NCBI RefSeq assembly: GCF_001424225.1
Contig: NZ_LMOR01000001.1
Coordinates: forward strand, 5,427 to 69,426
Source: Microbacterium sp. Leaf151
GTDB taxonomy: Bacteria > Actinomycetota > Actinomycetes > Actinomycetales > Microbacteriaceae
Reading direction: 5' to 3'
Length of the DNA stretch: 64,000 bases
Shown here one piece after another: positions 1 through 64,000 of this stretch (its first letter is position 1; each line of letters opens with the position of its first letter). Made by a program: the position numbers and the translations under genes. Under the pieces are notes generated by a model. The model saw only the letters and a list, made by a program, of their open reading frames with translations. It was not told where the DNA came from and made no database searches.

Positions 1-34
1 TGGTCTTTGATCCAAAGGAATTTCCCACCAGTCC

Positions 35-145
35 GAAGACCGACGAGGAATAAAATTGGCATTTGACAAGTGCACGCTGTTGAGTTCTCAAGGAACGGAC
101 GCACCCACAGAAACAGTCTTCCGACCAACCCATGAGGCAGTTCAC
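35..145. repeat. tandem repeat, copy 1 (rRNA leader)
   Basis: First copy of a 111-base unit that recurs with a 113-base offset at 148-258 and appears identical by eye. It contains the boxA-like element at 77-93. Confidence 0.9.
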
Positions 146-147
146 TT

Positions 148-258
148 GAAGACCGACGAGGAATAAAATTGGCATTTGACAAGTGCACGCTGTTGAGTTC
201 TCAAGGAACGGACGCACCCACAGAAACAGTCTTCCGACCAACCCATGAGGCAGTTCAC
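148..258. repeat. tandem repeat, copy 2 (rRNA leader)
   Basis: Second copy of the unit at 35-145, separated from it by two bases, with its boxA-like element at 190-206. It is upstream of copy 1 with respect to leftward rRNA transcription. Confidence 0.9.
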
Positions 259-582
259 GATATGAATGCCATGTTCGGCTCACAGACCAGCAGAATCTCA
301 CTCCAAGAAGGAGTGGACGAGCTGAAGGTGTGCGCCGAGCGGCAGATCCCAACTGTAGCCGAGCGAGCCGAGACTCTCAAGTACTGGTGTTGGGGGCGGT
401 TCGCTGCTTGAGAGGACGCGGGGCCTTTCGGCCGCTCCGCTCTCCCCTGTGGGGCGAACAAGTAATAACTTACGTGCGCCCGACCACCTCGGCGAATCCG
501 CGCACATCCCGGGCGTGTCGCGACGTGGCGGTCGCAGAACCAGCGGATCGCGTCGGCGCCGGACGGCCGCGCGTCTCGGACG
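259..582. other. gene-free stretch, probable upstream rRNA promoter region
   Basis: No credible gene is seen. The stretch lies between the end of the leftward glycosyltransferase gene and the rRNA leader, so it must hold the rRNA promoters if the leader call is right. An imperfect inverted repeat (CAAGTAATAACTTAC, about 460-474) is the most AT-rich spot and a candidate -10 region, but no convincing -35 was found. Confidence 0.4.
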
Positions 583-1920
583 TCACACGAAGCGCTCGGC
601 CCCTCCCCAGCCGCCCACCCACGCGTCGACGTGCGGCTCATCGCGGAGGGCGTGCACCCCGTCGACCGTCAGCGCCACCTCGTCGAAACCGGCGGACGTC
701 GCCCACCGGCGCTCGCGTCGGCGAGCGCGCCGCGCATCCGCACGCCCCAGGACGACGCCGTCGTCGCCGAGAAGGGTCATCGATCCGATAGACCCCTGCC
801 CCAGGGAAGCCAGCGCCAACGCAAGGGGGGTGGCATCCTGAATCAGCAGAGCGCGGTCGAGGCGGAGTGTCACCCGCGCGTCGAGTCCGGACCCCTCAGC
901 TCCCACGCGGACGCGAGGGTCGGCCCGCACGAGCGACTCCTGCGTCGGCGCCTGCACCACCACCGTCGCGAGAGGGAATGCCGCGAGCACGGAATCGACG
1001 CACACGAACTCGGCGGACGGCGTGAGCCCCTCGGAGACGTGCACCACGAGATCGGGCGTGGCCGGCAGCAGGCCGCGTCCGCTCGACCCGGGGACGGAGA
1101 TCTTCTGCGCGAGGAGCAACGACTGCCGATTGCCCTCGCGGACGCGGTCCTCACCGGAACGTCCCGCCCAGTCGGGACCGTCGTGCCAGGCGACGGCATC
1201 CGGAACGTGAGCCAGTACGGCCCCGGCCTGCCAAGCGCGATGCGCCCACTCCCAGTCCTCGCCGCCGTAGGAGGAGAACGATTCGTCGAATCCGCCGATC
1301 TCATCGAAGAAGGCCCGGGAGCAGGCGGCGACGGCGCTGATGATGAACCGGTATGAGCGGTCGTCGGCATGCAGGAGGTTGTCGCTGCGGGCGTACTCGT
1401 CGCGGAGCCACGCGGGCTCGGGCAACTCGCGGGCGGGGCCGACCTCGGCGACCGGCGTCTCGGCATCCAACCCGCTCAGGTCGGCGTGGCGGCGGCGCCC
1501 GACGGTGACCGCCTCGGGAAGGAGAGCGGGCAGGCGGGTCAGCCGGCGCACGTACTCCGGCTCGGGCGTGGTGTCGGCGTCGAGGAAGCACAGGACATCG
1601 CCCGTAGCCGCGGCGGCACCGAGATTCCGTGCGGCGGCTGCCCGGAACCCGCGGTCGTCCTGACGGACGAGCCGCACACCGGAGGGGACGACCGGCTCCG
1701 TCGGCGAGCCGTCGTCGGCGACGATGATCTCGAGGAGCTCGGCCGGATGGTCTTGGTGCTGCAGGGCGGCGAGCGTCCGCGCCAGCTGCTCGGACTGGTC
1801 GAAGTGCGTCACGATGACGCTGACCCGCGGAGGATCCGGCTGCCGGTCGGCGACGAGATCCCACCGGTTGCCCGGGACCCACGGCATCCGGTCACCTGCC
1901 TCGGCGGCGGCCGCGCTCAC
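583..1920 (-). CDS. family 2 glycosyltransferase
   Basis: GT-A fold enzyme that would transfer a sugar from a nucleotide donor to a cell-surface glycan. Of 445 residues, the first 30 or so precede a typical GT2 start (VSVIVTHFDQ, about 33-42). The ADDGS motif follows at about 68-72, the metal-binding LDAD at about 113-116, and a GGED/WEW acceptor-side motif at about 219-224. The last 170 residues are an extra domain I cannot name. The GTG start overlaps the stop of the upstream gene by four bases (GTGA), so the two are translationally coupled. It is the last gene of a three-gene leftward operon (WcbI-like, GT4, GT2) that faces a four-gene rightward glycosyltransferase operon. Donor and acceptor cannot be read from the sequence. 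Confidence 0.85.
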   Translation of the reverse strand: MSAAAAEAGDRMPWVPGNRWDLVADRQPDPPRVSVIVTHFDQSEQLARTLAALQHQDHPAELLEIIVADDGSPTEPVVPSGVRLVRQDDRGFRAAAARNLGAAAATGDVLCFLDADTTPEPEYVRRLTRLPALLPEAVTVGRRRHADLSGLDAETPVAEVGPARELPEPAWLRDEYARSDNLLHADDRSYRFIISAVAACSRAFFDEIGGFDESFSSYGGEDWEWAHRAWQAGAVLAHVPDAVAWHDGPDWAGRSGEDRVREGNRQSLLLAQKISVPGSSGRGLLPATPDLVVHVSEGLTPSAEFVCVDSVLAAFPLATVVVQAPTQESLVRADPRVRVGAEGSGLDARVTLRLDRALLIQDATPLALALASLGQGSIGSMTLLGDDGVVLGRADARRARRRERRWATSAGFDEVALTVDGVHALRDEPHVDAWVGGWGGAERFV

Positions 1921-2909
1921 GGGAAGACCTCCGCCCACCAACGCCGGTAGGCGCGTGCCGCGTCGGCCCGACCGAACGGCACGGGGTCGAGACCGTGCCA
2001 GGTGCGCACCGCCTCGTGGCGGGCGATCGCCACCTCGGCGGCGAGGTCTTCGGGATCGACCACGCGCAGTGCGCCCGGGCGCAACTCGACCATCTCGTCG
2101 ATGTAGCGATTGCGCACGGCGAGGGGCCGGCGACCCCAGCCGATCCACGACGTCAGCGAGCCGGACGCCGACACGTGCCGGTGGGCGATCACGGGTACGG
2201 AGACGCGACGCGCCCGCGCGATCATCTCGGCATCGTCGAGCCATCCCGTCACCTCGACGTCGACGCCCGCGGCGGACGCACGACGGACGAACGCGTCGAG
2301 GTCTTCGGCGTGCCCGTCGGAGGCGCGTCCCAGCACGGTCAGTCGGGTCATCCCCGCCGCGACCGTCGCGGCCAGCGTCTCGTCGTGCCCCTTGCCGGGG
2401 TAGAAGTACCCGAGGACGCCGACCGCATCGTCGCCGGCGAAGACTGTCGACGGCTCGACCGTCTCGACGGGCAGGGGAACGATCGCGACAGGGCCGTTCC
2501 AGACACCCTCCTCGCGGAGGAGCTCCCGCTCGTGCGCGCTGTTCACGGCCACCCCGCGCGCGGCCTCCGCCACCGACCGGTAGAACGCGCGGCGGCGGGG
2601 GCGATTGCGTTCGCCGTCCGACGCCTGGGGAACGTCGTGGAAGGTCACCGACAGCGGATGGCGGCCGGCCAGATCGACGACGACACGCGCCGCTTGTTCG
2701 GGCGAAGACCCCCACAACCGGTCGGTCACGTGAGCGTGCACGGGCGTGCCCGGGGCAACGGCCGCGAGCGCGTCAGCAGTGCTCAGCCGCGCCGACGGCT
2801 GCTGCTCGAGCACCTCGGTCGCGATCTCGCGGGCGTAGGCGGCGACGCCGTGCGGCCCCGGGTGCACGAGGAGCACGGGCGGGGTGGCATCCGGGATCGA
2901 GGACGCCAT
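1917..2909 (-). CDS. GT4-like glycosyltransferase
   Basis: A 330-residue GT-B protein. N-terminal half: a PGPHGVAAYAREIA segment resembling the glycine-rich first loop of GT4 enzymes, then HVTDRLWG and SVTFHDVP. C-terminal half: GVLGYFYPGKGHDE, the usual beta strand-loop of the donor domain, and an IAHRHVSASGSL segment in the place of the GT4 EPFG/E-x7-E region, where the canonical second glutamate is not obvious. The ATG overlaps the stop of the preceding gene (TGATG) and the stop overlaps the GTG of the next, so it is the middle gene of a tightly coupled trio. The family call is good; the substrate is unknown. Confidence 0.75.
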   Translation of the reverse strand: MASSIPDATPPVLLVHPGPHGVAAYAREIATEVLEQQPSARLSTADALAAVAPGTPVHAHVTDRLWGSSPEQAARVVVDLAGRHPLSVTFHDVPQASDGERNRPRRRAFYRSVAEAARGVAVNSAHERELLREEGVWNGPVAIVPLPVETVEPSTVFAGDDAVGVLGYFYPGKGHDETLAATVAAGMTRLTVLGRASDGHAEDLDAFVRRASAAGVDVEVTGWLDDAEMIARARRVSVPVIAHRHVSASGSLTSWIGWGRRPLAVRNRYIDEMVELRPGALRVVDPEDLAAEVAIARHEAVRTWHGLDPVPFGRADAARAYRRWWAEVFP

Positions 2910-3901
2910 CACGCAGCGGCCGCCCACGTGCGGAGGAGGGGGGCCATCCGCGCGACGACGGCGGCGAGCAGCTCGGGACGTTCGGCGTAGTACGCGAGAT
3001 GCGCTTCGCGAACGCTCTCTGCCGGGAGCGTCTCGCCCGCGACCGTCCAGTCGGGGCGGGGCGCGGCATCCAGGTTCCAGGCGTCGACGACCCACCGCTC
3101 CAATGGCGCGCGGACGCCCGCGAGGATGGGGCGACCGGGATCGACGACGCGACCGGGCGCGCCGAGGGCGGCGACGAGACGCTCCCCGAGCGGGAGGAAG
3201 AGGGCGTTTCCGGGATGGTTGACGGTGCGGGCGAGGTCGTCGACGACCGGGGCGAAGAGGTCGGATGCCACGACGTCGAGACCGAGAGCCTCGCGGCGAC
3301 GCAGCTCGGCGACGGACGCATCGGCGATCTCGTGCACCGCCGCCGGTGGCAGTTCGGCGGGAACGGGAGTTCCCGCGGCCTCGGCGACGACGCGCACGTC
3401 GTGGTAGGCGACCAGGGGCGGATCCTCCGGGAACGCGGGCAGACGCAGCACCGCTTGGAACGGGTGCAGTCCTCCGAATCGGATGGCGGGAACAGTCACC
3501 AGCCGGGCCGCCGGAGGAAGCGAGGCGCGCAACTGCATCGTGCCGAGCGGGAGGTCGCGGTAGTCGTCGCGGATGGGCTGGGCGACGAGGAATGCGGCCC
3601 CGGCGAGGAGGGTGTGAAGGCGCTGCGCGTCGGTCGCGGTGAGCTCGTGCACCGCCGGCACGCGGATGGCGGGAAGAGCGTCGGAGGCAATGACCAACCG
3701 AAGTGATTCCGCCTGGCAATTGCCCACGACCAGGCCGAAATTCTCCGGCAGTGGCATCTCGCCGAAGAATTCTCCGTAGTGCCGCCGCCGCGCTATCACC
3801 GCGTCGCCGTGGTCCGCAAGGCTCTGCAGCCGCGCCGTCTCACCACCCATGATGTGAAGGTATCCGTCGGTGTCATCGTCGTCCCAACCGCCCCGTTGCA
3901 T
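2909..3901 (-). CDS. WcbI-like polysaccharide biosynthesis protein (putative acyltransferase)
   Basis: The signature is GLVVGNCQAESLR at about residues 56-68, matching the glycine-x-Cys-Gln motif of WcbI-type proteins of capsule and O-antigen clusters, which are thought to bind coenzyme A and acetylate glycans. The rest of the 330 residues lacks recognisable repeats or membrane segments. First gene of the leftward trio, overlapping the next start (TGATG). The start is uncertain: ATG at 3901 was chosen, but an upstream GTG (3946) and a downstream ATG (3850) are in frame, and none has a strong ribosome-binding site. It diverges from the glycosyltransferase starting near 3970, so a bidirectional promoter should lie between about 3900 and 3960. 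Confidence 0.6.
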   Translation of the reverse strand: MQRGGWDDDDTDGYLHIMGGETARLQSLADHGDAVIARRRHYGEFFGEMPLPENFGLVVGNCQAESLRLVIASDALPAIRVPAVHELTATDAQRLHTLLAGAAFLVAQPIRDDYRDLPLGTMQLRASLPPAARLVTVPAIRFGGLHPFQAVLRLPAFPEDPPLVAYHDVRVVAEAAGTPVPAELPPAAVHEIADASVAELRRREALGLDVVASDLFAPVVDDLARTVNHPGNALFLPLGERLVAALGAPGRVVDPGRPILAGVRAPLERWVVDAWNLDAAPRPDWTVAGETLPAESVREAHLAYYAERPELLAAVVARMAPLLRTWAAAA

Positions 3902-3969
3902 TGCGATGTGCCTGGCGATGCGGTACGCGTACGCACGCCACGCCACATCACTGCACGAGGAGGAGAGAG

Positions 3970-5061
3970 ATCGTCGCCACCACCGTTTCCCCGGTTCGCG
4001 TCGCCGCCGTCCCGTCGTCCCACCCCTACGTCTCCGCCATCACGGACGCTGATCGCGTCAGGCTGCTCGCCGACCCGCCGCCTCCGGGCGCCCCGGCCGG
4101 CCAGTGGTGGCCGCCGCAGGTCCTGCTGCCGGAGTGGCTCGAGGCTCACGCCGACGAATTCGACCTGGTCCATGTGCATTTCGGGATCGAGTCCTACTCT
4201 CCCGACGAACTGCACGCGACGGTCGCGACCCTTCACCGGCTGGGACGGCCCCTCGTCTACACCGTGCACGATCTCGAGAACCCCCAGCTGACCGCACAGG
4301 AGACCCACCGCGCGTCCCTGGCCGTGCTGGCCGCCGGGGCCGATGCGCTGATCGCCCTCACCGACACCGCCGGAGCCTCGGTGCGGGACATCGTCCGTCG
4401 CCCCGTCACCGTCGTCCCCCACCCCACACTGCTCGGCGACGCACGACGTCCCACCGGGAATGGCCACGACGCCCTGCGCGTGGGCGTGCACATGAGGGAC
4501 CTCCGACCCAACATCGACGGCGTCGGAACGACCGCCACCCTCGTCCGCGCCGTCGCCGACCTGCGGGCGCAGGGCGCGCGCGTCGAGGCCGTGGTGCGGA
4601 TGAACGAACGGGTCCGCGACGCGGAGGCCGCGGCATCCATCGCCCTTCTCGCCGAGGGGGCCGACGGCGTCACCGTCGAGCGCGGAACCCGCCTCGACGA
4701 CGACGCCCTGGCCGCGTGGCTCGCCGACCTCGACGCGTGCGTACTCCCCTACCGCCACGGCACGCAGTCGGGGTGGGCGGAGCTCTGCTACGACCTCGCC
4801 GTGCCCATCGTCAGCACCCCCGTCGGACACATCGCCGCACAGCACCCCGCCGACTTCCACCCGTTCGACGTGGGCGACCCCGTCTCGCTCGCCCGGGCGA
4901 TCATGGATGCCACGCGCCAGGCATCGTCGGCTCCGGGATCGGCGGCGCGCTCCGCCGAGGTGGAGCGGCGACGAGCGGGGCGCCGCGCGGAACTCGACGA
5001 AGTGCGCGCCGCGCACGTCGCCGTGTACCGCCGCGCCCTCACGGCGGAGGTCGCCGCGTGA
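3970..5061 (+). CDS. GT4-like glycosyltransferase, possible ATC start
   Basis: GT-B glycosyltransferase of about 363 residues: an N-terminal half with DLVHVHFGIES and LVYTVHDLENP (acceptor domain), then VTVVPHPTLLG at the domain junction and a donor domain ending in an LPYRHGTQSGWAELCYDLAVP segment in the position of the usual EGFG motif. The start is a problem. A near-perfect Shine-Dalgarno (AGGAGG, 3958-3963) sits six bases before ATC at 3970, and no ATG, GTG or TTG follows in frame until well inside the domain. The only ordinary in-frame start upstream is TTG at 3901, whose extra residues look non-coding. I therefore place the start at the ATC with reservation. The stop overlaps the next GTG (GTGA). 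Confidence 0.7.
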   Translation: MVATTVSPVRVAAVPSSHPYVSAITDADRVRLLADPPPPGAPAGQWWPPQVLLPEWLEAHADEFDLVHVHFGIESYSPDELHATVATLHRLGRPLVYTVHDLENPQLTAQETHRASLAVLAAGADALIALTDTAGASVRDIVRRPVTVVPHPTLLGDARRPTGNGHDALRVGVHMRDLRPNIDGVGTTATLVRAVADLRAQGARVEAVVRMNERVRDAEAAASIALLAEGADGVTVERGTRLDDDALAAWLADLDACVLPYRHGTQSGWAELCYDLAVPIVSTPVGHIAAQHPADFHPFDVGDPVSLARAIMDATRQASSAPGSAARSAEVERRRAGRRAELDEVRAAHVAVYRRALTAEVAA

Positions 5062-6194
5062 TCCGCGGGACGCGACCGCTGAGGGTGCTCGTCGTCGCGC
5101 CCTCGCGCTACCCCCTGCGCCAGCCGCACGCCGGCGGTCTCGAGGCGTGCGTCTGGGACCGCGTGCGATGGTTGCGCGCCCGGGGCCACGAGGTCTCCCT
5201 CTGCGCCGCCGACGGGTCTGATTTCCTCGGTGACGTGGTCGAATTCCGGCTGCCCGTCCCCGAATGGACGCGCCCCGAGCACTCATCGGACACTGAATAC
5301 CCGGAGGGCTACGCCGCCGACGTCGACGCCGCCTACGACGCCGCCCTCGACCGTCTCATCGCCGACCGCCATCTGTACGACGTCGTCGACAACCACAGCC
5401 TGAACCCCGCTCCCATCCGATGGAGCCGCACGGCCGACATCCCGGTCGTCACGACCCTGCACACCCCGCCGCTCGAGCCGATGCTGGAGGCGGCGGCGGA
5501 GGTGGTCGACAGCCCGCACCGCTTCGTGGCGGTGAGCCAGGCCACGGCCCGGGCGTGGTCGATCGAGGGTGTCGACGCGTTCGTCTTCCCCAACGGCATC
5601 GACACCGAGCAGTGGACGCGCGGCGAGGGCGGGACCTCGTGGGTGTGGTCGGGTCGCGTGGTGCCCGAAAAGGCGCCTCACCTGGCCATCGAAGCCGCAC
5701 GCTCGGCCGGCGCGCACATCGTGCTCGCGGGGCGGATCGGCGACGCGGACTACTTCCAGCAGGAGATCGTGCCCCGTCTCGGCTCCCACGCGCGCTACGT
5801 GGGGCCCCTTCACCAACCGGACCTCTGCCGCCTGGTGGGGTCATCGGCCGTCGCGTTGGTCACGCCCATGTGGGAGGAGCCCTTCGGTCTCGTCATTGCT
5901 GAGGCTCTCGCCACCGGCACACCGGTCGCGGCCTTCGACATCGGAGGGGTGTCGGAAGTGCTCGCGGGGATGCCGGGATCGGCGACGGTCATGCCCGGCG
6001 ACGTGGTCGCCCTCGGACAGGCCGCGGCCCGTCTCGCCGCGGAGGGTGTCCGCGAGCCCCTCACGCGTGTGTGGACACGTCGGGCGGCCGTGCAGCAGCA
6101 CTCCCTCGCCCAGCGCTACCGCGAGGTGGAACGCGTGCTCACCCACACCGCTCAGCCCGTCGCCGCACGGCGCGTGCCGGCGGTGTCGTGGTGA
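5058..6194 (+). CDS. GT4-family glycosyltransferase
   Basis: A classic GT4 enzyme of 378 residues. The N-terminus LRVLVVAPSRYPLRQPHAGGLE carries the glycine-rich nucleotide-sugar loop; FVAVSQATARAW and VFPNGIDTEQW mark the linker; WSGRVVPEKAPHLAIEAA opens the donor domain; and EEPFGLVIAEALATGTPV is the canonical E-x7-E donor-binding motif. GTG start with GTGA overlap to the gene before, and its own stop overlaps the next GTG, so it is the second gene of the four-gene rightward operon. Of the seven cluster genes it is the clearest retaining glycosyltransferase. Confidence 0.9.
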   Translation: MIRGTRPLRVLVVAPSRYPLRQPHAGGLEACVWDRVRWLRARGHEVSLCAADGSDFLGDVVEFRLPVPEWTRPEHSSDTEYPEGYAADVDAAYDAALDRLIADRHLYDVVDNHSLNPAPIRWSRTADIPVVTTLHTPPLEPMLEAAAEVVDSPHRFVAVSQATARAWSIEGVDAFVFPNGIDTEQWTRGEGGTSWVWSGRVVPEKAPHLAIEAARSAGAHIVLAGRIGDADYFQQEIVPRLGSHARYVGPLHQPDLCRLVGSSAVALVTPMWEEPFGLVIAEALATGTPVAAFDIGGVSEVLAGMPGSATVMPGDVVALGQAAARLAAEGVREPLTRVWTRRAAVQQHSLAQRYREVERVLTHTAQPVAARRVPAVSW

Positions 6195-7195
6195 TCGGCT
6201 GGTACGTCCACCATCACGGCTTCGGTCACGTCTCGAGATTCCTCGCCGTGCAGCCGCACTTGCGCGCACCGGTCATCGCGTTCTCGTCGATGCCCCGACC
6301 CGCCGAGCTCGCGGCCGACGTCGAGTGGGTGCTGCTGCCCCCGGATGCCGAACCGTTCGACGCCCCCGACGGCACGCGGGTGGACCCTCGCGAGGCCGAA
6401 CCGACGGCCCGCGGTCACCTGCACTGGGCGCCGCACGGTCACCCGGGCCACCGGGAGCGGCTCGCGACGATCGCCGCGACCGCCGCGTCCCGCGATCTGC
6501 AGACGTTCGTCGTCGACGTCAGCGCCGAGGTCGTGGCGCTCGCGCGGCTGCTGGGTGCGCGGACGGTCGCGGTCACCCAGCCGGGCACGCGCACGGACGC
6601 CCCGCACGCCCTCGCGTACGGCCTGGCCGACCGGATCGTCGCTCCGTGGCCGGAGGGCGCCGTTCCGACGCCGGGGCTGGCCGCCCACGAAGATCGCGTC
6701 GCGTGGACAGGCGGGATCTCGCGCTTCGACGAGCGGGAGGCGCCCGACCCCGTCGATGAGCGTCGGGTGCTGCTCCTCGGCCAAGTGCTGTCTGCAGACG
6801 TTCGAGGCGAGCTCACCCGCCGCCTGAGCGAGCGGGGATGGAACGTCACGTCCGTCGGGCATGACGACGCCTCGCGCGTCGACGATCCCTGGCCCCTGCT
6901 GACGGGGAGCACGGTGGTCGTCAGCGCCGCCGGGCAGAACAGCGTCGCCGACCTCGCGGCATCCGGTGCCCGAGCCGTCGTGATCGGACAGGACCGCCCC
7001 TTCGACGAGCAACGAGCGACCGCCGAGGGCCTCGAGGCGTGGGGGCTGGCTCGGCGGGCCGACGGCGACGTGTCGGCCGAAGAGCTGGTCGACCTCGTGG
7101 AGCGAGCGGCCGGGGATGCCCCCGACTGGGCCCGCTGGCGAGTCGCCGGCGCCGCCGCGCGGATGGCCGCCGTCATCGAGGAGAGACTGCCGTGA
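6191..7195 (+). CDS. MurG/GT28-like glycosyltransferase
   Basis: About 334 residues. The N-terminal HHHGFGHVSRFLA matches the phosphate-binding loop of GT28 and UDP-glycosyltransferase-like enzymes, and the C-terminal SAAGQNSVADLAASGARAV plus the nearby FDEQ are the UDP-sugar binding motifs of the MurG C-terminal domain. It is smaller than MurG and lies outside any cell-division cluster, so a role in surface-glycan assembly is more likely. The GTG at 6191 was chosen because it forms the GTGA overlap seen at every junction of this operon; GTG at 6188 is an equal alternative. The stop overlaps the next start. Confidence 0.75.
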   Translation: MIGWYVHHHGFGHVSRFLAVQPHLRAPVIAFSSMPRPAELAADVEWVLLPPDAEPFDAPDGTRVDPREAEPTARGHLHWAPHGHPGHRERLATIAATAASRDLQTFVVDVSAEVVALARLLGARTVAVTQPGTRTDAPHALAYGLADRIVAPWPEGAVPTPGLAAHEDRVAWTGGISRFDEREAPDPVDERRVLLLGQVLSADVRGELTRRLSERGWNVTSVGHDDASRVDDPWPLLTGSTVVVSAAGQNSVADLAASGARAVVIGQDRPFDEQRATAEGLEAWGLARRADGDVSAEELVDLVERAAGDAPDWARWRVAGAAARMAAVIEERLP

Positions 7196-8004
7196 AGACC
7201 GCCGTCATCACCGTCGCCTCGGCCGCACGCCGCGAGCACCTCGACCGTCAACGGCGCGTGCTCGCCGAGGTGGCGGGCGACATGGTGCGTGTGGAGGCGT
7301 GGCTCGACGAGACACCGCCCGACGGCATCCGGGATGCCGGCACCCTGACGCTGCACGTGCCTCCCGGGCCGTCCGGACTGCGGGTGGGCGAAGGACGCAA
7401 CCGCGCGGCGGAGGTCGCGATGGCGGCGGGCGCGGAACTGCTGGTGTTCCTCGACGTGGACTGCCTGCCCGGGCCTGAGCTGCTCTCCGCCTATCGCGCC
7501 GCGGCCGCCGCACACCCGGAGGGGCTGCTGGCCGGCGCGGTGACCTACCTCGCGAGCGTGCAGCGCCCCTACTACGCCGTCGACCTGCCCTTTCTCACCC
7601 GCCCGCATCGGGCGCGACCGTCTTTGCCCGCCGGGGAGACTCGGGCGGCGTCCGAAACGGAGTACGACCTGTTCTGGTCGCTGTCGTTCGCCGTGACGCC
7701 TGCCACCTGGCACCGCATCGGGGGCTTCCACCCCGGGTACGAGGGGTACGGCGCCGAGGACACGGACCTGGCCTGGACCGCTCGCGCGCGGGACGTCGAG
7801 CTGCGGTGGGTGGGCGGTGCGGACGCCTACCACCAGTGGCATCCGGTGTCTTCTCCCCCGTGGCAGCACCTCGACGACATCCTGCGCAACGGCGCCGCGT
7901 TCCACGAGCGGTGGGGCGTGTGGCCCATGGGCGGGTGGCTCGACGCGTTCGCCGCGGCCGGGGCGATCGAGCACCGCGGCGAGGAGTGGGTGCGGGTGCG
8001 CTGA
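7192..8004 (+). CDS. family 2 glycosyltransferase with galactosyltransferase-type C-terminal domain
   Basis: A 270-residue GT-A protein: TAVITVASAARREHL at the N-terminus, GEGRNRAAEVA and the metal-binding LVFLDVDCLPG in the middle, and IGGFHPGYEGYGAEDTDLAW near residue 180-200, the GGF-x-G-ED motif of the Glyco_transf_7C domain used by galactosyl- and N-acetylgalactosaminyltransferases. Last gene of the rightward operon, coupled to the gene before by GTGA. A palindromic repeat and a strong hairpin follow, which would end the transcript. Confidence 0.85.
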   Translation: MKTAVITVASAARREHLDRQRRVLAEVAGDMVRVEAWLDETPPDGIRDAGTLTLHVPPGPSGLRVGEGRNRAAEVAMAAGAELLVFLDVDCLPGPELLSAYRAAAAAHPEGLLAGAVTYLASVQRPYYAVDLPFLTRPHRARPSLPAGETRAASETEYDLFWSLSFAVTPATWHRIGGFHPGYEGYGAEDTDLAWTARARDVELRWVGGADAYHQWHPVSSPPWQHLDDILRNGAAFHERWGVWPMGGWLDAFAAAGAIEHRGEEWVRVR

Positions 8005-8022
8005 GGCGCGTCGGGCGACACC

Positions 8023-8085
8023 GGTCGAGCGTCCAAGACACGCCGGACCTCCGCGAACCGACCGGCGTGTCGTGGACACTCGACC
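8023..8085. repeat. intergenic inverted repeat, 24-base arms
   Basis: Arms 8023-8046 and 8062-8085 pair at 22 of 24 positions around a 15-base loop (arm core AGACACGCCGG). It has no T tract, so it is more likely a REP-like intergenic element or an RNA hairpin than a simple terminator. Confidence 0.75.
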
Positions 8086-8114
8086 CCGCTTTCGCGGCGG
8101 TCGCGGGCGCGCGA

Positions 8115-8143
8115 AAGCCCCGGCGCACGCGGCACCGGGGCTT
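8115..8143. terminator. bidirectional hairpin terminator
   Basis: Perfect 9-bp stem (AAGCCCCGG / CCGGGGCTT) with an 11-base loop between the convergent ends of the rightward glycosyltransferase operon and the leftward GH13 gene. Confidence 0.7.
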
Positions 8144-8165
8144 CCGCGGCGGGGCGGGCGGCGGG

Positions 8166-9848
8166 TCAGGCGCGACGCAGCCAGACCGTCGTCTCGCCGG
8201 CGAGGACGTCGCCCTCGAGCTCGGTGCTCGACAGCAGCACCTCGCCCGCGGGGAGCGCGACCGGCTCGGTGCCGAAGTTCGTCACGACGGTCCACCCGTT
8301 CGGACGCGCGAAGGCCACCACATCGTCACGGTCGACCTCGACCCACTGCAGCTGCTCGTCGGTCTGCAGCGCGTGCCGCAGGTCGAGAGCGCTTCGGTAG
8401 AGCGACAGCGTCGACGCCGGCTCGCCGTCCTGGCGGTCGACGGCGTACGCACCGAACCACTCCGGCTGCGGGAGGTGGGCGCCGGCCGATCCGAAACCGA
8501 ACGCGGGGCCCTCGTCGCTCCACGGCAGGGGTACGCGGCATCCGTCACGACCGAGGTCGACGCCGGGGCTGCGGAAGAACGTCGGGTCCTGACGCTGCTC
8601 GTCGGGGATTTCGGCGACCTCGTGAAGACCCAGCTCTTCGCCCTGGTACAGGTACGCCGAGCCGGGCAGGCCCAGCACGAACAGCGCCGCCGCCCGTGCC
8701 CGGCGCTCACCGCGCGCCGTGTCGAGCACCGGCGTCCGCCCCCCGGAGAGCAACCACTCATTGCCGTGTTTGCGCGTGGGACGCCCGTCGTCGCCGCGCT
8801 CGGCATCCGGGAGCCCGTAGCGCGTGGCGTGACGCACGACGTCGTGGTTGGAGAGCACCCACGTGGTCGACGAGCCGGACTGCGCGGCGAGTTCGAGGTT
8901 GTCGGCGACGATGCGACGGAACTGGCCCGCGTCGAAGTCGGCCTCGAGGAGGTCGAAGTTGAACGCCTGTCCCAGGCTCTCGATGCTCGCGTACAGCGGC
9001 ACGCGGGAGGGGTGCACCCACGCCTCGGCGACAGCCGTGCGCGGCGGGTCGTAGGAGTTGAACACCGCGCGCCACTCGGCGTAGACCTCGTGCACGTCGT
9101 CACGATCGATGAGGGGGTGGTTGCCGTCCTGCGGCATCGCGTCGAGCTCCGCCTGCGAGGGCAACGGCTCCGTCAGGTCTTTCGTGAGCATGTGGGCGAC
9201 GTCGATGCGGAACCCGTCGACGCCCCGGTCGCTCCAGAAGCGCAGGGTCTTGACGAAGTCCGCGCGCACCTCCGGGTTGGTCCAGTCGAGATCGGGCTGC
9301 GACACGTCGAAGTTGTGGAAGTACCACTGCCCGTCCTCGACGCGCTCCCAGCCCGCTCCGCCGAACACGGAGACCCAGTCGGTGGGCGGCTCGGCACCGT
9401 CCGGTCCGGTGCCCTCACGGAAGATGTAGCGCCCGCGGGCCGCGGAGCCGCGACCGGCGGCCAGCGCCTCCTGGAACCAGGCGTGCTTGTCGGAGGTGTG
9501 GTTGGGCACGATGTCGACGACGACACGGATGCCGTGGGCGTGCAGCTGCGCGATGAGCTCGTCCATGTCGGCCAGCGTCCCCAGCCGCGGGTCGACGTCG
9601 CGGTAGTCGGCGACGTCGTACCCGCCGTCGGCGAGGTCGGAGGGGTAGAAGGGGCTGAGCCAGATGGCATCCACCCCCAGCTCCGCCAGGTACGGCACGC
9701 GCGAGGTGATCCCGCGGATGTCGCCCAGGCCGTCGCCGTCGGTGTCGGCGAAGCTGCGGGGATACACCTGGTACACCACGGCCTGGCGCCACCAGTCGGG
9801 GGCGGCACTGAGTTCGCGGGTCTGCACGGAGGGTGCGGCGGTGGTCAC
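8166..9848 (-). CDS. GH13 alpha-glucosidase / oligo-1,6-glucosidase
   Basis: Cytoplasmic glycoside hydrolase of 560 residues, no signal peptide, that would cleave imported alpha-glucosides to glucose. GH13 conserved regions are all present: DIVPNHTS (112-119), GFRIDVAH with the nucleophile D216, VAEAW with the acid/base E275, and SNHD with the stabiliser D336. The length and the early QVYPRSFADTDGDGLGDI signature fit the oligo-1,6-glucosidase/alpha-glucosidase subfamily. GTG start preceded by AAAGGA. It is the last gene of an ABC importer operon (binding protein, two permeases, this enzyme), 27 bases after the second permease. Maltose, isomaltose or trehalose-type sugars are all possible. Confidence 0.9.
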   Translation of the reverse strand: MTTAAPSVQTRELSAAPDWWRQAVVYQVYPRSFADTDGDGLGDIRGITSRVPYLAELGVDAIWLSPFYPSDLADGGYDVADYRDVDPRLGTLADMDELIAQLHAHGIRVVVDIVPNHTSDKHAWFQEALAAGRGSAARGRYIFREGTGPDGAEPPTDWVSVFGGAGWERVEDGQWYFHNFDVSQPDLDWTNPEVRADFVKTLRFWSDRGVDGFRIDVAHMLTKDLTEPLPSQAELDAMPQDGNHPLIDRDDVHEVYAEWRAVFNSYDPPRTAVAEAWVHPSRVPLYASIESLGQAFNFDLLEADFDAGQFRRIVADNLELAAQSGSSTTWVLSNHDVVRHATRYGLPDAERGDDGRPTRKHGNEWLLSGGRTPVLDTARGERRARAAALFVLGLPGSAYLYQGEELGLHEVAEIPDEQRQDPTFFRSPGVDLGRDGCRVPLPWSDEGPAFGFGSAGAHLPQPEWFGAYAVDRQDGEPASTLSLYRSALDLRHALQTDEQLQWVEVDRDDVVAFARPNGWTVVTNFGTEPVALPAGEVLLSSTELEGDVLAGETTVWLRRA

Positions 9849-9875
9849 GGTTGTTCCTTTCGAGGGGATGGTTGC

Positions 9876-10817
9876 TCAGCCCTTGATGGCGCCCTGCGTG
9901 ACGCCGGCCATCACCCATCGCTGGGTGAACAGGTAGGCGACGATCGCGGGGGCCATGGCCATGAGGTAGGAGGCGAAGGCGACGTTGTAGTTGTTGCTGA
10001 ACTGCGTCTGGAAGAGGTTCTGTCGCACCGGAAGGGTCTGCAGAGCCGGGTCGCTGATGATGAGCGAGGGCATCATGAAGTCGTTCCAGGCATAGAGGAA
10101 CGCGAAGATGCCGACCGTCGCGCTCATCGGAGCCAGCAGCGGGAAGATCAGCTGCCAGAAGGTCTGCCAGGTGGTCGCGCCGTCGATGCGCGCGCTCTCT
10201 TCGAGTTCGAGCGGGATCGAGCGCAGGAACGCCGTGAACAGCAGCACGCTGAAGCTCAACTGGAACATGGTGGCGAGGATGATCACGCCCACGGGGTTGT
10301 CGAGCCCCACCCGCCCGGTCAGCTGGATCTGCGGCAGGGCCACCACGGGGAACGGGATGAACATGGCCGCGAGCAGGTAGAAGAACGAGTAGCGAAAGAG
10401 CTTGCGATCCCAGTTGCGGGCGATGGCATACGAGGCGAAGGCCGCCAGGATGATCGTCGCCACGACCGTTCCGGCCGTGACCAGAAGGGAAATCGCGAGA
10501 CCCACCGGGAACCTCGTCAGCGTCCACGCCTGGACGAACCCGTCGAAGCTGATCGGAGAGGGGAACGAGAAGGCATTGCCGTCGACGACCTGCGTGCCGC
10601 TCTTGAGCGCCATCGAGACGGTGACGTACAGCGGCAGGAGCACCGTGAGGGAGCAGAGCACCAGGATGGTCGTCGTCGACCAGTTGATGCGTTCCATGCC
10701 GACGCGACGCACGCGTCGCCGCGAGGGGCCGTCGCCCCGGCCGTTCGTGCCCTGGCGGCCGGGGACGGCGAGTTCTGCCTGCTCGAACGCGAGCGCGGGC
10801 TGGTTGAGAGCGGTCAT
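9876..10817 (-). CDS. sugar ABC transporter permease (MalG-type)
   Basis: Inner-membrane permease of 313 residues with about six transmembrane segments after a 45-residue polar N-terminus. The cytoplasmic EAA loop, ELEESARIDGATTWQTFWQLIFPLL, is the docking site for the ATPase and is of the CUT1 MalG type. The ATG overlaps the stop of the other permease (ATGA). No ATPase gene is present, so a shared MsiK-like ATPase encoded elsewhere must energise it, which is usual in actinobacteria. Confidence 0.92.
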   Translation of the reverse strand: MTALNQPALAFEQAELAVPGRQGTNGRGDGPSRRRVRRVGMERINWSTTTILVLCSLTVLLPLYVTVSMALKSGTQVVDGNAFSFPSPISFDGFVQAWTLTRFPVGLAISLLVTAGTVVATIILAAFASYAIARNWDRKLFRYSFFYLLAAMFIPFPVVALPQIQLTGRVGLDNPVGVIILATMFQLSFSVLLFTAFLRSIPLELEESARIDGATTWQTFWQLIFPLLAPMSATVGIFAFLYAWNDFMMPSLIISDPALQTLPVRQNLFQTQFSNNYNVAFASYLMAMAPAIVAYLFTQRWVMAGVTQGAIKG

Positions 10818-11728
10818 GACAGGGTGTTCCTTCCCCGGGTGAGGGAGAGCTGGAGGAGCGAGATCACGATGGCGACGATGAAGAACAGCGCCGCGTTCGC
10901 CATCTGGTAGGCGTAATCGCCGCCGTTGAAGCCGAGGATGATCGACATCGCGACGCTGCGGGTCGCGGTGCCGGGGCCACCGCCGGTGAGGCCCACGATG
11001 ATGTCGTAGGCGTTCAAGAAGCCCTTGAAGCCCAGGATGATGTTGATGACGACGTACCCGGCCACGAGGGGCAGGGTGATGCGCAGCAGCTGCTGGGTCT
11101 TGCTGGCCCCGTCGAGGCCGGCGGCCTCGTACACGTCGCCCGGGACCGACAGCAGCCCCGCGATGTAGATGAGCAGCGTGCCGGGAATCGCCTGCCACGC
11201 GGTGACGATGACGATCGCGACCCACGCGAGATCGGGGTTGGCCAGAAGGCTCGTCTCAAGCCACGGGATGCCGAGCGACGCTCCGGCCTCGGGCACCGAG
11301 TTGCTGAAGAGGAAGTTGAAGACGTAGGCGATGATGATGCCCGAGATCACCATCGGGATGACGAAGACCGTGCGCAGCGCCTTCTTGAACCGGATCTGGG
11401 AGGTCAGGCCCACCGCCAGCAGGAACGCGGCGACGTTGACGACGAGGACCGTCGCCACCGAGAAGCCGAATGTGAACAGATAGGCCTGCAGGATCGCCGG
11501 GTCGCTGAAGATCGCGATGTAGTTCGTCAGGCCGGTGAAGTTCCACTCGCCGAGACCGATGGAGTCGGTGAAGCTGAAGAAGATGCCGATGATCCCCGGC
11601 ACCGTGATCGCCAGGGTGAACAACACGAGCGTCGGCAGCAGGAACAGGTAGTAGATCGGCTCCACGCGGCGGGTGCTGCGACGCGCGGCCGCCTTCCCGC
11701 CCGTGACGATCGTGGTGGTGGTGCTCAT
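10814..11728 (-). CDS. sugar ABC transporter permease (MalF-type)
   Basis: Inner-membrane permease of 304 residues, six predicted membrane segments from about residue 26, with the EAA loop DVYEAAGLDGASKTQQLLRITLPL. It pairs with the MalG-type permease, whose start it overlaps; its own ATG overlaps the stop of the binding-protein gene (ATGA). The order binding protein, MalF type, MalG type, hydrolase is the standard CUT1 arrangement. Confidence 0.92.
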   Translation of the reverse strand: MSTTTTIVTGGKAAARRSTRRVEPIYYLFLLPTLVLFTLAITVPGIIGIFFSFTDSIGLGEWNFTGLTNYIAIFSDPAILQAYLFTFGFSVATVLVVNVAAFLLAVGLTSQIRFKKALRTVFVIPMVISGIIIAYVFNFLFSNSVPEAGASLGIPWLETSLLANPDLAWVAIVIVTAWQAIPGTLLIYIAGLLSVPGDVYEAAGLDGASKTQQLLRITLPLVAGYVVINIILGFKGFLNAYDIIVGLTGGGPGTATRSVAMSIILGFNGGDYAYQMANAALFFIVAIVISLLQLSLTRGRNTLS

Positions 11729-13038
11729 CGCGCGTCCTCCTCGACGGCTGCGTCGGTGGTCGAGGCCGGCGGCTGGCGGAAGGCGAGCCGCGACCAGTCC
11801 TCGTCCATGGTGCGCAGCGTGCTCTCGGGCGAGGCGCCGAAGATCATCGCCTGCGCGTAGTTGAAGGTGGGGATGGTCTTGGGGACGAGCACCGAGGCGC
11901 CCTGGTAGATGCGCCCCTCGTCGTAGTAGGGGATCATCCCGGCGACGCGGGGGTCGCTCGGCGAGGGCGCGTCCTTCGTCGGCGCGAAGCCGAGCTGGGA
12001 CTCGTTGTAGGCCTCGATGATCTCGGGCTGGTACAGGTACTCGAGGAAGTCGCGGGCGGCTTCCTTGTGTCGGGACGCCTCGGGGATGATCGCCGCGAGG
12101 TCCATGTTGACGCGCACGGCGAGGTCGTCGGGGTCGTCCGTCATGGGCAGTGGGAAGGTGCCGACGGGGAGGTCGGGCGCGGTCTTCGCGATCTCGCCGA
12201 GCGCCCAGGGGCCCTGCAAGTACATCGCCGCCTCACCCTGCGCGAAGGCGAGGTTGCCGTCGCCGTAGGCCCGGCTCTCGGCATCCGGGTTCGTGTAGTC
12301 CCGTGCGAGCTCGAGCATGCGGTCCATCGGCTCGGTGAAATCCTTGGCGAACGAGACCTGCGACTCGGGCCCCACCTCGGCGCCCTCTGCGGCGAGGCCG
12401 TCGAAGAAGTCGAGCACGTCGAGAGAGCCCCCGACGGAGTAGTCGTACCAGCCCTGGGCCACGGTCCAGTCGTCTTTGAACGTGCCGTAGAACGGCGTGA
12501 CACCGTTGGCCTTGAGCGTGTCGGAGACCTGGAGCAGCTCGTCGTAGGTCGTCGGAACGGAGAGGCCCAGCTGCTCGAAGATCTGCTTGTTGTAGATCAC
12601 CGACGCGGCCATCACCGAGTACGGCAGCGCGCTCGTGCGCCCCTCGCACGAACCGTACTGATCGAGCAGCGGCTGCAGGTCCTCGCGGACGGTGCCCGCC
12701 GCCTCGGTGCCGCTGAGGTCGCTCAGTGCGCAGCGCTGCACGAAGCGGGCGACTTCGTAGTTGTAGTTCGCCAGCATGATGTCGGGCGGATTGCCGCGCA
12801 CGAAGCTCGCCGAGACCACGTCGACACCCGAGCTGTCCATCTCGACGCGCACGCGGTCCTGCGACGCGTTGTACTCGGCGACCACGTCGTTCATGAACGA
12901 CAGCGCCTCACGCTTGCTGAAGGTGAAACGGATGGTCTCGCGTCCATCGGTCGAGCACCCGGCGAGCATCGCCGCCCCGAGCACCCCCACGGTGGTCGCC
13001 GCGACCCATCGTCGCCTCGCCCTGATCTTCGTCGACAC
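11725..13038 (-). CDS. extracellular sugar-binding lipoprotein of ABC importer
   Basis: 437-residue lipoprotein: a positively charged start, hydrophobic stretch and lipobox LGAAMLAGC (Cys about 28), which would anchor it to the outer face of the membrane. The body is a bacterial extracellular solute-binding fold (CUT1, family 1): MLANYNYEVA, ALPYSVMAASVIYNK and LQGPWALGEI are recognisable. The GTG at 13038 was chosen because GGAGGAGG lies eight to nine bases before it. First gene of the operon and divergent from the ROK regulator, which probably controls it. The substrate is inferred from the GH13 neighbour to be an alpha-glucoside. Confidence 0.9.
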   Translation of the reverse strand: MSTKIRARRRWVAATTVGVLGAAMLAGCSTDGRETIRFTFSKREALSFMNDVVAEYNASQDRVRVEMDSSGVDVVSASFVRGNPPDIMLANYNYEVARFVQRCALSDLSGTEAAGTVREDLQPLLDQYGSCEGRTSALPYSVMAASVIYNKQIFEQLGLSVPTTYDELLQVSDTLKANGVTPFYGTFKDDWTVAQGWYDYSVGGSLDVLDFFDGLAAEGAEVGPESQVSFAKDFTEPMDRMLELARDYTNPDAESRAYGDGNLAFAQGEAAMYLQGPWALGEIAKTAPDLPVGTFPLPMTDDPDDLAVRVNMDLAAIIPEASRHKEAARDFLEYLYQPEIIEAYNESQLGFAPTKDAPSPSDPRVAGMIPYYDEGRIYQGASVLVPKTIPTFNYAQAMIFGASPESTLRTMDEDWSRLAFRQPPASTTDAAVEEDAR

Positions 13039-13080
13039 CTTCTGCCTCCTCCGCCGCACTGCGAATATGTTGTATCAGCC

Positions 13081-13092
13081 AGTAAATCTACT
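13081..13092. promoter_or_regulatory. candidate ROK operator in divergent promoter
   Basis: Imperfect palindrome AGTAAATCTACT, 10 of 12 symmetric, midway between the divergent binding-protein and ROK-regulator genes. ROK regulators usually bind AT-rich palindromes in such a place. A weak leftward promoter (TTGGCG, 16-base spacer, GATACA) overlaps it. Confidence 0.4.
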
Positions 13093-13146
13093 CGCCAAAT
13101 CAATGTCGTGCAGGCAGTATTGCATCGGAAGCGAAAGGGGTCAAGA

Positions 13147-14379
13147 GTGACGATGGATGCCACCACGACGACGCCGTCGCTGCGCCGCCACAACCTCGAC
13201 ACGGTGCTCGGCCACGCCTGGGACGCCGAGGCGTTCACCGCCAGCGACGTGATCGCCGCCGTAGGCCTGACCCGGTCGACGGCGATCGATGTGCTCGACG
13301 AGCTATCCGCCCGCGGACTCCTCGCCGAGATGCCGAACGCCCGCGCGGTCGGCGAGTACTCCAAGGGCCGCCCGGCTCGCCGCTTCGCCTTCCGCCCGGA
13401 AGCCGGGGTCGTGGTCGGCGTCGACGCCGGTCGCGGACACCTCTCCGCGTCGGTGGCCGACCTGCGTGGCCGCACCCTCGGCACCTCGCGACTGACCGTC
13501 GACCCCGAGCTCGACGCCCCCGACAGGCGCCGGCGGGCAGCGGAAGCAACGGTGGACGCCGCCCTCACCCGCGCACGACGCACGCGCGGCGAAATCGTCG
13601 CCCTGTGCGTCGGGGTGCCCGCCCCCGTGAACAGGGCGGGCCGGTCGCCGGTGCACCACGACGGGTTCTGGGCCCGAATGAACCCGGACTTCGTCGACAC
13701 CTTCGCCGCCTGGGCGCCGTTGGTGCGCGTCGAGAACGACGCCACCCTCGCCGCCGTCGCCGAGCGTTCGCACGGTGCCGCCGTGGGCTGCGACGACTTC
13801 GTCGCGCTGCTGGCCGGGGAACGATTCGGCGCCGGAATCAGCGTCGACGGTCGTCTGCTCCGCGGCACGCACGGCGGAGCCGGCGAGACGGTCGCCTTCG
13901 ACCGCGTGGAGGGTGTCGGCAGCGCCTGGGGACTCGCACCGCGGTGCGTCGACGCGGCGCGCGCCGCCCTGGCATCCGGTTCGCTGCCGTCAGACAGTGC
14001 GCTTCGCGACGTCGACCCGGAGTCCATCGAAGCCAAGACCGTGCTGGATCTGGCAGCCGCGGGCGACGCCGGAGCCCTCGCGGTCGCACGCGAGGTCGGT
14101 GGGGCGCTCGCGGGGGTCGCGGCGGTGTTCGGCAGCCTGTTCGACGTGGAGCGCGTCGTGGTGTCGGGCGCGATCGCCGCCGGTGCAGGACCGATCGTCG
14201 CGGCCGCGATCGACGCGATCCCCGACTCGTTGCACCTCCCGCCGCCGACGATCGTCGCCTCGACGCTCGGGGCCGACATCGTCTCGATCGGGGCGGTGGC
14301 CGCCGCGGTCGAAGCCGCGCGCACCCGCGCGCTGGATCTCGCCGCTTTCGCTCTGCCGGAGGACCGGGCGCGGGCGTGA
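13147..14379 (+). CDS. ROK-family transcriptional regulator
   Basis: 410 residues: N-terminal winged helix (FTASDVIAAVGLTRSTAIDVLDELSARGLL, about 25-55), a KGRPARRFAF wing, then the sugar-kinase-like ROK domain from about residue 80 with GVVVGVDAGRGHL and VENDATLAAVAE. The glycine-rich G-AGI-D segment is present. The zinc-binding cysteine cluster (CxCGxxxC) typical of active ROK kinases is absent, which fits a regulator that senses sugar without phosphorylating it. GTG at 13147 was chosen, six bases after AAAGGGG; ATG at 13153 is the alternative. It likely represses the divergent ABC/GH13 operon until sugar binds. Confidence 0.85.
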   Translation: MTMDATTTTPSLRRHNLDTVLGHAWDAEAFTASDVIAAVGLTRSTAIDVLDELSARGLLAEMPNARAVGEYSKGRPARRFAFRPEAGVVVGVDAGRGHLSASVADLRGRTLGTSRLTVDPELDAPDRRRRAAEATVDAALTRARRTRGEIVALCVGVPAPVNRAGRSPVHHDGFWARMNPDFVDTFAAWAPLVRVENDATLAAVAERSHGAAVGCDDFVALLAGERFGAGISVDGRLLRGTHGGAGETVAFDRVEGVGSAWGLAPRCVDAARAALASGSLPSDSALRDVDPESIEAKTVLDLAAAGDAGALAVAREVGGALAGVAAVFGSLFDVERVVVSGAIAAGAGPIVAAAIDAIPDSLHLPPPTIVASTLGADIVSIGAVAAAVEAARTRALDLAAFALPEDRARA

Positions 14380-14518
14380 GGGTCCCGCCGTGCGACGTGT
14401 CGGGATGACGCCGCGCTTCGGGCCGCGGTGACGGGGACGCAACCCCGGCGGGGCGAAGAGACGACGCCGATAGCGTCGAACCGATCCGGCACCCCTACCG
14501 CCGCCCGAAGGAGCACGC

Positions 14519-15802
14519 ATGACCGACTGGCCCGAACACGTCATCTGGTGGCACGTCTACCCGCTGGGCTTCGTCGGAGCGCCCATCCGCGACGGCGTCG
14601 ATCCGGATGCCGAGCCCGTGCACCGTCTCGAACGCCTCGAGCCGTGGCTCGACCACGTCATCTCGCTCGGGCTCAACGGTCTGCTGCTCGGGCCCGTCTT
14701 CGCCTCCGAGACCCACGGCTACGACACCGTCGACCACTTCCGCATCGACCCGCGTCTGGGCGACGACGGGGACTTCGCGCGGCTGATCGCCGCGGCGCGG
14801 GAGCGCGGCATCCGGATCCTGCTCGACGGCGTCTTCAACCACGTGGGGCGGGGGCATCCGGCGTTCGATGCGCTCACAGAGGACGGGCCGCACCTGTTCC
14901 GGGGACGATGGACCGACGGGCGGTTCGAGGCCGACGTGTTCGAGGGTCACGACGCCCTCGTCGCGCTCGATCACTCCTCCCCCGCCGCGGTCGACCTCGT
15001 CGTCGACGTGATGTGCCACTGGCTCGACCGCGGGATCGACGGATGGCGGTTGGATGCCGCGTACGCGGTGCCGTCGTCGTTCTGGGCCGAGGTGCTGCCG
15101 AGGGTGCGCGAGCGCTTCCCCGACGCGTGGTTCCTCGGCGAGGTGATCCATGGGGACGCGGTCGAGATCGTCCGCACGTCGAGCATGGACTCCCTCACGC
15201 AGTACGAGCTGTGGCAGGGCATCTGGCATGGCGTGAGCGACCGCAACCTCTTCGAATTGAGCCACGCCATCGAGCGACACGACACGCTGCTCGCGACATT
15301 CGTGCCGCAGACCTTCGTCGGCAACCACGACGTCACCCGCATCGCCTCGGCAGTGGGCGTCGACCTCGTGCCGCACGCTCTCGCGGTGCTGTTCGCCGTG
15401 GCCGGTACACCCTCGGTGTACGCCGGCGACGAGTTCGGCTGGACGGGTGTCAAGGAGGAGCGACTGGGCGGTGATGACGCCGTGCGACCGGCCTTCCCCG
15501 CCCACCCCGGCGAGATCGAGCCCGATCAACGCATCCTGCAGGCCCACCAGGCGCTGATCGCTCTGCGGCGGCGGAAGCCCTGGCTCTGGCGCGCACACAC
15601 CGACGTCATCGAGGTGTCGAACACCGCGGTCTCGCTGCGCACGGCGGTGGGCGACGACGCGGTGGTGGTGGCGTTGAACATCGGCGAGGAGCCCGTGTCG
15701 CTGCCTGTCGCCGACGGGCGGGGGCTGGTGGCCGGGGAGGGCGCACCGGTCGACGGGCGGATCGAGCTGGGCCCGCGCGGGTGGGCGGTGCTGGAAGCCT
15801 GA
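14519..15802 (+). CDS. GH13 alpha-amylase-family glycosidase
   Basis: A short GH13 protein of 427 residues with no signal peptide. Catalytic residues are all visible: nucleophile D179 in GWRLDAAY, acid/base E208 in FLGEVIHG and D271 in VGNHDV; the FNHVG motif is at about 106-110. It belongs to a subfamily of small intracellular enzymes, close to but distinct from the larger alpha-glucosidase at 8166-9848, so the locus carries two different GH13 activities. ATG start preceded by AAGGAG. Read in the same direction as the ROK regulator, 139 bases downstream of it. Confidence 0.88.
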   Translation: MTDWPEHVIWWHVYPLGFVGAPIRDGVDPDAEPVHRLERLEPWLDHVISLGLNGLLLGPVFASETHGYDTVDHFRIDPRLGDDGDFARLIAAARERGIRILLDGVFNHVGRGHPAFDALTEDGPHLFRGRWTDGRFEADVFEGHDALVALDHSSPAAVDLVVDVMCHWLDRGIDGWRLDAAYAVPSSFWAEVLPRVRERFPDAWFLGEVIHGDAVEIVRTSSMDSLTQYELWQGIWHGVSDRNLFELSHAIERHDTLLATFVPQTFVGNHDVTRIASAVGVDLVPHALAVLFAVAGTPSVYAGDEFGWTGVKEERLGGDDAVRPAFPAHPGEIEPDQRILQAHQALIALRRRKPWLWRAHTDVIEVSNTAVSLRTAVGDDAVVVALNIGEEPVSLPVADGRGLVAGEGAPVDGRIELGPRGWAVLEA

Positions 15803-15842
15803 ACTCCGGCGGACAGAGACGACGGCGCGGGGACAGGATGGC

Positions 15843-16493
15843 TCAGGCGCCGGCGCGGAAGCGGTGCTCGGGGCGCCCGGTCGCGCCGTACCGCAGACTC
15901 ACCTGCACCAGGCCCCGCTCCGCCAGCGTCGTCAGGTGACGCTGCGCGGTCGCACGCGAGACGCCGGTGCGCTCGGCCACCTCTGACGCCGAAGCCTCTT
16001 CGGCGCCGAGCGCCGCCAGCACCGTCTGCTCGGTCGCCGAGCGGGCCAGCGAGGGCCCTTCGCGCTCCCCGCGCATGACGGACGCCGCCCGGTCGATGTC
16101 GTCCTGCGTCAGGGGCCGAGTACTGGCGAGGAGGTTGCGATAGCGGGCGTAGCGGTCGAGCCGCTCCGCGAGCACGCGGGTGTCGAAGGGCTTCACGAGG
16201 TAGGCGAGGGCGCCGGCGGTGAAGGCGCGGCGGACGGTCGCGGCATCCGTCGCCGCCGACAGCACGAAGGCGTCGACGCCCGCCGAGCGCACGAGTTCCA
16301 CCCCGTCACCGTCGGGCAGGTACACGTCGGCGAGCAGAAGGTCGGGGCTGTGCGTGGAGAGGGCTGTGCGGGCCTCGCCGATCGTGCGCGCGGGCTCGAT
16401 CGCGACGAAACCCGGGCGGCTCGCCACGGCATCGCGGTGGAGCCCGGCGACGCGGAAGTCATCATCGACGACGAGCACACGGATGTCGGTCAT
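15843..16493 (-). CDS. CitB/DcuR-type response regulator
   Basis: 216 residues. N-terminal receiver domain with the acidic pocket DDD (10-12), phospho-acceptor D56 in LLLADVYLP and K101 in LVKPFD; C-terminal winged helix (SASEVAERTGVSRATAQRHLTTL) of the CitB/DcuR type. The ATG overlaps the stop of the sensor kinase gene (ATGA), so the pair is one transcript. The transporter of the CitMHS family starts on the other side of the kinase and is the obvious target. Confidence 0.9.
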   Translation of the reverse strand: MTDIRVLVVDDDFRVAGLHRDAVASRPGFVAIEPARTIGEARTALSTHSPDLLLADVYLPDGDGVELVRSAGVDAFVLSAATDAATVRRAFTAGALAYLVKPFDTRVLAERLDRYARYRNLLASTRPLTQDDIDRAASVMRGEREGPSLARSATEQTVLAALGAEEASASEVAERTGVSRATAQRHLTTLAERGLVQVSLRYGATGRPEHRFRAGA

Positions 16494-18133
16494 TCGTCGT
16501 CTTCCTCTCTCGATGCGGGGCCGTGATCGGTGCCGCGCAGGACCCCCGGAAGGCGCGCGGCCACGACGGCCCCACGTCCGTCGCCGCCGGGGTCGACGAT
16601 CCACACGTCTCCGCCGCGGCGTCGCGCGAACTCGCGCGAGAGGGGCAGGCCGATACCGAGGCCGTGCACCGCGGCGGGATCGTCGGAGCGGTCGCGAGCG
16701 GCGAAGACGGCATCGACGTCGGCGATCCCCCCACCGGTGTCGGCCACGGTCAGCACGACGGCGTCACCGTCGCCGAGTACCGCCACTTCGACCTCGCGCG
16801 GCTCGGGAGCGGATGCCGTGGCGGCGACGGCGTTGTCGACGAGGTTGCCGAGAACGGCCACCACGTCTTCGACGTCGTCGACGGTGCCGCGGAGGAACGT
16901 GTCGTCGGAGATGCGCAGAGCCACTCCGCGCTCACGGGCGGCGAGCGCCTTGGCTCCCACGAACGACTGGAGCATCGCGTCGCCGACGAGCTCGATGCCG
17001 GGCACCGCCCAGTCGACCGAGCCGCGATCGACGAGGTCGGCGAGGAAGGCGCGGGCCTCGTCTGCCCGGGCGGCGTCGAGGAGTCCGACCGCGGCGTGGA
17101 GGCGATTGGCGTTCTCGTGTCGCTGCACCCGCAGCGCGTCGCCCATCGCCCGCACGCTGTCGAGCCTGCCCGACAGCGCGGCCACGTCCGTGCGGTCGCG
17201 CAGCACCGCCACGCGGCCGAGCGTGCGAGAACCCCGGCGCACCGGGCGGACGTCGATGAAGACCACGCGGTCGCCCACGGGCAGCCCCGTACTCGCCCCC
17301 GCTCCGGCCAGCGCCGCGGCGACGACCGGCGCGAGAGCGAGGTCGGCGAGGGGTCGGCCGACGGCGTCCGTGATTCCGAGCAGACGCTCGGCGGCGGCGG
17401 TGCATACGCGCACGACCCCCGCGTCGTCGACAGCGAGGACCCCCTCGTCGGCGCTCTCGAGCACGGCGGTCTGGGTCTGCACGAGGGCGGCGAGCTCCTC
17501 GGGCTGCACGCCGAGCGTGAGCCGCTCGAGACGGCGACGCATCAGCAACGCGACGAGCGCACCGATGGCGACGGCGAGCAGCACCGCGACGGCGATACCG
17601 GCGACCAGGGCGGGCAGGTCGTCGAAGACGCTCGCCCGCTCGAAGCCGACGCTCACCTCGCCCACCGGAGCACCGCCGTCGGGCGGGTAGACGGGAACCT
17701 TCGCCCGGGCCGACTCCCCCAGCGTCCCGACCTCCCACGTCACGACCTCCCGGCCCGCGAGCGCGTCGGCGAAGCTCGTACTGACGACCTGGCCGAGGCG
17801 ATCGGGATCCGGATGGGCGAGACGGATGCCGTGATCGTCGGTGATGACCACGAACAGGCCCTCCGTGCGGTCGGTGACGTCGGCGGCGTATCGCTGGAGC
17901 ACGCCGTCACGCAGGGTCGTGGCATCCGGGGTCCCGGGGTCGGCGGAGAACTCGGAGACGAGGTCGCGCACCTGGGGCGACTCCGCGACGGATCTCGCGA
18001 TGTTCAGGGCCGACGAGTCGGCCTCGGCCTTGAGCTGCTGCACCCCGAGCCCGGCGAAGACGGCGGTGCACACGGCGACGACGGCGACCTGGGTGGCGAC
18101 CTGCACGACCAGCATCCGCGTGGCGAACCGCAT
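16490..18133 (-). CDS. CitA/DcuS-type sensor histidine kinase
   Basis: 547 residues: membrane segment at about 8-30, an extracytoplasmic PAS-like sensor domain of some 130 residues (ITDDHGIRLAHPDPDRLG is typical of citrate and C4-dicarboxylate sensors), a second membrane segment near 175-200, a cytoplasmic PAS domain, then the kinase core with QRHENANRLH holding the phosphorylated His, an N box (NLVDNAVAAT) and glycine boxes (DTGGGI, GLGIGL). The start at 18133 is set by GAAGGAGAGG upstream. It would sense external citrate or a related acid and control the divergent carrier gene. Confidence 0.9.
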   Translation of the reverse strand: MRFATRMLVVQVATQVAVVAVCTAVFAGLGVQQLKAEADSSALNIARSVAESPQVRDLVSEFSADPGTPDATTLRDGVLQRYAADVTDRTEGLFVVITDDHGIRLAHPDPDRLGQVVSTSFADALAGREVVTWEVGTLGESARAKVPVYPPDGGAPVGEVSVGFERASVFDDLPALVAGIAVAVLLAVAIGALVALLMRRRLERLTLGVQPEELAALVQTQTAVLESADEGVLAVDDAGVVRVCTAAAERLLGITDAVGRPLADLALAPVVAAALAGAGASTGLPVGDRVVFIDVRPVRRGSRTLGRVAVLRDRTDVAALSGRLDSVRAMGDALRVQRHENANRLHAAVGLLDAARADEARAFLADLVDRGSVDWAVPGIELVGDAMLQSFVGAKALAARERGVALRISDDTFLRGTVDDVEDVVAVLGNLVDNAVAATASAPEPREVEVAVLGDGDAVVLTVADTGGGIADVDAVFAARDRSDDPAAVHGLGIGLPLSREFARRRGGDVWIVDPGGDGRGAVVAARLPGVLRGTDHGPASREEDDE

Positions 18134-18301
18134 GGCGCACCTCTCCTTCGAACGGGATGACCCGTGCGCGAAATGCGCAGAACTCACGGTACGCGCAAAA
18201 CCCCGCGCAATGCGAGCAAGCGCGCGCCGGGAGGGTCCGCGTCCGTAGTGTCACCGCATCGAGAGCGCGAGAGCCGCGCCCGTCCCGACGAAGGAGTCGC
18301 G

Positions 18302-19828
18302 ATGACCCCCCTGATCCTTGCGGCTGAAACGGCCGAGTACCCGGTGGCCTACACGCCCGCCGACGGGGTGCTCGTGGCCCTCGGCTTCCTCATGGTCCTG
18401 TCGTTCATGGCCCTGATCATGACGCGGCGCATGACCCCGATGGTCGCCCTCATCGTCGTCCCGACGGTCTTCGGCCTCATCGCCGGCGCGGGCTTCGGCC
18501 TCGGCGACATGGTGATCGACGCGATCGGCAAGATGGCGCCGACCGCCGCGCTGCTGCTCTTCGCGATCATGTACTTCGGCATCATGATCGACGTCGGCCT
18601 GTTCGACCCGCTCATCCGCGTGATCACGCGCTTCCTCGGCGACGACCCCGCGAAGATCGTGCTAGGTACCGCGATCCTCGCCGGCGCCGTGTCGCTCGAC
18701 GGCGACGGCTCAACCACCTTCATCATCACCACCTCGGCCATGCTGCCGCTGTACCTGCGCCTGGGCATGAGCCCTGTCGTGCTCACCTGCGTCGCGGGCC
18801 TGATGAACGGCACGCTCAACATCGTGCCGTGGGGCGGCCCGACCATCCGCGCCGCGACAGCGCTGGGACTGCAGCCCACCGATGTGTTCGTGCCGATGAT
18901 CCCCTCGCTTCTCGCCGGCCTGATCGTCGCGCTCACCTTCGCCTGGTTCCTGGGGCTCTCCGAGCGAAAGCGCCTGGCAGGGTCCGTCGACACCTCGAAG
19001 TTCGGCACCCCCGGTGTCTTCGGTCGCCTCGGCGGCCCGGCCCTCGTGCGTGGCGCGGAGCCCAAGCCCGGCGCCGTGGCGTCGCTGCGCACCGGCAACG
19101 TCGTGACGGTCCGTGGCGGTCGCGACGCCGTCGCCGCCCCGCAGCTCGTGGACGTCGCCGACACCGCGATGGCCGACACGATGCTCGACCCCAACCGCGC
19201 GACGCTGCGCCCGAAGCTCATCTGGTTCAACCTGGCACTCACCGTCGCGGTCATGGTGCTGCTGGTGATGGACATCTTCCCGCTGGCGTTCGTCTTCATG
19301 GTCGGTGCGGCCCTCGCCCTCATCGTGAACTTCCCGAAGCTGCGCGGCCAGGCCGACGAGATCGTCGCCCACGCCCCCAGCATCGTCGGCGTCGTGTCGA
19401 TGGTGCTCGCCGCCGGAGTCCTCGTCGGCGTGCTCAACGGCACCGGCATGGTCACCGCGATGGCCGCGTGGATCACCGACGTCATCCCGTCGTCGATGGG
19501 CCCGTTCCTCGCCGTCATCACCGGCGTGCTGTCGATCCCGTTCACGTTCTTCATGTCGAACGACGCGTTCTACTTCGGCATCCTGCCGGTGCTCGCCGAG
19601 AGCGCCGCGAACTACGGCATCGCTCCGGTCGAGATGGCCCGCGCCTCGATCACCGGCCAGCCCGTCCATCTGCAGAGCCCGCTGGTCCCGGCGATCCTGC
19701 TGCTCGTCTCGCTCGCCGGCGTCAACCTCGGCGACCACCACAAGAAGGTGCTGTGGCGCGCCACGGTCGTCTCGCTCGTCATGCTCGCCGTCGGCGTGCT
19801 GGTGGGGGCTGTGCCACTGCTCGGCTGA
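18302..19828 (+). CDS. CitMHS-family metal-citrate/proton symporter
   Basis: Membrane carrier of 508 residues with about twelve hydrophobic segments and a central polar loop at about 220-300. The SLDGDGSTTFIITTSA segment and the NGTLNIVPWGGPTIRAA motif are those of the CitMHS family (CitM, CitH, CitN), which take up citrate complexed with divalent metal. ATG start after GAAGGAG. Divergent from the CitAB-type pair, a common arrangement of inducible citrate uptake. The preferred metal cannot be told from the sequence. Confidence 0.9.
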   Translation: MTPLILAAETAEYPVAYTPADGVLVALGFLMVLSFMALIMTRRMTPMVALIVVPTVFGLIAGAGFGLGDMVIDAIGKMAPTAALLLFAIMYFGIMIDVGLFDPLIRVITRFLGDDPAKIVLGTAILAGAVSLDGDGSTTFIITTSAMLPLYLRLGMSPVVLTCVAGLMNGTLNIVPWGGPTIRAATALGLQPTDVFVPMIPSLLAGLIVALTFAWFLGLSERKRLAGSVDTSKFGTPGVFGRLGGPALVRGAEPKPGAVASLRTGNVVTVRGGRDAVAAPQLVDVADTAMADTMLDPNRATLRPKLIWFNLALTVAVMVLLVMDIFPLAFVFMVGAALALIVNFPKLRGQADEIVAHAPSIVGVVSMVLAAGVLVGVLNGTGMVTAMAAWITDVIPSSMGPFLAVITGVLSIPFTFFMSNDAFYFGILPVLAESAANYGIAPVEMARASITGQPVHLQSPLVPAILLLVSLAGVNLGDHHKKVLWRATVVSLVMLAVGVLVGAVPLLG

Positions 19829-19841
19829 GCCCGTCGCAGAT

Positions 19842-19869
19842 GGGCCCGGATGCCATGGCATCCGGGTCC
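19842..19869 (+). terminator. hairpin after citrate carrier gene
   Basis: A 28-base palindrome centred at 19855/19856 (core CCGGATGCCATGGCATCCGG), with one G-T pair, followed by a TC-rich tract. It begins 13 bases after the stop codon of the carrier gene. Confidence 0.65.
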
Positions 19870-19940
19870 TTCTCGTTCGATGTGAGCAGGAAGACCCGCG
19901 CGGCCACCTGCGCGTTACACGTCCGTGACGCCGAGTCCCT

Positions 19941-21032
19941 ATGCTATCCTTCGCCGACCCGCGCCCCACGACCTCGCCCGGCGAGGCGATGTGGTGGCTG
20001 ACCCACACGCCTCTCCACCTGCCGTGGGAAGGGTCGGTCGCGGTCTTCGTGTTCTTCGTGCTGAGCGGCTTCGTGCTCTGCCTTCCCGCCCGCCACACGC
20101 GGATGAACTGGCGCGCCTACTACCCGAGTCGCCTCGTGCGGCTCTACATCCCCGTCTGGGCCTCGGTGGGCGTGGCGTTGATCTGGATCTACGCGCTCCC
20201 CGACCTCGTCGAGGGAAGCCGGTTCCTCCAGATCCACATGGATCCGGTGCCGCTCGGCATCCTGCGTGATCTGATCCTCATCGTCCCGGCGCAGCCCGGG
20301 ATGACGAACACCGTGCTGTGGTCGCTGAAGTGGGAGATCATCTTCTCGCTCCTGCTGCCGCTGTTCATCCTGTTCGCCGCCAAGTGGCGCCGCGGCATTG
20401 CTCTGAAGGTCGCGTTCGTTCTGGCGCTGCTGGTCGTCGGTGCGTACGAGGGACCGATCGAGCGCCCCTACGCGCTCGGCGTCCTCTTCCAGCTGCCCAT
20501 CTTCGCGCTCGGCTGCCTCATCGCCTTCGAATGGGACCGGCTGACGGCGCTCCGCGACCGGCTGCGGAACCCCACGCCGGTCTTCGCTTGGCTGGGCGTG
20601 CTGACCGTTCTGTTGATCACCAGCTACTGGATGGTGTTCGCGCTCCCGCTCAGCGAGGGCGTCCTCGACCTCGTCGCACCGGCGACCCGCGTGCTGCAGG
20701 TGCTCGGGGCCGCACTCCTCGTCATCCTCGTCATCCTCTCGCCGGGCCTGGGCGCCGCCCTCAGCGTGCGCCCGCTGCGCTGGTTGGGCACGCGGTCGTT
20801 CAGCCTCTACCTCGTGCACGAGCCGATGATCGTGGCGTTCGGTCGACTGCTGCCCGAGTCCATCAACCCCCTGTTCCTCTCGCCGATCGTGATCGTCGTC
20901 GCGCTCGGGTTGGCGGAGGTCTTCTTCCGCCTCGTCGAACGGCCCAGCCACCACCTCGCGCGACGGGTTGCCCGTCGGTTCGGGTCGCCCAAGACACCCC
21001 GGCCGAAGGTCGCGAAGGTCGAGTCGGCCTGA
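19941..21032 (+). CDS. acyltransferase family 3 membrane protein, N-terminally truncated
   Basis: 363 residues, about nine membrane segments, with the AVFVFFVLSGFVL segment, SLKWEIIFSL and the C-terminal SFSLYLVHEP block of OafA/acyltransferase-3 proteins, which O-acylate surface sugars. These proteins normally begin 30 to 40 residues earlier with an arginine-glycine-x-A segment and an essential His. Here an in-frame TGA (19926-19928) stands just before the ATG, so that part is missing. Either the gene is inactive or the N-terminus was lost in a recent deletion. The rest of the frame is open and well conserved. It stands alone, with no operon partner. Confidence 0.75.
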   Translation: MLSFADPRPTTSPGEAMWWLTHTPLHLPWEGSVAVFVFFVLSGFVLCLPARHTRMNWRAYYPSRLVRLYIPVWASVGVALIWIYALPDLVEGSRFLQIHMDPVPLGILRDLILIVPAQPGMTNTVLWSLKWEIIFSLLLPLFILFAAKWRRGIALKVAFVLALLVVGAYEGPIERPYALGVLFQLPIFALGCLIAFEWDRLTALRDRLRNPTPVFAWLGVLTVLLITSYWMVFALPLSEGVLDLVAPATRVLQVLGAALLVILVILSPGLGAALSVRPLRWLGTRSFSLYLVHEPMIVAFGRLLPESINPLFLSPIVIVVALGLAEVFFRLVERPSHHLARRVARRFGSPKTPRPKVAKVESA

Positions 21033-21153
21033 CCAGGGCCGTCGCCCCGCCCCGCGGCTCAACCCTCGCCCCGAGGCCCCGCAGCAGGAGCCGCGTTTCA
21101 TCGTGTTGCGCCATACCGCGCTGTTTCGTGCGGGAGCGCCTACCGTCGTAGGT

Positions 21154-21714
21154 ATGAGCTCGCTTGCACACGGGACCCCCGACAGCACTCCCGCCATCGG
21201 CACGTCGGTGTCGGCCGACGACTTCAAGCGCGCGTTCCGGGGTCACCCGGGCGGGATCGCGGTCATCACCGCGTACGGCGAGAACGGCCCCGTGGCCCTC
21301 ACCGCCTCGTCGGTGTCGTCGGTGAGCGCCGATCCGCCGCTGCTCATCTTCTCGGTGTCGGCGCTGTCGTCGGCGACACCGACGATCATCGCGGCCGACA
21401 CGATCGTCGTGCACCTGCTCGACGCCGAGGACATCTCGCTCGCCCGTGCGGGGGCGACCAGCGGCCTCGACCGCTTCGCCGACACCTCCGCGTGGTCGCG
21501 CCTGGCCACCGGCGAGCCGGTCTACCACGGTGTGCGCGCGTGGTTGCGGTGCAAGGTCGTCAGCCGCATGGATGCCGGGGGTTCCACCGTCATCGCCGCT
21601 CAAGCCCTGCAGGTCGACGTCGAACGCGACCTCGAGCCCGGCGAGGCCGGCGCTGCCCTGGTGTACTACAACCGCAGCTGGCACCGCCTCGGCGAGCACT
21701 CGCTGCTCGACTGA
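21154..21714 (+). CDS. flavin reductase-like FMN-binding protein
   Basis: 186 residues with the split-barrel fold of the flavin reductase / HpaC family: FKRAFRGHPGGIAVITA, GPVALTASSVSSVSADPPLL (flavin-binding loop) and YYNRSWHRLGEH at the C-terminus. It would reduce FMN or FAD with NAD(P)H, supplying a monooxygenase or acting alone. No monooxygenase gene is near. Its 3' end is included in a 56-base tandem duplication (21680-21791); the stop codon lies in the first copy, so the protein is intact. Confidence 0.88.
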   Translation: MSSLAHGTPDSTPAIGTSVSADDFKRAFRGHPGGIAVITAYGENGPVALTASSVSSVSADPPLLIFSVSALSSATPTIIAADTIVVHLLDAEDISLARAGATSGLDRFADTSAWSRLATGEPVYHGVRAWLRCKVVSRMDAGGSTVIAAQALQVDVERDLEPGEAGAALVYYNRSWHRLGEHSLLD

Positions 21715-21791
21715 CTCGAGCGTGCGCGAGGCGCCGGCACCGCCTCGGCGAGCACTCGCTGCTCGACTGACTCGAGCGTGCGCGAGGCGCC
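21680..21791. repeat. 56-base tandem duplication over a gene end
   Basis: Units 21680-21735 and 21736-21791 appear identical, and seven bases of a third unit follow. The first unit encodes the last residues and stop of the flavin reductase; the second is a non-coding copy. Perfect identity suggests a recent slip or unequal exchange. Confidence 0.9.
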
Positions 21792-21801
21792 GGCACCGCA
21801 G

Positions 21802-22689
21802 TCAGTGGGCGGCGGGAGCGCCCCGGCGGGTCAGGCGCGAGATACCCGTCACCACGCCCACGATGATGAGCCCCAGCGCCAGGCCGAACACGGCGGAGAT
21901 AGCCGTCTCGACGATCCAGACCACGACCGGTCCCGCCGCTTCGATGGCGTGAGTGACCACGTGCACGAGGTCGTACGGGCCCGACCAGAACGTCTCGGCG
22001 AGGTTCTGCAGCACGAGGTGCCCGCCGACCCACAGCATGGCGACCGTCCCGACGATGCTGATCACGCGGAACACCGCGGGCATGGATGCCACGATGCGCA
22101 CGCCGAAACGGCGGACCTTGCGCGACGGGCTCTTCATCAGGCGCAGACCCATGTCGTCGAGCTTGACCAGCAGCGCCACCGCGCCGTAGACCACGACCGT
22201 CATCGCGAGGCCGATGACGAGTAGCGCGCCCAGCGTCATCCAGATCCCGAAGTCGGGATCGAGGCTGGACAACGCGATCAGCATGATCTCGGTGCTGAGG
22301 ATGAGGTCGGTGCGGACCGCGCCCAGCACGAGCTTCTTCTCATCGCGCGAGCCGTCGTCGTGCGTGCCGTGGTGCACACCGAACCACTCGAGCACCTTCT
22401 CGGCTCCCTCGAAGCAGAGGAAGCCGCCACCGATGATCAACAGATACGGCAGCACCCACGGCGCGAAGGCCGTCAGCAGCAGCGCGATCGGGATGATGAT
22501 GACGAACTTGTTGACGATGCTGCCGAGGGCGATCTTCCACACCACCGGCAGCTCGCGAGCAGGCGTGAGCCCCTGCACGTATTGAGGGGTGACAGCGGCA
22601 TCGTCGATGACCACACCCGCGGTCTTGGCGCTGGCCTTGAGGGCCGCGCTGAGGATGTCATCGACGACGGCGAGCAGACCGACCGACAT
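21802..22689 (-). CDS. DUF808 (YedI-like) inner-membrane protein
   Basis: 295 residues; the opening SVGLLAVVDDILSAALKASAKTAGVVIDD and VTPQYVQGL are diagnostic of the DUF808 family. Several membrane segments follow (about 70-105, 150-200, 215-240, 255-285), with a conserved GAEKVLEW segment between. Function unknown in all relatives. The ATG at 22689 is set by GGGAGAAG. Convergent with the flavin reductase gene. Confidence 0.9.
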   Translation of the reverse strand: MSVGLLAVVDDILSAALKASAKTAGVVIDDAAVTPQYVQGLTPARELPVVWKIALGSIVNKFVIIIPIALLLTAFAPWVLPYLLIIGGGFLCFEGAEKVLEWFGVHHGTHDDGSRDEKKLVLGAVRTDLILSTEIMLIALSSLDPDFGIWMTLGALLVIGLAMTVVVYGAVALLVKLDDMGLRLMKSPSRKVRRFGVRIVASMPAVFRVISIVGTVAMLWVGGHLVLQNLAETFWSGPYDLVHVVTHAIEAAGPVVVWIVETAISAVFGLALGLIIVGVVTGISRLTRRGAPAAH

Positions 22690-22789
22690 ATGCGCTTCTC
22701 CCGGGGGTGAGGGATGCGGCGCGTGCACGCCGCGGGACAACGCTAGTGGGTCCTCGGCCGGGCCGCGGCGGGTGGGAGCCGCGGCGAGG

Positions 22790-22855
22790 GGAGGAGATCC
22801 GGCCGGCGGAGGGAGGATCCCGACCCATTCGTCCTCCGCCGCACGGATCTCCTCC
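22790..22855. repeat. intergenic inverted repeat, about 23-base arms
   Basis: Arms 22790-22812 and 22832-22855 share GGAGGAGATCCG and CGGCGGAGG on opposite strands with two mismatches. It lies in the 241-base gap between the DUF808 gene and the molybdopterin operon. No T tract; a REP-like unit or mRNA hairpin. Confidence 0.7.
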
Positions 22856-22930
22856 GCTCGTCGGCCCCTGTTCCGCCCCCGGACGGATGGCTAAGGTGAA
22901 TCCACGCATCGACCCCGGCGAAGGGATGCC

Positions 22931-23521
22931 ATGTCGTTCATCACCCGCGGCTTCGGAGGCCGCCGCCGCGAGCGCGATCCGCGACTTCCTCCCGGGCAGA
23001 GCCTGGTGACCGACTGGCCCGTGCTGTCCGCCGGCCCCACCCCCACCGTCGCACCCGACACGTGGGAGTTCGCCGTCGGCACCGAGAACGGCGTGCACCG
23101 GTGGGATCGTGCGCAGCTGGAGGCTCTCGGGGTGGAGGACGTCACCGTCGACATCCACTGCGTCACGCACTGGACGAAGCTCGACATGCCCTGGCGCGGG
23201 GTGTCGCTGGACCGCATCTTCGCGGAGGTCGAGACGGCCCACCGCTTCGCGATGGTGCACTCCTTCGGCGGCTACACCACCAACCTGGCCCTCGACGACC
23301 TGCTCGGCGGCAAGAGCTGGATCGCCTTCGAGGCCGACGGCGAACCGCTCAGCGCCGAGCACGGCGGCCCCGCCCGCCTGCTCGTGCCGCACCTCTACTT
23401 CTGGAAGAGCGCCAAGTGGGTGCAGGGGCTCATCACGATGCCCACCGACAAGCCCGGGTTCTGGGAGCAGAACGGCTACCACCCGCGCGGCGACCCGTGG
23501 CGTGAGGAACGGTACGGGTGA
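22931..23521 (+). CDS. sulfite-oxidase-like molybdopterin oxidoreductase
   Basis: 196 residues of the oxidoreductase molybdopterin-binding domain (MsrP/YedY type): WDRAQLEALG, then DIHCVTHW, whose cysteine would ligate molybdenum, then HSFGGYTTNL and LVPHLYFWKSAKWVQG, all typical. No twin-arginine signal, so it is probably cytoplasmic. Forms a coupled operon with a flavin reductase-type gene (GTGA overlap) and a DUF6510 zinc-ribbon gene, a set often kept together in actinobacteria. Likely an electron-transfer chain in which the flavoprotein feeds the molybdenum centre; substrate unknown. Confidence 0.88.
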   Translation: MSFITRGFGGRRRERDPRLPPGQSLVTDWPVLSAGPTPTVAPDTWEFAVGTENGVHRWDRAQLEALGVEDVTVDIHCVTHWTKLDMPWRGVSLDRIFAEVETAHRFAMVHSFGGYTTNLALDDLLGGKSWIAFEADGEPLSAEHGGPARLLVPHLYFWKSAKWVQGLITMPTDKPGFWEQNGYHPRGDPWREERYG

Positions 23522-24249
23522 GCCGCCGCCCGGCATCCTGGCACGTCGCGTCGGTCGTGCGCGTACGTGCCGAGACGTCCACGGCCCGGCGCATCGAGCT
23601 CGACGTGCCCACCTGGCCGGGCAACGATGCGGGGTCCCACCTCGACGTCCGCCTCACCGCACCCGACGGCTACCAGGCGAGCCGCTCCTACTCGGTGGCC
23701 TCGTCGGGTGAGGGCACCCGTGTCGTGCTCGCGGTCGACGAAGTGCCCGACGGCGAGGTCTCGCCGTTCCTCGTCCACGACCTGCGCGAGGGTGATCGTC
23801 TCGAGGTGCACGGGCCCCTGGGGGCGTTCTTCGTCTGGACGCCGTCGGACGACCCCGCTCCCGTGCAGCTCATCGCCGGCGGTTCCGGGGTCGTGCCGTT
23901 GTTCGCGATGGCGGCCGCGCACGCCGAGAGCAACGATCCGGCACCGTTCCGGCTGCTGTACTCGGTGCGCTCCCCCGGCGACGTGTTCTTCGGCGACGAG
24001 TTGCGGGCGCTCGACGGCGATCGCCTGCACCTCGACGTCGTCTACACCCGCGCCGCCCCGCCGGGTTCGACCACCGCCCCCGGACGACTGACAGCCGAGA
24101 GCCTGCGCGCCGCTGTCCTCCCCGCCGACCGCGAGCCCCGGGTGTTCGTGTGCGGTCCGACCCCGTTCGTCGAGGCGGTCTCGCAGTGGTTGCTCGCCGC
24201 CGGTCACACCGCGGCGCGCATTCGCACGGAGAGGTTCGGAGGTTCCTGA
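23518..24249 (+). CDS. ferredoxin-NADP reductase-like flavoprotein
   Basis: 243 residues: FAD-binding barrel with RSYSVASS, then the NAD(P)-binding half with LIAGGSGVVPLFAM and VCGPTPFVEAV. There is no C-terminal 2Fe-2S domain, so it resembles the minimal reductase of multi-part oxygenases. The GTG start overlaps the molybdopterin gene by four bases and the stop overlaps the next ATG. It presumably donates or accepts electrons for its upstream partner. Confidence 0.9.
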   Translation: MSRRPASWHVASVVRVRAETSTARRIELDVPTWPGNDAGSHLDVRLTAPDGYQASRSYSVASSGEGTRVVLAVDEVPDGEVSPFLVHDLREGDRLEVHGPLGAFFVWTPSDDPAPVQLIAGGSGVVPLFAMAAAHAESNDPAPFRLLYSVRSPGDVFFGDELRALDGDRLHLDVVYTRAAPPGSTTAPGRLTAESLRAAVLPADREPRVFVCGPTPFVEAVSQWLLAAGHTAARIRTERFGGS

Positions 24250-24509
24250 TGACCCTGCTCGACGGAAACGCCCTGGCCGGACGACTCGACGACCTCCTCG
24301 GGTGGGATGCCACGGCATCCGAGGTCCGCTGCACGCACTGCGGCCTGCGGGACCTGCTCGCGACGGCCTCGGTCTACGCCTCCGCGATGGGGACGGTGGT
24401 GCGCTGCCGCACCTGCGACGCGGTCCTGCTCACCGTCGTCGACGCCCCCGACGGACGCTCGTGGCTCGGGATGCCGGGGCTCACTGCGCTGGAGATGCGG
24501 CGGCGCTGA
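24249..24509 (+). CDS. DUF6510 family protein, putative zinc ribbon
   Basis: 86 residues with CTHCG at about 29-33 and CRTCD at about 56-60, a four-cysteine zinc-ribbon pattern. Start overlaps the previous stop (TGATG). It is the third gene of the molybdopterin/flavin operon. Its role there is not known; a metal-binding chaperone or electron-carrier adaptor is possible. Confidence 0.8.
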   Translation: MTLLDGNALAGRLDDLLGWDATASEVRCTHCGLRDLLATASVYASAMGTVVRCRTCDAVLLTVVDAPDGRSWLGMPGLTALEMRRR

Positions 24510-24530
24510 CGCGAAGCCCGGCGCCCCCTC

Positions 24531-24536
24531 TACACT
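24531..24536 (+). promoter_or_regulatory. -10 element of a leaderless transcript
   Basis: TACACT ends six bases before the GTG at 24543, which places the transcription start on or next to the start codon. No Shine-Dalgarno is present. A CTGACG about 18 bases upstream could be the -35. Confidence 0.5.
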
Positions 24537-24542
24537 GTGGCC

Positions 24543-25297
<755 letters not shown>

Positions 25298-25301
<4 letters not shown>

Positions 25302-25843
25302 GGCCGTGGGCGGTCTGGGCGGTCGGCGCGGGGCTCGTGGCCCTCGCGTGGGGAGTCGTGCAGATCACCCCCGGCGAGGATGCGGCGACGGAGCCGTTCG
25401 TGGTGCGGACCGCGGTGGGCGAAAGCGCGGTGGCACGGGCGTTCGAGGTCTCGGTGACCGATCCGAGAATGGGTAGTCGCGCCGTAGCGGGCTCGTGGTC
25501 TGCCGGTGGCACGTGGCTGGTCGTCGACGTCACCGTCACCGCTCGGGACGACGAGAGGGGGGCACTCCTGCACCATGCGGAGCTGATCGTGGACGGTGTC
25601 GCCTACCGAGCGAGCGAGCGGCCCGCGTCGATCTACAGGCAACAGTTGGCCGTCGGCATCCCCCGTTCGGGCAGCCTCGCGTTTGAACTGCCCGCCGCCG
25701 TCGCCGACCGCACGGGGTCGCTCACGCTGGGCCTCAGCGATGAGACGAGACTTGACTCGCTCGTGGAGGTTCCGATCGACCTCGGCGCGCTGACACGAGA
25801 AACCGACGTCGAACTGAGCCCCACCGGATGGACGACGCCGTGA
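25298..25843 (+). CDS. exported protein, DUF4352-like beta domain
   Basis: Not firmly recognised. 181 residues: an N-terminal signal anchor (AVWAVGAGLVALAWGVVQI), then a beta-sandwich-like domain with VSVTDPRMG and WLVVDVTVTARDDE, which resembles the immunoglobulin-like DUF4352 domains of exported proteins. ATGA overlap with the gene before and 16-base overlap with the gene after, so the three proteins are made together. They may form a surface complex. Confidence 0.6.
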
Positions 25844-26358
25844 CCGCGCGGTGGTGGCGGCGCAACGCCATCGCGCTGGCGGCGGTCGCCGTGCTTCTGC
25901 CGACCACCGCGGTCGTCGTCGGTGGCAACGAATGGTGGAACGCGAATCAGGCCGACCCGGTCTTTCCCACGACGGTCGGCCCCGATACGACCGTCGAGTT
26001 CGGCGGCGCGACCTGGGGTCCCGCGCGCTGGGGCACCGTTGCGGCGGATACCGCGTCCGACGCCCCCGCGGGTGCCCGCGCGGTCGTGATCGAGGTGCCC
26101 GTCGATCCCCGGGGGAAGATCTTGTCGTGCGGGTCTCCGATGCTGCGCGAGACCGGCGGCGAGAACCGACGATGGATCAACGCCCTGGCCGACGTCGACT
26201 GGAGCTACGACGCCCAGAGCTCATGCCCGTCAGACGAGGCCGTGCCCTTCACGATCGAAGTCCCCTACCTCGTCCCCGACGACGCCACCGGACCGTTCGA
26301 TCTCGAGCTCGCGCTCACCGACCAGCTTCCGGGCTACCTCGTCCTCCGCCTTCCCTGA
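25828..26358 (+). CDS. exported hypothetical protein
   Basis: Not recognised. 176 residues with an N-terminal membrane segment (NAIALAAVAVLLPTTAVVVGG) and an extracytoplasmic domain that contains two cysteines (ILSCGSP and SSCPSD), possibly a disulfide. Starts inside the end of the previous gene. Its last 129 bases overlap, on the opposite strand, the C-terminal tail of the membrane protein at 26230-27648. Confidence 0.6.
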   Translation: MDDAVTARWWRRNAIALAAVAVLLPTTAVVVGGNEWWNANQADPVFPTTVGPDTTVEFGGATWGPARWGTVAADTASDAPAGARAVVIEVPVDPRGKILSCGSPMLRETGGENRRWINALADVDWSYDAQSSCPSDEAVPFTIEVPYLVPDDATGPFDLELALTDQLPGYLVLRLP

Positions 26359-27648
26359 CGGTCCCGGAGTGCCGCCCGACGGCTGACCGGATGACACGAC
26401 GGGCGCTCCGATCAACGCTCCGATCGTGGCGTCGTAGGCGCCGGCCACGAGCACGGTCCGGAGGGGCTCGATGACGAGCGGCACGAGCATCAGGGGAAGC
26501 GGGCCGAGAACGAGCCAGAACGTGTCGAAATCGTTCGGACCCACAGTCCGCGTGATCGCGATACGCAACCACCCTTCTCCGAGGAGGAGGAGAGCGTACA
26601 AGAGCACGTACCCCCCGATCAGGATCGGCCCGCTCCGCCACATCAGGACGATCGCCCGCCAGATCGGCCGGAAACGGCTGCCCAGGCCCGCTCCGATGTC
26701 GTTCAGCCGTCGCCGCAGGCGCTGGGGTACGACTCCGTAACGGGTGCGGGCGCGGGTCGCCAGTTCACCGCGCCATTGCACACCCTGCGGCGACACCGCC
26801 TGCCCGTAGATCACGCCGGCGACGGTGAGCCACGCCAAGGGCACGAGCAGGATCGTTCCGGCCTGCCCCCCGAGCCAGAGCACGGCGTCCCACACCCAGC
26901 CCAGCGGTACGAACCAGCCGCCGACCCACTCCCGGGCGTCGGCGAGCCAGGCGATCGCCTGACGGCTGTCGATCCAGCCGGTCACCTGTCCGAGCGCCTC
27001 GCCGATGAAGTACGCCGCGAGGAACACCCACAGCGCCTCGAGGTAGGTCGCGGGAACCGAGGTCCACGACGGGAGCGACGCCTGCCACCGCTTCCACGCT
27101 CCCCGCCCTGCCAGCGCGAGGATCACCACCGCGATGGTCCAGGGTTCCCACGACAACTGGTCGACAGCCCCCGATGTGTCGACGGTCGCTCCGGTGACGA
27201 TCGCCATGACGTCACGGCCGATCTTCACGCTGAGCGCGGCGTCGAGGTAGGCCGCGACGTCTTCGCGCAGGAACCCGAGCGCGGCGTAGACCGCCATGAA
27301 CGGCAGGATCGCCGACAGCAGCGCGTCGCGGAACGCCCCGCGACGGCTGACGCGGTCCACCGGCGGTGGAGCGAGCACGCCGAGGCGCGGCATCCCGTCT
27401 CGGAGCACGAGGAACATCGCCACGACGCTGACGATCTTCGCGAGGATCGCGAGCGGCAGCAGAAGGATGCCACCGATCGCCGTGTATCCGCCGACGAATC
27501 CTGCGACCTCGAGGCCGACGTACCGGCCGAGCGTGCCGGCGAGATACCAGGCGAGAAGCGCGGGCCAGTGCGCGACGATCAGCCGCCCCGTCATCGAGAT
27601 CACCGCACGCACCCCCTCACCGTAGCGGCGCGTCAGCGAAGCGTCCAC
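26230..27648 (-). CDS. polytopic membrane protein of unknown function
   Basis: Not recognised. Up to 472 residues with eight or more hydrophobic segments spread over residues 20-400 and tryptophan-rich loops. The start is unsure: GTG at 27648 has no ribosome-binding site, and GTG at 27603, after a GAGGGGG, is as likely. The last 43 residues are charged and encoded antisense to the end of the convergent exported-protein gene, so they may have been added by loss of an earlier stop codon. Confidence 0.65.
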   Translation of the reverse strand: MDASLTRRYGEGVRAVISMTGRLIVAHWPALLAWYLAGTLGRYVGLEVAGFVGGYTAIGGILLLPLAILAKIVSVVAMFLVLRDGMPRLGVLAPPPVDRVSRRGAFRDALLSAILPFMAVYAALGFLREDVAAYLDAALSVKIGRDVMAIVTGATVDTSGAVDQLSWEPWTIAVVILALAGRGAWKRWQASLPSWTSVPATYLEALWVFLAAYFIGEALGQVTGWIDSRQAIAWLADAREWVGGWFVPLGWVWDAVLWLGGQAGTILLVPLAWLTVAGVIYGQAVSPQGVQWRGELATRARTRYGVVPQRLRRRLNDIGAGLGSRFRPIWRAIVLMWRSGPILIGGYVLLYALLLLGEGWLRIAITRTVGPNDFDTFWLVLGPLPLMLVPLVIEPLRTVLVAGAYDATIGALIGAPVVSSGQPSGGTPGPSGKAEDEVARKLVGERELEIERSGGVVGDEVGDFDREGHGLV

Positions 27649-27679
27649 GGCGGGAAGGCCGTCATCCGGAAAGCAGAAA

Positions 27680-27699
27680 ACCCGCGGAAATCCGCGGGT
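27680..27699 (-). terminator. terminator of tRNA-Ser
   Basis: Stem ACCCGCGGA / TCCGCGGGT with a two-base loop, followed on the minus strand by TTTTCTGCTTT. Begins 21 bases after the 3' end of the tRNA. Confidence 0.85.
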
Positions 27700-27720
27700 C
27701 TCGAGCCAGTACTTATATGC

Positions 27721-27808
27721 GGAGACGGAGGGATTTGAACCCTCGGTCCCCGTGAGGGGACTCCACCTTAGCAGGGTGGTGCACTAGGCCGAACTATGCG
27801 ACGTCTCC
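27721..27808 (-). tRNA. tRNA-Ser (anticodon GCU)
   Basis: 88 bases with acceptor stem GGAGACG/CGTCTCC, anticodon loop CTGCTAA (anticodon at 27770-27772), the long variable arm (CCCCTCACGGGG) that marks class II tRNAs, and the T-loop GGTTCAAATCC. CCA is not encoded. Reads AGC and AGU codons. Confidence 0.95.
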
Positions 27809-27909
27809 AGGTGATCGACGCCTCGCGGCTCGAACACACCCGTCCATACTAACCGGTCGCCGCCCGGCATCCGAACCATGATCCGGATGCCGGGTGGCGC
27901 GGGCGCGGA

Positions 27910-29199
27910 TCACTCGCGGACGTTGCCGTTGGAGCAGGTCGCCTGCGCCGCGGTCTGACCGGCGATGCCGTCGGGCAGCACGATCGCCTCGGAACTCGGA
28001 ACCGGGGTGGGCGAGGGGCTGTCGGCGGGCTCGGGGCTCGCAGTGTCGGCCGGTGCGGGCGTCTCGGCGGGCCCCGGAGCGGCGTTCTCGTCGACCACGA
28101 CGCCGTCGCCGTCGCTGAGGTTGCCCGACAACTCGAGCGGCTGGTTCGCGGCGAGCGCCGCCCACAGCGTGTCGGCGTCGTCGTAGTCGGGGACCACGCG
28201 GTTGGCGTCGTACGGGTCGGTGTAGGTCGGGTACTGGATGAAGACGATGTCGCTGAACGGCACGTCCTTCACCGCCGAGGCGATCTGCACCAGCGTCAGC
28301 GGGTTCGTCAACGACGTCGACGGGTCGACGTTGCGCAGCGCCGTCGAGGCGAGCTTGTAGAGGGTCGCGGGGTTCGACAGCACCTCCTGGCTCTTCAGCT
28401 TGTTCGCCAGACGCGACATGTACTGCTGCTGGTTCGAGATGCGCCCCAGGTCGCCGCCGTCGCCGACGCCGTGGCGGGTGCGGAGGAACTGCAGGGCGTC
28501 GAGGCCCTTCACCTGGCGCATGCCGGCGGGCCAGTCGATGCCGGTGTAGGGGTCTTGGATGCCGTTGGCGATGCAGACGTCGACGCCGCCGATGGCATCC
28601 GTGATGTTGATGACGCCGCCGAAGCTCACCTTCGCGGCGAAGGGGATCTCGAGGCCGCTGAGCTCCGAGACGGTCGCGGCGACGCACGACAGACCGCCGT
28701 AGAGGTAGGCGCTGTTGATCTGCTGCTTGCTCATCGCCGAGTTGACGTTGCCGTCCTGGTCGGTGCAGGACGGGATCGGGACCATGAGGTCGCGCGGGAA
28801 CGAGATCACCGTGACGCGGCGCGGGGCGTCGGAGATGTGCACGAGCATGTTGACGTCGTTGAGGGTGCCCTCGGCGTCATCACCCGTGCAGCGGTCGCCG
28901 AACAGCTGGGCGAAGTCGGGTTCGCACTCGTCGGTGCCGACGAGCAGCAGGTTGACCCCGCCCTTCAGCTCGCCGAGGTCGGGCGGCACGGCGGGCTGAC
29001 CCTTGAGGTCGACGGCGTCGGCGGTGAAGCTTCGGGTGAGGTCGACCGCCGCATACGCGAAGACGGCGCCGCCCGAGACGAGGAGCACGGCGAGCACGAT
29101 GGCGAGTCCGCGGAAGAGTTGGGCGAAGGGGCCCGGCGACGACAGTCGCCCGTGGCGGGCCGCGGTGCGTTGACCGCGCGGTGTGGTCGTCTTGCTCAC
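27910..29199 (-). CDS. LytR-CpsA-Psr (LCP) family cell-wall glycopolymer ligase
   Basis: 429 residues: cytoplasmic N-terminus of about 25, membrane anchor (GLAIVLAVLLVSGGAVFAYAAVDL), then the extracellular LCP domain with NLLLVGTDE, VTVISFPRDLMVPI (the conserved arginine that contacts the lipid pyrophosphate) and LDALQFLRTRHG. A proline-, serine- and alanine-rich C-terminal tail ends with a cysteine-containing segment. LCP proteins move glycopolymers from a lipid carrier to peptidoglycan or arabinogalactan. The GTG start is chosen from AAGGA upstream. Monocistronic, divergent from the GH59 gene. Confidence 0.92.
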   Translation of the reverse strand: MSKTTTPRGQRTAARHGRLSSPGPFAQLFRGLAIVLAVLLVSGGAVFAYAAVDLTRSFTADAVDLKGQPAVPPDLGELKGGVNLLLVGTDECEPDFAQLFGDRCTGDDAEGTLNDVNMLVHISDAPRRVTVISFPRDLMVPIPSCTDQDGNVNSAMSKQQINSAYLYGGLSCVAATVSELSGLEIPFAAKVSFGGVINITDAIGGVDVCIANGIQDPYTGIDWPAGMRQVKGLDALQFLRTRHGVGDGGDLGRISNQQQYMSRLANKLKSQEVLSNPATLYKLASTALRNVDPSTSLTNPLTLVQIASAVKDVPFSDIVFIQYPTYTDPYDANRVVPDYDDADTLWAALAANQPLELSGNLSDGDGVVVDENAAPGPAETPAPADTASPEPADSPSPTPVPSSEAIVLPDGIAGQTAAQATCSNGNVRE

Positions 29200-29495
29200 T
29201 CGTGTCCTTCCGAGACGGATGCCACCGGCCCGGCAGCACGTCGACCTCGGCGGGGCCGCAGGTCGCAGCAATACTAGGGACGCACGGCTGTGAATGGCGT
29301 GAAGGCCGGCGGGCCGATCCGCGGTCCGGGTCGAGCGGGTCTCGGCGGTCGCCGACGGTCGCGATGAGCACCGATCGACTGTTCGTATGAGTTCGATACT
29401 GCTCGACCGTGTTCGTTTGTCTACCGGATAGCGCTCACCTGTGGTCTGCTACCGACGACCCCCGAATGGGCTTCCTTCAACGACGAGGACCTCCA
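29200..29495. promoter_or_regulatory. divergent control region LCP / GH59
   Basis: No gene seen. The half next to GH59 (29375-29450) is AT-richer and contains three spaced copies of GTTCG (GTTCGTATGAG, GTTCGATACTG, GTTCGTTTGTC). The last resembles the GCGTTTGTTATGA segment of the 48.7-kb promoter, a possible shared operator of the DeoR/LacI-type regulators. Confidence 0.35.
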
Positions 29496-32400
29496 ATGAC
29501 GAAAGCGTCATCCGCCCGGTTCGCTTGCGCCCTCACCGCCGCCGCAGCGGTGGTGATGGGATCGCTCATCGCACCCCCCACCAGCGCCGTCGCCGCGGGC
29601 GCCGACCCGGTTTCCGTGACCATCGACGGTGCCGACGTCGCCGCGGCGGCACAGAACCGCAACGGCCTCACGTTCAAAGGCTTCGGTGTCCTGACCGCGA
29701 ACTCGACCAGCGCCCTGCTGCTGGACTACAAGGCGCAGCACCCCGAGAAGTACTGGGAGATGATCGAGACGCTGTTCGGTGGTGACCACCCCATTATGAA
29801 CACAGTCAAGATCGAGATGGGCAACGACAGGAACACCTCCACGGGCCCGAACCCCGCGACGATGCGCTCCAGGGACGAATACCCCAACGTCCTGCGCGAG
29901 CCCGGGTTCCAGCTCGCGGCAGACGCGAAGCTGGTCGCCCACGGCGACGTGCACGTCAGCATCCTCCGTTGGCAGCGCCCGACGTGGGTGACGAACCATC
30001 AAGAGCAATACGTCTGGTTCAAGAACACCGTCCTCGCCGCCTACCGCGAGTTCGGCTTCATGATCGATTCCATCAATCCGGACACCAACGAGACCACCAA
30101 CCCGGAGATCCAGCTGTACAAGGACTTCTCGGGATGGCTGCGCAACGACACCACCGGGTTCCAGGGGGCGGGCTCGACCGACCCGAACAACGGTTTCGCC
30201 TCGGAGGAGGAGCGCGAGCTGTACACGGCCATCGAGACCGTCGCCGCCGATACCGTCGGCACCCCTCCCGTCTCGTTCGGCAACGCGATGACCGCCCCGG
30301 CGGATTCGTCGCTCCGTGACGCCGTGGACGTGGTCGGCTTCCACTACTCCAGCGCCGATGACAGCGCGGGCAACATGAAGAAGGTGGCCGAGCAGCTGGA
30401 CAAGGAGGTCTGGAACTCGGAGGGGCAGTCGACGTTCTCCAACTCGGCGGACCGCCCGAACAACAGCAACAGCGACGAGCAGGGCGGAGTCGGCACGCAG
30501 TTCGGCGGGACGAACAGTGCCCTCGAGATGGGCAACTGGGTGACCACCGGGTTCACCGCATCTCGCCGCACACTGAACATCTTCCAGCCCGTGATCGGGT
30601 CGTTCTACGACGGCTTCCAGTACTCCTCCAAGGAGTTGGTCAACGCCCGTGAGCCGTGGTCGGGGTGGATGTACTACGACGGCGGCCTGTCGGTCATCGA
30701 GCACTTCACCCAGTTCGCCACGCTCGGATGGGAGAACGACGACAACACCGCGGGTGTCTGGCGTGCCATCCCGAAGGCCTCCGGCAGTGAGCTGGGAACC
30801 GGCAACCCGCCGAGCGGCGCACGAGCGGGAGGGGCGTCGTACACCACCCTCGCCTCTCCGGACGCGTCGGACTTCTCGACCGTCATCATCAACGACAGCA
30901 AATTCACCAAGACGTACCGGATCACCGCGAAGGACCTCGACCTCGGTGCGGACAAGACCGCCGAGGTGTGGGAGACACGCGCAGCCGACGCCGGCGACGC
31001 GTACGACGCCAACTACCTGATCCCGGTCGCCGAGCTGCAGCCCGACGGAACGTCGACCTACACGGTGGAGGTGAAGCCCTTCTCCGCCGCAACGCTCACC
31101 ACCCTGGACCACGCCACGACCACGAGCAGCGGATCCATCGTGGCGAAGGACGGATACGGCAGCTCGCTCCCGTCCAGCCCCGAGTTCACCGACCCCGATG
31201 GCGGTCGGGACGTGCTCGACACGGACGCCAGCGGTGCCGCCAACGGAGTCACGAACGACGCCGTCCTGTACGCCGACGATTTCGAGTATGCCGAGCAGGG
31301 CGACATCCAGAGCTACGACCCCGCGACCGGGCGGCTCGTCGACACAGGCGAGAGCTTCCTGGAGAGCCGAGGAGCACGCCCCCAGCCGGAGGGCACACCC
31401 GCCACCCAGCCGGAGGACCTGGGGGTGACCCCGCGCTACACGAATGACACGAACGGTGCGTTCGAGTCCGTCGTGACGACCGATCCCGCGCACCGCCGAG
31501 TCCTTCGTCAGCAGGTCGGTCCCGGCATGAACGGCGGCGCGTGGAACGGCGGCGACCCGAAAACGACCATCGGCGACGCGCGATGGGCCAACTACACCGT
31601 CTCGACGGATGTCCTGTTCGAGGCCGGCGGCACCCCGTACGCCACGGTGGGCGCACGTCAGCAGGGTGGCACCGCCAACGGTCAGAACGTCTCGGCTGCT
31701 GAGTTGCGAGTGGACTCGACGGGAGCGTGGACGTTCATGCGGTTCGGCACGACCCTCGCCAGCGGCACGGTTGCCAACAACGCCGCCGTCGCCTTCAAGA
31801 CGGGCACCGGCTCGTGGAACAACATCTCCGTGAAGGTGGCGGGATCGGTGTACACGGCATCCGTGAACGGGGTCGAGGTCTCCACCTTCACCGATACCGC
31901 GCCGCAGTCGGCCGGTCGGATCCAGTTGGGTTCGAGCTTCACCTTCGTCCAGTTCGACAACCTCAAAGTGGAGACCGTCCCCGGCTACACGCCTTACTAC
32001 AGCTCGATCATCGACGGCATGCACCAGACCAGCTGGGACGACACCTCGGTCCCCGTGCTCGATTTCGACGCGAACTGGAGCCACGTGAACGGGCAAGGCA
32101 TGTTCGAGTGGCAGCGCACCGCATCCAAGAGCACCGCCAAGGGCGCCACGATGTCGTACGCCTTCAGCGGCACGGGACTGGACATCATCGGCACCAACCC
32201 CGGCTCCGCAACGCTGAACGTGACCGTCGACGGCGTCCCCGTCGCCGCCGCCGCACCCACGTGGTCGGCGGGAAGCGAGCGCACGACCTTCCAGCTCCGC
32301 GGGCTCCGCAACGGCGCGCACACCGTCGCGCTCTCCACGGCGAACGACAACTCCCTCAACGTCGATGCCGTCGGCGTGATCCAGGCGACAGCCGCCTCGG

Positions 32401-34343
32401 GGAAGGTCGACACCGCCGCGCTGGCGAAAGCCGTCGACTCCGTCGACGACGCGGTGGAGGCCGAGTACACGCCCGAGTCGTGGGCGCTCTTCTCGGCGGC
32501 TCTGACCGACGCCCGCGCCGCTGTCGCCGACCCCGTCGCCTTCGGCCTCGACGCGGAGGGGGCTTCGGCCATCGCGGCGCGCCTGATCGCCGCCGGCGAC
32601 CAGCTCACGCCGAAAGACGTGAGCCCCGACGTCCTCGATCTCGGCGCCCTGAGCATCACCTCGAAAGACCGGGCCCTCCCGAAGACGGTGAAGATGAACG
32701 GCGCCGATGTGCCGGTCACGTGGACGCAGGGATCGCTGGCCAGCGCCGCGGGAACGGCTGAGCTGGGGAGCTTCGTCGCCACCGGGCGTTCCACGCAGAA
32801 GGTCGACTCCGGTGTCTATCAGCGGATCACCGCACGCGTTCTGGTCGTTCCGGCCGACCTGGAGTACTTCATCGACTCCGGCTCGAGCGGTGCCGCCGCG
32901 GGCTCGGCATACGCCGCGGTCGCGGGTCGTGATGATCTGCGCAACGACAGCGCCGATCAGAAGTGGGATGGCAAGACCGCCGGCAAGACGTGGGGGTACG
33001 CCACGGCAGCAACCGCACTCGGCGCCGGGACTCCCCAGGATTGGGCATCGTCGTGGGTGGGGGCGGACTTCAACAAGCCCGTCACCTACTACCTGACGCT
33101 TCCCGCCGGCTCCTACAACATCGGTGCGGTCCAGGCACCACGGGCCGGACTGACGACCAACATCTACGCCAAGGTCACCGCCGGGTCGTCCTCGACCACG
33201 AAATCCGCCGTCTCGCAGGGCGCGGCGACGACCATCTCGCACTCCATCACCGTCGACACCGACACCGTCGTCGCAGTGGAGTTCGGCACGACAGGCACCT
33301 CCGGCTACAACGCTCGTCTTGCCCTGCTCTTCGTGCAGAACGTGCCGCGCGATGTGGGTATGCAGGGTGCGCTCGGGGTGAACGACGCCCTGCCCACGTC
33401 GGTCGAGATCGCCGGATCGCAGAAGGCGGTGCAATGGGATGCCGTGTCCGCCGAGCAGCCGCGGAGCGAGTACTCGAAGCTCGTCCTGTCCGGACGCCTC
33501 TCCGACGGCGGCCAGAGCGTCGTCGCCTCCTACGAGATCGTCCCGACCGGCCTGGTCTACTACATCGACTCGGGTACCGGCGGAGCTGACTCCCCGCAGT
33601 ACACGGCGGTGAAGAAGTCGGTGCCCGGCGTGATCAACGACAAGGTCGACCAGGTCTCGACCGCACCCACCCAGTGGGGCTACGTCGCCGACGGGATGAA
33701 GGTGAAAGGCAGCACGGACGTCAATGACAAGTTCTCGACGGGGCTCTACCAGGACACGACGAAACTGACGTACCGACTGCCCCTCGAGGCGGGCACCTAC
33801 GCACTGACCGGAGGTTTCACCGAGTGGTGGGGCCTGAACCGCACGATGAACCACACCGTGTCCGCGCAGGGCGTCGAGCTGGCGAAGGGGAACGTCCCCC
33901 TGTCGGCGACGAGCACGCCGTTGTCCTCGACGCTCACTTTCACCCTCGACGAGGCCGCGACGGTGGAGTACGTCGTGACCAACGAAGGTGCCGGGGGCGA
34001 GAAGCCCGTCATCTCGTGGCTCGCGGTCGCCGACGTGACCCCGCCCGAGCCCGAGCTGGACGTCGCCGTGACCATGAGCACCCGGTGCGTCGCGGGGAAG
34101 GTCCTCGTCACGGCCACGGCCGCCAACGACGAGTCCGTCCCGGCAGCCGTGACGGTGGCCACTCCCTGGGGCAAGAAGGACTTCGGTTCCCTCGACCCCG
34201 GCAAGAAGGCATCGGCCGCGTTCAGCACGCGCGTCGCGTCCATCCCCGCGCAGGCGGTGACGATGACCGCCAGCGCGGAGATCGACGGCCAGAAAGTGCA
34301 GCTCGCGAAGGAGATCGATGTAGCGGCGACGACCTGCCGCTGA
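29496..34343 (+). CDS. secreted multidomain GH59-type glycoside hydrolase
   Basis: 1,615-residue secreted enzyme. Signal peptide at 1-34 (ending TSAVAA). Residues about 38-565 match the galactocerebrosidase-type GH59 catalytic region: FKGFGVLTANSTSALLLDY, NTVKIEMGND, a proposed acid/base Glu in DTNET (E199), VVGFHYSS, the nucleophile Glu in WNSEGQSTF (E309) and REPWSGWMYYDGGLSVIEHFTQ. A laminin-G-like domain follows (to about 825), then a beta module, a FIVAR-like three-helix segment (about 968-1040), bacterial Ig-like and carbohydrate-binding-like modules, and a C-terminal cell-surface-type domain. No LPxTG signal or membrane anchor. Start chosen from GAGGA eight bases upstream and the signal peptide. 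Beta-galactoside cleavage is inferred from the family. First element of the polysaccharide locus, followed by its own regulator gene. Confidence 0.82.
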   Translation: MTKASSARFACALTAAAAVVMGSLIAPPTSAVAAGADPVSVTIDGADVAAAAQNRNGLTFKGFGVLTANSTSALLLDYKAQHPEKYWEMIETLFGGDHPIMNTVKIEMGNDRNTSTGPNPATMRSRDEYPNVLREPGFQLAADAKLVAHGDVHVSILRWQRPTWVTNHQEQYVWFKNTVLAAYREFGFMIDSINPDTNETTNPEIQLYKDFSGWLRNDTTGFQGAGSTDPNNGFASEEERELYTAIETVAADTVGTPPVSFGNAMTAPADSSLRDAVDVVGFHYSSADDSAGNMKKVAEQLDKEVWNSEGQSTFSNSADRPNNSNSDEQGGVGTQFGGTNSALEMGNWVTTGFTASRRTLNIFQPVIGSFYDGFQYSSKELVNAREPWSGWMYYDGGLSVIEHFTQFATLGWENDDNTAGVWRAIPKASGSELGTGNPPSGARAGGASYTTLASPDASDFSTVIINDSKFTKTYRITAKDLDLGADKTAEVWETRAADAGDAYDANYLIPVAELQPDGTSTYTVEVKPFSAATLTTLDHATTTSSGSIVAKDGYGSSLPSSPEFTDPDGGRDVLDTDASGAANGVTNDAVLYADDFEYAEQGDIQSYDPATGRLVDTGESFLESRGARPQPEGTPATQPEDLGVTPRYTNDTNGAFESVVTTDPAHRRVLRQQVGPGMNGGAWNGGDPKTTIGDARWANYTVSTDVLFEAGGTPYATVGARQQGGTANGQNVSAAELRVDSTGAWTFMRFGTTLASGTVANNAAVAFKTGTGSWNNISVKVAGSVYTASVNGVEVSTFTDTAPQSAGRIQLGSSFTFVQFDNLKVETVPGYTPYYSSIIDGMHQTSWDDTSVPVLDFDANWSHVNGQGMFEWQRTASKSTAKGATMSYAFSGTGLDIIGTNPGSATLNVTVDGVPVAAAAPTWSAGSERTTFQLRGLRNGAHTVALSTANDNSLNVDAVGVIQATAASGKVDTAALAKAVDSVDDAVEAEYTPESWALFSAALTDARAAVADPVAFGLDAEGASAIAARLIAAGDQLTPKDVSPDVLDLGALSITSKDRALPKTVKMNGADVPVTWTQGSLASAAGTAELGSFVATGRSTQKVDSGVYQRITARVLVVPADLEYFIDSGSSGAAAGSAYAAVAGRDDLRNDSADQKWDGKTAGKTWGYATAATALGAGTPQDWASSWVGADFNKPVTYYLTLPAGSYNIGAVQAPRAGLTTNIYAKVTAGSSSTTKSAVSQGAATTISHSITVDTDTVVAVEFGTTGTSGYNARLALLFVQNVPRDVGMQGALGVNDALPTSVEIAGSQKAVQWDAVSAEQPRSEYSKLVLSGRLSDGGQSVVASYEIVPTGLVYYIDSGTGGADSPQYTAVKKSVPGVINDKVDQVSTAPTQWGYVADGMKVKGSTDVNDKFSTGLYQDTTKLTYRLPLEAGTYALTGGFTEWWGLNRTMNHTVSAQGVELAKGNVPLSATSTPLSSTLTFTLDEAATVEYVVTNEGAGGEKPVISWLAVADVTPPEPELDVAVTMSTRCVAGKVLVTATAANDESVPAAVTVATPWGKKDFGSLDPGKKASAAFSTRVASIPAQAVTMTASAEIDGQKVQLAKEIDVAATTCR

Positions 34344-34365
34344 GGACGAGTCCCACCCGAGAAGA

Positions 34366-34406
34366 GCATCGAGGCCCTGCCGGCATCGTCGGCAGGGCCT
34401 CGATGC
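34366..34406 (+). terminator. terminator after GH59 gene
   Basis: Stem GCATCGAGGCCCTGCCG / CGGCAGGGCCTCGATGC around a seven-base loop, 23 bases after the GH59 stop codon. No clear T tract. Confidence 0.75.
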
Positions 34407-34495
34407 ACCCGATCCGGCGAGCAGGGTGTTCGCACCGATCGCGCTCGAACGTCGATGCATAGAATCGAGACGACGTGGGTGGACGAGGAGGTCCG

Positions 34496-35638
34496 ATGGA
34501 CGCGCAGAAGCCCGCCTCGCCTGCGTTCGGACTCTCTCGACAGGAGCGCATCCTGGATGAGCTGCGACGGTCCGGTTCGGTTCGCGTGTCCGAACTGAGC
34601 AAGGTGCTCGGCGTCGCCGAGTTGACCGTCCGCCGCGACATCTCCTCCCTGGCCGACCGCGGGCTGCTCACCCGCGTCCACGGCGGCGCGACGCTGCGCA
34701 GCCGATTGGATGCGACGGTGCCACGCGCGGGCGCCGTCGCCGAAACGCCGCTGTTCCGAATCGGGATGGTGGTGCCGTCGTTGACCTACTACTGGCCCCA
34801 GATCATCATCGGGGCGCGTGCGGCGGCGACCACGACCGGATCCCAGCTGATCCTCCGTGCGGCGAGTTACTCTCCGGCCGACCAGCGCCGCCAGATCACG
34901 TCACTGATCGAGTCGGGGTATCTGCACGGCCTCATCGTCGCACCGGACACCACCGGGCCCGACGGCATCGCGTTGCTGCACTGGCTGGCCTCGCTCCCGA
35001 TACCGGTGGTCCTCGCCGAGCGGCGAGCGCCGTCATCCCTGGCGTTGACGTCGCTGGAGTGGGCGACGACGGACCACACGCACGGCGGCATCCTGGCGGG
35101 CGAGTATCTGGCCTCCCTCGGACACACGCGCGTGGGGATCGTGACCTCGGTCGACTCCCCCACGTCCGCGCCGCTGCGTCGCGGGTGGGAGCGCGCCGTG
35201 AAGGACCTCGGTCTGACCAGCCTGGTGGACCAGGACCTCGCGCTCGAAGCGATGGACGGCCACGATCGAGACGACGTCATCCAGCAGGTGCTCTCCCGGT
35301 GCCTGTCGACCGAGACGACGGCGTTGTTGATCCATTCGGACCGCCAGGCGGTCCTGGTGCAGCAGTACGCACGGGACAACGGATGGCAGGTGCCGGATCG
35401 ACTTGCCATCATGGCGTACGACGATGAGGTGGCGGAGAGCGCGGAACCGCCGATCACGGCGCTGCGGCCGCCCAAGCAGGATGTCGGGCGCGTGGCCGTC
35501 GAACTGATGCTCGGGCGACTGACCGGCGGTCCGACACGACCACGCCAGCGAACGTTCCTTCTGCCGGAGCTGAGGCCGCGCGGCTCCAGTGCGACGCGTG
35601 GCCCCCACGACCCCGCCGGTTCTGCCGCACCGGTGTGA
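34496..35638 (+). CDS. hybrid DeoR-HTH / LacI-type sensor transcriptional regulator
   Basis: 380 residues. N-terminal DeoR winged helix (SRQERILDELRRSGSVRVSE, then VAELTVRRDISSLADRGLLTRVHGG, about 14-65) joined to a LacI-type periplasmic-binding-protein sensor (GMVVPSLTYYWPQIIIGA from about 89, GLIVAPDTTG, IMAYDDEVAE). LacI proteins normally carry their own HTH, so this is a domain swap. The family is common in sugar-uptake loci of Microbacteriaceae, and a clear paralogue lies at the other end of the locus (50704-51816). Strong ribosome-binding site GAGGAGG. Likely controls the GH59 gene upstream and part of the uronate operon. Confidence 0.85.
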   Translation: MDAQKPASPAFGLSRQERILDELRRSGSVRVSELSKVLGVAELTVRRDISSLADRGLLTRVHGGATLRSRLDATVPRAGAVAETPLFRIGMVVPSLTYYWPQIIIGARAAATTTGSQLILRAASYSPADQRRQITSLIESGYLHGLIVAPDTTGPDGIALLHWLASLPIPVVLAERRAPSSLALTSLEWATTDHTHGGILAGEYLASLGHTRVGIVTSVDSPTSAPLRRGWERAVKDLGLTSLVDQDLALEAMDGHDRDDVIQQVLSRCLSTETTALLIHSDRQAVLVQQYARDNGWQVPDRLAIMAYDDEVAESAEPPITALRPPKQDVGRVAVELMLGRLTGGPTRPRQRTFLLPELRPRGSSATRGPHDPAGSAAPV

Positions 35639-35645
35639 CGGGGGG

Positions 35646-37322
35646 TCACCACCCCATGATGTGCACGCCCGAGCGGGTGATCCGTACGGCCGGCTCGGGC
35701 CGGTGCACGCCTCTCGGACGGTAGCCCAGAGGCTGAGACTCACCGAGGATGTCGGCAAGGTACCAGATGATGGCGAGCCACATCTCCGTCCCCTGCAGCC
35801 CGCATCGTCCTTGCTCCGCGGAGTCCTGAAGACGGAAGGCGAACCCTCGCGTCGGTGCCCACATCGTGAGGGTGTGCTCCAGCATCCGCCTCGCCACAGC
35901 CTGCGTCTCATCTGATCGATGGCCCGTTTCCCGGGTGAGCCACAACGGGTGGACGACGTCCAGCACGTTGCAGGCGTCATAGGTCTCCGCGGTGAAGTAG
36001 GCCTCGTTCGCGGAGTGTTCGAGGACGGTGTCGATGGTGGCGGTCGGATGCGGCAGCGGAATGCCGAACTGGGCGTAGGTTCCGCGAGTCGTCCGGTAGG
36101 CGCCGTTCACGAGGAGCAGGAGGTCCCCCCCGGATGCCGCATCGCCCCACATCCCGGTTCGGGAGTCCGCGCGGGTGGTCAGCCATCCGAGGAGACTCTC
36201 GACGGCGCCGGGGAGGACGGAGTGTCCCGAGCGAAGCGCCCAGTGCAATGCCGTTCCCAAAGCGTCAACCCGGTGGCCCGCGTCCCAGGGGTCCGTGCGC
36301 CAGGGGAGCGACTCGCAGAAGCCCGAGATGTCCGCCGGGGTCATCCTCGTCGCCTCGCTGACCGCGTGCGGCAGTTGACCCCGGAGCAGGTCGATCGCGT
36401 AGCCGACACTCAGCACGTGATAGGCCGCATCGGCGTCGTCGAACGGCTTCCCGGGAGCGGAATGCACGCCGGGGGAAGGTATCCGCCCATCGGGGCGCTG
36501 CGTCGCCGCCAGCCGGGCTCGATGCTGGTGGGAGGTCAGCTGCGGCGGGGCGCCCGGAAGAAGCAGTCGCGCCACCTCGACCGCGTCGCAGTGAGCGCGC
36601 AACGACGGATCCACCCCGGGACGATCGGAGTAGACGCCCGACTCCGCATCCCAGGCACGAGCGAGGATCGTCTCCGCGTCGGCGCGGGCGTGTTCGGCGA
36701 ACTCACGCAACCGGATCGCCAGATCCCGGGACCGATGGGTCGCCGCCTCGGCCGGCGCCACTCTCCATCGGATGAACTTCGCCGGGTTCCCCCCGACGAT
36801 GGCCCCGGAGGGGACGTCCTTCGTCACCACGGCGCCGGCGGCGAGAACAGAGTGGGCACCGACCATGACGCCGTCGAGGATGACCACGTGAGACCCGATC
36901 CACACGTCATCATCGACGACGATCCCCTTCGAGGTCAGCGGTTGTCGGAAGACCGGGGTGCCCGGTTCCATCGAGTGGTTGAACCCGAGGAGGGAGGTGT
37001 GCGCCCCGATGCGGACGCCCGCGCCCAGGCGAACGCGTCCGCGGATCACGGTGTAGGGGTTGATGCTGCAGTCGCTGCCGGCGATGAGTTCGCCCGTCAG
37101 GTACGCGCCCGCGGCGATGTACGAGCGCTCACCGAGGTGGAGGACGTCGTTGTCCACCGCCGCAGTGTCCGCAACGAACGCGTCCTCCGCGAAGGTGCGG
37201 TCGCCCCGCTCGGCGAGGGCGAGCAATCGCTCCCTCTGAGACTGCTTCGCCTCATCGGAGGCCGACTCCCAAAAAGACCACGGAGAGAAGCCGAGCGTCT
37301 CGACGCCGTCCTGTCCACCCAT
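35646..37322 (-). CDS. fusion: hexapeptide acetyltransferase + alpha/alpha-toroid domain
   Basis: 558 residues. Residues about 60-195 form a left-handed beta helix of the CAT/NodL acetyltransferase type (SLLGFNHSMEPG with the catalytic His, VWIGSHVVILDGVMVGAHSVLAAGAVVTKDVPSGAIVGGNPAKFIR). Residues 205-555 are alpha-helical with an alpha/alpha-toroid look (DPWDAGHRVDALGTALHWAL, ANEAYFTAETYDACNVLDVVHPLWL, QGTEMWLAIIWYLADIL), as in polysaccharide lyases and GH88/105-type proteins. I know of no named family with this pairing. It is the last gene of the leftward uronate operon. The toroid half could bind or cleave a sugar while the other half moves acetyl groups. ATG preceded by GGGAGGG. Confidence 0.7.
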   Translation of the reverse strand: MGGQDGVETLGFSPWSFWESASDEAKQSQRERLLALAERGDRTFAEDAFVADTAAVDNDVLHLGERSYIAAGAYLTGELIAGSDCSINPYTVIRGRVRLGAGVRIGAHTSLLGFNHSMEPGTPVFRQPLTSKGIVVDDDVWIGSHVVILDGVMVGAHSVLAAGAVVTKDVPSGAIVGGNPAKFIRWRVAPAEAATHRSRDLAIRLREFAEHARADAETILARAWDAESGVYSDRPGVDPSLRAHCDAVEVARLLLPGAPPQLTSHQHRARLAATQRPDGRIPSPGVHSAPGKPFDDADAAYHVLSVGYAIDLLRGQLPHAVSEATRMTPADISGFCESLPWRTDPWDAGHRVDALGTALHWALRSGHSVLPGAVESLLGWLTTRADSRTGMWGDAASGGDLLLLVNGAYRTTRGTYAQFGIPLPHPTATIDTVLEHSANEAYFTAETYDACNVLDVVHPLWLTRETGHRSDETQAVARRMLEHTLTMWAPTRGFAFRLQDSAEQGRCGLQGTEMWLAIIWYLADILGESQPLGYRPRGVHRPEPAVRITRSGVHIMGW

Positions 37323-37352
37323 GCCCCCACCCTCCCGAATCGCGTGTCCCGG

Positions 37353-37982
37353 TCAATGCGTCAGCGACGCCCGGGAGCGGAGGACGTCCGCGAGTCGTTC
37401 CAGCTGCGCGGCGTCCTCGAGAGCCGATCCGACGGCGGCGACGCGGACGCCGGCGTCGAGGAACTCCGTCACGTTCGCTGCGTCGAGACCTCCGGTCGCG
37501 ACGAACTGGACGTCGGGGAAAGGACCGCGGATATGCCGGAACCATCCGGACCCGAGCCACGTCGCGGGAAACGCCTTCATCCACACCACGCCCAGCGACA
37601 CGGCGAGCTGCACCTCGCTGGGTGTCGCCACCCCCGGGAGGATCGGCAGGTTCGCCGCTCGCGCTGCGTCCAGGACGCGCGGATCGAGTCCCGGCGAGAC
37701 GAGGTAGGCCGCACCCGCGGCGCGGGCGACGTCGACCTGATCCGGGTGGAGGATCGTCCCCGCTCCGACGCTCCGGCCGTTCGCCGCGGCCCGGGTCGCC
37801 AGCTCGCGCAGCACCCGCTCATCTTCTTCGGTCTGCAGGGGAACCTCGACGGCTTCCACTCCCAGCTCCCAGGCCGTCTCGGCCAGGCGCAGAGACCGCT
37901 CCATCCCCATCCCTCGCAGGATGGCCATCAGCGGGGATCCCGCGAAGAGTTCTTCGAGTCGAGCAGCTTCCGCGGCACTCAT
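37353..37982 (-). CDS. eda: 2-dehydro-3-deoxy-6-phosphogluconate (KDPG) aldolase
   Basis: 209 residues, a complete class I KDPG/KHG aldolase: MAILRG near 19-24 holding the catalytic-site arginine, VEVPLQTEE with the conserved Glu position, GAGTILHPDQV, LVSPGLDPRVL, LPILPGVATPSE, WMKAFPATWLG with the Schiff-base Lys, and FVATGGLD. It cleaves KDPG to pyruvate and glyceraldehyde-3-phosphate, the last step of this pathway. ATGA overlap with the kinase gene. Confidence 0.92.
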   Translation of the reverse strand: MSAAEAARLEELFAGSPLMAILRGMGMERSLRLAETAWELGVEAVEVPLQTEEDERVLRELATRAAANGRSVGAGTILHPDQVDVARAAGAAYLVSPGLDPRVLDAARAANLPILPGVATPSEVQLAVSLGVVWMKAFPATWLGSGWFRHIRGPFPDVQFVATGGLDAANVTEFLDAGVRVAAVGSALEDAAQLERLADVLRSRASLTH

Positions 37983-38878
37983 GCGTAGCTTCCTTCCACG
38001 GTGTCGGTGAGGGACATCAGGGTTCGCGCGGCGAAGGCGTGCCCGGCCGTGAGCCGGTCCCGCGTCGACGCGTCCGACAGGAGCGCAGCCACGTAGCCCC
38101 CGGCGAAGGCGTCGCCCGCCCCGACCGGCTCGACCACGTCGACGACGAGCGCGGGGACGAACACTCGACCCTCCCCGGTGAACGCCGTGGCGCCGACATC
38201 GCCGTCTTTCACGACGAGTTCGTCGACGTCGGGCAGCAGGGCACGGACATCGTCGGCGGTCGCCGTCGCCCAGAGGGTCTCTGCTTCGTCGCGGCCGGTG
38301 AAGACGGTGTCCGCCCGCTGGGCGAGCGCCAGCAACACGGGCGCTGCGGCTGCTGCGTCCCACAAGGGGAGGCGGTGATTGACGTCGAAGGAGATGCGAA
38401 CGCCCGCCTCGCGCGCGCGTCTCATCAGCTGCTCGAGGAACTCTCGCGCCGTGTCGGAGATCGCCGCGGTGATTCCGGACACGTGGAGCACGTCGACGCC
38501 GGCGAGGTCGATGTCATCCGCGTCCGAGCGCGAGAGTGCGGACGCAGCCGAGCCCCGCCGGTAGTAGGTGACTCCGGCGCCGGGGTTCTTGACGTAGACG
38601 CCCGTGGGCCGAGTGTCGTCCCACCCGACCGTGCTCACGTCCACTCCGCGAGACCTCAGCTGCTGCGCGACCCGGTGCCCCAAAGGGTCACTGCCGAGGC
38701 GGCTGAACCAGACCGCCCGGTGCCCCGCGCTCGCCACGTGCGTCGCGACGTTGGATTCCGCTCCCCCGGCCTCGACCAGAAAAGACGCCGCGTCCACGAC
38801 CGAGGTGAACACGCTCGGCACGATCATCGCCATGGTCTCTCCGACGGCGAGGAGCGTGCGGGGTCTCGGAGCGTTCAT
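37979..38878 (-). CDS. kdgK: 2-keto-3-deoxygluconate kinase (PfkB family)
   Basis: 299 residues of the ribokinase/PfkB fold: LLAVGETMAMI and GGAESNVATHVASAGH at the N-terminus; the substrate-binding region GVTYYRRGSAAS; and EPVGAGDAFAGGYVAAL with the catalytic Asp and the anion hole of the PfkB signature. Phosphorylates KDG at position 6. Its ATG overlaps the kduI stop and its stop overlaps the eda start, so isomerase, kinase and aldolase are coupled. Confidence 0.9.
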   Translation of the reverse strand: MNAPRPRTLLAVGETMAMIVPSVFTSVVDAASFLVEAGGAESNVATHVASAGHRAVWFSRLGSDPLGHRVAQQLRSRGVDVSTVGWDDTRPTGVYVKNPGAGVTYYRRGSAASALSRSDADDIDLAGVDVLHVSGITAAISDTAREFLEQLMRRAREAGVRISFDVNHRLPLWDAAAAAPVLLALAQRADTVFTGRDEAETLWATATADDVRALLPDVDELVVKDGDVGATAFTGEGRVFVPALVVDVVEPVGAGDAFAGGYVAALLSDASTRDRLTAGHAFAARTLMSLTDTVEGSYA

Positions 38879-39723
38879 CGCAGGTCGGTGATGGGCGCGG
38901 CATCCATGTCGTCGAACGCCTGGTTCTCGCCCGCCATCGCCCACACGAAGGAATAGGCGGCCGAGCCGACGCCGGAGTGCAACGACCAGCTGGGAGAGAT
39001 GACCGCCTGACGATCGGCGACGAGCAGGTGCCGGGTCTCTTCGCGCTCGCCCATCAGGTGCACCACGCGCGCGTCCTCGGGCACGTCGAAGTAGAGGTAG
39101 CACTCGGTCCGGCGGTCGTGGGTGTGCGCGGGCATGGTGTTCCACATGGACCCCGGATGCAGCTCGGTCACGCCCATGACGATCTGACAGCTCTTGATGC
39201 CGTTCTCGTGGATGTACTGGTTCAGCGTCCGACGGTTCGATGTCAGCTGATCGCCGAGTTCCCGCACCGTTCCCTCGCCGGGCGACACCAGCGCCGTGGG
39301 GTACGTCGTGTGGGCGGGCGCGGAGAAGAGGTAGAACTGCGCGCCGTCGGCACCGCCGTCGCCGTCGCGGAACCGCACGTCCTCGACGCCGCGTCCCAGG
39401 TAGAGGCAGGCGCCCTTGACGAGGGTGTGCTCCTCGCCGTCCGCGACGACGATACCCTCGCCGCCGACGTTGACGACGCCGAGTTCGCGATGCTCGAGGA
39501 AGGTTTCGCTCCGGATCTCGGGGTATCCGGTCAGCCGCAGTTCTGCGCCTGCGGGTACGGCCCCGCCGAGGACCACCCGGTCGTGGTGCGTGTAGGTCAG
39601 CCGGATCTCACCCGGCACGAAGACCTCCGGGATGAGGTAGGTGTCGCGAAGCTGCTGAGTGGTCAGGCCCGGGATCTGGGCGGGATTGGTCGCGTAACGC
39701 TGGGGGATGTGCGTCTCTGTCAC
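38875..39723 (-). CDS. kduI: 5-keto-4-deoxyuronate isomerase
   Basis: 282 residues, the usual KduI length, with the cupin metal site PAHTHDRRTECYLYF (two His and a Glu) and the fourth ligand His in SWSLHSGVG. Converts 4-deoxy-L-threo-5-hexosulose uronate, formed from unsaturated uronic acid, to 3-deoxy-D-glycero-2,5-hexodiulosonate. GTG start with AGGAGA before it. Lies 30 bases after kduD. Confidence 0.94.
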   Translation of the reverse strand: MTETHIPQRYATNPAQIPGLTTQQLRDTYLIPEVFVPGEIRLTYTHHDRVVLGGAVPAGAELRLTGYPEIRSETFLEHRELGVVNVGGEGIVVADGEEHTLVKGACLYLGRGVEDVRFRDGDGGADGAQFYLFSAPAHTTYPTALVSPGEGTVRELGDQLTSNRRTLNQYIHENGIKSCQIVMGVTELHPGSMWNTMPAHTHDRRTECYLYFDVPEDARVVHLMGEREETRHLLVADRQAVISPSWSLHSGVGSAAYSFVWAMAGENQAFDDMDAAPITDLR

Positions 39724-39753
39724 GAGAGTCTCCTGTGTGGTCGGTGGGGGCGG

Positions 39754-40518
39754 TTATCGGACGAGCCAGCCGCCGTCGACGGGGATGACGGCGCCCGTCA
39801 GGTAGGAAGCTGCGTCTGAGGCGAGGAACACGAACGCACCCTGGAGGTCGGATGCATCGCCCCAGCGGCCGGCCGGGATCCGAGCGAGGATCGATGCCGC
39901 TCGGTCCTCATCGGCACGCAGGGGCGCGGTGTTGTCCGTGGCCATGTAGCCGGGGGCGATGGCGTTGACGGTGACACCCGCGGCGGCCCATTCGTTCGCG
40001 AGTGCCTTGGTCAGGCCCGCGACGGCGTGCTTGGACGCGGTGTACCCGGGCACGAGGATGCCGCCCTGGAACGACAGCATCGAGGCGACGTTGATGATGC
40101 GGCCGCGCCCGGTCGCGATCATGTGCCGCCCCGCGGCCTGCGACAGGTGGAACACGGAATCGAGGTTGATGGCCAGGACCTCGTCCCAGTCGATCGCCGA
40201 GTGCTCCGCGGCGGGCGCGCGGCGGATCGTGCCGGCGTTGTTGACGAGGATGTCGAGACCGCCCAGTTCCGCGAGGGTCTCGTCGACGGCGCCGGCGAGC
40301 TCTCCGGGGGTGGCGCTGACGAGGTCTCGACGGATGAGGTGGGCTCGTCGACCGGTGGCGCGGACGAGTCGGGCGGTGTCGCTCGCGTCCCCGCGGTCGA
40401 GGAGCGCGACATCGGCGCCGGCTTCCGCGAGCGCGACGGCGGCGCCCTGTCCCAGGCCCCGGGTCGACCCCGTCACCAGTGCGACCTTGCCATCGAGGCG
40501 GAACGTGTCGAGGATCAT
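39754..40518 (-). CDS. kduD: 2-deoxy-D-gluconate / KDG dehydrogenase (KduD, SDR family)
   Basis: 254-residue short-chain dehydrogenase: cofactor loop VTGSTRGLGQG (about 16-26), NNAGT, the catalytic Ser-Tyr-Lys with Tyr-x3-Lys in PGYTASKHA, and the C-terminal LTGAVIPVDGGWLVR. The C-terminal half, in particular AIAPGYMATDNTAPLRAD, is that of KduD, which reduces 3-deoxy-D-glycero-2,5-hexodiulosonate to KDG. Start overlaps the stop of the FAH gene (ATGA). Confidence 0.92.
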   Translation of the reverse strand: MILDTFRLDGKVALVTGSTRGLGQGAAVALAEAGADVALLDRGDASDTARLVRATGRRAHLIRRDLVSATPGELAGAVDETLAELGGLDILVNNAGTIRRAPAAEHSAIDWDEVLAINLDSVFHLSQAAGRHMIATGRGRIINVASMLSFQGGILVPGYTASKHAVAGLTKALANEWAAAGVTVNAIAPGYMATDNTAPLRADEDRAASILARIPAGRWGDASDLQGAFVFLASDAASYLTGAVIPVDGGWLVR

Positions 40519-41423
40519 GCGGTGCCCTCCGGGAGCGATGGGGCGGCTGGGCTCTCCGACGGCGCCGCGATGAAGGTGGTGGTCAGTTCGCCGATGCCGG
40601 AGATGCGTACGGTGACCGCGTCGCCCGGCGCGAGCGGGCGATGACCCGCCTGAGCCTCGGCGAGCTTCTGCGGCGTCCCCGTGGAGATGATGTCGCCGGG
40701 CTCGAGGGTCAGGACCTGACTGATGTGCGAGATGACGAAGGCGACGCTGAAGATGGTGGTCGAGGTGGACTGGGAGACGGTGACCTCGCCGTCCCGGACG
40801 ACCTCGACCAGGACGTCCTGCGGGTCGGGGGCGTCATCGGTCGTGACGATCCACGGTCCGATGGGCGCGAACCCGTCGGAGCACTTCCCGAGTGCCCACT
40901 GGCTCTGCCGGCGCTGCCATGCGCGGTCGGACACGTCGTTGAGGATGGTGAACCCGGCGACGTGGGACATGGCGTCCTCGATCGAGACGTTGCGCGCACG
41001 GGTGCGGATGACGACGGCGAGCTCGCCCTCGTAGTCGACGTCGCGCGCCCCCTCGGGGATGACGACGGCGTCGTTCGGCCCCGCGAAGGTGTTGGGGGTC
41101 TTCACGAACACGTCGGGATACTCCGGGTCGTCCGCGGTCGGATCGACACCGTCGGGCGTGTGGCCGCGGTAGTTGTAGCCGAGGCACAGCATCTTGCCCG
41201 GGACGATGGGGGCTTCCAGGTCACCGGGGACGAGAGCGGGCAGGTCCTCGACGACCGCGCTCGCACAGCGCGCTCGTGCCGCGCGCATCCGTTCGTCATC
41301 GGTGATCAGAGCGAAGACGCCGGCGGCGACGTCGCCCAGATCGACCAGACGATCTCCGTGCGCGGTGCTCAGGACCGCCCCCGGCCGCGTTCCCGATGGC
41401 GTTCTGTGGGTGACGAGCCTCAC
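40515..41423 (-). CDS. fumarylacetoacetate hydrolase-family protein
   Basis: 302 residues with the FAH fold: KMLCLGYNYRGH, VFVKTPNTFAGPND, the metal-binding DVDYEGELAVVI (Asp/Glu cluster), GFTILNDVSDRAWQ and the terminal LEPGDIISTGTP. Closest in style to acylpyruvate and 2,4-diketo-3-deoxy-sugar acid hydrolases. It is not needed in the KduI/KduD/KdgK/Eda route, so it may act on another sugar of the same polymer, such as a deoxysugar (rhamnose or fucose). GTG at 41423 forms GTGA with the GH88 stop; the ATG at 41438 is an alternative. Confidence 0.85.
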   Translation of the reverse strand: MRLVTHRTPSGTRPGAVLSTAHGDRLVDLGDVAAGVFALITDDERMRAARARCASAVVEDLPALVPGDLEAPIVPGKMLCLGYNYRGHTPDGVDPTADDPEYPDVFVKTPNTFAGPNDAVVIPEGARDVDYEGELAVVIRTRARNVSIEDAMSHVAGFTILNDVSDRAWQRRQSQWALGKCSDGFAPIGPWIVTTDDAPDPQDVLVEVVRDGEVTVSQSTSTTIFSVAFVISHISQVLTLEPGDIISTGTPQKLAEAQAGHRPLAPGDAVTVRISGIGELTTTFIAAPSESPAAPSLPEGTA

Positions 41424-42607
41424 CAGTACTTCTTCCATTCCGGACGGGCGACGCGCATGAGCGCCTCGAGGTAGAAGTAGTCGCCCCACAGGGTTGCTTC
41501 GTCGACACCGACGTTCTTCGGCAGGTCGTAGACGCTGTGCAGGATGAGCCCGTCCGCGTCTTCGGGGGTCGCCGGCGTGTACTTCGCGATGAGCGAGGCG
41601 AGGATGGTGTGCGCGCGGGCCGCCCACTCGGCTGCCCGCGCGGCATCGGTTTCGACCTGGGCGAGTTCGAGCAGCCCGCAGACGACGATGGCGGCGGATG
41701 AGCTGTCTCGGGGGGCGTCGCTGCCGTCGGTGTAGACGAGGTCCCAGAACGGCACACCGTCGGCCGGCAGGTGGCGCAGGAAGTACTCGGCGCACCGTCG
41801 GGCGGCGGCGAGGAGCCGCTCGTCGCCGGTGACGGCGTAGTTCATCGCGAACCCGTAGACGCCCCACGCCTGACCTCGCGCCCAGCACGATTCGTCGAAC
41901 GCGCCCTGTTCGGTGGCACCGCGAAGCGGCGCACCCGTCTCGGCATCCCAGTAGAACGTGTGGAAGGTGGAGTCATCGGGTCGGAGGATGTTCTGCTCGA
42001 GTTGAGCGGTGTGACGCCGGACCGCGTCGGAGTAGCGCTCGTCACCCGTCTCTTCCGCCGCCCAGGTGAGCAGCGGCATGTTCATGAGGCTGTCGATGAT
42101 GGTTCGGCCCCGCTGGAGGGGGTCGGAGAGGTCTCCCCAGGCCTGGATGACACCTGCCGGTTCGAGGAAACGCCGCATGAGGTGGTCCGCGGCGAGGAGG
42201 GCATCCGCGCGTGCGACTTCGTCGCCCGTGAGGCGGTGGGCGGCGACCGCGGAGAGGGTGTAGAGGAAACCGAGGTCGTGGGTGTCCAGGTCGATCTCGT
42301 CGCGGACGCGGCGGCCGAAGTCCGCGACGTCGGCCTCGGCGGCCTGCCGATAGACGTCATTGCCCGTGAGTTCCCACGCCAGCCACAGCTGCCCGGTCCG
42401 GAAGCTCGTCGTCCAGCCGCGGTTGCCTCCTTCGGGGACGGATCCGTGGGCGGGCCTCGGGTGGTATCGATTGTCGGTGGTGGTGTCGTCCGGGTAGGCG
42501 GCCCCGAGAGTGGCGGTGTTGCGTTCGACGGTTGCCACAGCGGCGGCGATGGCCGTCTCGGTCGACACGGCCGGAGAGGTCCGGGTCGTGGGTGAGGTGA
42601 AGGTCAT
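41420..42607 (-). CDS. ugl: GH88 unsaturated glucuronyl hydrolase
   Basis: 395 residues, alpha/alpha-barrel GH88. WTTSFRTGQLWLAWELTG, DTHDLGF with the first catalytic Asp (D111) and IDSLMNMPLL with the second (D172, equivalent to D149 of the Bacillus enzyme), then WARGQAWGVYGFAM. No signal peptide, so it works in the cytoplasm, removing the 4,5-unsaturated uronic acid from oligosaccharides made by a lyase. The sugar it frees opens to the KduI substrate. This enzyme links the lyase and importer to the KDG genes of the same operon. Confidence 0.92.
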   Translation of the reverse strand: MTFTSPTTRTSPAVSTETAIAAAVATVERNTATLGAAYPDDTTTDNRYHPRPAHGSVPEGGNRGWTTSFRTGQLWLAWELTGNDVYRQAAEADVADFGRRVRDEIDLDTHDLGFLYTLSAVAAHRLTGDEVARADALLAADHLMRRFLEPAGVIQAWGDLSDPLQRGRTIIDSLMNMPLLTWAAEETGDERYSDAVRRHTAQLEQNILRPDDSTFHTFYWDAETGAPLRGATEQGAFDESCWARGQAWGVYGFAMNYAVTGDERLLAAARRCAEYFLRHLPADGVPFWDLVYTDGSDAPRDSSSAAIVVCGLLELAQVETDAARAAEWAARAHTILASLIAKYTPATPEDADGLILHSVYDLPKNVGVDEATLWGDYFYLEALMRVARPEWKKYW

Positions 42608-42632
42608 CAGCGTCTTTCTCGAAGTGGGGGGA

Positions 42633-43307
42633 TCAGCGTGCGGGAACGGGTGCGGGGTCCAGGACCGGGCGGAGGGTGTAGCGGGCGTTGGTCCAGGCGA
42701 GGTAGAACGCCGCGGATGCCGTGACGCCGATGCCGATCGCCGGCGCGGAGGCGAACACACCGCCCTGCACGATCAGCGCCACCAGCGAGATCGCGCTGAG
42801 GTACCAGCGTCGGAGTCCCAAATAGAGCGCGGCCTTGAAGAGGTCGCGCAGCCGCGCCTCGGGCACCTCGGCCAGCGCGACGAGCGAGACCACGGCGGTG
42901 TTCACGGTGAGGATCGCGACCACCGCCAGCAGCGGCACGGTGTACACCGCCACGGTCGAGTCCGACAGGAAGCGGACGTCGACGAGGACGATGACGAGCA
43001 CGATCGAGGCGAGCGCACCGATGGCCAGGGCGCGGCGCCAGGTGGCCTGCAGGCCCGCCAGGAAGGCACGGATCGGCCCGAGTCCCACCCCCGAGTGCTC
43101 GCGGAACGCGCGGAACACGGCCGCGATGACCGGGGCTGTCAGGGGCATCGTCAGCGCGAGCATCGGCCAGGAGAGCGCGGGATCCGTCGTCATCAGGAGG
43201 ATGAGGAACGGCGCGCTTCCGACGGCGAGCAGCACGTTGGAGATCAGGCCGAGGTACAGCATCCCGATGATGCCGGACCAGGTGTCGTGGGATACGAGGT
43301 TCTTCAT
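42633..43307 (-). CDS. DUF624 (YesL-like) membrane protein
   Basis: 224 residues with about five membrane segments. The N-terminal VGSAPFLILLMTT and TMPLTAPVIAAVFRAFREH, containing the conserved polar first loop, match the DUF624/YesL family, which often lies beside CUT1 sugar importers. It may assist assembly or coupling of the importer, but no function is proven. Two bases separate its ATG from the stop of the second permease gene. Confidence 0.85.
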   Translation of the reverse strand: MKNLVSHDTWSGIIGMLYLGLISNVLLAVGSAPFLILLMTTDPALSWPMLALTMPLTAPVIAAVFRAFREHSGVGLGPIRAFLAGLQATWRRALAIGALASIVLVIVLVDVRFLSDSTVAVYTVPLLAVVAILTVNTAVVSLVALAEVPEARLRDLFKAALYLGLRRWYLSAISLVALIVQGGVFASAPAIGIGVTASAAFYLAWTNARYTLRPVLDPAPVPAR

Positions 43308-43309
43308 GA

Positions 43310-44263
43310 TCAGCCCTTGAGCCCGCTGGTGGCGATGCCCTCGACGAAGTACTTCTGGCCGAGCAGGAAGATGATCGCGATGGGGATCACCGAGATGGTG
43401 AGACCGGCGAACAGCAGCGCGTAATTGGTGTCGTAGAGGTTGCTGACGAAGCTGCGCAGACCCAACTGGATGGTCCACAGGTCGGGGTTCCGCAGGTAGA
43501 TCAGCGGCCCGAGATAGTCGTTCCAGGTGTTCACGAAGGTGAGCAGGGTCAGGCTCGCCAGCGCCGGGACGGACAGCGGCAGCATGATCTTGCGCCAGAT
43601 CGCGTACTCGCTGAGTCCGTCGATCCGTGCCGCCTCGGAGAGCTCCTCGGGGATCGTCTCGTAGTACTGCTTCATGAGGAACACTCCGAAGGCGCCGAAG
43701 GCCTGCAAGAGCACGACGGCCCACAGTGTGTTGGTGACGTTGAAGTTCGTCAGCAGGATGAACTGGGGGATCATGTACGACTGCCACGGCACGGCGATGG
43801 TGCCGATGTACAGCAGGAAGAGAACGTCGCGGCCGGGGAATCGGATGCGCGCGAACCCGTACGCGGCGAACGAGCCGGTCAGCACCTGCAACGCCGTCAC
43901 GACGACCGACAGGAAGAGCGTGTTGCGGATCCAGGTGAGGATGTTCGACTGCGACCAGATGTCGACGTAGTTCTGCCAGATGAAGGTCTCCGGGACCCAT
44001 CGCAGCGGGATGGAGAAGACCTCGTTCGCGGACTTCAGCGAGCTCATGACCATCCAGAAGAACGGCATGAGCAGCGCCGCGGCGAAGACGATGAGGGCGG
44101 CGTAGCCCGCGATCCGAGCCGCTCGACGCGCCGGCGTCAGGGGCGGGGCGTCGACGGGACGCTGACCGCCGCCGGCGAGCTTGAACAGGCCGCGACGCGG
44201 AGGGGGCGGCGCGACGATGCTGACCGTCTTCAGGTCCTGCGTGGGGGTGACTGTGCCGACCAT
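43310..44263 (-). CDS. ABC transporter permease (MalG/LacG type)
   Basis: 317 residues, six membrane segments from about residue 52, with EAA loop ELSEAARIDGLSEYAIWRKIMLPLSVPALA and a C-terminal VEGIATSGLKG. The start ATG at 44263 overlaps the stop of the first permease (TGATG). A CUT1-type permease for the oligosaccharide made by the extracellular enzymes of the locus. No ATPase gene in the operon. Confidence 0.92.
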   Translation of the reverse strand: MVGTVTPTQDLKTVSIVAPPPPRRGLFKLAGGGQRPVDAPPLTPARRAARIAGYAALIVFAAALLMPFFWMVMSSLKSANEVFSIPLRWVPETFIWQNYVDIWSQSNILTWIRNTLFLSVVVTALQVLTGSFAAYGFARIRFPGRDVLFLLYIGTIAVPWQSYMIPQFILLTNFNVTNTLWAVVLLQAFGAFGVFLMKQYYETIPEELSEAARIDGLSEYAIWRKIMLPLSVPALASLTLLTFVNTWNDYLGPLIYLRNPDLWTIQLGLRSFVSNLYDTNYALLFAGLTISVIPIAIIFLLGQKYFVEGIATSGLKG

Positions 44264-45207
44264 CAGGTGCTCCGCTTCTTGTTCCACACGAACTGCACGA
44301 CAGTGACGATGATGCAGAGGAAGAACAGCGCGACCGACGCCGCGGAGGCGTAGCCGTACTGGCTCTCCTCGAATCCCTTACGGAAGATGAACTGCGACAG
44401 CACGAGCGTCGATTGCCCGGGGCCGCCCTCTGTCATCACGAGGATGAGATCGAAGATCTTGAACGAGTTGATGGTCAGCATCACGGTGACGAAGAACATC
44501 GTGGGGCGGAGGCAGGGGATGGTGACGTTCACGAACCGCTGCCACACGTTCGCGCCGTCCATGCGGGCCGCTTCGTGCAGCTCGCGGGGCACGGTCTGCA
44601 GTCCCGCCAGGAAGAGGATCATGTAGTAGCCCATGTCGCGCCAGGTGCTGACGATGACGACGGCGGGCATGGCCCATTCGGGCGAGGTGAGCCAGCCCGG
44701 GGGGTTCTGGATGCCGAGGAAGCGCAGGCCCTCGTTGATGGGGCCGTACTCCGGGCTGAACAGCAGGTTCCAGACCACGGCGATCGCGACGATGGACGTG
44801 ATGTAGGGGAAGAACGCGGCGGTGCGGAAGAAGGCGACCCCGCGCAGCTTGTTGTTCAGCAGCAGGGCCAGCCCCAGCGACACGATGATGGTCAGGGGGA
44901 TGTGCAGCGCGGAGTAGTAAAGGGTGTTGATGACGGAGATCTGGAAGCTTCCGTCGCCGATCAGCCGCTGGTAGTTGGTGAAACCGATCCAGTCGGCCTT
45001 GCCGAACACGTTCCAGTTCGTGAACGACATGTAGAACAGCACGACGATGGGGACCAACGTCAGCAGGCCGAAGCCGAGGAAGTTCGGAAGGATGAAGCTC
45101 CACCCGACGAGGGTGTTGCGCATCTTCAGCCGCGACCGTCGGCGACGGTCGGGCGCGACCGGCGGCTGCGGGGCGGTTCCGTGGTCGGTGGCGGCGATGC
45201 TCGCCAT
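44263..45207 (-). CDS. ABC transporter permease (MalF/LacF type)
   Basis: 314 residues with six membrane segments; SFILPNFLGFGLLTLVPIVVLFYMS at the start and EAA loop ELHEAARMDGANVWQRFVNVTIPCL. Partner of the permease that follows it. Separated from the binding-protein gene by 68 bases that hold a strong hairpin. Confidence 0.92.
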   Translation of the reverse strand: MASIAATDHGTAPQPPVAPDRRRRSRLKMRNTLVGWSFILPNFLGFGLLTLVPIVVLFYMSFTNWNVFGKADWIGFTNYQRLIGDGSFQISVINTLYYSALHIPLTIIVSLGLALLLNNKLRGVAFFRTAAFFPYITSIVAIAVVWNLLFSPEYGPINEGLRFLGIQNPPGWLTSPEWAMPAVVIVSTWRDMGYYMILFLAGLQTVPRELHEAARMDGANVWQRFVNVTIPCLRPTMFFVTVMLTINSFKIFDLILVMTEGGPGQSTLVLSQFIFRKGFEESQYGYASAASVALFFLCIIVTVVQFVWNKKRST

Positions 45208-45234
45208 GAGTGCCTCCAGGCAGGTAGGTGGGGC

Positions 45235-45266
45235 GGCCGGCTCACCGACACGTCGGTGAGCCGGCC
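45235..45266 (-). promoter_or_regulatory. strong hairpin between binding-protein and permease genes
   Basis: Perfect 15-bp stem (GGCCGGCTCACCGAC and its complement) closed by a two-base loop. It lies just after the binding-protein stop codon and before the permease genes. In CUT1 operons such hairpins protect the 3' end of the binding-protein message or partly end transcription, so the binding protein exceeds the permeases. No T tract, so stabilisation is the better guess. Confidence 0.8.
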
Positions 45267-45275
45267 ACGGGAAGA

Positions 45276-46577
45276 TCAGCCCAGGCCGACCTCGTTGGCG
45301 ACGCGGTTCTGCGCGTCGGTGATGGCAGCATCCACGGGGGTCGATCCGGAGAGGATCGCCGAGTGCATGTCGAGGAGGATGTTCTGAATGGCAGCAGCCT
45401 TGTTCGACGTGGGGTTCTCGGGGAGCGTGTCGTGCTCGGCGAAGGCGAAGCGGGACAGCTCGTCCTGCGGCGCGCCCTCGTTGCTGAAGTAGGTCTCGAC
45501 GACCCCGTCCGTCAACAGGGCGGGAGTGATACCGATGCCGGCGAGCAACTGGGCTGCCTCCTCGCTCGAGGCGAACGCGAGGAAGTCCTTGGCCGCCTGC
45601 ACCTTGTTGTCGGCGATCCCCGCGTTGATGCCGAAGCCGGTCGGGTCTCCGAAGGTGACGGGGGTGTTGTCCGTACCGGTGGTGGAGGCGTCAGCCTGCG
45701 GGATCGGCGCGATGCCCCACTCGAACTCGTTGGCGTCACCCGACGCCTGCTGGGCGATGAGGGTTGCGACGTACCAGGTGCCCATGGGGAGCATCGCGGC
45801 GTTCTGGGTGCCGAACTCGCCCTGATAGGTCAGCTGGTTGGCCGTGCTGGTGTTGAAGTTGACCTGGTCACCGTCGTCTTGGAGAGCGAGGACCCGCTCG
45901 TAGTACGGGGCCATGTAGTCGTACTCGCCGCTGAGGATGTCGCCGTCCTTCTGCGCGTTGGCGAACCCCTGGACGGTGGACTGCCAGCGGTGCTGGTAGG
46001 TGCCCTTCGCGGCACTGCCCGCCGCTGCGAGACCGTCGGTCAGCTGGGCGGCGGCCGCGTCGTAGTCAGCCCACGTCCAGCTCCCGTCGGGCTCGGCGAC
46101 GCCGGCCTGGGCGAAGAGGGCCTTGTTGTAGAACAGGACCCAGGAGTCCTGTCGGTAGGGCACGGCGTACTGGGTGCCGTCGACCTGGTACGACGACGCA
46201 CCACCGATCTCGTCCGACAGTGCGACGTCGGACACGTCGAGGAGCTGTCCACCCTCGACCAGGGTCGGGAGGTACTTCACCTCTTTCTGAGTGATGATGT
46301 CGGGTCCGGACCCGGCGGCGAGATCCGTGGTGAGAAGGGTGTTGTAGTCGGCGGCGTCGTAGCCCGTCACCTCGACGGTGACGTCGGGGTTCTTCTCCGA
46401 GAACGCGTCGGCGAGCAACTGGAATTCGGGGGTGGTGTCCAGCGCCCACCCCGACAGGGTGAGGGTGACCGGACCACCGGGCTCTGCGGCGTCGCCGTTG
46501 GACCCGCCGCTGCAAGCGGCGAGCGAGAGCGTTGCGACAGTGATGACGCCGGCTGCGGCAGCGTACGTGCGCTTCAT
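45276..46577 (-). CDS. oligosaccharide-binding lipoprotein of ABC importer
   Basis: 433 residues. Lipoprotein signal with lipobox LSLAACS (Cys22), then a family-1 extracellular solute-binding protein: LTLSGWALDTTPEFQLLADAFSEKNPDVTVEV, VPYRQDSWVLFYNKALF, AAMLPMGTWYVATL. Binds the sugar outside the membrane and delivers it to the two permeases. GAAGGAG sits before the ATG. Surrounded by enzymes for unsaturated uronate catabolism, so the ligand is probably an unsaturated uronic oligosaccharide. Confidence 0.9.
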   Translation of the reverse strand: MKRTYAAAAGVITVATLSLAACSGGSNGDAAEPGGPVTLTLSGWALDTTPEFQLLADAFSEKNPDVTVEVTGYDAADYNTLLTTDLAAGSGPDIITQKEVKYLPTLVEGGQLLDVSDVALSDEIGGASSYQVDGTQYAVPYRQDSWVLFYNKALFAQAGVAEPDGSWTWADYDAAAAQLTDGLAAAGSAAKGTYQHRWQSTVQGFANAQKDGDILSGEYDYMAPYYERVLALQDDGDQVNFNTSTANQLTYQGEFGTQNAAMLPMGTWYVATLIAQQASGDANEFEWGIAPIPQADASTTGTDNTPVTFGDPTGFGINAGIADNKVQAAKDFLAFASSEEAAQLLAGIGITPALLTDGVVETYFSNEGAPQDELSRFAFAEHDTLPENPTSNKAAAIQNILLDMHSAILSGSTPVDAAITDAQNRVANEVGLG

Positions 46578-46630
46578 TGTTGGTTACTCCTTCGTAAGGT
46601 CGGGCACCCCACCTTCGGGGACCCTCGGGA

Positions 46631-48625
46631 TTATCGACTCGCGACAGCGGTGATGCCGGTCTGTGTGAGACGACTTGTGGTGACCGTGCCATCCGGCCAA
46701 GTGATGGTGACGAGATGTGTCCCGTCGTGTTCCACCGACGCGGACAGCGCGCTGGGCGCGTCGTCGTCGGCGGCGAGCCCGATGAGGGCGTGCAGCCACT
46801 CCCCGACGAGCAGGGGGTGCTCGGCGACGGGGACGGCGGACCGGGGACCCAGGGGGCTGGCATCCACGCGGTGTTCGATTCGCGCCCGGGCCTCGGCGTG
46901 GAGGGCGACGAGAGAGCTGCGCACGGCACCGGAGCGGGCGAGCGCCTGAGCGCCGTCGACGTCGGAGTCCGTGTCATCCCCCGAGACAGCCCAGCCGCCG
47001 ACTCGCACGCGGAGCTCCCGAGCATTCAGATGCGGTTCGAGGGAGACGACACGGGTCAGTCGCATCTCCCAGGGCCCGCGGAGGAGGGAGTGCACTTCGA
47101 CGACGCCGGCCACTTCCACCTCGCCGACCAGGCCGGAGCCGTGTCGGTGCACGGCCGGGGCCGCGCTGATCCAGTGCGCGGCGGATACGGACGCCGCGAT
47201 CGCGACGTGCCCACCGGCGTCGTTCTGAACGCGTGTGTCGATGAGGCGCATGGCGGCCCGGTGGGTGGCACGGCCTCGTCCGTCGACGATGCTGACGCTC
47301 TGCTCGAGAGGCTCCTCCCACGCTCGCTCGTTCGCCAGCGGCGCCGTGGCCGTGGAGTACCCGATCCGGGCGTACAGCGGGGAATCCCCGACGAGCGCCC
47401 CCTCGAGGGCGTCGTCGGTGCCGTGGTTGGCGATGCGGACGATGCCATCGGCATCCGTTCCCGAGACGACCCACCCGGGCGCCGCGACGGCGCAGAGGTA
47501 GTCACCACGTTCGACGGGGAGCTGCTCCGCTTCGGCGGCCCACACCGGGTGGTCGGCCGGCAGCATCACGCCGAGCAGCCCCTTGACGGCCCAGTACGGT
47601 GACCCGGGTCCGGAATAGGACTGCGCGAGGTCGCGCCATTCGCCATGCCACCCCAGCGTGAGGATGTCCCGCTCGTCCGGTGCGCCGACGTCGACGAAGT
47701 GGCGGACGACCTTCTCGGCCGCGTGGCGGAGGGACCCGAGGGACGTCGAGCGGACACCGGCGAGGACCCCCGCCCAGAACGGAGCGGCGGCGGCGAAGCG
47801 GTAGACGAGGCTGCGCCCCTGCATCAGGGGCGAGCCGTCGGCACCGACCAGCCGCACGGCGTCCTCGAGATAGCGGTCGAGCGCGGCGACATCGGCGATG
47901 CGCCCGGCCGCGAGGTCCGCAGCCCCCCGCATGCGGGGCCAGAGGACGGGGTAGACGTGCAGCGCCCATCCGACGTAGTGGTCGTAGGAGCGCTCGAACC
48001 CGTCGGAAATCCAGCCGTCCGCCCGCGTCAGTTGGTCGTGAAGCGCGAGGTCTGCGGTGATGTCGTCCTGAGACCACGGTCCCCCGACGGAACGGAGGAA
48101 GGTCTGGACGACGACACGGAACCACAGCCAGTTCGTCTTCGGGTAGGTGTCGTCGCCGACGACGGGAGCCAGGTAGTCGATGACGCGCTGCCGGGTCTCG
48201 GCGTCCAGCTGGTCCCAGATCCACGGCCGGGTCATGTCGAGCGCGACGGCGAGCGATGCGGCCTCGACCTTGGCCTGGGGGTGCTCGTCCATTCGCACCC
48301 ACCGGTCGGCGGCTACGGGGTCGACCCCGGCCGCGACGCCGCGGCGATAGAACGCCGCAAGATCTTCCAAGCCGTGACCGTCGTCGCCGGTGAGCCGGAA
48401 CGCGGCCAGCAGGAAGGTGCGGGCGAACCCCTCGAGTCCGTCGACGGCTCGGCCGTACCCGCCCTCAGCGCCCGGGAAGGTGATGCGGGCGTTGTTCTCG
48501 GATGCGTATTCGCGAGCGGCCGAGAGGAGGCGATCGGCGAAGTCCGTCCAGTCACCGCGCGTCCACCCAGGAGCGAACGACGAGGACCTCGTGCTGCTGG
48601 ATGAAGGGTGCGATGCAACGGACAC
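46631..48625 (-). CDS. DUF2264-domain protein, probable glycoside hydrolase
   Basis: 664 residues, no signal peptide. Residues about 25-390 are an alpha/alpha-barrel of the DUF2264 kind (GLEGFARTFLLAAFRLTGDD, QAKVEAASLAVALDMTRPWIWDQLD, TNWLWFRVVVQTFLR); the remainder is a beta-sandwich domain. Some proteins of this shape have been classed as GH154 beta-glucuronidases, which would suit the operon, but I cannot confirm the match. GTG start with AAAGGAG. First gene of the twelve-gene leftward operon and divergent from the lyase gene. Confidence 0.75.
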   Translation of the reverse strand: MSVASHPSSSSTRSSSFAPGWTRGDWTDFADRLLSAAREYASENNARITFPGAEGGYGRAVDGLEGFARTFLLAAFRLTGDDGHGLEDLAAFYRRGVAAGVDPVAADRWVRMDEHPQAKVEAASLAVALDMTRPWIWDQLDAETRQRVIDYLAPVVGDDTYPKTNWLWFRVVVQTFLRSVGGPWSQDDITADLALHDQLTRADGWISDGFERSYDHYVGWALHVYPVLWPRMRGAADLAAGRIADVAALDRYLEDAVRLVGADGSPLMQGRSLVYRFAAAAPFWAGVLAGVRSTSLGSLRHAAEKVVRHFVDVGAPDERDILTLGWHGEWRDLAQSYSGPGSPYWAVKGLLGVMLPADHPVWAAEAEQLPVERGDYLCAVAAPGWVVSGTDADGIVRIANHGTDDALEGALVGDSPLYARIGYSTATAPLANERAWEEPLEQSVSIVDGRGRATHRAAMRLIDTRVQNDAGGHVAIAASVSAAHWISAAPAVHRHGSGLVGEVEVAGVVEVHSLLRGPWEMRLTRVVSLEPHLNARELRVRVGGWAVSGDDTDSDVDGAQALARSGAVRSSLVALHAEARARIEHRVDASPLGPRSAVPVAEHPLLVGEWLHALIGLAADDDAPSALSASVEHDGTHLVTITWPDGTVTTSRLTQTGITAVASR

Positions 48626-48664
48626 GGGATCTCCTTTGAACTCGCCTCAAGCGACCGTTTCAGG

Positions 48665-48716
48665 AGCGTATCAACGCGTTTCGTTCATTGCAACGTCGAT
48701 TTGCGTTTGTTATGAT
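48665..48716. promoter_or_regulatory. divergent promoters sharing a palindromic -35
   Basis: TTGCAA at 48688-48693 is its own reverse complement. Rightward: a 17-base spacer and -10 TATGAT (48711-48716). Leftward: a 17-base spacer and -10 TACGCT (48665-48670). The two polymerases could not sit together, so transcription of the uronate operon and of the lyase/regulator operon may be mutually exclusive or alternately fired. AAACG-type repeats around it (for example 48703-48708 and 48727-48732) are candidate operators. Confidence 0.7.
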
Positions 48717-48745
48717 CACTTCTGATCGTTTACAGGATGGGACCA

Positions 48746-50707
48746 ATGACGCTCACCCCTTCTTCACACGCCGCGTACTCCGGCGTCCTCGCGGAGTTCT
48801 GGCGCGCCCAGGATGCCGTCGGTGCCGGCGACAACCTCGCCGATGCCCTTCGACGAACTCTGCGGCCGCCCGAGGATGCCCTCCCCGTCGCGCCCGCGCA
48901 CGATCGCGCCGTGTGGGGTGCGCACGGAACCGCCGATCAGTCCACCGTTGCGGCGGTCCTCTCAAGAGCCTCGGACGACCTCGGCACGAGCTGGCCGGTT
49001 GCGCTCGCGAGCGCAGCCGCACGCGTGCACGGCGACGGGGATCGAGAGAGCTGGGAGTCGGTGGTCTTCGAACGTCAGCGTCGGCTGAGCCGCGCGGTCG
49101 TCGCCGCCGCGGTCACGGAGGAAGGACGCTGGCTCGACGAGGTGTTGGACGGTGTCTGGCTGCTGTGCGAGCAGACCTCGTGGTGCTGGCCGGCACACGA
49201 CGACGCCCACGCCGTCGGCTCGGTTCTCGCCATCCCGGACAGGCCGTTCCTCGACCTCGGAGCGGGAGAGGTGGCGGCGCAGCTCGCGTGGGTCGACCAC
49301 CTCGTGGGTGAGGCTTTGGAGACGGCGTATCCCGGAGTACGAGCCCGAGTCCGTCGTGAGGTTCGTCGACGCGTCTTCGATCCGTTCACGACGCGCAGGG
49401 ATTGGCACTGGATCGGTCTCGACGGCGACGTGCACAACTGGAACCCCTGGATCCACGGCAATGTGATCACGGCCGCGCTTCGCTTGCTCGACGGACCGGG
49501 CGAGCGGGAAGAACGCGGCGAGATCATCGCCCTCGCTCTCGAGGGCATGGACCGGTACGTCACGGCCCTCCCCCTCGACGGTGCCATCGACGAGGGCTAC
49601 GGATACTGGTGGAACGGCGCATGCCGGGCACTGGAAGCGCTCGACGTGGTGTCCTTCGCCACGGAGGGGCACCTCGACGCCGCGGAGGTACCGGCGCTGT
49701 CGGCGACCGTCGCCTTCCCGCACCGCTCGCACCTCGGCGGCGATTGGTACCTCAATCTCGCGGACGGACAGGCGAAGCCACCGAGCGACCAGCCCTGGCA
49801 CGCGTTGCATCGCAGCGCGCGCGCCGTCGGGGATGACGACGCCGTCGCTCACGCCGCGAGCCACCGCCGGCCCGGAGTCCCCGCCGCGACGGAGACCTTC
49901 GGGTTGGGCAGGCTCGTGCGCGGCATGACGGATACGGACTGGATCGAGGCCCCGGCAGTGCCGCCGCCGCTGATCGATCGCGTGTGGCTGCCGTCCACCG
50001 AAGTGCTTCTCGCGCGCGGCCGGAGCGGCTCTACGGCCGGTCTCACCGTGGCGGTGAAGGGAGGCCACAACGGCGAGCATCACAATCACAACGACGTCGG
50101 CAGCTTCGTCCTCGCCTCGGACGGCGTTCCCGTCGTCGTCGACGTCGGGAGGCCGACGTACACGAAGCAGACCTTCGGACCGGACCGATACGACATCTGG
50201 ACGATGCAGAGCGCCTGGCACAACACACCCGTGATCGACGGGCAGCAGCAGAGTCCCGGTCCCGAGTACCGAGCCCGCGATGTCACCGTCACCCTCGACG
50301 AGGCGACCGTCGAATGGTCCGCCGACCTGGCCGGGGCGTACCCCGACGGAGCAGCCGCGTCCTGGCAACGCCATGTCTCGTTCGGCGAAGGCCGCGTCCG
50401 GGTTCGCGACGAATGGCGCAGCGCCGTCGGAGCGGCTCACCGGTGGCACCTCGTGCTCGCTGGCAAAGTGGACGTCGACGCCGGCGGCGCCACGGCGTCC
50501 GTCCGTCCGCTCTCCGGTGCGACACCCGTCGTCATCCGCTGGCCCGCGGGCGTGAGGAGCACCGTGACCCGACGCATCCTGGAGGACCCGCTGCTCACCG
50601 ATGTGTGGGGGACGAGCCTCACCCGTCTCGAACTCGACGTCTCCGACCACCCTGACGTGGTCGTAACCTTCGAAACACACCCTGCAACCACCGAGGAAAT
50701 CCGATGA
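48746..50707 (+). CDS. heparinase II/III-family polysaccharide lyase
   Basis: 653 residues. N-terminal alpha/alpha-toroid (about 1-370; DGDVHNWNPWIHGNVITAAL and AIDEGYGYWWNGACRALEAL) and C-terminal beta-sheet domain with the hallmark GGHNGEHHNHNDVGSFVL and VDVGRPTY of heparinase II/III-type lyases. These cleave uronic acid-containing chains by beta-elimination, leaving the unsaturated ends that GH88 needs. No signal peptide, so it acts in the cytoplasm on imported chains unless exported in another way. ATG at 48746 chosen over 48737 because AGGA (48734-48737) is then well spaced. Stop overlaps the next ATG (ATGA). Confidence 0.85.
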   Translation: MTLTPSSHAAYSGVLAEFWRAQDAVGAGDNLADALRRTLRPPEDALPVAPAHDRAVWGAHGTADQSTVAAVLSRASDDLGTSWPVALASAAARVHGDGDRESWESVVFERQRRLSRAVVAAAVTEEGRWLDEVLDGVWLLCEQTSWCWPAHDDAHAVGSVLAIPDRPFLDLGAGEVAAQLAWVDHLVGEALETAYPGVRARVRREVRRRVFDPFTTRRDWHWIGLDGDVHNWNPWIHGNVITAALRLLDGPGEREERGEIIALALEGMDRYVTALPLDGAIDEGYGYWWNGACRALEALDVVSFATEGHLDAAEVPALSATVAFPHRSHLGGDWYLNLADGQAKPPSDQPWHALHRSARAVGDDDAVAHAASHRRPGVPAATETFGLGRLVRGMTDTDWIEAPAVPPPLIDRVWLPSTEVLLARGRSGSTAGLTVAVKGGHNGEHHNHNDVGSFVLASDGVPVVVDVGRPTYTKQTFGPDRYDIWTMQSAWHNTPVIDGQQQSPGPEYRARDVTVTLDEATVEWSADLAGAYPDGAAASWQRHVSFGEGRVRVRDEWRSAVGAAHRWHLVLAGKVDVDAGGATASVRPLSGATPVVIRWPAGVRSTVTRRILEDPLLTDVWGTSLTRLELDVSDHPDVVVTFETHPATTEEIR

Positions 50708-51816
50708 CGAACCAGGCTACGGCCCCTCTCGCCGCGGAACGTCGCGCCCACGTTCTCGCCATCCTGCGGCGCGAAGGAGCCGTGCGCGTGTCGCAGCTCG
50801 TCGACGAGCTGGGGGTCGCACCCGTCACATTGCGGCGCGACCTGGCTCAGATGGAATCCGAGGGACTGCTGGAGCGCGTGCACGGGGGTGCCGTCGCACC
50901 GGCGGCCGGTCTCTCGGCTCCGGCGTCGGACGCAGCCCCGCCCGTCTCCGTCTCACCGCCCGCGTCCGTCGCCATGCTGGTGCCGTCGCTGAACTACTAC
51001 TGGCCAGGAGTCGTTCGCGGTGCGGAGGCCGCGGCCGCCCGTCTCGGCCTCGGCGTCGTCTTGCGCGGGGCCTCCTACGAGCTGCAGGACGAACGGCCCG
51101 TTCTCGAGCGCCTCGTTCACACAGATGGAGTGCGTGGCCTCATCGTGGCCCCGAACACCGACACCGCACATGCCCAGGACGTCGTGCAGTGGTTGATCGA
51201 CACCGGCGTGCCCAGCGTGCTCGTCGAACGGGAGGCGACGGCGTCGCCGGGCGGCGCACCCGTGGAATCCGTCACCACCGACCACGCCCTCGGGGCCGTC
51301 TTGGCTGCGCGACACCTCGCCGCGCTGGGCCACCGGCGTGTGGGCCTCATCATCTCGCGTGACTCCCCCACCTCGCGCAAGATCACGGCAGGGTGGCATG
51401 CCGCCTGCATCGAGCTGGGGCTCACCCCGAGCGACCACTTCGAATCCATGCTGCCGCCCCGCACCAGCCCCGAGTTCTCCGCGGTCGTCGACGCGACCCT
51501 GGACGCGGCACTCACCAACGGCGTGACCGCCTTGGTGGTGCACTCCGACCCCGAGGCCATGGCCTTCGTCGACCTCGCCCTGAACCGCGGCATCTCGGTG
51601 CCGGGCGACCTGTCGATCGTCGCGTACGACGACGAGATCGCCGAGCTCTTCACGCCCGCGCTGACCGCCGTGGCCCCGCCGCGGCGCGCCGTCGGCGAGG
51701 CGGCCATCGACCTCGTCGCCCGTCGGATGCAGGACCCGGACCGGCCCACCCATCGCGTGATCCTCAGCCCGCGCCTGAACGTGCGGGGCTCGACCGCTCC
51801 GCCGCTGCAGCGCTGA
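50704..51816 (+). CDS. hybrid DeoR-HTH / LacI-type sensor transcriptional regulator
   Basis: 370 residues. DeoR helix-turn-helix (RRAHVLAILRREGAVRVSQL, then VAPVTLRRDLAQMESEGLLERVHGG) joined to a LacI-type sensor (AMLVPSLNYYWPGVVRGAEAAA, GLIVAPNTDT, IVAYDDEIAE). It is a paralogue of the protein at 34496-35638 with the same order of motifs. Coupled to the lyase gene by ATGA and preceded by GAGGAAA. Probably senses an intermediate of the uronate route and acts at the shared promoter 48665-48716. Confidence 0.87.
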   Translation: MTNQATAPLAAERRAHVLAILRREGAVRVSQLVDELGVAPVTLRRDLAQMESEGLLERVHGGAVAPAAGLSAPASDAAPPVSVSPPASVAMLVPSLNYYWPGVVRGAEAAAARLGLGVVLRGASYELQDERPVLERLVHTDGVRGLIVAPNTDTAHAQDVVQWLIDTGVPSVLVEREATASPGGAPVESVTTDHALGAVLAARHLAALGHRRVGLIISRDSPTSRKITAGWHAACIELGLTPSDHFESMLPPRTSPEFSAVVDATLDAALTNGVTALVVHSDPEAMAFVDLALNRGISVPGDLSIVAYDDEIAELFTPALTAVAPPRRAVGEAAIDLVARRMQDPDRPTHRVILSPRLNVRGSTAPPLQR

Positions 51817-51843
51817 GCCGCTGCCCTTCGCGGGGTCGGGTGC

Positions 51844-51884
51844 AGCCGGACCCGCCCGGATCATCGTCTGGGCGGGATCCGGCT
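51844..51884 (+). terminator. terminator of lyase/regulator operon
   Basis: AGCCGGA-CCCGCCC pairs with GGGCGGGATCCGGCT with one bulge, 28 bases after the regulator stop codon. Confidence 0.7.
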
Positions 51885-51986
51885 GGAGCACGTCTGCGGA
51901 GGGTGTGGGATTCTCCCCACCGCCCCTCCGCGGAGCCTCCGGCGGCGTGGGCCCAACTCCGTTCGACTCCCGCTCAACCGGTCATA

Positions 51987-52025
51987 ACGCAGAAGGCGGA
52001 CCCCTACGGGGCCCGCCTTCTGCGT
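51987..52025. terminator. strong hairpin terminator, copy 1
   Basis: 18-bp stem beginning ACGCAGAAGGCGG, one mismatch, loop TAC. Symmetric enough to act in both directions. Confidence 0.8.
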
Positions 52026-52138
52026 TGCGGAGGGTGTGGGATTCTCCCCACCGCCCCTCCACGCGCCGCTGCGCGACGCGCGGAGCCTCCGGCGGCGTGG
52101 GCCCAACTCCGTTCGACTCCCGCTCAACCGGTCATAAC

Positions 52139-52173
52139 GCAGAAGGCGGACCCCTACGGGGCCCGCCTTCTGC
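52139..52173. terminator. strong hairpin terminator, copy 2
   Basis: Same hairpin as at 51987-52025, with the outermost pairs lost. On the minus strand it follows the glycosyltransferase gene at 52255-53439 and would stop its transcript. Confidence 0.75.
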
Positions 52174-52176
52174 AAA

Positions 52177-52190
52177 CGCGCTATAGCGCG
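52177..52190. repeat. perfect 14-base palindrome
   Basis: CGCGCTATAGCGCG, next to the terminator repeat. Its role is unknown; a recombinase or regulator site is possible. Confidence 0.6.
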
Positions 52191-52223
52191 GGCTGAGACG
52201 GGCTGACAAGAGGCAGCGTCAAG

Positions 52224-52247
52224 ACGGGAACATACACGGGAACATAC
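52224..52247. repeat. direct repeat, 2 x 12 bases
   Basis: ACGGGAACATAC twice in a row, between the boundary palindrome and the end of the glycosyltransferase gene. A possible protein-binding iteron. Confidence 0.7.
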
Positions 52248-52254
52248 AGTGCGC

Positions 52255-53439
52255 CTACAGCCTGTGGTCCGTCGCGACGACACCAACCACGCGTTGCGGC
52301 GTACCGTTCGTGAAGGTGACGTGATGATGGATGCGGTGGTGCTTGTAGGCCATGGCGGAGTACGCCGGTTGCGCACGGATGAGGCAGTTCGCCTTGTCGG
52401 CCGTTCCCAGCACCGCATACAGCTCCGACTGTCCCCCGCCACCCTGCGTCGGTTCGGAGTCGTAGCGAACGCCTTGAAACAGAAGATTGACAAGGCCGTT
52501 CTTCGTCAACTCCATGCTCGTCACAACATCATTGTTCTGGCGAGAGTAGTGGGCGATCTGCGTCTCGTTGTTAGTGAGGTAGTAGGAGTACACGCGGGTG
52601 CCGGTACGCCACATGACCGGCACCGTGTACACAGCCCCGAACTTCTCAAGTCCGACGAAACCTGGGTTACGTACCGCTAGCATCACTTCTTCCATGCGCC
52701 GCATGAACCGCTGGTAGTCGAACCCTAAATCAGCGGTCAGCTTCGAGACACGGTGGTATTTGGTGCGGTCGTATGCCTCGTCCTTTTCGAAGGTGCAGTC
52801 GTTGCGCTGGCTCTTCACTGCCAACCCTTTGAAGTCGTCGTCGGCGAACCAGAAGTGGCTCTCCCCCAAGCTTCGCGACAACGCCAACACGAAGTTGCAC
52901 AGGGGAGCATGTCCGGCCATGGTGATGGGAAGCTTCATTGATGAGACCCGGTCCATCATGTCTTCGTCGCGGAACGAGATGTCACGGATGACAAGACGCT
53001 CCACTGGATATACCTTTGAGTAATCTTGGAACTGCGACGGGTCGATGCAGATGTAGTAGTTGCTGACACCGAAGTCCTCTAGCATCTGCATCGTTCCTGC
53101 TGTGCCTGCCCTTTGGTAAGAAGGCACGTAGATGTTGTAGCGCATGCCGTGACGGTCGACGAAACCTTCCGCGGACGAAGGCTCAAACGTCGGGTGCAGC
53201 CAGGCCTGCTTCTCCACTGGCTCGCCGTGGATAGTGGTGGCGAAAAGGGGGTATCGCACGAAGCCCGCAGCTTCAATGTCCGCCATAGCCGCGGCGTTGC
53301 GGTCCCGCTCCTCCTCCGTCTTCATCTCGGCTGCTTCGACACTGAACGGTGCAGCCATCCCGTGGAAGAAATAGCCCGCGTAAGCCTGCCGGAGGTTGTA
53401 ATCGACAGTGCTCGAAGATGTCCCCACGTACTGCCCCAT
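52255..53439 (-). CDS. GT-A glycosyltransferase resembling TET-associated (DNA base) glycosyltransferases
   Basis: 394 residues. From about residue 100: YNIYVPSYQRAGT (nucleotide-sugar strand and the conserved Ser-Tyr-x-Arg), YYICIDPSQFQDY, then HFWFADDDF at about 196-203, the metal-binding acidic triad. The order and spacing resemble the TAGT family (TET/JBP-associated glycosyltransferases, also related to the GREB1 domain), which add sugars to hydroxymethylated DNA bases. No TET/JBP oxygenase or base hydroxymethylase is in view, so the acceptor is open. Residues 1-95 are not recognised. Start set by GAGGAAG. Divergent from the double-ParB gene. Confidence 0.6.
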   Translation of the reverse strand: MGQYVGTSSSTVDYNLRQAYAGYFFHGMAAPFSVEAAEMKTEEERDRNAAAMADIEAAGFVRYPLFATTIHGEPVEKQAWLHPTFEPSSAEGFVDRHGMRYNIYVPSYQRAGTAGTMQMLEDFGVSNYYICIDPSQFQDYSKVYPVERLVIRDISFRDEDMMDRVSSMKLPITMAGHAPLCNFVLALSRSLGESHFWFADDDFKGLAVKSQRNDCTFEKDEAYDRTKYHRVSKLTADLGFDYQRFMRRMEEVMLAVRNPGFVGLEKFGAVYTVPVMWRTGTRVYSYYLTNNETQIAHYSRQNNDVVTSMELTKNGLVNLLFQGVRYDSEPTQGGGGQSELYAVLGTADKANCLIRAQPAYSAMAYKHHRIHHHVTFTNGTPQRVVGVVATDHRL

Positions 53440-53531
53440 TCGCCCGTTCTTCCTCGATTACCCTCGCGCATGACCACGCGCGCCCCACTGTAGGCTAACC
53501 GGAGTCTTCGCAACGCTTGGGGGTAGCGCGA

Positions 53532-54896
53532 ATGAGTGACGAGATTCAGACAATCAGTCTTGGCAATGAACAGCCAGAGTCGCTGAAGATGACGCAGCCT
53601 TTTAAAGTACCGCCGCGACACGAGCAACGCATGGCGCGCGCGGTTCACTCTTCGGGTGTCGTGGCTCCCATCGTGGCAGACCAACACGGCAATGTGATCG
53701 ACGGTCACACGCGCCTGCGTACCGCTCTCAAGGCGGGGTGGGGCACGGTGCCGGTGATGCGGCTGGAAACTACCGAAGCTCAAGCACGTCTGTTGCGCTT
53801 CATCGTCAACAAAAGCGCGGAGTTTCAGCGATGGAACTATGCGGAGGTAGACGCCTTCCTCGCTGTCCCCCACAACAGTTTCACCTACCTCGCGACACTT
53901 GAGCCACTCGGTCTGTTCGGGGAGCACATTATCCCCGAGAGCTTTCTGACGGAGTCGATGCGGAGGTACAAGCTCGATGGCAGCGCTGGTCAAGACAAGT
54001 ACGACCAGAAGGAGGTTTACGAGCGGTGGGCTGTGCGGCGACAGGAGAAGGGCGCGCGACGCGAGCGGGAAAAGGCACTCCAACCGCGTCAAAGGCTCGC
54101 CAGCTACAAGCTGGAACCAGCCGTCCCTCTGCAGGCCATCACCGCACGAGGCGGCTTCAAAATGCGGCAGTGGGAGAAGAAGGCTGCCGCCAAACGAGCA
54201 ATCGGTTTGACGGGGTTCGTCGCCCCGTTGATCCTGGACCAGAATCTGCACACCATCGACGGCACGACACGACTCGAAGTTGTCAACGAGCTACACGCCG
54301 AAGGATGGTGGCCGTCGGGCACCGTTCCCGCGCTCGTAGTCAAGCGGAGCGACCTGCAAGCGGCGTATCTGCGGATGGTGCTCAATCGCACCAGCGAGTT
54401 TCAGGCGTGGGACTGGCACGAGTTGTACGAGTTCGCTGACGCGCACCCGCAGCTTCGTCCGATCTTCGAGCCGTTTGGGCTGTACGGCGCGACTGTCCTG
54501 CCGCCGACAGCGTGGGACAGGACCGCGCTGCACATGGGGCAACGTGCGCCGCTGCCGACGTACACGCCCTCGACCATGACACTGGCCGAGTGGGCGGTGA
54601 TCCAGCAGAAGCGCGTCGCGGCCGACAGAGCCTCTGACGCAGTCTCGCCAATGAAGACCGCGCCCCGCTCCGCCTACGAGAGCGTATTCGATCTGCGTTG
54701 GAGCGAGAGTGATCTACAACCGCTGGTCGACGCCGAAGGCGTCATGCAACGTTTTGTCGATGAGTTGGACGAAGAACTTGGCGACCTGACCATCGCGCAT
54801 GACGATATGCGCGACAGGATGCGCGTAGAGCAAGATGCAGCGAAGGGCATCCTCGATGATCTGCCGCGAGTCAAGACCTTTGATCCCGGCTTCTGA
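53532..54896 (+). CDS. protein with two ParB/Srx-like units
   Basis: 454 residues made of two related halves. Half one: GVVAPIVADQHGNVIDGHTRL (42-62), then RFIVNKSAEFQRWNYAEVDAFL and LEPLGLFGEHIIPESFL. Half two: GFVAPLILDQNLHTIDGTTRL (228-248), then RMVLNRTSEFQAWDWHELYEF and FEPFGLYGATVLPP. Each is a ParB N-terminal-like nucleotide-binding core (G-x-IDGxTR) plus the same helical extension. There is no ordinary ParB centromere-binding HTH and no ParA gene nearby, so a partition role is doubtful. Relatives of this core act as CTP-switches, nucleases or kinases. A glutamate- and arginine-rich stretch (155-190) links the halves. Twelve bases upstream of a PD-(D/E)XK gene. Confidence 0.72.
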   Translation: MSDEIQTISLGNEQPESLKMTQPFKVPPRHEQRMARAVHSSGVVAPIVADQHGNVIDGHTRLRTALKAGWGTVPVMRLETTEAQARLLRFIVNKSAEFQRWNYAEVDAFLAVPHNSFTYLATLEPLGLFGEHIIPESFLTESMRRYKLDGSAGQDKYDQKEVYERWAVRRQEKGARREREKALQPRQRLASYKLEPAVPLQAITARGGFKMRQWEKKAAAKRAIGLTGFVAPLILDQNLHTIDGTTRLEVVNELHAEGWWPSGTVPALVVKRSDLQAAYLRMVLNRTSEFQAWDWHELYEFADAHPQLRPIFEPFGLYGATVLPPTAWDRTALHMGQRAPLPTYTPSTMTLAEWAVIQQKRVAADRASDAVSPMKTAPRSAYESVFDLRWSESDLQPLVDAEGVMQRFVDELDEELGDLTIAHDDMRDRMRVEQDAAKGILDDLPRVKTFDPGF

Positions 54897-54908
54897 GGCG
54901 ACAACACC

Positions 54909-55358
54909 ATGACTACACAGCACATCGGCGCAGCGGGCGAACTGCTCGTGCAGTACCGCCTGCTCAAGATGGGCCTCGACAGCGCGCGCCTCACCACCGA
55001 TTCGGGTGTGGACCTCGTGGTGTACTCCCCCACCACCGCTCAAGCAATCACCGTGCAGGTGAAGACGGTGCGGGAGCCCACGCCCGCGGGTGGTCGAGGC
55101 AAGCTCGCGGTGGGGTGGAACTTCCCCCACGACCTTCGCGCACAGGTGCTCGCCACCGTCGTGCTGTCGGAGGATGAGGTATGGCTGTTCACAATGAACG
55201 AAGCTCAAGGCCTCGCGCAGCAACATAGTGACCGGGGCATGCGCCGCTTGTACTGGTACACCGACCCGTTCTTGGCGTCAGGAGAAGGCTTCCCACTCCG
55301 CCAGGCTGACGTGTACGACAACCTGCTTGCGCGAAGTGCGCCGAAGCTGTTCGCATAG
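54909..55358 (+). CDS. small PD-(D/E)XK nuclease-like protein
   Basis: 149 residues. HIGAAGELLVQYRLLKMG carries a helix with the conserved Glu (E11); D35 in SGVDLVVYSP and Q50-V-K52 in ITVQVKT complete the E...D...QxK pattern of PD-(D/E)XK enzymes, in the style of DUF4365-type proteins. The remainder has aromatic residues (LFTMNEAQ, LYWYTDPF) seen in such folds. Twelve bases after the double-ParB gene and in the same direction, so probably co-expressed. It could cut DNA lacking or bearing a modification. A Glu-to-Gln change at the third motif position is common and compatible with activity. Confidence 0.65.
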   Translation: MTTQHIGAAGELLVQYRLLKMGLDSARLTTDSGVDLVVYSPTTAQAITVQVKTVREPTPAGGRGKLAVGWNFPHDLRAQVLATVVLSEDEVWLFTMNEAQGLAQQHSDRGMRRLYWYTDPFLASGEGFPLRQADVYDNLLARSAPKLFA

Positions 55359-55417
55359 CCCGCCGTGCGCACTGACAGTCTGAGGACGTGCGTGTACGCA
55401 TCGTAGTCGCACCCGCG

Positions 55418-55440
55418 GCGGCAAGCTTCGTCGCTGGTGC
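55418..55440. repeat. dispersed repeat, copy 1
   Basis: 23 identical bases (starting GCGGCAAGCTTCGTCGCTGG) recur at 56567-56589 with weaker similarity around them. Both lie in intergenic DNA downstream of rightward genes. Confidence 0.75.
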
Positions 55441-55455
55441 TGCGGCGGAGACGTG

Positions 55456-55490
55456 CTGACCCCGACCGCTATTGAGTTGGTCGGGGTCAG
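55456..55490. terminator. bidirectional terminator
   Basis: Perfect 12-bp stem CTGACCCCGACC / GGTCGGGGTCAG, loop of 11, between the convergent nuclease-like and small membrane protein genes. Confidence 0.8.
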
Positions 55491-55495
55491 TACAG

Positions 55496-55693
55496 TCAGC
55501 GCGATTCCTGCGAACGTTCGTCAAGCCTGCGTCGACGGCCACGGATGATCATGGACCCGGCACCTACCGCGGCCACCGTCATTCCGCCGATCAGCGGGGG
55601 TATCGGCGAGTTCGCCGGAAGCACGGAAGCAGACACCCACAGCGACGCAAGGAGAGCGACCGTTACGGCCAGGAGAATAAGCCAGCTTTTCAA
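55496..55693 (-). CDS. small two-span membrane protein
   Basis: Not recognised. 65 residues with two hydrophobic segments (WLILLAVTVALLASLWVSA and PPLIGGMTVAAVGAGSMII) and a basic tail (RGRRRRLDER). TTG at 55693 is proposed as the start because GGAGG sits seven bases before it; an upstream in-frame start at 55717 has no such site. Confidence 0.6.
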   Translation of the reverse strand: MKSWLILLAVTVALLASLWVSASVLPANSPIPPLIGGMTVAAVGAGSMIIRGRRRRLDERSQESR

Positions 55694-55833
55694 GGTAGGA
55701 CCTCCATCCGGTTGCACTCGACACTACCTTTCGCCCCTCGCACTGCAACCTGTGGAGATGAGAACCTTCTAACCTGCAACGTCCTGCGTTCGTGACACGG
55801 TTGATGCTCGCCGTTCGAACGAAAGGACTCACT

Positions 55834-56442
55834 TTGAGAAACCTCCGCAAGACCGCAAGCGTCATTCTCGCCGTTGGCGTGGTAGCTGCCGCGAGTTTGA
55901 CAGGAACGCAAGCAGCTTCCGCGCAAAGCACGGAAGTAATCGCAACATCCGCATCTGTGGCCCAGACCGAGACCATCACACCGGAGCAGTTCCAGACTGC
56001 GCTGCAAGGGCTGGAGGCGAGCGACACACCGCGTACTGCCATTCGGGCAGGGGAAGCAACCCTCTACGAGTACCACTTCCCCGAGGGGGACCTGACCTTC
56101 CCCTCGGAGGCAACGTTCCTCGCGTCTGCGGCGACGGGTGAAGCAATCGCTGACCCTGGCGTTGTATCGCCCATGATCGAAGTAGTCACGAAAGGGCAGT
56201 ACATGGCCGTCGGCCTGAACCGCGCCGATCAAGCCTTGCTGGTGGGCGGAGGCGGCGCAGCGCTCGGCCTCGCCCTCTGCGCGATCCCCGGAGTATGCCC
56301 CGTGTCGACCATTCTCATCGCTGGAGCAGTGGCGTACCTGACCGAACGAGGTCTGTGCCCCGAGGGCCAGCAGCTGTGGTGGTACGACGTGAAGGGCGGC
56401 TCGACGTTCGCCTGCCGTAGTTCAGCTCCGGCCCTGCCGTAA
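55834..56442 (+). CDS. secreted protein with hydrophobic C-terminal segment
   Basis: Not recognised. 202 residues: signal peptide (LRKTASVILAVGVVAAASLTGTQAASAQ), an acidic middle part, then a hydrophobic glycine-rich segment with cysteines (LCAIPGVCPVSTILIAGAVAYL and RGLCPEG, later FACR), four Cys in all. The shape recalls a small secreted toxin or bacteriocin-like protein, but nothing specific supports that. TTG at 55834 is chosen because AAAGGA stands six bases before it; a GTG at 55792 lacks one. Confidence 0.6.
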   Translation: MRNLRKTASVILAVGVVAAASLTGTQAASAQSTEVIATSASVAQTETITPEQFQTALQGLEASDTPRTAIRAGEATLYEYHFPEGDLTFPSEATFLASAATGEAIADPGVVSPMIEVVTKGQYMAVGLNRADQALLVGGGGAALGLALCAIPGVCPVSTILIAGAVAYLTERGLCPEGQQLWWYDVKGGSTFACRSSAPALP

Positions 56443-56449
56443 CAGGAAA

Positions 56450-56487
56450 GCTCCGTGCTGCCCCGTAAGACAGGGGCAGCACGGAGC
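56450..56487 (+). terminator. terminator of secreted-protein gene
   Basis: Perfect 15-bp stem GCTCCGTGCTGCCCC with an eight-base loop, eight bases after the stop codon. Confidence 0.85.
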
Positions 56488-56566
56488 CACCATGAGCTAC
56501 TTGCGCGAGTCCGCCCGTGGCTGACAACCTAAGCGTGTGTGCGCTCGAAGCATGTTCGCACCCATT

Positions 56567-56589
56567 GCGGCAAGCTTCGTCGCTGGTGC
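56567..56589. repeat. dispersed repeat, copy 2
   Basis: Second copy of the 23-base element at 55418-55440, 1.15 kb away, between two terminators. Confidence 0.75.
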
Positions 56590-56621
56590 CGCGGCGTAGC
56601 GCCGCCTGCTCCCACAAGAAA

Positions 56622-56647
56622 GGGGCGGTAGCCTCAGCCACCGCCCC
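56622..56647 (-). terminator. terminator of first prepilin gene
   Basis: GGGGCGGT pairs with ACCGCCCC, with a further two pairs after one mismatch. Followed on the minus strand by TTTCTTG, 12 bases after the prepilin stop codon. Confidence 0.75.
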
Positions 56648-56658
56648 TCCCGGGTTCG

Positions 56659-57126
56659 TCAAGTCCAGCCGTTTAGGTCTTTGCGATTTGCACCCGCGCC
56701 CGCCCATTCATCGTGGTCGTTCATCACGTAGATGTAGAGATTCCCGGGTGTCGATTGCTCCCGGCCGCTGTGCCAGAAGTTGTGGATGCCACCCACGGTG
56801 CGGGTGATGCGAATGTTTCCGAAGCCTGCGCCGATGTAGTCGTAGGGTGCGGCGGTGAAGGCGAACTCCCCACGGTGCTGGTCGTTGTAGTACTGCACGA
56901 CGGCGAACGGGTCCGCGCCAGACTCCTCCGCAACACGCACATCAATGGCAACCTGCTCGGCCATCGAGAGCAGTACGTTCTGGCGCGCCTTCTCCTGGAT
57001 TGCACCGAAGATGGGCAAGCCAACCAGGAGCAATATGCCGAGGATGGCCACCGCCACGATGAGTTCCACGAGGCCAAAGCCTCGCTCCCCGCGGGTGCGG
57101 GCTTGTCGAAGTATTGCAAATGTCAT
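56659..57126 (-). CDS. type IV prepilin-like protein 1
   Basis: 155 residues. Leader of 16 residues ending in Gly (RTRGERG), then FGLVELIVAVAILGILLLVGLPIFGAI with the required Glu at +5 of the mature protein (E21): a class III signal cut by a prepilin peptidase. The C-terminal globular part is short, with NFWHSGREQ and LYIYVMNDHDEW. AAGGAGG before the ATG. Shares GAIQE-AR-N and a DEWAGAG/GEWAGAG C-terminal motif with the second prepilin (57777-58229), so the two are paralogues. No pilus ATPase, peptidase or platform gene is in the window. Confidence 0.85.
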   Translation of the reverse strand: MTFAILRQARTRGERGFGLVELIVAVAILGILLLVGLPIFGAIQEKARQNVLLSMAEQVAIDVRVAEESGADPFAVVQYYNDQHRGEFAFTAAPYDYIGAGFGNIRITRTVGGIHNFWHSGREQSTPGNLYIYVMNDHDEWAGAGANRKDLNGWT

Positions 57127-57180
57127 GGGAAGCCTCCTTGTCAGTTCCCTGCACGGCCTGGGCAACGTGCGATGTAGTTA

Positions 57181-57435
57181 TCAGCGGAGCCGGTAGCGGC
57201 GCGGTCGCAGCTTGACCACGGCAGTGACGGCCACCACCGCAGCGACGCCGATGGCCCCCATGAGGCAGAGTTCCCACCACTCACGAGTAGCGGTCCATTC
57301 GACAAACGAACCGACCAGGTCACCCATCTGCTGCACGAAGCTGCGGGCATCCTCTTCCACCTGCGCGTCGCGCTCCCAACGGTCCTCAAACAGGTCGTCG
57401 AGCGACGCAGGTACCGTCGGCTGACGAACGGTCAC
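57181..57435 (-). CDS. small membrane protein
   Basis: Not recognised. 84 residues: acidic N-terminal half (LDDLFEDRWERDAQVEEDARS), a membrane segment (LCLMGAIGVAAVVAVTAVV) and a basic end. GTG overlaps the stop of the HTH gene (GTGA), so the two are coupled. Fifty-four bases upstream of the first prepilin. Confidence 0.65.
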   Translation of the reverse strand: MTVRQPTVPASLDDLFEDRWERDAQVEEDARSFVQQMGDLVGSFVEWTATREWWELCLMGAIGVAAVVAVTAVVKLRPRRYRLR

Positions 57436-57617
57436 CCTCCCGCCTGACCTTTCAGGAACTCCTGCTGAAACCCCATGAAGTCGGACCGGCGCGCGCGGTT
57501 GTGGTTGCCCACGAGGTGGGTGGGGAACGCACCCGCGCGGATGAGCTTGCGGACAGTGGGGCGCGACACTCGAAGTAGTAGCGCCATTTCGGGCACCTTG
57601 ATGAACTCAGCGGTCAT
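57432..57617 (-). CDS. excisionase/AlpA-like helix-turn-helix protein
   Basis: 61 residues: IKVPEMALLLRVSRPTVRKLIRAGAFPTHLVG is a winged helix of the excisionase/MerR-like HTH_17 type, and NHNRARRSDFMGF a following basic segment. Such proteins direct excision or regulate mobile elements. GGAGGC lies before the ATG and a GATATT element about 52 bases upstream. It heads a set with the small membrane protein and prepilin 1. Confidence 0.75.
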   Translation of the reverse strand: MTAEFIKVPEMALLLRVSRPTVRKLIRAGAFPTHLVGNHNRARRSDFMGFQQEFLKGQAGG

Positions 57618-57668
57618 GACGAAAGCCTCCCAGGCGGTAAGGGCGGGGTAGTTCCCAACCTTGTGGCC

Positions 57669-57674
57669 AATATC
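57669..57674 (-). promoter_or_regulatory. GATATT element upstream of HTH gene
   Basis: GATATT (minus strand), extended as GATATTGGCC, the same ten bases as at the recombinase gene. It lies 52 bases before the ATG. A candidate -10; no clear -35. Confidence 0.4.
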
Positions 57675-57719
57675 ATCTTGTTTCCGCTATTGCTCGTAGC
57701 TGTGGGCGGGCGTAAAAAG

Positions 57720-57751
57720 GCCCCCACCGGATCAGCAACTCCGGTGGGGGC
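57720..57751 (-). terminator. terminator of second prepilin gene
   Basis: 11-bp stem GCCCCCACCGG / CCGGTGGGGGC, loop of ten, followed on the minus strand by CTTTTTAC. Confidence 0.9.
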
Positions 57752-57776
57752 TCCTTCGCATTCGAAGGCCAGAAAC

Positions 57777-58229
57777 TTAGCGAGGCCAGGACTGACTTGC
57801 CGCTCCAGCAGAACCGGCTCCTGCCCATTCGCCGCGGTTGTTCACCGCATACACGTAGATGGTGTCAGTAGAGTCCATTGAGGCCTGCACAGCGGGCACG
57901 TTGATTGTCCCGCCAGTGACGGATTCAATTTGCGTACCGCCCCCAGCAGAGTACCGAAGCTCGCTCGGGTTCTGGCTGTTTAGCTTCTCGATAGCGGGCT
58001 GGACAGCGCTCGGGCCACTAGCGGTCACCTGTGCCGCAAGCGATGTCGCAGCGTTGGCGGCCGCAGTCTTGACGGTGTTGTGACGAGCAGTCTCCTGGAT
58101 AGCACCGAATACGGGAATAGCAATCACCACGAGGATGCCGAGGATGGCAACCACGACGATGAGCTCGACGAGGGAGAAGCCCTTCTCGCCGTTGCGGTGC
58201 TTAAGCGCGTTGTTGATGAAAGAAATCAT
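57777..58229 (-). CDS. type IV prepilin-like protein 2
   Basis: 150 residues. Leader of 17 ending in Gly (RNGEKG), then FSLVELIVVVAILGILVVIAIPVFGAIQETARHN with Glu at +5 (E22). The globular part is small, Ser/Ala-rich and ends in IYVYAVNNRGEWAGAGS. AAGGAG before the ATG. It has its own promoter-like GATATT upstream (58290-58295) and a strong terminator, so it is probably made in large amount as the major pilin, with the 56659-57126 protein as a minor one. Confidence 0.87.
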   Translation of the reverse strand: MISFINNALKHRNGEKGFSLVELIVVVAILGILVVIAIPVFGAIQETARHNTVKTAAANAATSLAAQVTASGPSAVQPAIEKLNSQNPSELRYSAGGGTQIESVTGGTINVPAVQASMDSTDTIYVYAVNNRGEWAGAGSAGAASQSWPR

Positions 58230-58289
58230 GGGGTTTTACTCCTTGTTAGCCCTAAGGGGCGATTAATCGAGGCGTTTTGCCTCGGGAGT

Positions 58290-58295
58290 AATATC
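58290..58295 (-). promoter_or_regulatory. GATATT element upstream of prepilin 2
   Basis: TTGATATTAC on the minus strand, about 61 bases before the prepilin ATG. Candidate -10. Confidence 0.4.
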
Positions 58296-58327
58296 AACTT
58301 GGGTTTCCCCTAGTTCCGCGAGTTCCC

Positions 58328-58453
58328 CTAGACCGGCAGAACGGGTGTGGGTTGGGCCCCTGACATGAGCCATAGCAGCACCGCCCAGCAGCCAAGGTGG
58401 ATGGCCGCGGCGGCAAGCGCGAATGCAGTCCCCACCTTTCTGCGGCGGCTCAT
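58328..58453 (-). CDS. 41-residue single-span membrane protein
   Basis: Not recognised. A basic start (MSRRRKVGT), one membrane segment (FALAAAAIHLGCWAVLLWLM) and a short tail. The ATG overlaps the stop of the gene before (ATGA), which supports it being translated. Lies upstream of the prepilin 2 gene. Possibly a helper of pilin export or assembly. Confidence 0.6.
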   Translation of the reverse strand: MSRRRKVGTAFALAAAAIHLGCWAVLLWLMSGAQPTPVLPV

Positions 58454-58980
58454 GCGTTGTCCTTCTTGCGGAGGTTGAAGGCTGTCCACAGCACGATGAA
58501 GACGACGAGGCCAGCGAACAGCGTGGGTGCGATAGCGGCAGGGGCGATGCTCACGGAGGGGGCGGTAGAGCCGGTGGCGGCCGCAGGTGCCATGTCCTGC
58601 ACGTCGATCACGGTCTTGTTCAGCACGGGGTTGGCGGCTTCAACCGCGGCGGTCTTCTCCTTCGCGAAGCGCAGCGTGGGAGCGGCTTCAGCCTCAGCCT
58701 CGGCCACCTTCTCGTCACCGATGGACTTCTTGATGTTCGCGAGGCCGCTTGTGAACTCCTCTTCGAGGTTATCGAGCGCGGAGAGGTCACCGGTTGCGGT
58801 GATGCGCGAAACCTCGTTGCGCATGCTCCCCTGATTCTCGACGACTTCCGCAGTGGTGGCAGCCTTTGCCACAGTCGATTGGACAGACGGGGCGGCGAGC
58901 ACGAACACGAAGCCCATGATGACCATGGTGACCATGAGGTTGACGATGGATGCGTTGCTCTTTGCGGATGACTTGCTCAT
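58450..58980 (-). CDS. membrane protein with two terminal spans
   Basis: Not recognised. 176 residues: N-terminal hydrophobic stretch (IVNLMVTMVIMGFVFVLAA), about 100 charged helical residues rich in Glu and Lys (likely coiled coil at about 45-105), then a C-terminal membrane segment (TLFAGLVVFIVLWTAF) and KKDNA. It lacks the Gly/Glu+5 prepilin signature, although the N-terminal span has a pilin-like position. First gene of the 58-kb set, with AAAGGAG before its ATG, coupled to the 41-residue gene. Confidence 0.65.
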   Translation of the reverse strand: MSKSSAKSNASIVNLMVTMVIMGFVFVLAAPSVQSTVAKAATTAEVVENQGSMRNEVSRITATGDLSALDNLEEEFTSGLANIKKSIGDEKVAEAEAEAAPTLRFAKEKTAAVEAANPVLNKTVIDVQDMAPAAATGSTAPSVSIAPAAIAPTLFAGLVVFIVLWTAFNLRKKDNA

Positions 58981-59031
58981 GTTTCTTGCTCCTTTAGTGG
59001 TGATGTTGGGCGCCTAGGTGGTGGCACAACT

Positions 59032-59037
59032 AATATC
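59032..59037 (-). promoter_or_regulatory. promoter-like GATATT with TTGTTT
   Basis: Minus-strand GATATT preceded, after a 17-base spacer, by TTGTTT (59055-59060). Best promoter of the five GATATT sites; 52 bases before the ATG at 58980. Confidence 0.5.
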
Positions 59038-59120
59038 GCTACGGGAAATACGGGAAACAAAGGAAACCAGCATGCGCGTGAGCCGCGGCACTTCGCTGTC
59101 GCGGGTGTACGATCCGTCTT

Positions 59121-59438
59121 ATGGCTACCCGTACATACACAAGCATTACCGATGACATTGACGGCAGTGAGGACGCCTCCCCCGTCACCTTCGCCTTCGA
59201 TGGCACCAGCTACTCCATCGACCTTTCTGCTCGCAATCGGAAGAAGCTTGAGGATGCGCTGGCTCTTTTCATCGAGCACGGCACACGCGACGGCACGAGC
59301 GGCAAGCGCACACCGAAGGGCTCCCCCACCTGGAACCGCGAGGAGCTGAAAGCATGGGCGAAAGAGAACGGGCACAAGGTCAGTGACCGCGGGCGCGTGC
59401 CGCAGGCCATCGTGGATGCGTATCTGGCGGCGCGCTAA
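59121..59438 (+). CDS. lsr2: Lsr2-family nucleoid-associated protein
   Basis: 105 residues. N-terminal dimerisation domain (TYTSITDDIDGSEDASPVTFAFDG, YSIDLSARNRKKLEDAL) and C-terminal DNA-binding domain (NREELKAWAKENGHKVSDRGRVPQAIVDAY) with the RGR minor-groove hook. Slightly shorter than chromosomal Lsr2, as mobile-element copies often are. Lsr2 silences AT-rich foreign DNA. A TACGAT eight bases before the ATG suggests a short or absent leader. Stop overlaps the next ATG (TAATG). Confidence 0.92.
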   Translation: MATRTYTSITDDIDGSEDASPVTFAFDGTSYSIDLSARNRKKLEDALALFIEHGTRDGTSGKRTPKGSPTWNREELKAWAKENGHKVSDRGRVPQAIVDAYLAAR

Positions 59439-59683
59439 TGGCGAATGAGTGGATCGAGCTTGTGAAAGAAGCTCATCGTCACGGTGGGCCGCAGGCGATG
59501 AGGCAGGCATACTCGTCGGCGGGGAAGGCCAGCGCAGGGAACAGCATCATGCTCGTGGCCGCCATCGGAGCCGCAGGTGCAGCGGTGATGGGCTTTCTGT
59601 GGATACGTGACACGATCCGTGGCATCCCCGACCCGGTCACTGCGGACGAAAACAGCGGTGACGAGGAACCATCCACGTTCTGA
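59438..59683 (+). CDS. small membrane protein coupled to lsr2
   Basis: Not recognised. 81 residues: amphipathic N-terminal helix (EWIELVKEAHRHGGPQAM), one membrane segment (SIMLVAAIGAAGAAVMGFLWI) and an acidic tail. Starts within the lsr2 stop codon, so expression is linked. Confidence 0.65.
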   Translation: MANEWIELVKEAHRHGGPQAMRQAYSSAGKASAGNSIMLVAAIGAAGAAVMGFLWIRDTIRGIPDPVTADENSGDEEPSTF

Positions 59684-59699
59684 CTGCTCGCATAGCAAC

Positions 59700-59729
59700 G
59701 CCCTCGCCTCTTACGGATGAGGCGGGGGC
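59700..59729 (+). terminator. terminator after lsr2 operon
   Basis: GCCCTCGCCTC pairs with GAGGCGGGGGC (one G-T pair), loop of eight, 17 bases after the stop codon. Confidence 0.8.
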
Positions 59730-59738
59730 TTCGTGGTG

Positions 59739-59897
59739 TCAGTGCTGTGTGTAGTCAGGCATCCATACTCCGGGGCCGAAAGAGGTGTCGGGGGTGGCAT
59801 CCGCCTCGAGGTCACCGTTGTCTGCGGCGTTGGCCAGACGGCGTGAGTACCAGTCGCCCAGCGGCACGGGTGCCTGTCGGGCTTCGCACGATTGCCT
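59739..59897 (-). pseudogene. possible 3' gene remnant
   Basis: A leftward frame reads PLGDWYSRRLANAADNGDLE and ends GVWMPDYTQH followed by TGA, with protein-like composition, but it has no upstream body: a stop codon lies about 50 codons before its end. A GTG at 59867 would give 42 residues but has no ribosome-binding site. Either the tail of a lost gene or a very small gene. Not recognised. Confidence 0.4.
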
Positions 59898-59922
59898 GAG
59901 CTACGCCCACGAGGCGGCGAGG

Positions 59923-60234
59923 TCACTCATCATCGCCCAGCCAGTACAGCGAGATAGCGAGGTCAATGGTGGGCATATGAAAGAGCGCGATGCGCACGTC
60001 GGTTGCCGCATTGCTCATGAGTACGATTACATCCCGAAGGATACGCGGGTAGTCGTAGTGCGCATTGATGGTTCGCTCGTGATCCGCTTCCAATGGGCTC
60101 ACGCTCACACCATCCGCGTTCAGCCACCGCACCTCATTGTCAAGTCTGTCTCTGAGCACGAGGTCTTCAAGCAGTCGCCACCGGAGATAACTTGTGGTCG
60201 CTTCCTCGATGGTCCGTTTTGGTTCACCGGTCAC
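59923..60234 (-). CDS. hypothetical protein, 103 residues
   Basis: Not recognised. No membrane segment; mixed helix-strand composition (EEATTSYLRWRLLEDLVLRDRL, then VRIALFHMPTIDLAISLYWLGDD). GTG at 60234 is fixed by AAAGGAGG seven bases before it. A 15-base palindrome and a GATATT element stand directly upstream, so it has its own regulated promoter. Confidence 0.65.
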   Translation of the reverse strand: MTGEPKRTIEEATTSYLRWRLLEDLVLRDRLDNEVRWLNADGVSVSPLEADHERTINAHYDYPRILRDVIVLMSNAATDVRIALFHMPTIDLAISLYWLGDDE

Positions 60235-60245
60235 GGCGTCCTCCT

Positions 60246-60265
60246 TTGTCAGTGTGACAAATATC
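60246..60265 (-). promoter_or_regulatory. operator palindrome next to GATATT
   Basis: TTGTCA-GTG-TGACAA (60246-60260), a perfect inverted repeat with a three-base centre, touches the minus-strand GATATT (60260-60265). It covers the expected transcription start, 12 bases before the start codon of the 103-residue protein. Typical of a repressor site. Confidence 0.6.
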
Positions 60266-60433
60266 AGGACCACCACCGGGCCGTTCGCGTCGTCGCAAGC
60301 GTCATCAGAGGTCTGCGAAGCCAGCCCTGGCGGGTTCGGCAGGTTAGGTGCGACTGGCTGCCTTGAATCCCCCGTCCGTTTGATTCGAGTCGTGAGCGGA
60401 CCTAGCGCCGGGGCCGGGCGAGCGGACCGGGCT

Positions 60434-61144
60434 TCAGACGCCTGCTTTCCTGCAGACTGCGGCCGCAGCGCGTATGAGCAACCCGGCAACTGCAAACACT
60501 TCGCCGCAATCAGTCGCCACCTGTACCGGCGATCTCTTGATACGAGCAACGGAACCGCTCGACGGGTCTTCGATATCCATCTGATGCACGATGTTGTTGC
60601 GCGCGACGAAAAAGCCATCCAGCGACTCCAACCGCGTGTCGGGTACAGCCGATTTAGGGATGCCGAGGGTCTGGCGAACACGACTGCTGAGGTCTGAACT
60701 CCCCTGGAAACTAGCCTTCGTTCTTGCAGCCAGGAAGTAAGCAAGGAGCGACTGATCGGGGTGAACGTGCAGGATGGCGTCGCGCAGGCCATCCGGAACT
60801 TTCGGTTGCGCTAGCTCCGCCTTGAGGAAAGACTCGAAGTTCGCGCGCGCGCCGGTCGCTCCTCCCGCGATAAGCGCTCGCCCTACGTCATTCACCAGAC
60901 GCTTCATTGTCGCGTCCAGGCCAGCGCCAGTGAAGATGACGGCCGATCTCAGCACGTCCATCTCAGCGAGCGCGGACCTCCCCTTCGGCGACGCATTGGC
61001 GGCGCGACGTTCCTTATCGAGTACGTCCACAGCTCGAAACAAACCCTCCACCGACGTGTGGGCACGGGACAATAAACGCTCCGCCGCTCTCACCGAGGGC
61101 GCGTGCCCCGAGGCTGTCGCCGGCAGCGGGCCTATAGAAGTCAC
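60434..61144 (-). CDS. HEPN-motif protein (putative RNase)
   Basis: 236 residues, mainly helical. FFVARNNIVHQMD at about 178-190 contains R182-x4-H187, the RNase signature of HEPN domains, in the usual setting of a helix that starts after a Leu-rich one. RSAVIFTGAGLDATMKRLV (about 66-84) would be the first HEPN helix. HEPN proteins are often toxins or abortive-infection effectors. No nucleotidyltransferase antitoxin is adjacent, so its partner, if any, may be the small gene downstream. GTG start with a weak site. Confidence 0.65.
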   Translation of the reverse strand: MTSIGPLPATASGHAPSVRAAERLLSRAHTSVEGLFRAVDVLDKERRAANASPKGRSALAEMDVLRSAVIFTGAGLDATMKRLVNDVGRALIAGGATGARANFESFLKAELAQPKVPDGLRDAILHVHPDQSLLAYFLAARTKASFQGSSDLSSRVRQTLGIPKSAVPDTRLESLDGFFVARNNIVHQMDIEDPSSGSVARIKRSPVQVATDCGEVFAVAGLLIRAAAAVCRKAGV

Positions 61145-61251
61145 GAATCCACCGCCACGGAGGGGCGGCTGCGAGTTCGGGAAGCAGTCTTATAGCTCAC
61201 GTCGTCACCTTATCCGGCCGGACCCCGATGCGCGCGTGACGCCGTGACAGG

Positions 61252-61434
61252 TCACGGGAGGACAATCTGGCGCACCTTCTCGTCGGGGTTTGGAGCGGCG
61301 CGGTTGCGCAGGAGGTCGGAGAGATCCTCATCGCTCTCAGGGTCGTCGGGGAGCTTGAAGGTGCGCGCTCCGCCGCTTCTCATCTTGTCCAGTGCGCGAA
61401 TCGCACGCTCGCCCTGTTCCTTGCGACTAGTCAT
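61252..61434 (-). CDS. small hypothetical protein
   Basis: Not recognised. 60 residues, charged, no membrane segment (KEQGERAIRALDKM, then DDPESDEDLSDLLRNRAAP). Starts eight bases before the end of the gene upstream and is the last of a four-gene leftward set that begins with a serine recombinase. Confidence 0.55.
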   Translation of the reverse strand: MTSRKEQGERAIRALDKMRSGGARTFKLPDDPESDEDLSDLLRNRAAPNPDEKVRQIVLP

Positions 61435-61789
61435 GGGTCTGTACTCCTCGGATCGTCCGCGTCTGCCATTCAGCGCGGGTGGTTTGATTGCGACGGCGTT
61501 CTTCGTCCAGCCACTGGAGTTCGAGGCGGTCGGCACGTTGTTCTGGGTGGAGCAGCACCCATGCCCACTTCTCGGGCTCGTCGACGCGGAAGGACATGAC
61601 GCCGCGAACCGTAGCGATGCGGGCCTCCACCTCGCTTCTCCCCTGCACCAGGCGCGCCTTGCAGCTAATGAGGTTGCCGCGTCCCACCACGAGGCGGGCG
61701 GGATCATGTTGGTAGTGCTCTACGAAGCGGGCCTCCGCGTAGGGGAAGTCGCTGTAGGTCGAGGTGGGCGGTAGGTTGCGCGGGATCAT
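61427..61789 (-). CDS. hypothetical protein, 120 residues
   Basis: Not recognised. Middle part LVVGRGNLISCKARLVQGRSEVEARIATVRGVMSFRVDEPEKWAWVLLHPEQ looks like a small beta-rich domain; the end is basic and helical. ATG overlaps the stop of the small membrane gene (ATGA). Confidence 0.6.
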   Translation of the reverse strand: MIPRNLPPTSTYSDFPYAEARFVEHYQHDPARLVVGRGNLISCKARLVQGRSEVEARIATVRGVMSFRVDEPEKWAWVLLHPEQRADRLELQWLDEERRRNQTTRAEWQTRTIRGVQTHD

Positions 61790-61944
61790 CTCTTCCGCAC
61801 CGCCATAGCTACCGCGACGACCGACAGCAGCATTGATGCGTAGGCCAGCGGTGCGAGCATCAGCGCGTAGCTGCCGACAGCCAGCGCGAGCGCTCCTAGT
61901 CCCACCCCGATCGGAGCGAATGAAGTCCGACGGGGCGCGGTCAT
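61786..61944 (-). CDS. 52-residue membrane protein
   Basis: Not recognised. Two hydrophobic spans (IGVGLGALALAVGSYALML and YASMLLSVVAVAMAV), a basic start and the end RKR. ATGA overlaps with both neighbours support it as a real gene. Confidence 0.6.
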   Translation of the reverse strand: MTAPRRTSFAPIGVGLGALALAVGSYALMLAPLAYASMLLSVVAVAMAVRKR

Positions 61945-62621
61945 GCTGCCTCCTCGCTCGGCGCGAACATCTTCCGGAGCTCTTGCAGGGGCTTGGAGCG
62001 GACACGCTGCTGCGTCGCTTCGATCGTGCGCCGAGCACGTCGGATCGTTGGGTCTTGAGCCTCCTTGTCGGCCGCCGTGCCCTCGCGCACGATCCGGTGC
62101 ACTACGGAGCGGGAAAGGCCGGTGGCTTTCTGTAGTTCGCTGTAGCTGTAGCCGTCGCTGTACAGGCGGAAGATTGCCGCGTCCTGCTTCGCGTCGGTAA
62201 GCCGCTTGCGCCCCACTTGCATCCCCTCGGCGCGCATGTATTCCAGACGCTCGTTGGTGCGGGCGATGATGAGGTCTCGTTCGAACTCAGCGATGAGGGC
62301 GAGCTGATTGAAGAGCAGCCTGCTCGTGGGGTCGCTCGGGTTGTAGGTCATGCCTCCCATACGCAGGGTCACTCCCTTATCTCGCGTAATGGTGGCGATG
62401 CGGTCAAGGTCGAGTATTGAGCGGGCGAGGCGGTCGAGACGCACCACGTACAGCGCATCTCCTTCTTGGAGTTCTTCGAGCAGCTTCTCTAACTCGGGGC
62501 GCTTTTTCGCCCCGGAGCGGCGCTCGCTTAGTAGCACCTCCGCTCCCATTGCTCGAAGCTCAGCCTCCTGCTGTTCGAGCGATTGGTTCTCCGTGGACAC
62601 TCGGGCGTAGCCGTAGATCAT
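61941..62621 (-). CDS. serine recombinase (resolvase/invertase)
   Basis: 226 residues: catalytic domain with YARVSTENQ (nucleophile S9), VVRLDRLARSILDL and FNQLALIAEFERDLI; a long helix; then a C-terminal HTH (YSELQKATGLSRSVVHRIVR). Followed by about 45 extra residues. A small resolvase-type enzyme that would resolve or invert DNA of the element. Its own promoter region holds the GATATT element at 62660-62665. First gene of a four-gene coupled set. Confidence 0.92.
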   Translation of the reverse strand: MIYGYARVSTENQSLEQQEAELRAMGAEVLLSERRSGAKKRPELEKLLEELQEGDALYVVRLDRLARSILDLDRIATITRDKGVTLRMGGMTYNPSDPTSRLLFNQLALIAEFERDLIIARTNERLEYMRAEGMQVGRKRLTDAKQDAAIFRLYSDGYSYSELQKATGLSRSVVHRIVREGTAADKEAQDPTIRRARRTIEATQQRVRSKPLQELRKMFAPSEEAA

Positions 62622-63018
62622 CGTGGGGCTCCTCTGTTCGATACGGGTTTACATAGGCCAATATCGGTAGGGTCAAAAGGCAGCGAAACGGTGTGTTGGC
62701 GGTGGCTCGTGACAGCAAAAGCGATGTTGCTCGCGAACGCGACAAATCGCCCGGATCGGAACGGTTTCTAGCCATCATGGGATGCGTCCCGCCCCCGCCT
62801 GGCCGATGGTCTGGGCCGCCAGCCGCGGAACGCCGAGAGAAAATGCTTCTGCCCCGTGCAACCGCCTGCCAGCTGCCCGAACCTCCAGACCTGTCAGTCC
62901 GACCGCCGCTGGGGAGGCACCCGCTCCATGCACGCGGCTCGCCAGAACTGGGCAGTCGGTGCGGCACAATGGAGCTTTGGACTCCGGGCGGGCACCCGAC
63001 CCGCCGATAGGGACTGTG
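62622..63018. other. gene-free stretch with promoter of the recombinase operon
   Basis: No credible gene. On the minus strand GATATTGGCC (62656-62665) lies about 39 bases before the recombinase start. The rest (62700-63018) shows nothing I can support; the promoter of the rightward restriction gene must be near 62960-63015. Confidence 0.4.
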
Positions 63019-64000
63019 ATGGCTAACGAACGAATAACTGAGGATCTCGTCGAGGCTCGCTTACGAAGCCTCGGTTACTACGACGACGAGGACAGCATCG
63101 TCGTGGAGAAGCAGCAGTCCGCAGTAGAAGCGATCCGGAAAGCGCTGTCTCGGGCGTCCAAGTCAGGCAAGGGCCGCGCCGCCGGGTATCCCGAGTTCAT
63201 CATCACCAGCCCCAGCACGCCCGACATGGTGGTTCTTGTAGAGTGCAAGGCCGATGTCAGGCATCACCAGTCCGATGCTCGCGACCTACCGAAGGACTAC
63301 GCGGTGGACGGGGTTCTGCACTACGCGCGGCACCTCTCCCCGAACTACACGGTGATCTCTATCGCCGTCTCTGGTACGCCGCAGACAAACGCGTGGTCTT
63401 TCTTCGTCACGCCGAAGGGCTCCAACCTCGAGCACGATCTCGTTTCACCGACAGGCGCGCCTGTCACCACGATGATTGGTCTCGGCGACCTCATAGCCGC
63501 GGCGTCATTCGATCCGCGGGTTCAGCGTCAGCGAGAACGCGACCTGCTGTCCTTTGCGATGGAGATGCATGTCTTCATGCGCGACGAGGCCGAGCTTGAG
63601 GAGAAGGAAAAGCCGCTTGCAGTCGCAGGTAGCCTCATAGCGCTTAAGGACCAGGTCTTCGCGAGAACCTACGATGAATACCCAGCAGTCGACTTGCCAG
63701 AGTATTGGATCCAATCCATCAAGAAAGTCATCCGAGCGGCGCGCCTACCTGTAGACAAGCTTGACAACATGACCCAGCCATTTACCGGCATTCAGGTACA
63801 CCCCGAGCTACGAAAGCCTACGAAGGGGTACCCGAAGGGCTTGCTGAACGAGATTGTGACGATGCTCGCCGAGAAAGTGATGCCTTTCATCACCGTGTAC
63901 CACGATTTCGATGTAGTGGGCGCCTTCTACGGCGAGTTTTTAAAGTACACCGGTGGCGACGGCAAGGGCCTTGGTATTGTTCTTACGCCGCGACACGTAA
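63019..64000 (+). CDS. restriction-modification protein, nuclease + N6-adenine methyltransferase (partial)
   Basis: First 327 residues, running off the window. N-terminal PD-(D/E)XK-like nuclease domain: YPEFIITSPSTPDMVVLVECKAD (about 58-80; Asp, Glu-x-Lys catalytic motif), then YARHLSPNYTVISIAVSGTP. From about 290, ITVYHDFDVVGAFYGEFLKY and GLGIVLTPRHV are the typical entry to an HsdM-like N6-adenine methyltransferase domain. The catalytic NPPY motif would lie beyond the window. The order nuclease-methyltransferase fits a type IIG or type I-like single-chain enzyme. ATG at 63019 is the first good in-frame start. Confidence 0.82.
   Translation, partial: MANERITEDLVEARLRSLGYYDDEDSIVVEKQQSAVEAIRKALSRASKSGKGRAAGYPEFIITSPSTPDMVVLVECKADVRHHQSDARDLPKDYAVDGVLHYARHLSPNYTVISIAVSGTPQTNAWSFFVTPKGSNLEHDLVSPTGAPVTTMIGLGDLIAAASFDPRVQRQRERDLLSFAMEMHVFMRDEAELEEKEKPLAVAGSLIALKDQVFARTYDEYPAVDLPEYWIQSIKKVIRAARLPVDKLDNMTQPFTGIQVHPELRKPTKGYPKGLLNEIVTMLAEKVMPFITVYHDFDVVGAFYGEFLKYTGGDGKGLGIVLTPRHV

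Follow-up and report, generated by a model that had tools for sequence, protein, structure and literature searches.

The window analysed here, a stretch of 64,000 nucleotides from Microbacterium sp. Leaf151, contains three adjoining genes encoding a TAGT-family (TET-associated) GT-A glycosyltransferase, a protein carrying two ParB_N-like domains, and a small protein with a predicted PD-(D/E)XK nuclease fold (Table 1). The TAGT gene is divergent from the other two. Gene types, layout, and element borders are established for this trio: the coordinates and types of all three genes given in a preliminary description proved correct by Pfam and PHROG profiles, conserved residues, and predicted fold, as did the divergent spacing.

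Table 1 Features of the trio and its surroundings (window positions)
Feature	Position	Strand	Basis or remark
attL	52025..52044	.	20-base direct repeat of tRNA-Ser 3' end
TAGT-family GT-A glycosyltransferase, 394 aa	52255..53439	-	Pfam PF20691, phrog_842
Intergenic region, divergent TAGT/ParB	53440..53531	.	92 bases
Double ParB_N-like protein, 454 aa	53532..54896	+	Pfam ParB_N and phage ParB profile
ParB_N-like domain 1, residues 30-110	53619..53861	+	1.3e-16, phage TAGT-linked ParB profile
ParB_N-like domain 2, residues 220-301	54189..54434	+	3.5e-9, phage TAGT-linked ParB profile
Small PD-(D/E)XK nuclease-fold protein, 149 aa	54909..55358	+	Invariant residues, predicted fold
Stretch colinear with Microbacterium testaceum TPD7010 contig	54915..59987	.	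DNA identity
BcgI-like restriction-methylase, start	63022..64000	+	PADLOC REase_MTase_IIG 4.4e-116; runs to 64893
Specificity gene of BcgI-like pair	64890-65897, past window end		PADLOC Specificity_II 1.1e-46

These three genes come first in a 33.3-kb integrative element inserted at a tRNA-Ser gene, at the end far from the integrase. The element has an integrase, a tRNA target, direct-repeat ends, and an empty site, the last seen in one same-genus relative (L110); attR, the second copy of the 20-base repeat, lies beyond the window at contig position C1:90742. The trio is therefore not a free-standing cassette but one end of this element. Left of attL, a LacI-type gene (50704-51816) was absent from the 1.5 kb beside the tRNA in 11 same-genus relatives, so sharing does not extend to the wider left flank. 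A terminator unit of this flank is shared with one same-genus relative. Further cargo of the element includes a BcgI-like restriction pair, which counts in favour of the adaptor model set out below. Two pilin-like genes lie 3-5 kb from the TAGT gene. Pfam scans of 21 proteins of the element turned up no ParA near the ParB-like gene.

The glycosyltransferase matches the Pfam TAGT family PF20691 with 48.2 bits against a curated cut-off of 27.5 (E 1.7e-12, residues 101-335) and phrog_842 with 2.5e-21, which bears out its earlier description as TAGT-like. The matched core covers approximately residues 100-377, and its structure model (pLDDT 75.6, pTM 0.78) matches glycosyltransferases, the nearest named viral structures being TAGTs. 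It resembles phage TAGTs in its GT-A core with a DxD motif and in keeping all 22 columns that are invariant over 71 aligned sequences. Unlike them, it is encoded in a bacterial mobile element, has another N-terminal region and no accessory domain, and is only 21-29% identical to the 70 aligned viral TAGTs. In addition, the ARN and ED of nearly all relatives are replaced in it by LCN and ND, so that catalytic activity is not guaranteed. The N-terminal 95 residues belong to no accepted family; a DUF2612 match there (17.4 bits, cut-off 23.5) was disbelieved. Among 396 genomes drawn from the phylum, PF20691 scored above cut-off in one, that of Leaf151 itself. Single-protein scans of genome contigs and viral contigs found no relative of the TAGT, a search of plasmids gave no match, and a PDB sequence search returned nothing usable. 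Matches in G295 and G154 were rejected as under cut-off, and by eye the G154 ORF resembles a common family-2 glycosyltransferase. A TAGT in a bacterium, as in this Microbacterium locus, is a rarity, and here a nuclease accompanies it.

The second gene had been described as encoding a double ParB-like protein, and both ParB_N-like stretches are recognised by a profile of phage TAGT-linked ParBs. On the protein itself the Pfam ParB_N score (25.1 bits) was slightly under the cut-off of 26.3, whereas the genome scan placed it slightly above (26.8 bits). Only two genes in the whole genome match ParB_N, this one and the chromosomal parB, which is located elsewhere. The protein does not qualify as a full-length segregation ParB of the ParABS type (TIGR00180, 19.1 bits against a cut-off of 58.45). 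It also matches phage ParB-methylases, and its sequence therefore does not point specifically to the TAGT-linked ParBs. Weak ParB matches were returned by a PDB sequence search (best E 0.072), and plasmids yielded one distant single-domain match. ParB-like domains have been described as nucleases or NTPases in restriction and modification systems (PMC5512222), and ParB_N domains occur next to CmoX or as fusions with DNA methyltransferases (PMC12783734; phrog_498). As in the window, ParB_N there accompanies a DNA-modifying enzyme, but the enzyme is a different one and, in the cases that this source describes, often fused. The earlier view that the trio matches no known system thus has to be qualified, as ParB_N beside or joined to other DNA-modifying enzymes is on record.

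The third protein gave only a 0.14 Pfam match, and a PDB sequence search gave nothing usable. Its assignment to the PD-(D/E)XK group, as in the preliminary description, is upheld by the catalytic D...(E/Q)xK arrangement, with E11, D35, and Q50xK52 invariant in 8/8 and 5/5 aligned relatives (both alignments include the window and M. testaceum proteins), and by a predicted fold that matches PD-(D/E)XK enzymes. The model aligns with I-Ssp6803I at Z 14.2 and rmsd 2.4 over 128 residues. This fold is also that of Hjc and of the SPARDA nuclease subunit, but identity to the fold matches is 11-23% and, unlike SPARDA, the locus has no Argonaute part. A search of phages found no relative; in viral contigs, a two-sequence alignment found none and an eight-sequence alignment three. 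A ParB-like gene occurs at one of these three viral loci (L107), 1.4 kb away on the opposite strand, but at neither of the other two, and the eight plasmid loci examined lack both ParB and TAGT. ORFs adjoining the nuclease in L102, L103, L106, and L107 look GIY-YIG-like by eye; they have no Pfam match and we claim no pairing.

A second ParB-nuclease operon, the sole recurrence found, lies in another Microbacterium element, that of M. testaceum TPD7010. The two nucleases are 86% identical and the ParB proteins 42%; the ParB and nuclease genes are separated by a 12-base gap in the window and overlap by 4 bases in M. testaceum. The junction is sharp, as DNA similarity begins 6 bases inside the nuclease gene and continues in colinear blocks at 54915-55450 (85% identity), 56521-59419 (83%), and 59689-59987 (87%). 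The M. testaceum ParB part had no match in viral contigs. We did not find a TAGT in the M. testaceum genome, where the contig ends inside ParB and an assembly gap is possible; as far as detected, then, the ParB-nuclease pair does not require a TAGT. Of the two checks proposed in the preliminary description, the significant TAGT profile match speaks for its reading, whereas recurrence of the three-gene set in other genomes was not seen within the limits of our searches and speaks against it; its interpretation is thus supported in part.

ParB_N and TAGT genes are found together in phages. We compared 80 related viral loci, retained as the best of at least 271; in 51 of them a ParB_N gene is directly upstream of the TAGT (its end falling -200 to +60 bases from the TAGT start, with mechanical ORF starts that make the gaps rough). 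If the gene were placed at random among the neighbours, 7.0 such cases would be expected among the 56 ParB_N-bearing loci. These 80 TAGTs are one clade, forming one cluster at 50% single linkage; counted by TAGT cluster, ParB_N is directly upstream in 24/37 at 70%, 3/6 at 60%, and 2/4 at 55%. The claim that the locus matches no known system therefore stands in part: the trio is unique in our searches, but a ParB beside a TAGT is frequent in one viral clade. A small domain (WxGMPxF...KTKSIWYP) that matches no Pfam family, here called the linker domain, is carried on ParB or on TAGT depending on the phage. It is on ParB in 56 viral loci and on other ORFs in 21, is fused to the TAGT in 6/6 isolate-phage proteins tested, and lies in or beside the TAGT match in 8/8 phage records that have it. 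The seven isolate-phage loci examined have no ParB_N part, the profile matches there being the linker domain alone, and the more distant gene of GardenB has neither. The window pair is like that of the phages in that ParB_N immediately adjoins the TAGT, and differs in being divergent, in having two ParB_N domains rather than one, in its downstream nuclease, and in lacking the linker domain (best E 0.51 by hmmsearch with filters off). We found no paper naming the phage pair in the literature searched, the original TAGT paper being beyond its reach; TAGTs are said to have been first defined by Iyer and others (NAR 2013). Stenotrophomonas phage DLP3 has a comparable row (gp102-gp106) of a glycosyltransferase-domain gene, a 103-aa hypothetical, ParBc, and terminase large subunit (PMC7326821). 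That glycosyltransferase is reported as RfaB-type, unlike the window TAGT, and in the accessible text of that report the ParB is assigned a role in lysogeny and its neighbourhood is not remarked on.

The absence of a nearby TET/JBP oxygenase noted earlier extends to the whole host genome, which gave no TET/JBP match; it has just an ordinary thymidylate synthase and no recognised known DNA-acceptor pathway. In 45 viral records there was no hydroxymethylase-type gene and no TET/JBP above cut-off, and a C5-methylase occurs in 2/45. A TET/JBP match in viral record G537 was rejected (14.8 against 34.9 bits). One Microbacterium phage, GardenB, has its glycosyltransferase near a thymidylate synthase.

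The best reading of the trio from these comparisons is a putative DNA-glycosylation part that the element carries, coupled to a ParB-nuclease operon that may be restriction-like. As a whole model, we tentatively favour element-end cargo acting on DNA, in which the double ParB would be a DNA-binding adaptor for two enzymes. It would position the TAGT on DNA, as its phage relatives seemingly do, and would form with the nuclease a restriction-like pair of a variable recognition half (ParB) and a constant half (nuclease). The sugar would most likely be placed on phage-borne hydroxylated or otherwise modified bases, or on a novel acceptor, because the host has no recognised acceptor-making enzyme. 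The outcome would be an element or host guarded against competing DNA. Points against an adaptor are that the TAGT is divergent from ParB here and co-directional in phages, that the window proteins lack the linker domain, that the 80 viral TAGT loci, with 4108 ORFs, yielded no relative of the nuclease, and that the viral counts are drawn from one TAGT clade.

It is also possible, if short of probable, that the TAGT was captured from a phage and the ParB-nuclease pair is a separate module, so that their proximity is functionally meaningless. The trio recurs nowhere searched, M. testaceum has ParB-nuclease with no detectable TAGT, the window pair is without the phage linker domain, and the TAGT is on the opposite strand and, at 58.3%, is lower in G+C than the other two genes (61.2 and 63.8%). 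However, a ParB beside a TAGT recurs in one viral clade and the genome has only two ParB_N loci, which makes a chance neighbour unlikely.

The nearest published parallel to the putative discrimination or restriction role is the two-gene GmrSD type IV system. In GmrS1/GmrSD2 both proteins have ParB_n and one a nuclease domain, and two ParB_n domains and a nuclease are required in the system described (PMC12373910). We consider it rather unlikely that the window holds such a unit, with ParB-nuclease attacking modified phage DNA and the TAGT either making the mark on hydroxylated phage DNA or blocking it on self DNA. Two ParB_N-like domains with a nuclease do resemble this doublet, which is tied to modified DNA (PMC12373910), and GmrS has been called ParB-like (PMC5512222). 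The T6 beta-glucosyl-HMC-alpha-glucosyltransferase, a TAGT member, modifies phage DNA (PMC13216743), and the position of the GardenB glycosyltransferase near thymidylate synthase also fits. In the window, unlike GmrSD, both ParB domains are in one protein, the nuclease is of the PD-(D/E)XK rather than the HNH/His-Me type, and neither ParB nor nuclease matches DUF262 or DUF1524 (Pfam, E up to 1). A wider form of this idea, quite improbable as a whole, is that ParB_N would be a common targeting part for methylases, CmoX, and TAGT, linked to TAGT by the unnamed domain; joined here to a nuclease, it would give glycosylation-based restriction in which the TAGT writes or hides a mark read by a GmrSD-like ParB-nuclease, on an acceptor made by no known route. 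A non-DNA target for the TAGT, such as the element's pilin-like proteins or a surface polymer, would fit the neighbouring pilin-like genes, a fold shared by many polysaccharide and protein glycosyltransferases, and a host without a known DNA acceptor pathway, but is highly improbable given that the nearest profiles, named viral structures, and conserved positions are TAGT-type.

In phages, a TAGT alone, with undefined function, is reported in 288 of 753 genomes with such glucosyltransferases (PMC13216743), and another study calls the function of ParBc beside such DNA-modifying enzymes as methyltransferases and CmoX unexplained (PMC12783734). The phage ParB_N-TAGT pair and the linker domain common to both partners connect these two questions, and the question that results, whether ParB_N brings the transferase to DNA, is open to direct test.

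All three genes lie where the preliminary description placed them (see table), and the type that it gave to each product was borne out. Both Pfam (1.7e-12) and PHROGs (phrog_842, 2.5e-21) place the 394-aa protein among the TAGT glycosyltransferases. It shares 22 invariant columns, including R110, D200, D201, R300, N302, D304, H371 and H372, and 21-29% identity with 70 viral relatives, which were drawn from 77 ORFs recovered at 80 viral TAGT loci after omission of five near-duplicates or cut ORFs and two beyond length limits. At nearly invariant positions it departs from these relatives, with LCN for ARN and ND for the ED of 'RYNED'. Its AlphaFold2 model (pLDDT 75.6, pTM 0.78) matched LARGE1 best among solved structures (2.2e-5), all ten such matches at E <=1e-3 are named glycosyltransferases, and the top match in a viral library was a TAGT protein (3.7e-22). 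According to passages of PMC13216743, the TAGT of T6 is PF20691, of GT-A type, and solitary TAGTs are common, with no function assigned there; a passage of PMC13390438 has TAGT as the likely source of the second glucose in Tequatrovirus.

Both ParB_N-like domains of the 454-aa protein were recovered with a phage ParB profile, and a profile search for a full-length ParB match gave none. Profile searches with the 149-aa nuclease-fold protein returned no family above cut-off; its PD-(D/E)XK type is upheld by E11, D35 and Q50xK52, kept in 8/8 and 5/5 aligned relatives (both alignments contain the window and M. testaceum proteins), and by predicted-fold matches. The model from five sequences (pLDDT 77.3, pTM 0.76; five models span 77.3 to 37.2) matches the SPARDA nuclease subunit (2.8e-6) and I-Ssp6803I (Z 14.2, rmsd 2.4, 128 residues), both PD-(D/E)XK. 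Passages of PMC5512222 and PMC10853773 describe conflict systems in which ParB-like domains act as nucleases or NTPases. Of the systems in print, the one nearest to a double ParB with a nuclease comes from a passage of PMC12373910: a type IV restriction system whose two proteins both carry ParB_n and one of which also has a nuclease domain.

G+C drops from ~70% to ~62% at 52 kb of the window and recovers near 91 kb of the contig, and a tRNA-Ser gene adjoined by a tyrosine integrase stands at the end of this stretch. A 20-base repeat of the tRNA end occurs at both ends, spaced 33,291 bases apart, and in 12 same-genus relatives the match to the tRNA region begins at query base 21-26, which is the repeat. 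The chromosomal terminator unit found ahead of attL in the window strain leads, in the nearest relative (L110), directly into the tRNA. This is the empty site of a 33.3-kb integrative element, and the trio is its integrase-distal end. Other cargo includes a Prim-Pol/D5-type primase, a serine resolvase, one Lsr2 gene and one Lsr2-like gene below cut-off. The terminator unit is doubled at the left end, where one of the two copies is apparently part of the element.

Features of the element and its surroundings in Microbacterium sp. Leaf151
Feature	Window position	Contig position (C1)	Strand	Remark
Terminator unit, doubled	51895-52171			Left end of element
attL	52025	57451		20-base repeat
TAGT glycosyltransferase	52255-53439		-	394 aa
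Double ParB	53532-54896		+	454 aa
PD-(D/E)XK nuclease	54909-55358		+	149 aa
216-aa protein	55792-56442			Between nuclease and pilins; signal-like start by inspection; no family found
Two pilin-like genes	56659-57165, 57777-58229			N-terminal methylation motif; near Lsr2 gene
BcgI-like restriction-methylase and specificity gene	63022-64000, on to 65897			Same element as trio
444-aa protein		72309-73643		Outside window; weak match to PADLOC DzbB (6.4e-7)
attR		90742		20-base repeat
Chromosomal ParB		674317		Distinct from double ParB

The three-gene set proposed in the preliminary description was found together in none of the other genomes, plasmids or viral contigs searched, and recurrence thus gives no support to a fixed three-gene system. 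TAGT above cut-off was confined to the strain's own genome (1/247 same-genus, 1/297 same-order and 1/396 same-phylum genomes, which are overlapping draws). The double ParB was present in its own genome and M. testaceum among 247 same-genus genomes, in its own genome plus one weak single-domain match among 398 same-family genomes, and in one relative, M. testaceum, when contigs of 84,980 species were scanned by two short peptide patterns. Likewise, the nuclease occurred in its own genome and M. testaceum among 99 same-genus genomes, with relatives elsewhere in ten plasmid records and three viral contigs. A ParB or TAGT relative near the nuclease was absent from 8/8 plasmid loci examined; at one viral nuclease locus (L107) a ParB-like gene lies 1.4 kb away on the opposite strand (7.4e-15), and none was found at the other two.

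In M. testaceum TPD7010 the ParB and nuclease genes are again neighbours, with a 4-base overlap versus a 12-base gap in the window, and gene order is common to both through the pilins to Lsr2. Ten window proteins were compared: identity is 76-97% for seven and 42% for ParB, and the remaining two, of 216 and 81 aa, are unmatched in the M. testaceum contig. DNA similarity starts 6 bases within the nuclease gene. The simplest inference, among other possible causes, is that ParB may have been exchanged or be fast-changing against a constant nuclease, as with recognition parts. A TAGT was sought in the M. testaceum genome and not found.

Viral contigs hold at least 271 TAGT relatives in a profile-derived scan, and the best 80 loci (L017-L096) were kept. 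Searched with the window's first ParB domain, their 4108 mechanically called ORFs yielded 44 at E <0.1, each encoded in the same direction as TAGT with its start ahead of the TAGT gene (5/44 end >100 bases from TAGT). With an iterated profile, 56 of these best 80 loci have a ParB_N part, directly upstream of TAGT in 51/80, or in 49/75 when only loci with >=650 bases upstream are counted; if the ParB_N part were placed at random among the neighbours, 7.0/56 would be expected. Pfam ParB_N independently marked 23 of 45 viral records taken from the 80. The weight of this count is limited by shared ancestry of the TAGTs, the pairing holding in 24/37 clusters at 70% identity and 2/4 at 55%. Downstream of the pair, many loci have terminase-like genes, with two large-subunit-like families, named from sequence, in 32/80 and 15/80. 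Phage DLP3 has an RfaB-type glycosyltransferase gene, a 103-aa protein, ParBc and terminase in a row (passage of PMC7326821), and a passage of PMC12783734 reports ParBc genes as common neighbours of CmoX and as fusions with methyltransferases, their role being described as not known. A ParB-TAGT link was named in no publication found, in a literature that omits most subscription papers.

At their C-terminal end the viral ParB proteins have a separate ~80-residue domain (consensus EWQGMPEF...KITEKTKSIWFP), which occurs as part of ParB_N proteins, by itself, or as a fusion with TAGT. Its pattern WxGMPxF...KTKSIWYP lies mostly immediately upstream of TAGT. It is present in 77/80 viral loci, with ParB_N in one ORF in 56 and without it in 21; among the latter, L024 is cut at a contig edge, L068 has the domain in the TAGT ORF and L094 has it downstream. 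In 6/6 isolate-phage proteins tested it forms the front part of a fusion with TAGT, and one copy searched against 50,697 phage records found eight, all (8/8) with the domain in or beside a TAGT match. As a stand-alone domain it had no Pfam match (three copies) and no PHROGs match (two copies). Whole ParB-domain proteins belong to PHROGs ParB families, and some matches extend into the domain, as with phrog_723 (residues 2-185 of 206). That the domain is carried by ParB in one phage and by TAGT in another argues for contact between the two proteins. A profile search found the domain absent from the window proteins, and therefore the window-phage parallel comes down to adjacency and family only.

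Genes that might supply an acceptor base were scarce: in 45 viral records we found no thymidylate-synthase-family gene (0/45), no TET/JBP above cut-off (0/45, one weak match) and C5-methylase in 2/45, absences that are no more than suggestive, as the records may be fragments. The same searches of the host gave one thymidylate synthase, no C5-methylase and no TET/JBP, in agreement with the earlier observation that TET/JBP is missing near the trio.

The function of the trio is something that we infer throughout. What recurrence does support is its pairings, ParB with TAGT in phages and ParB with nuclease in Microbacterium elements.
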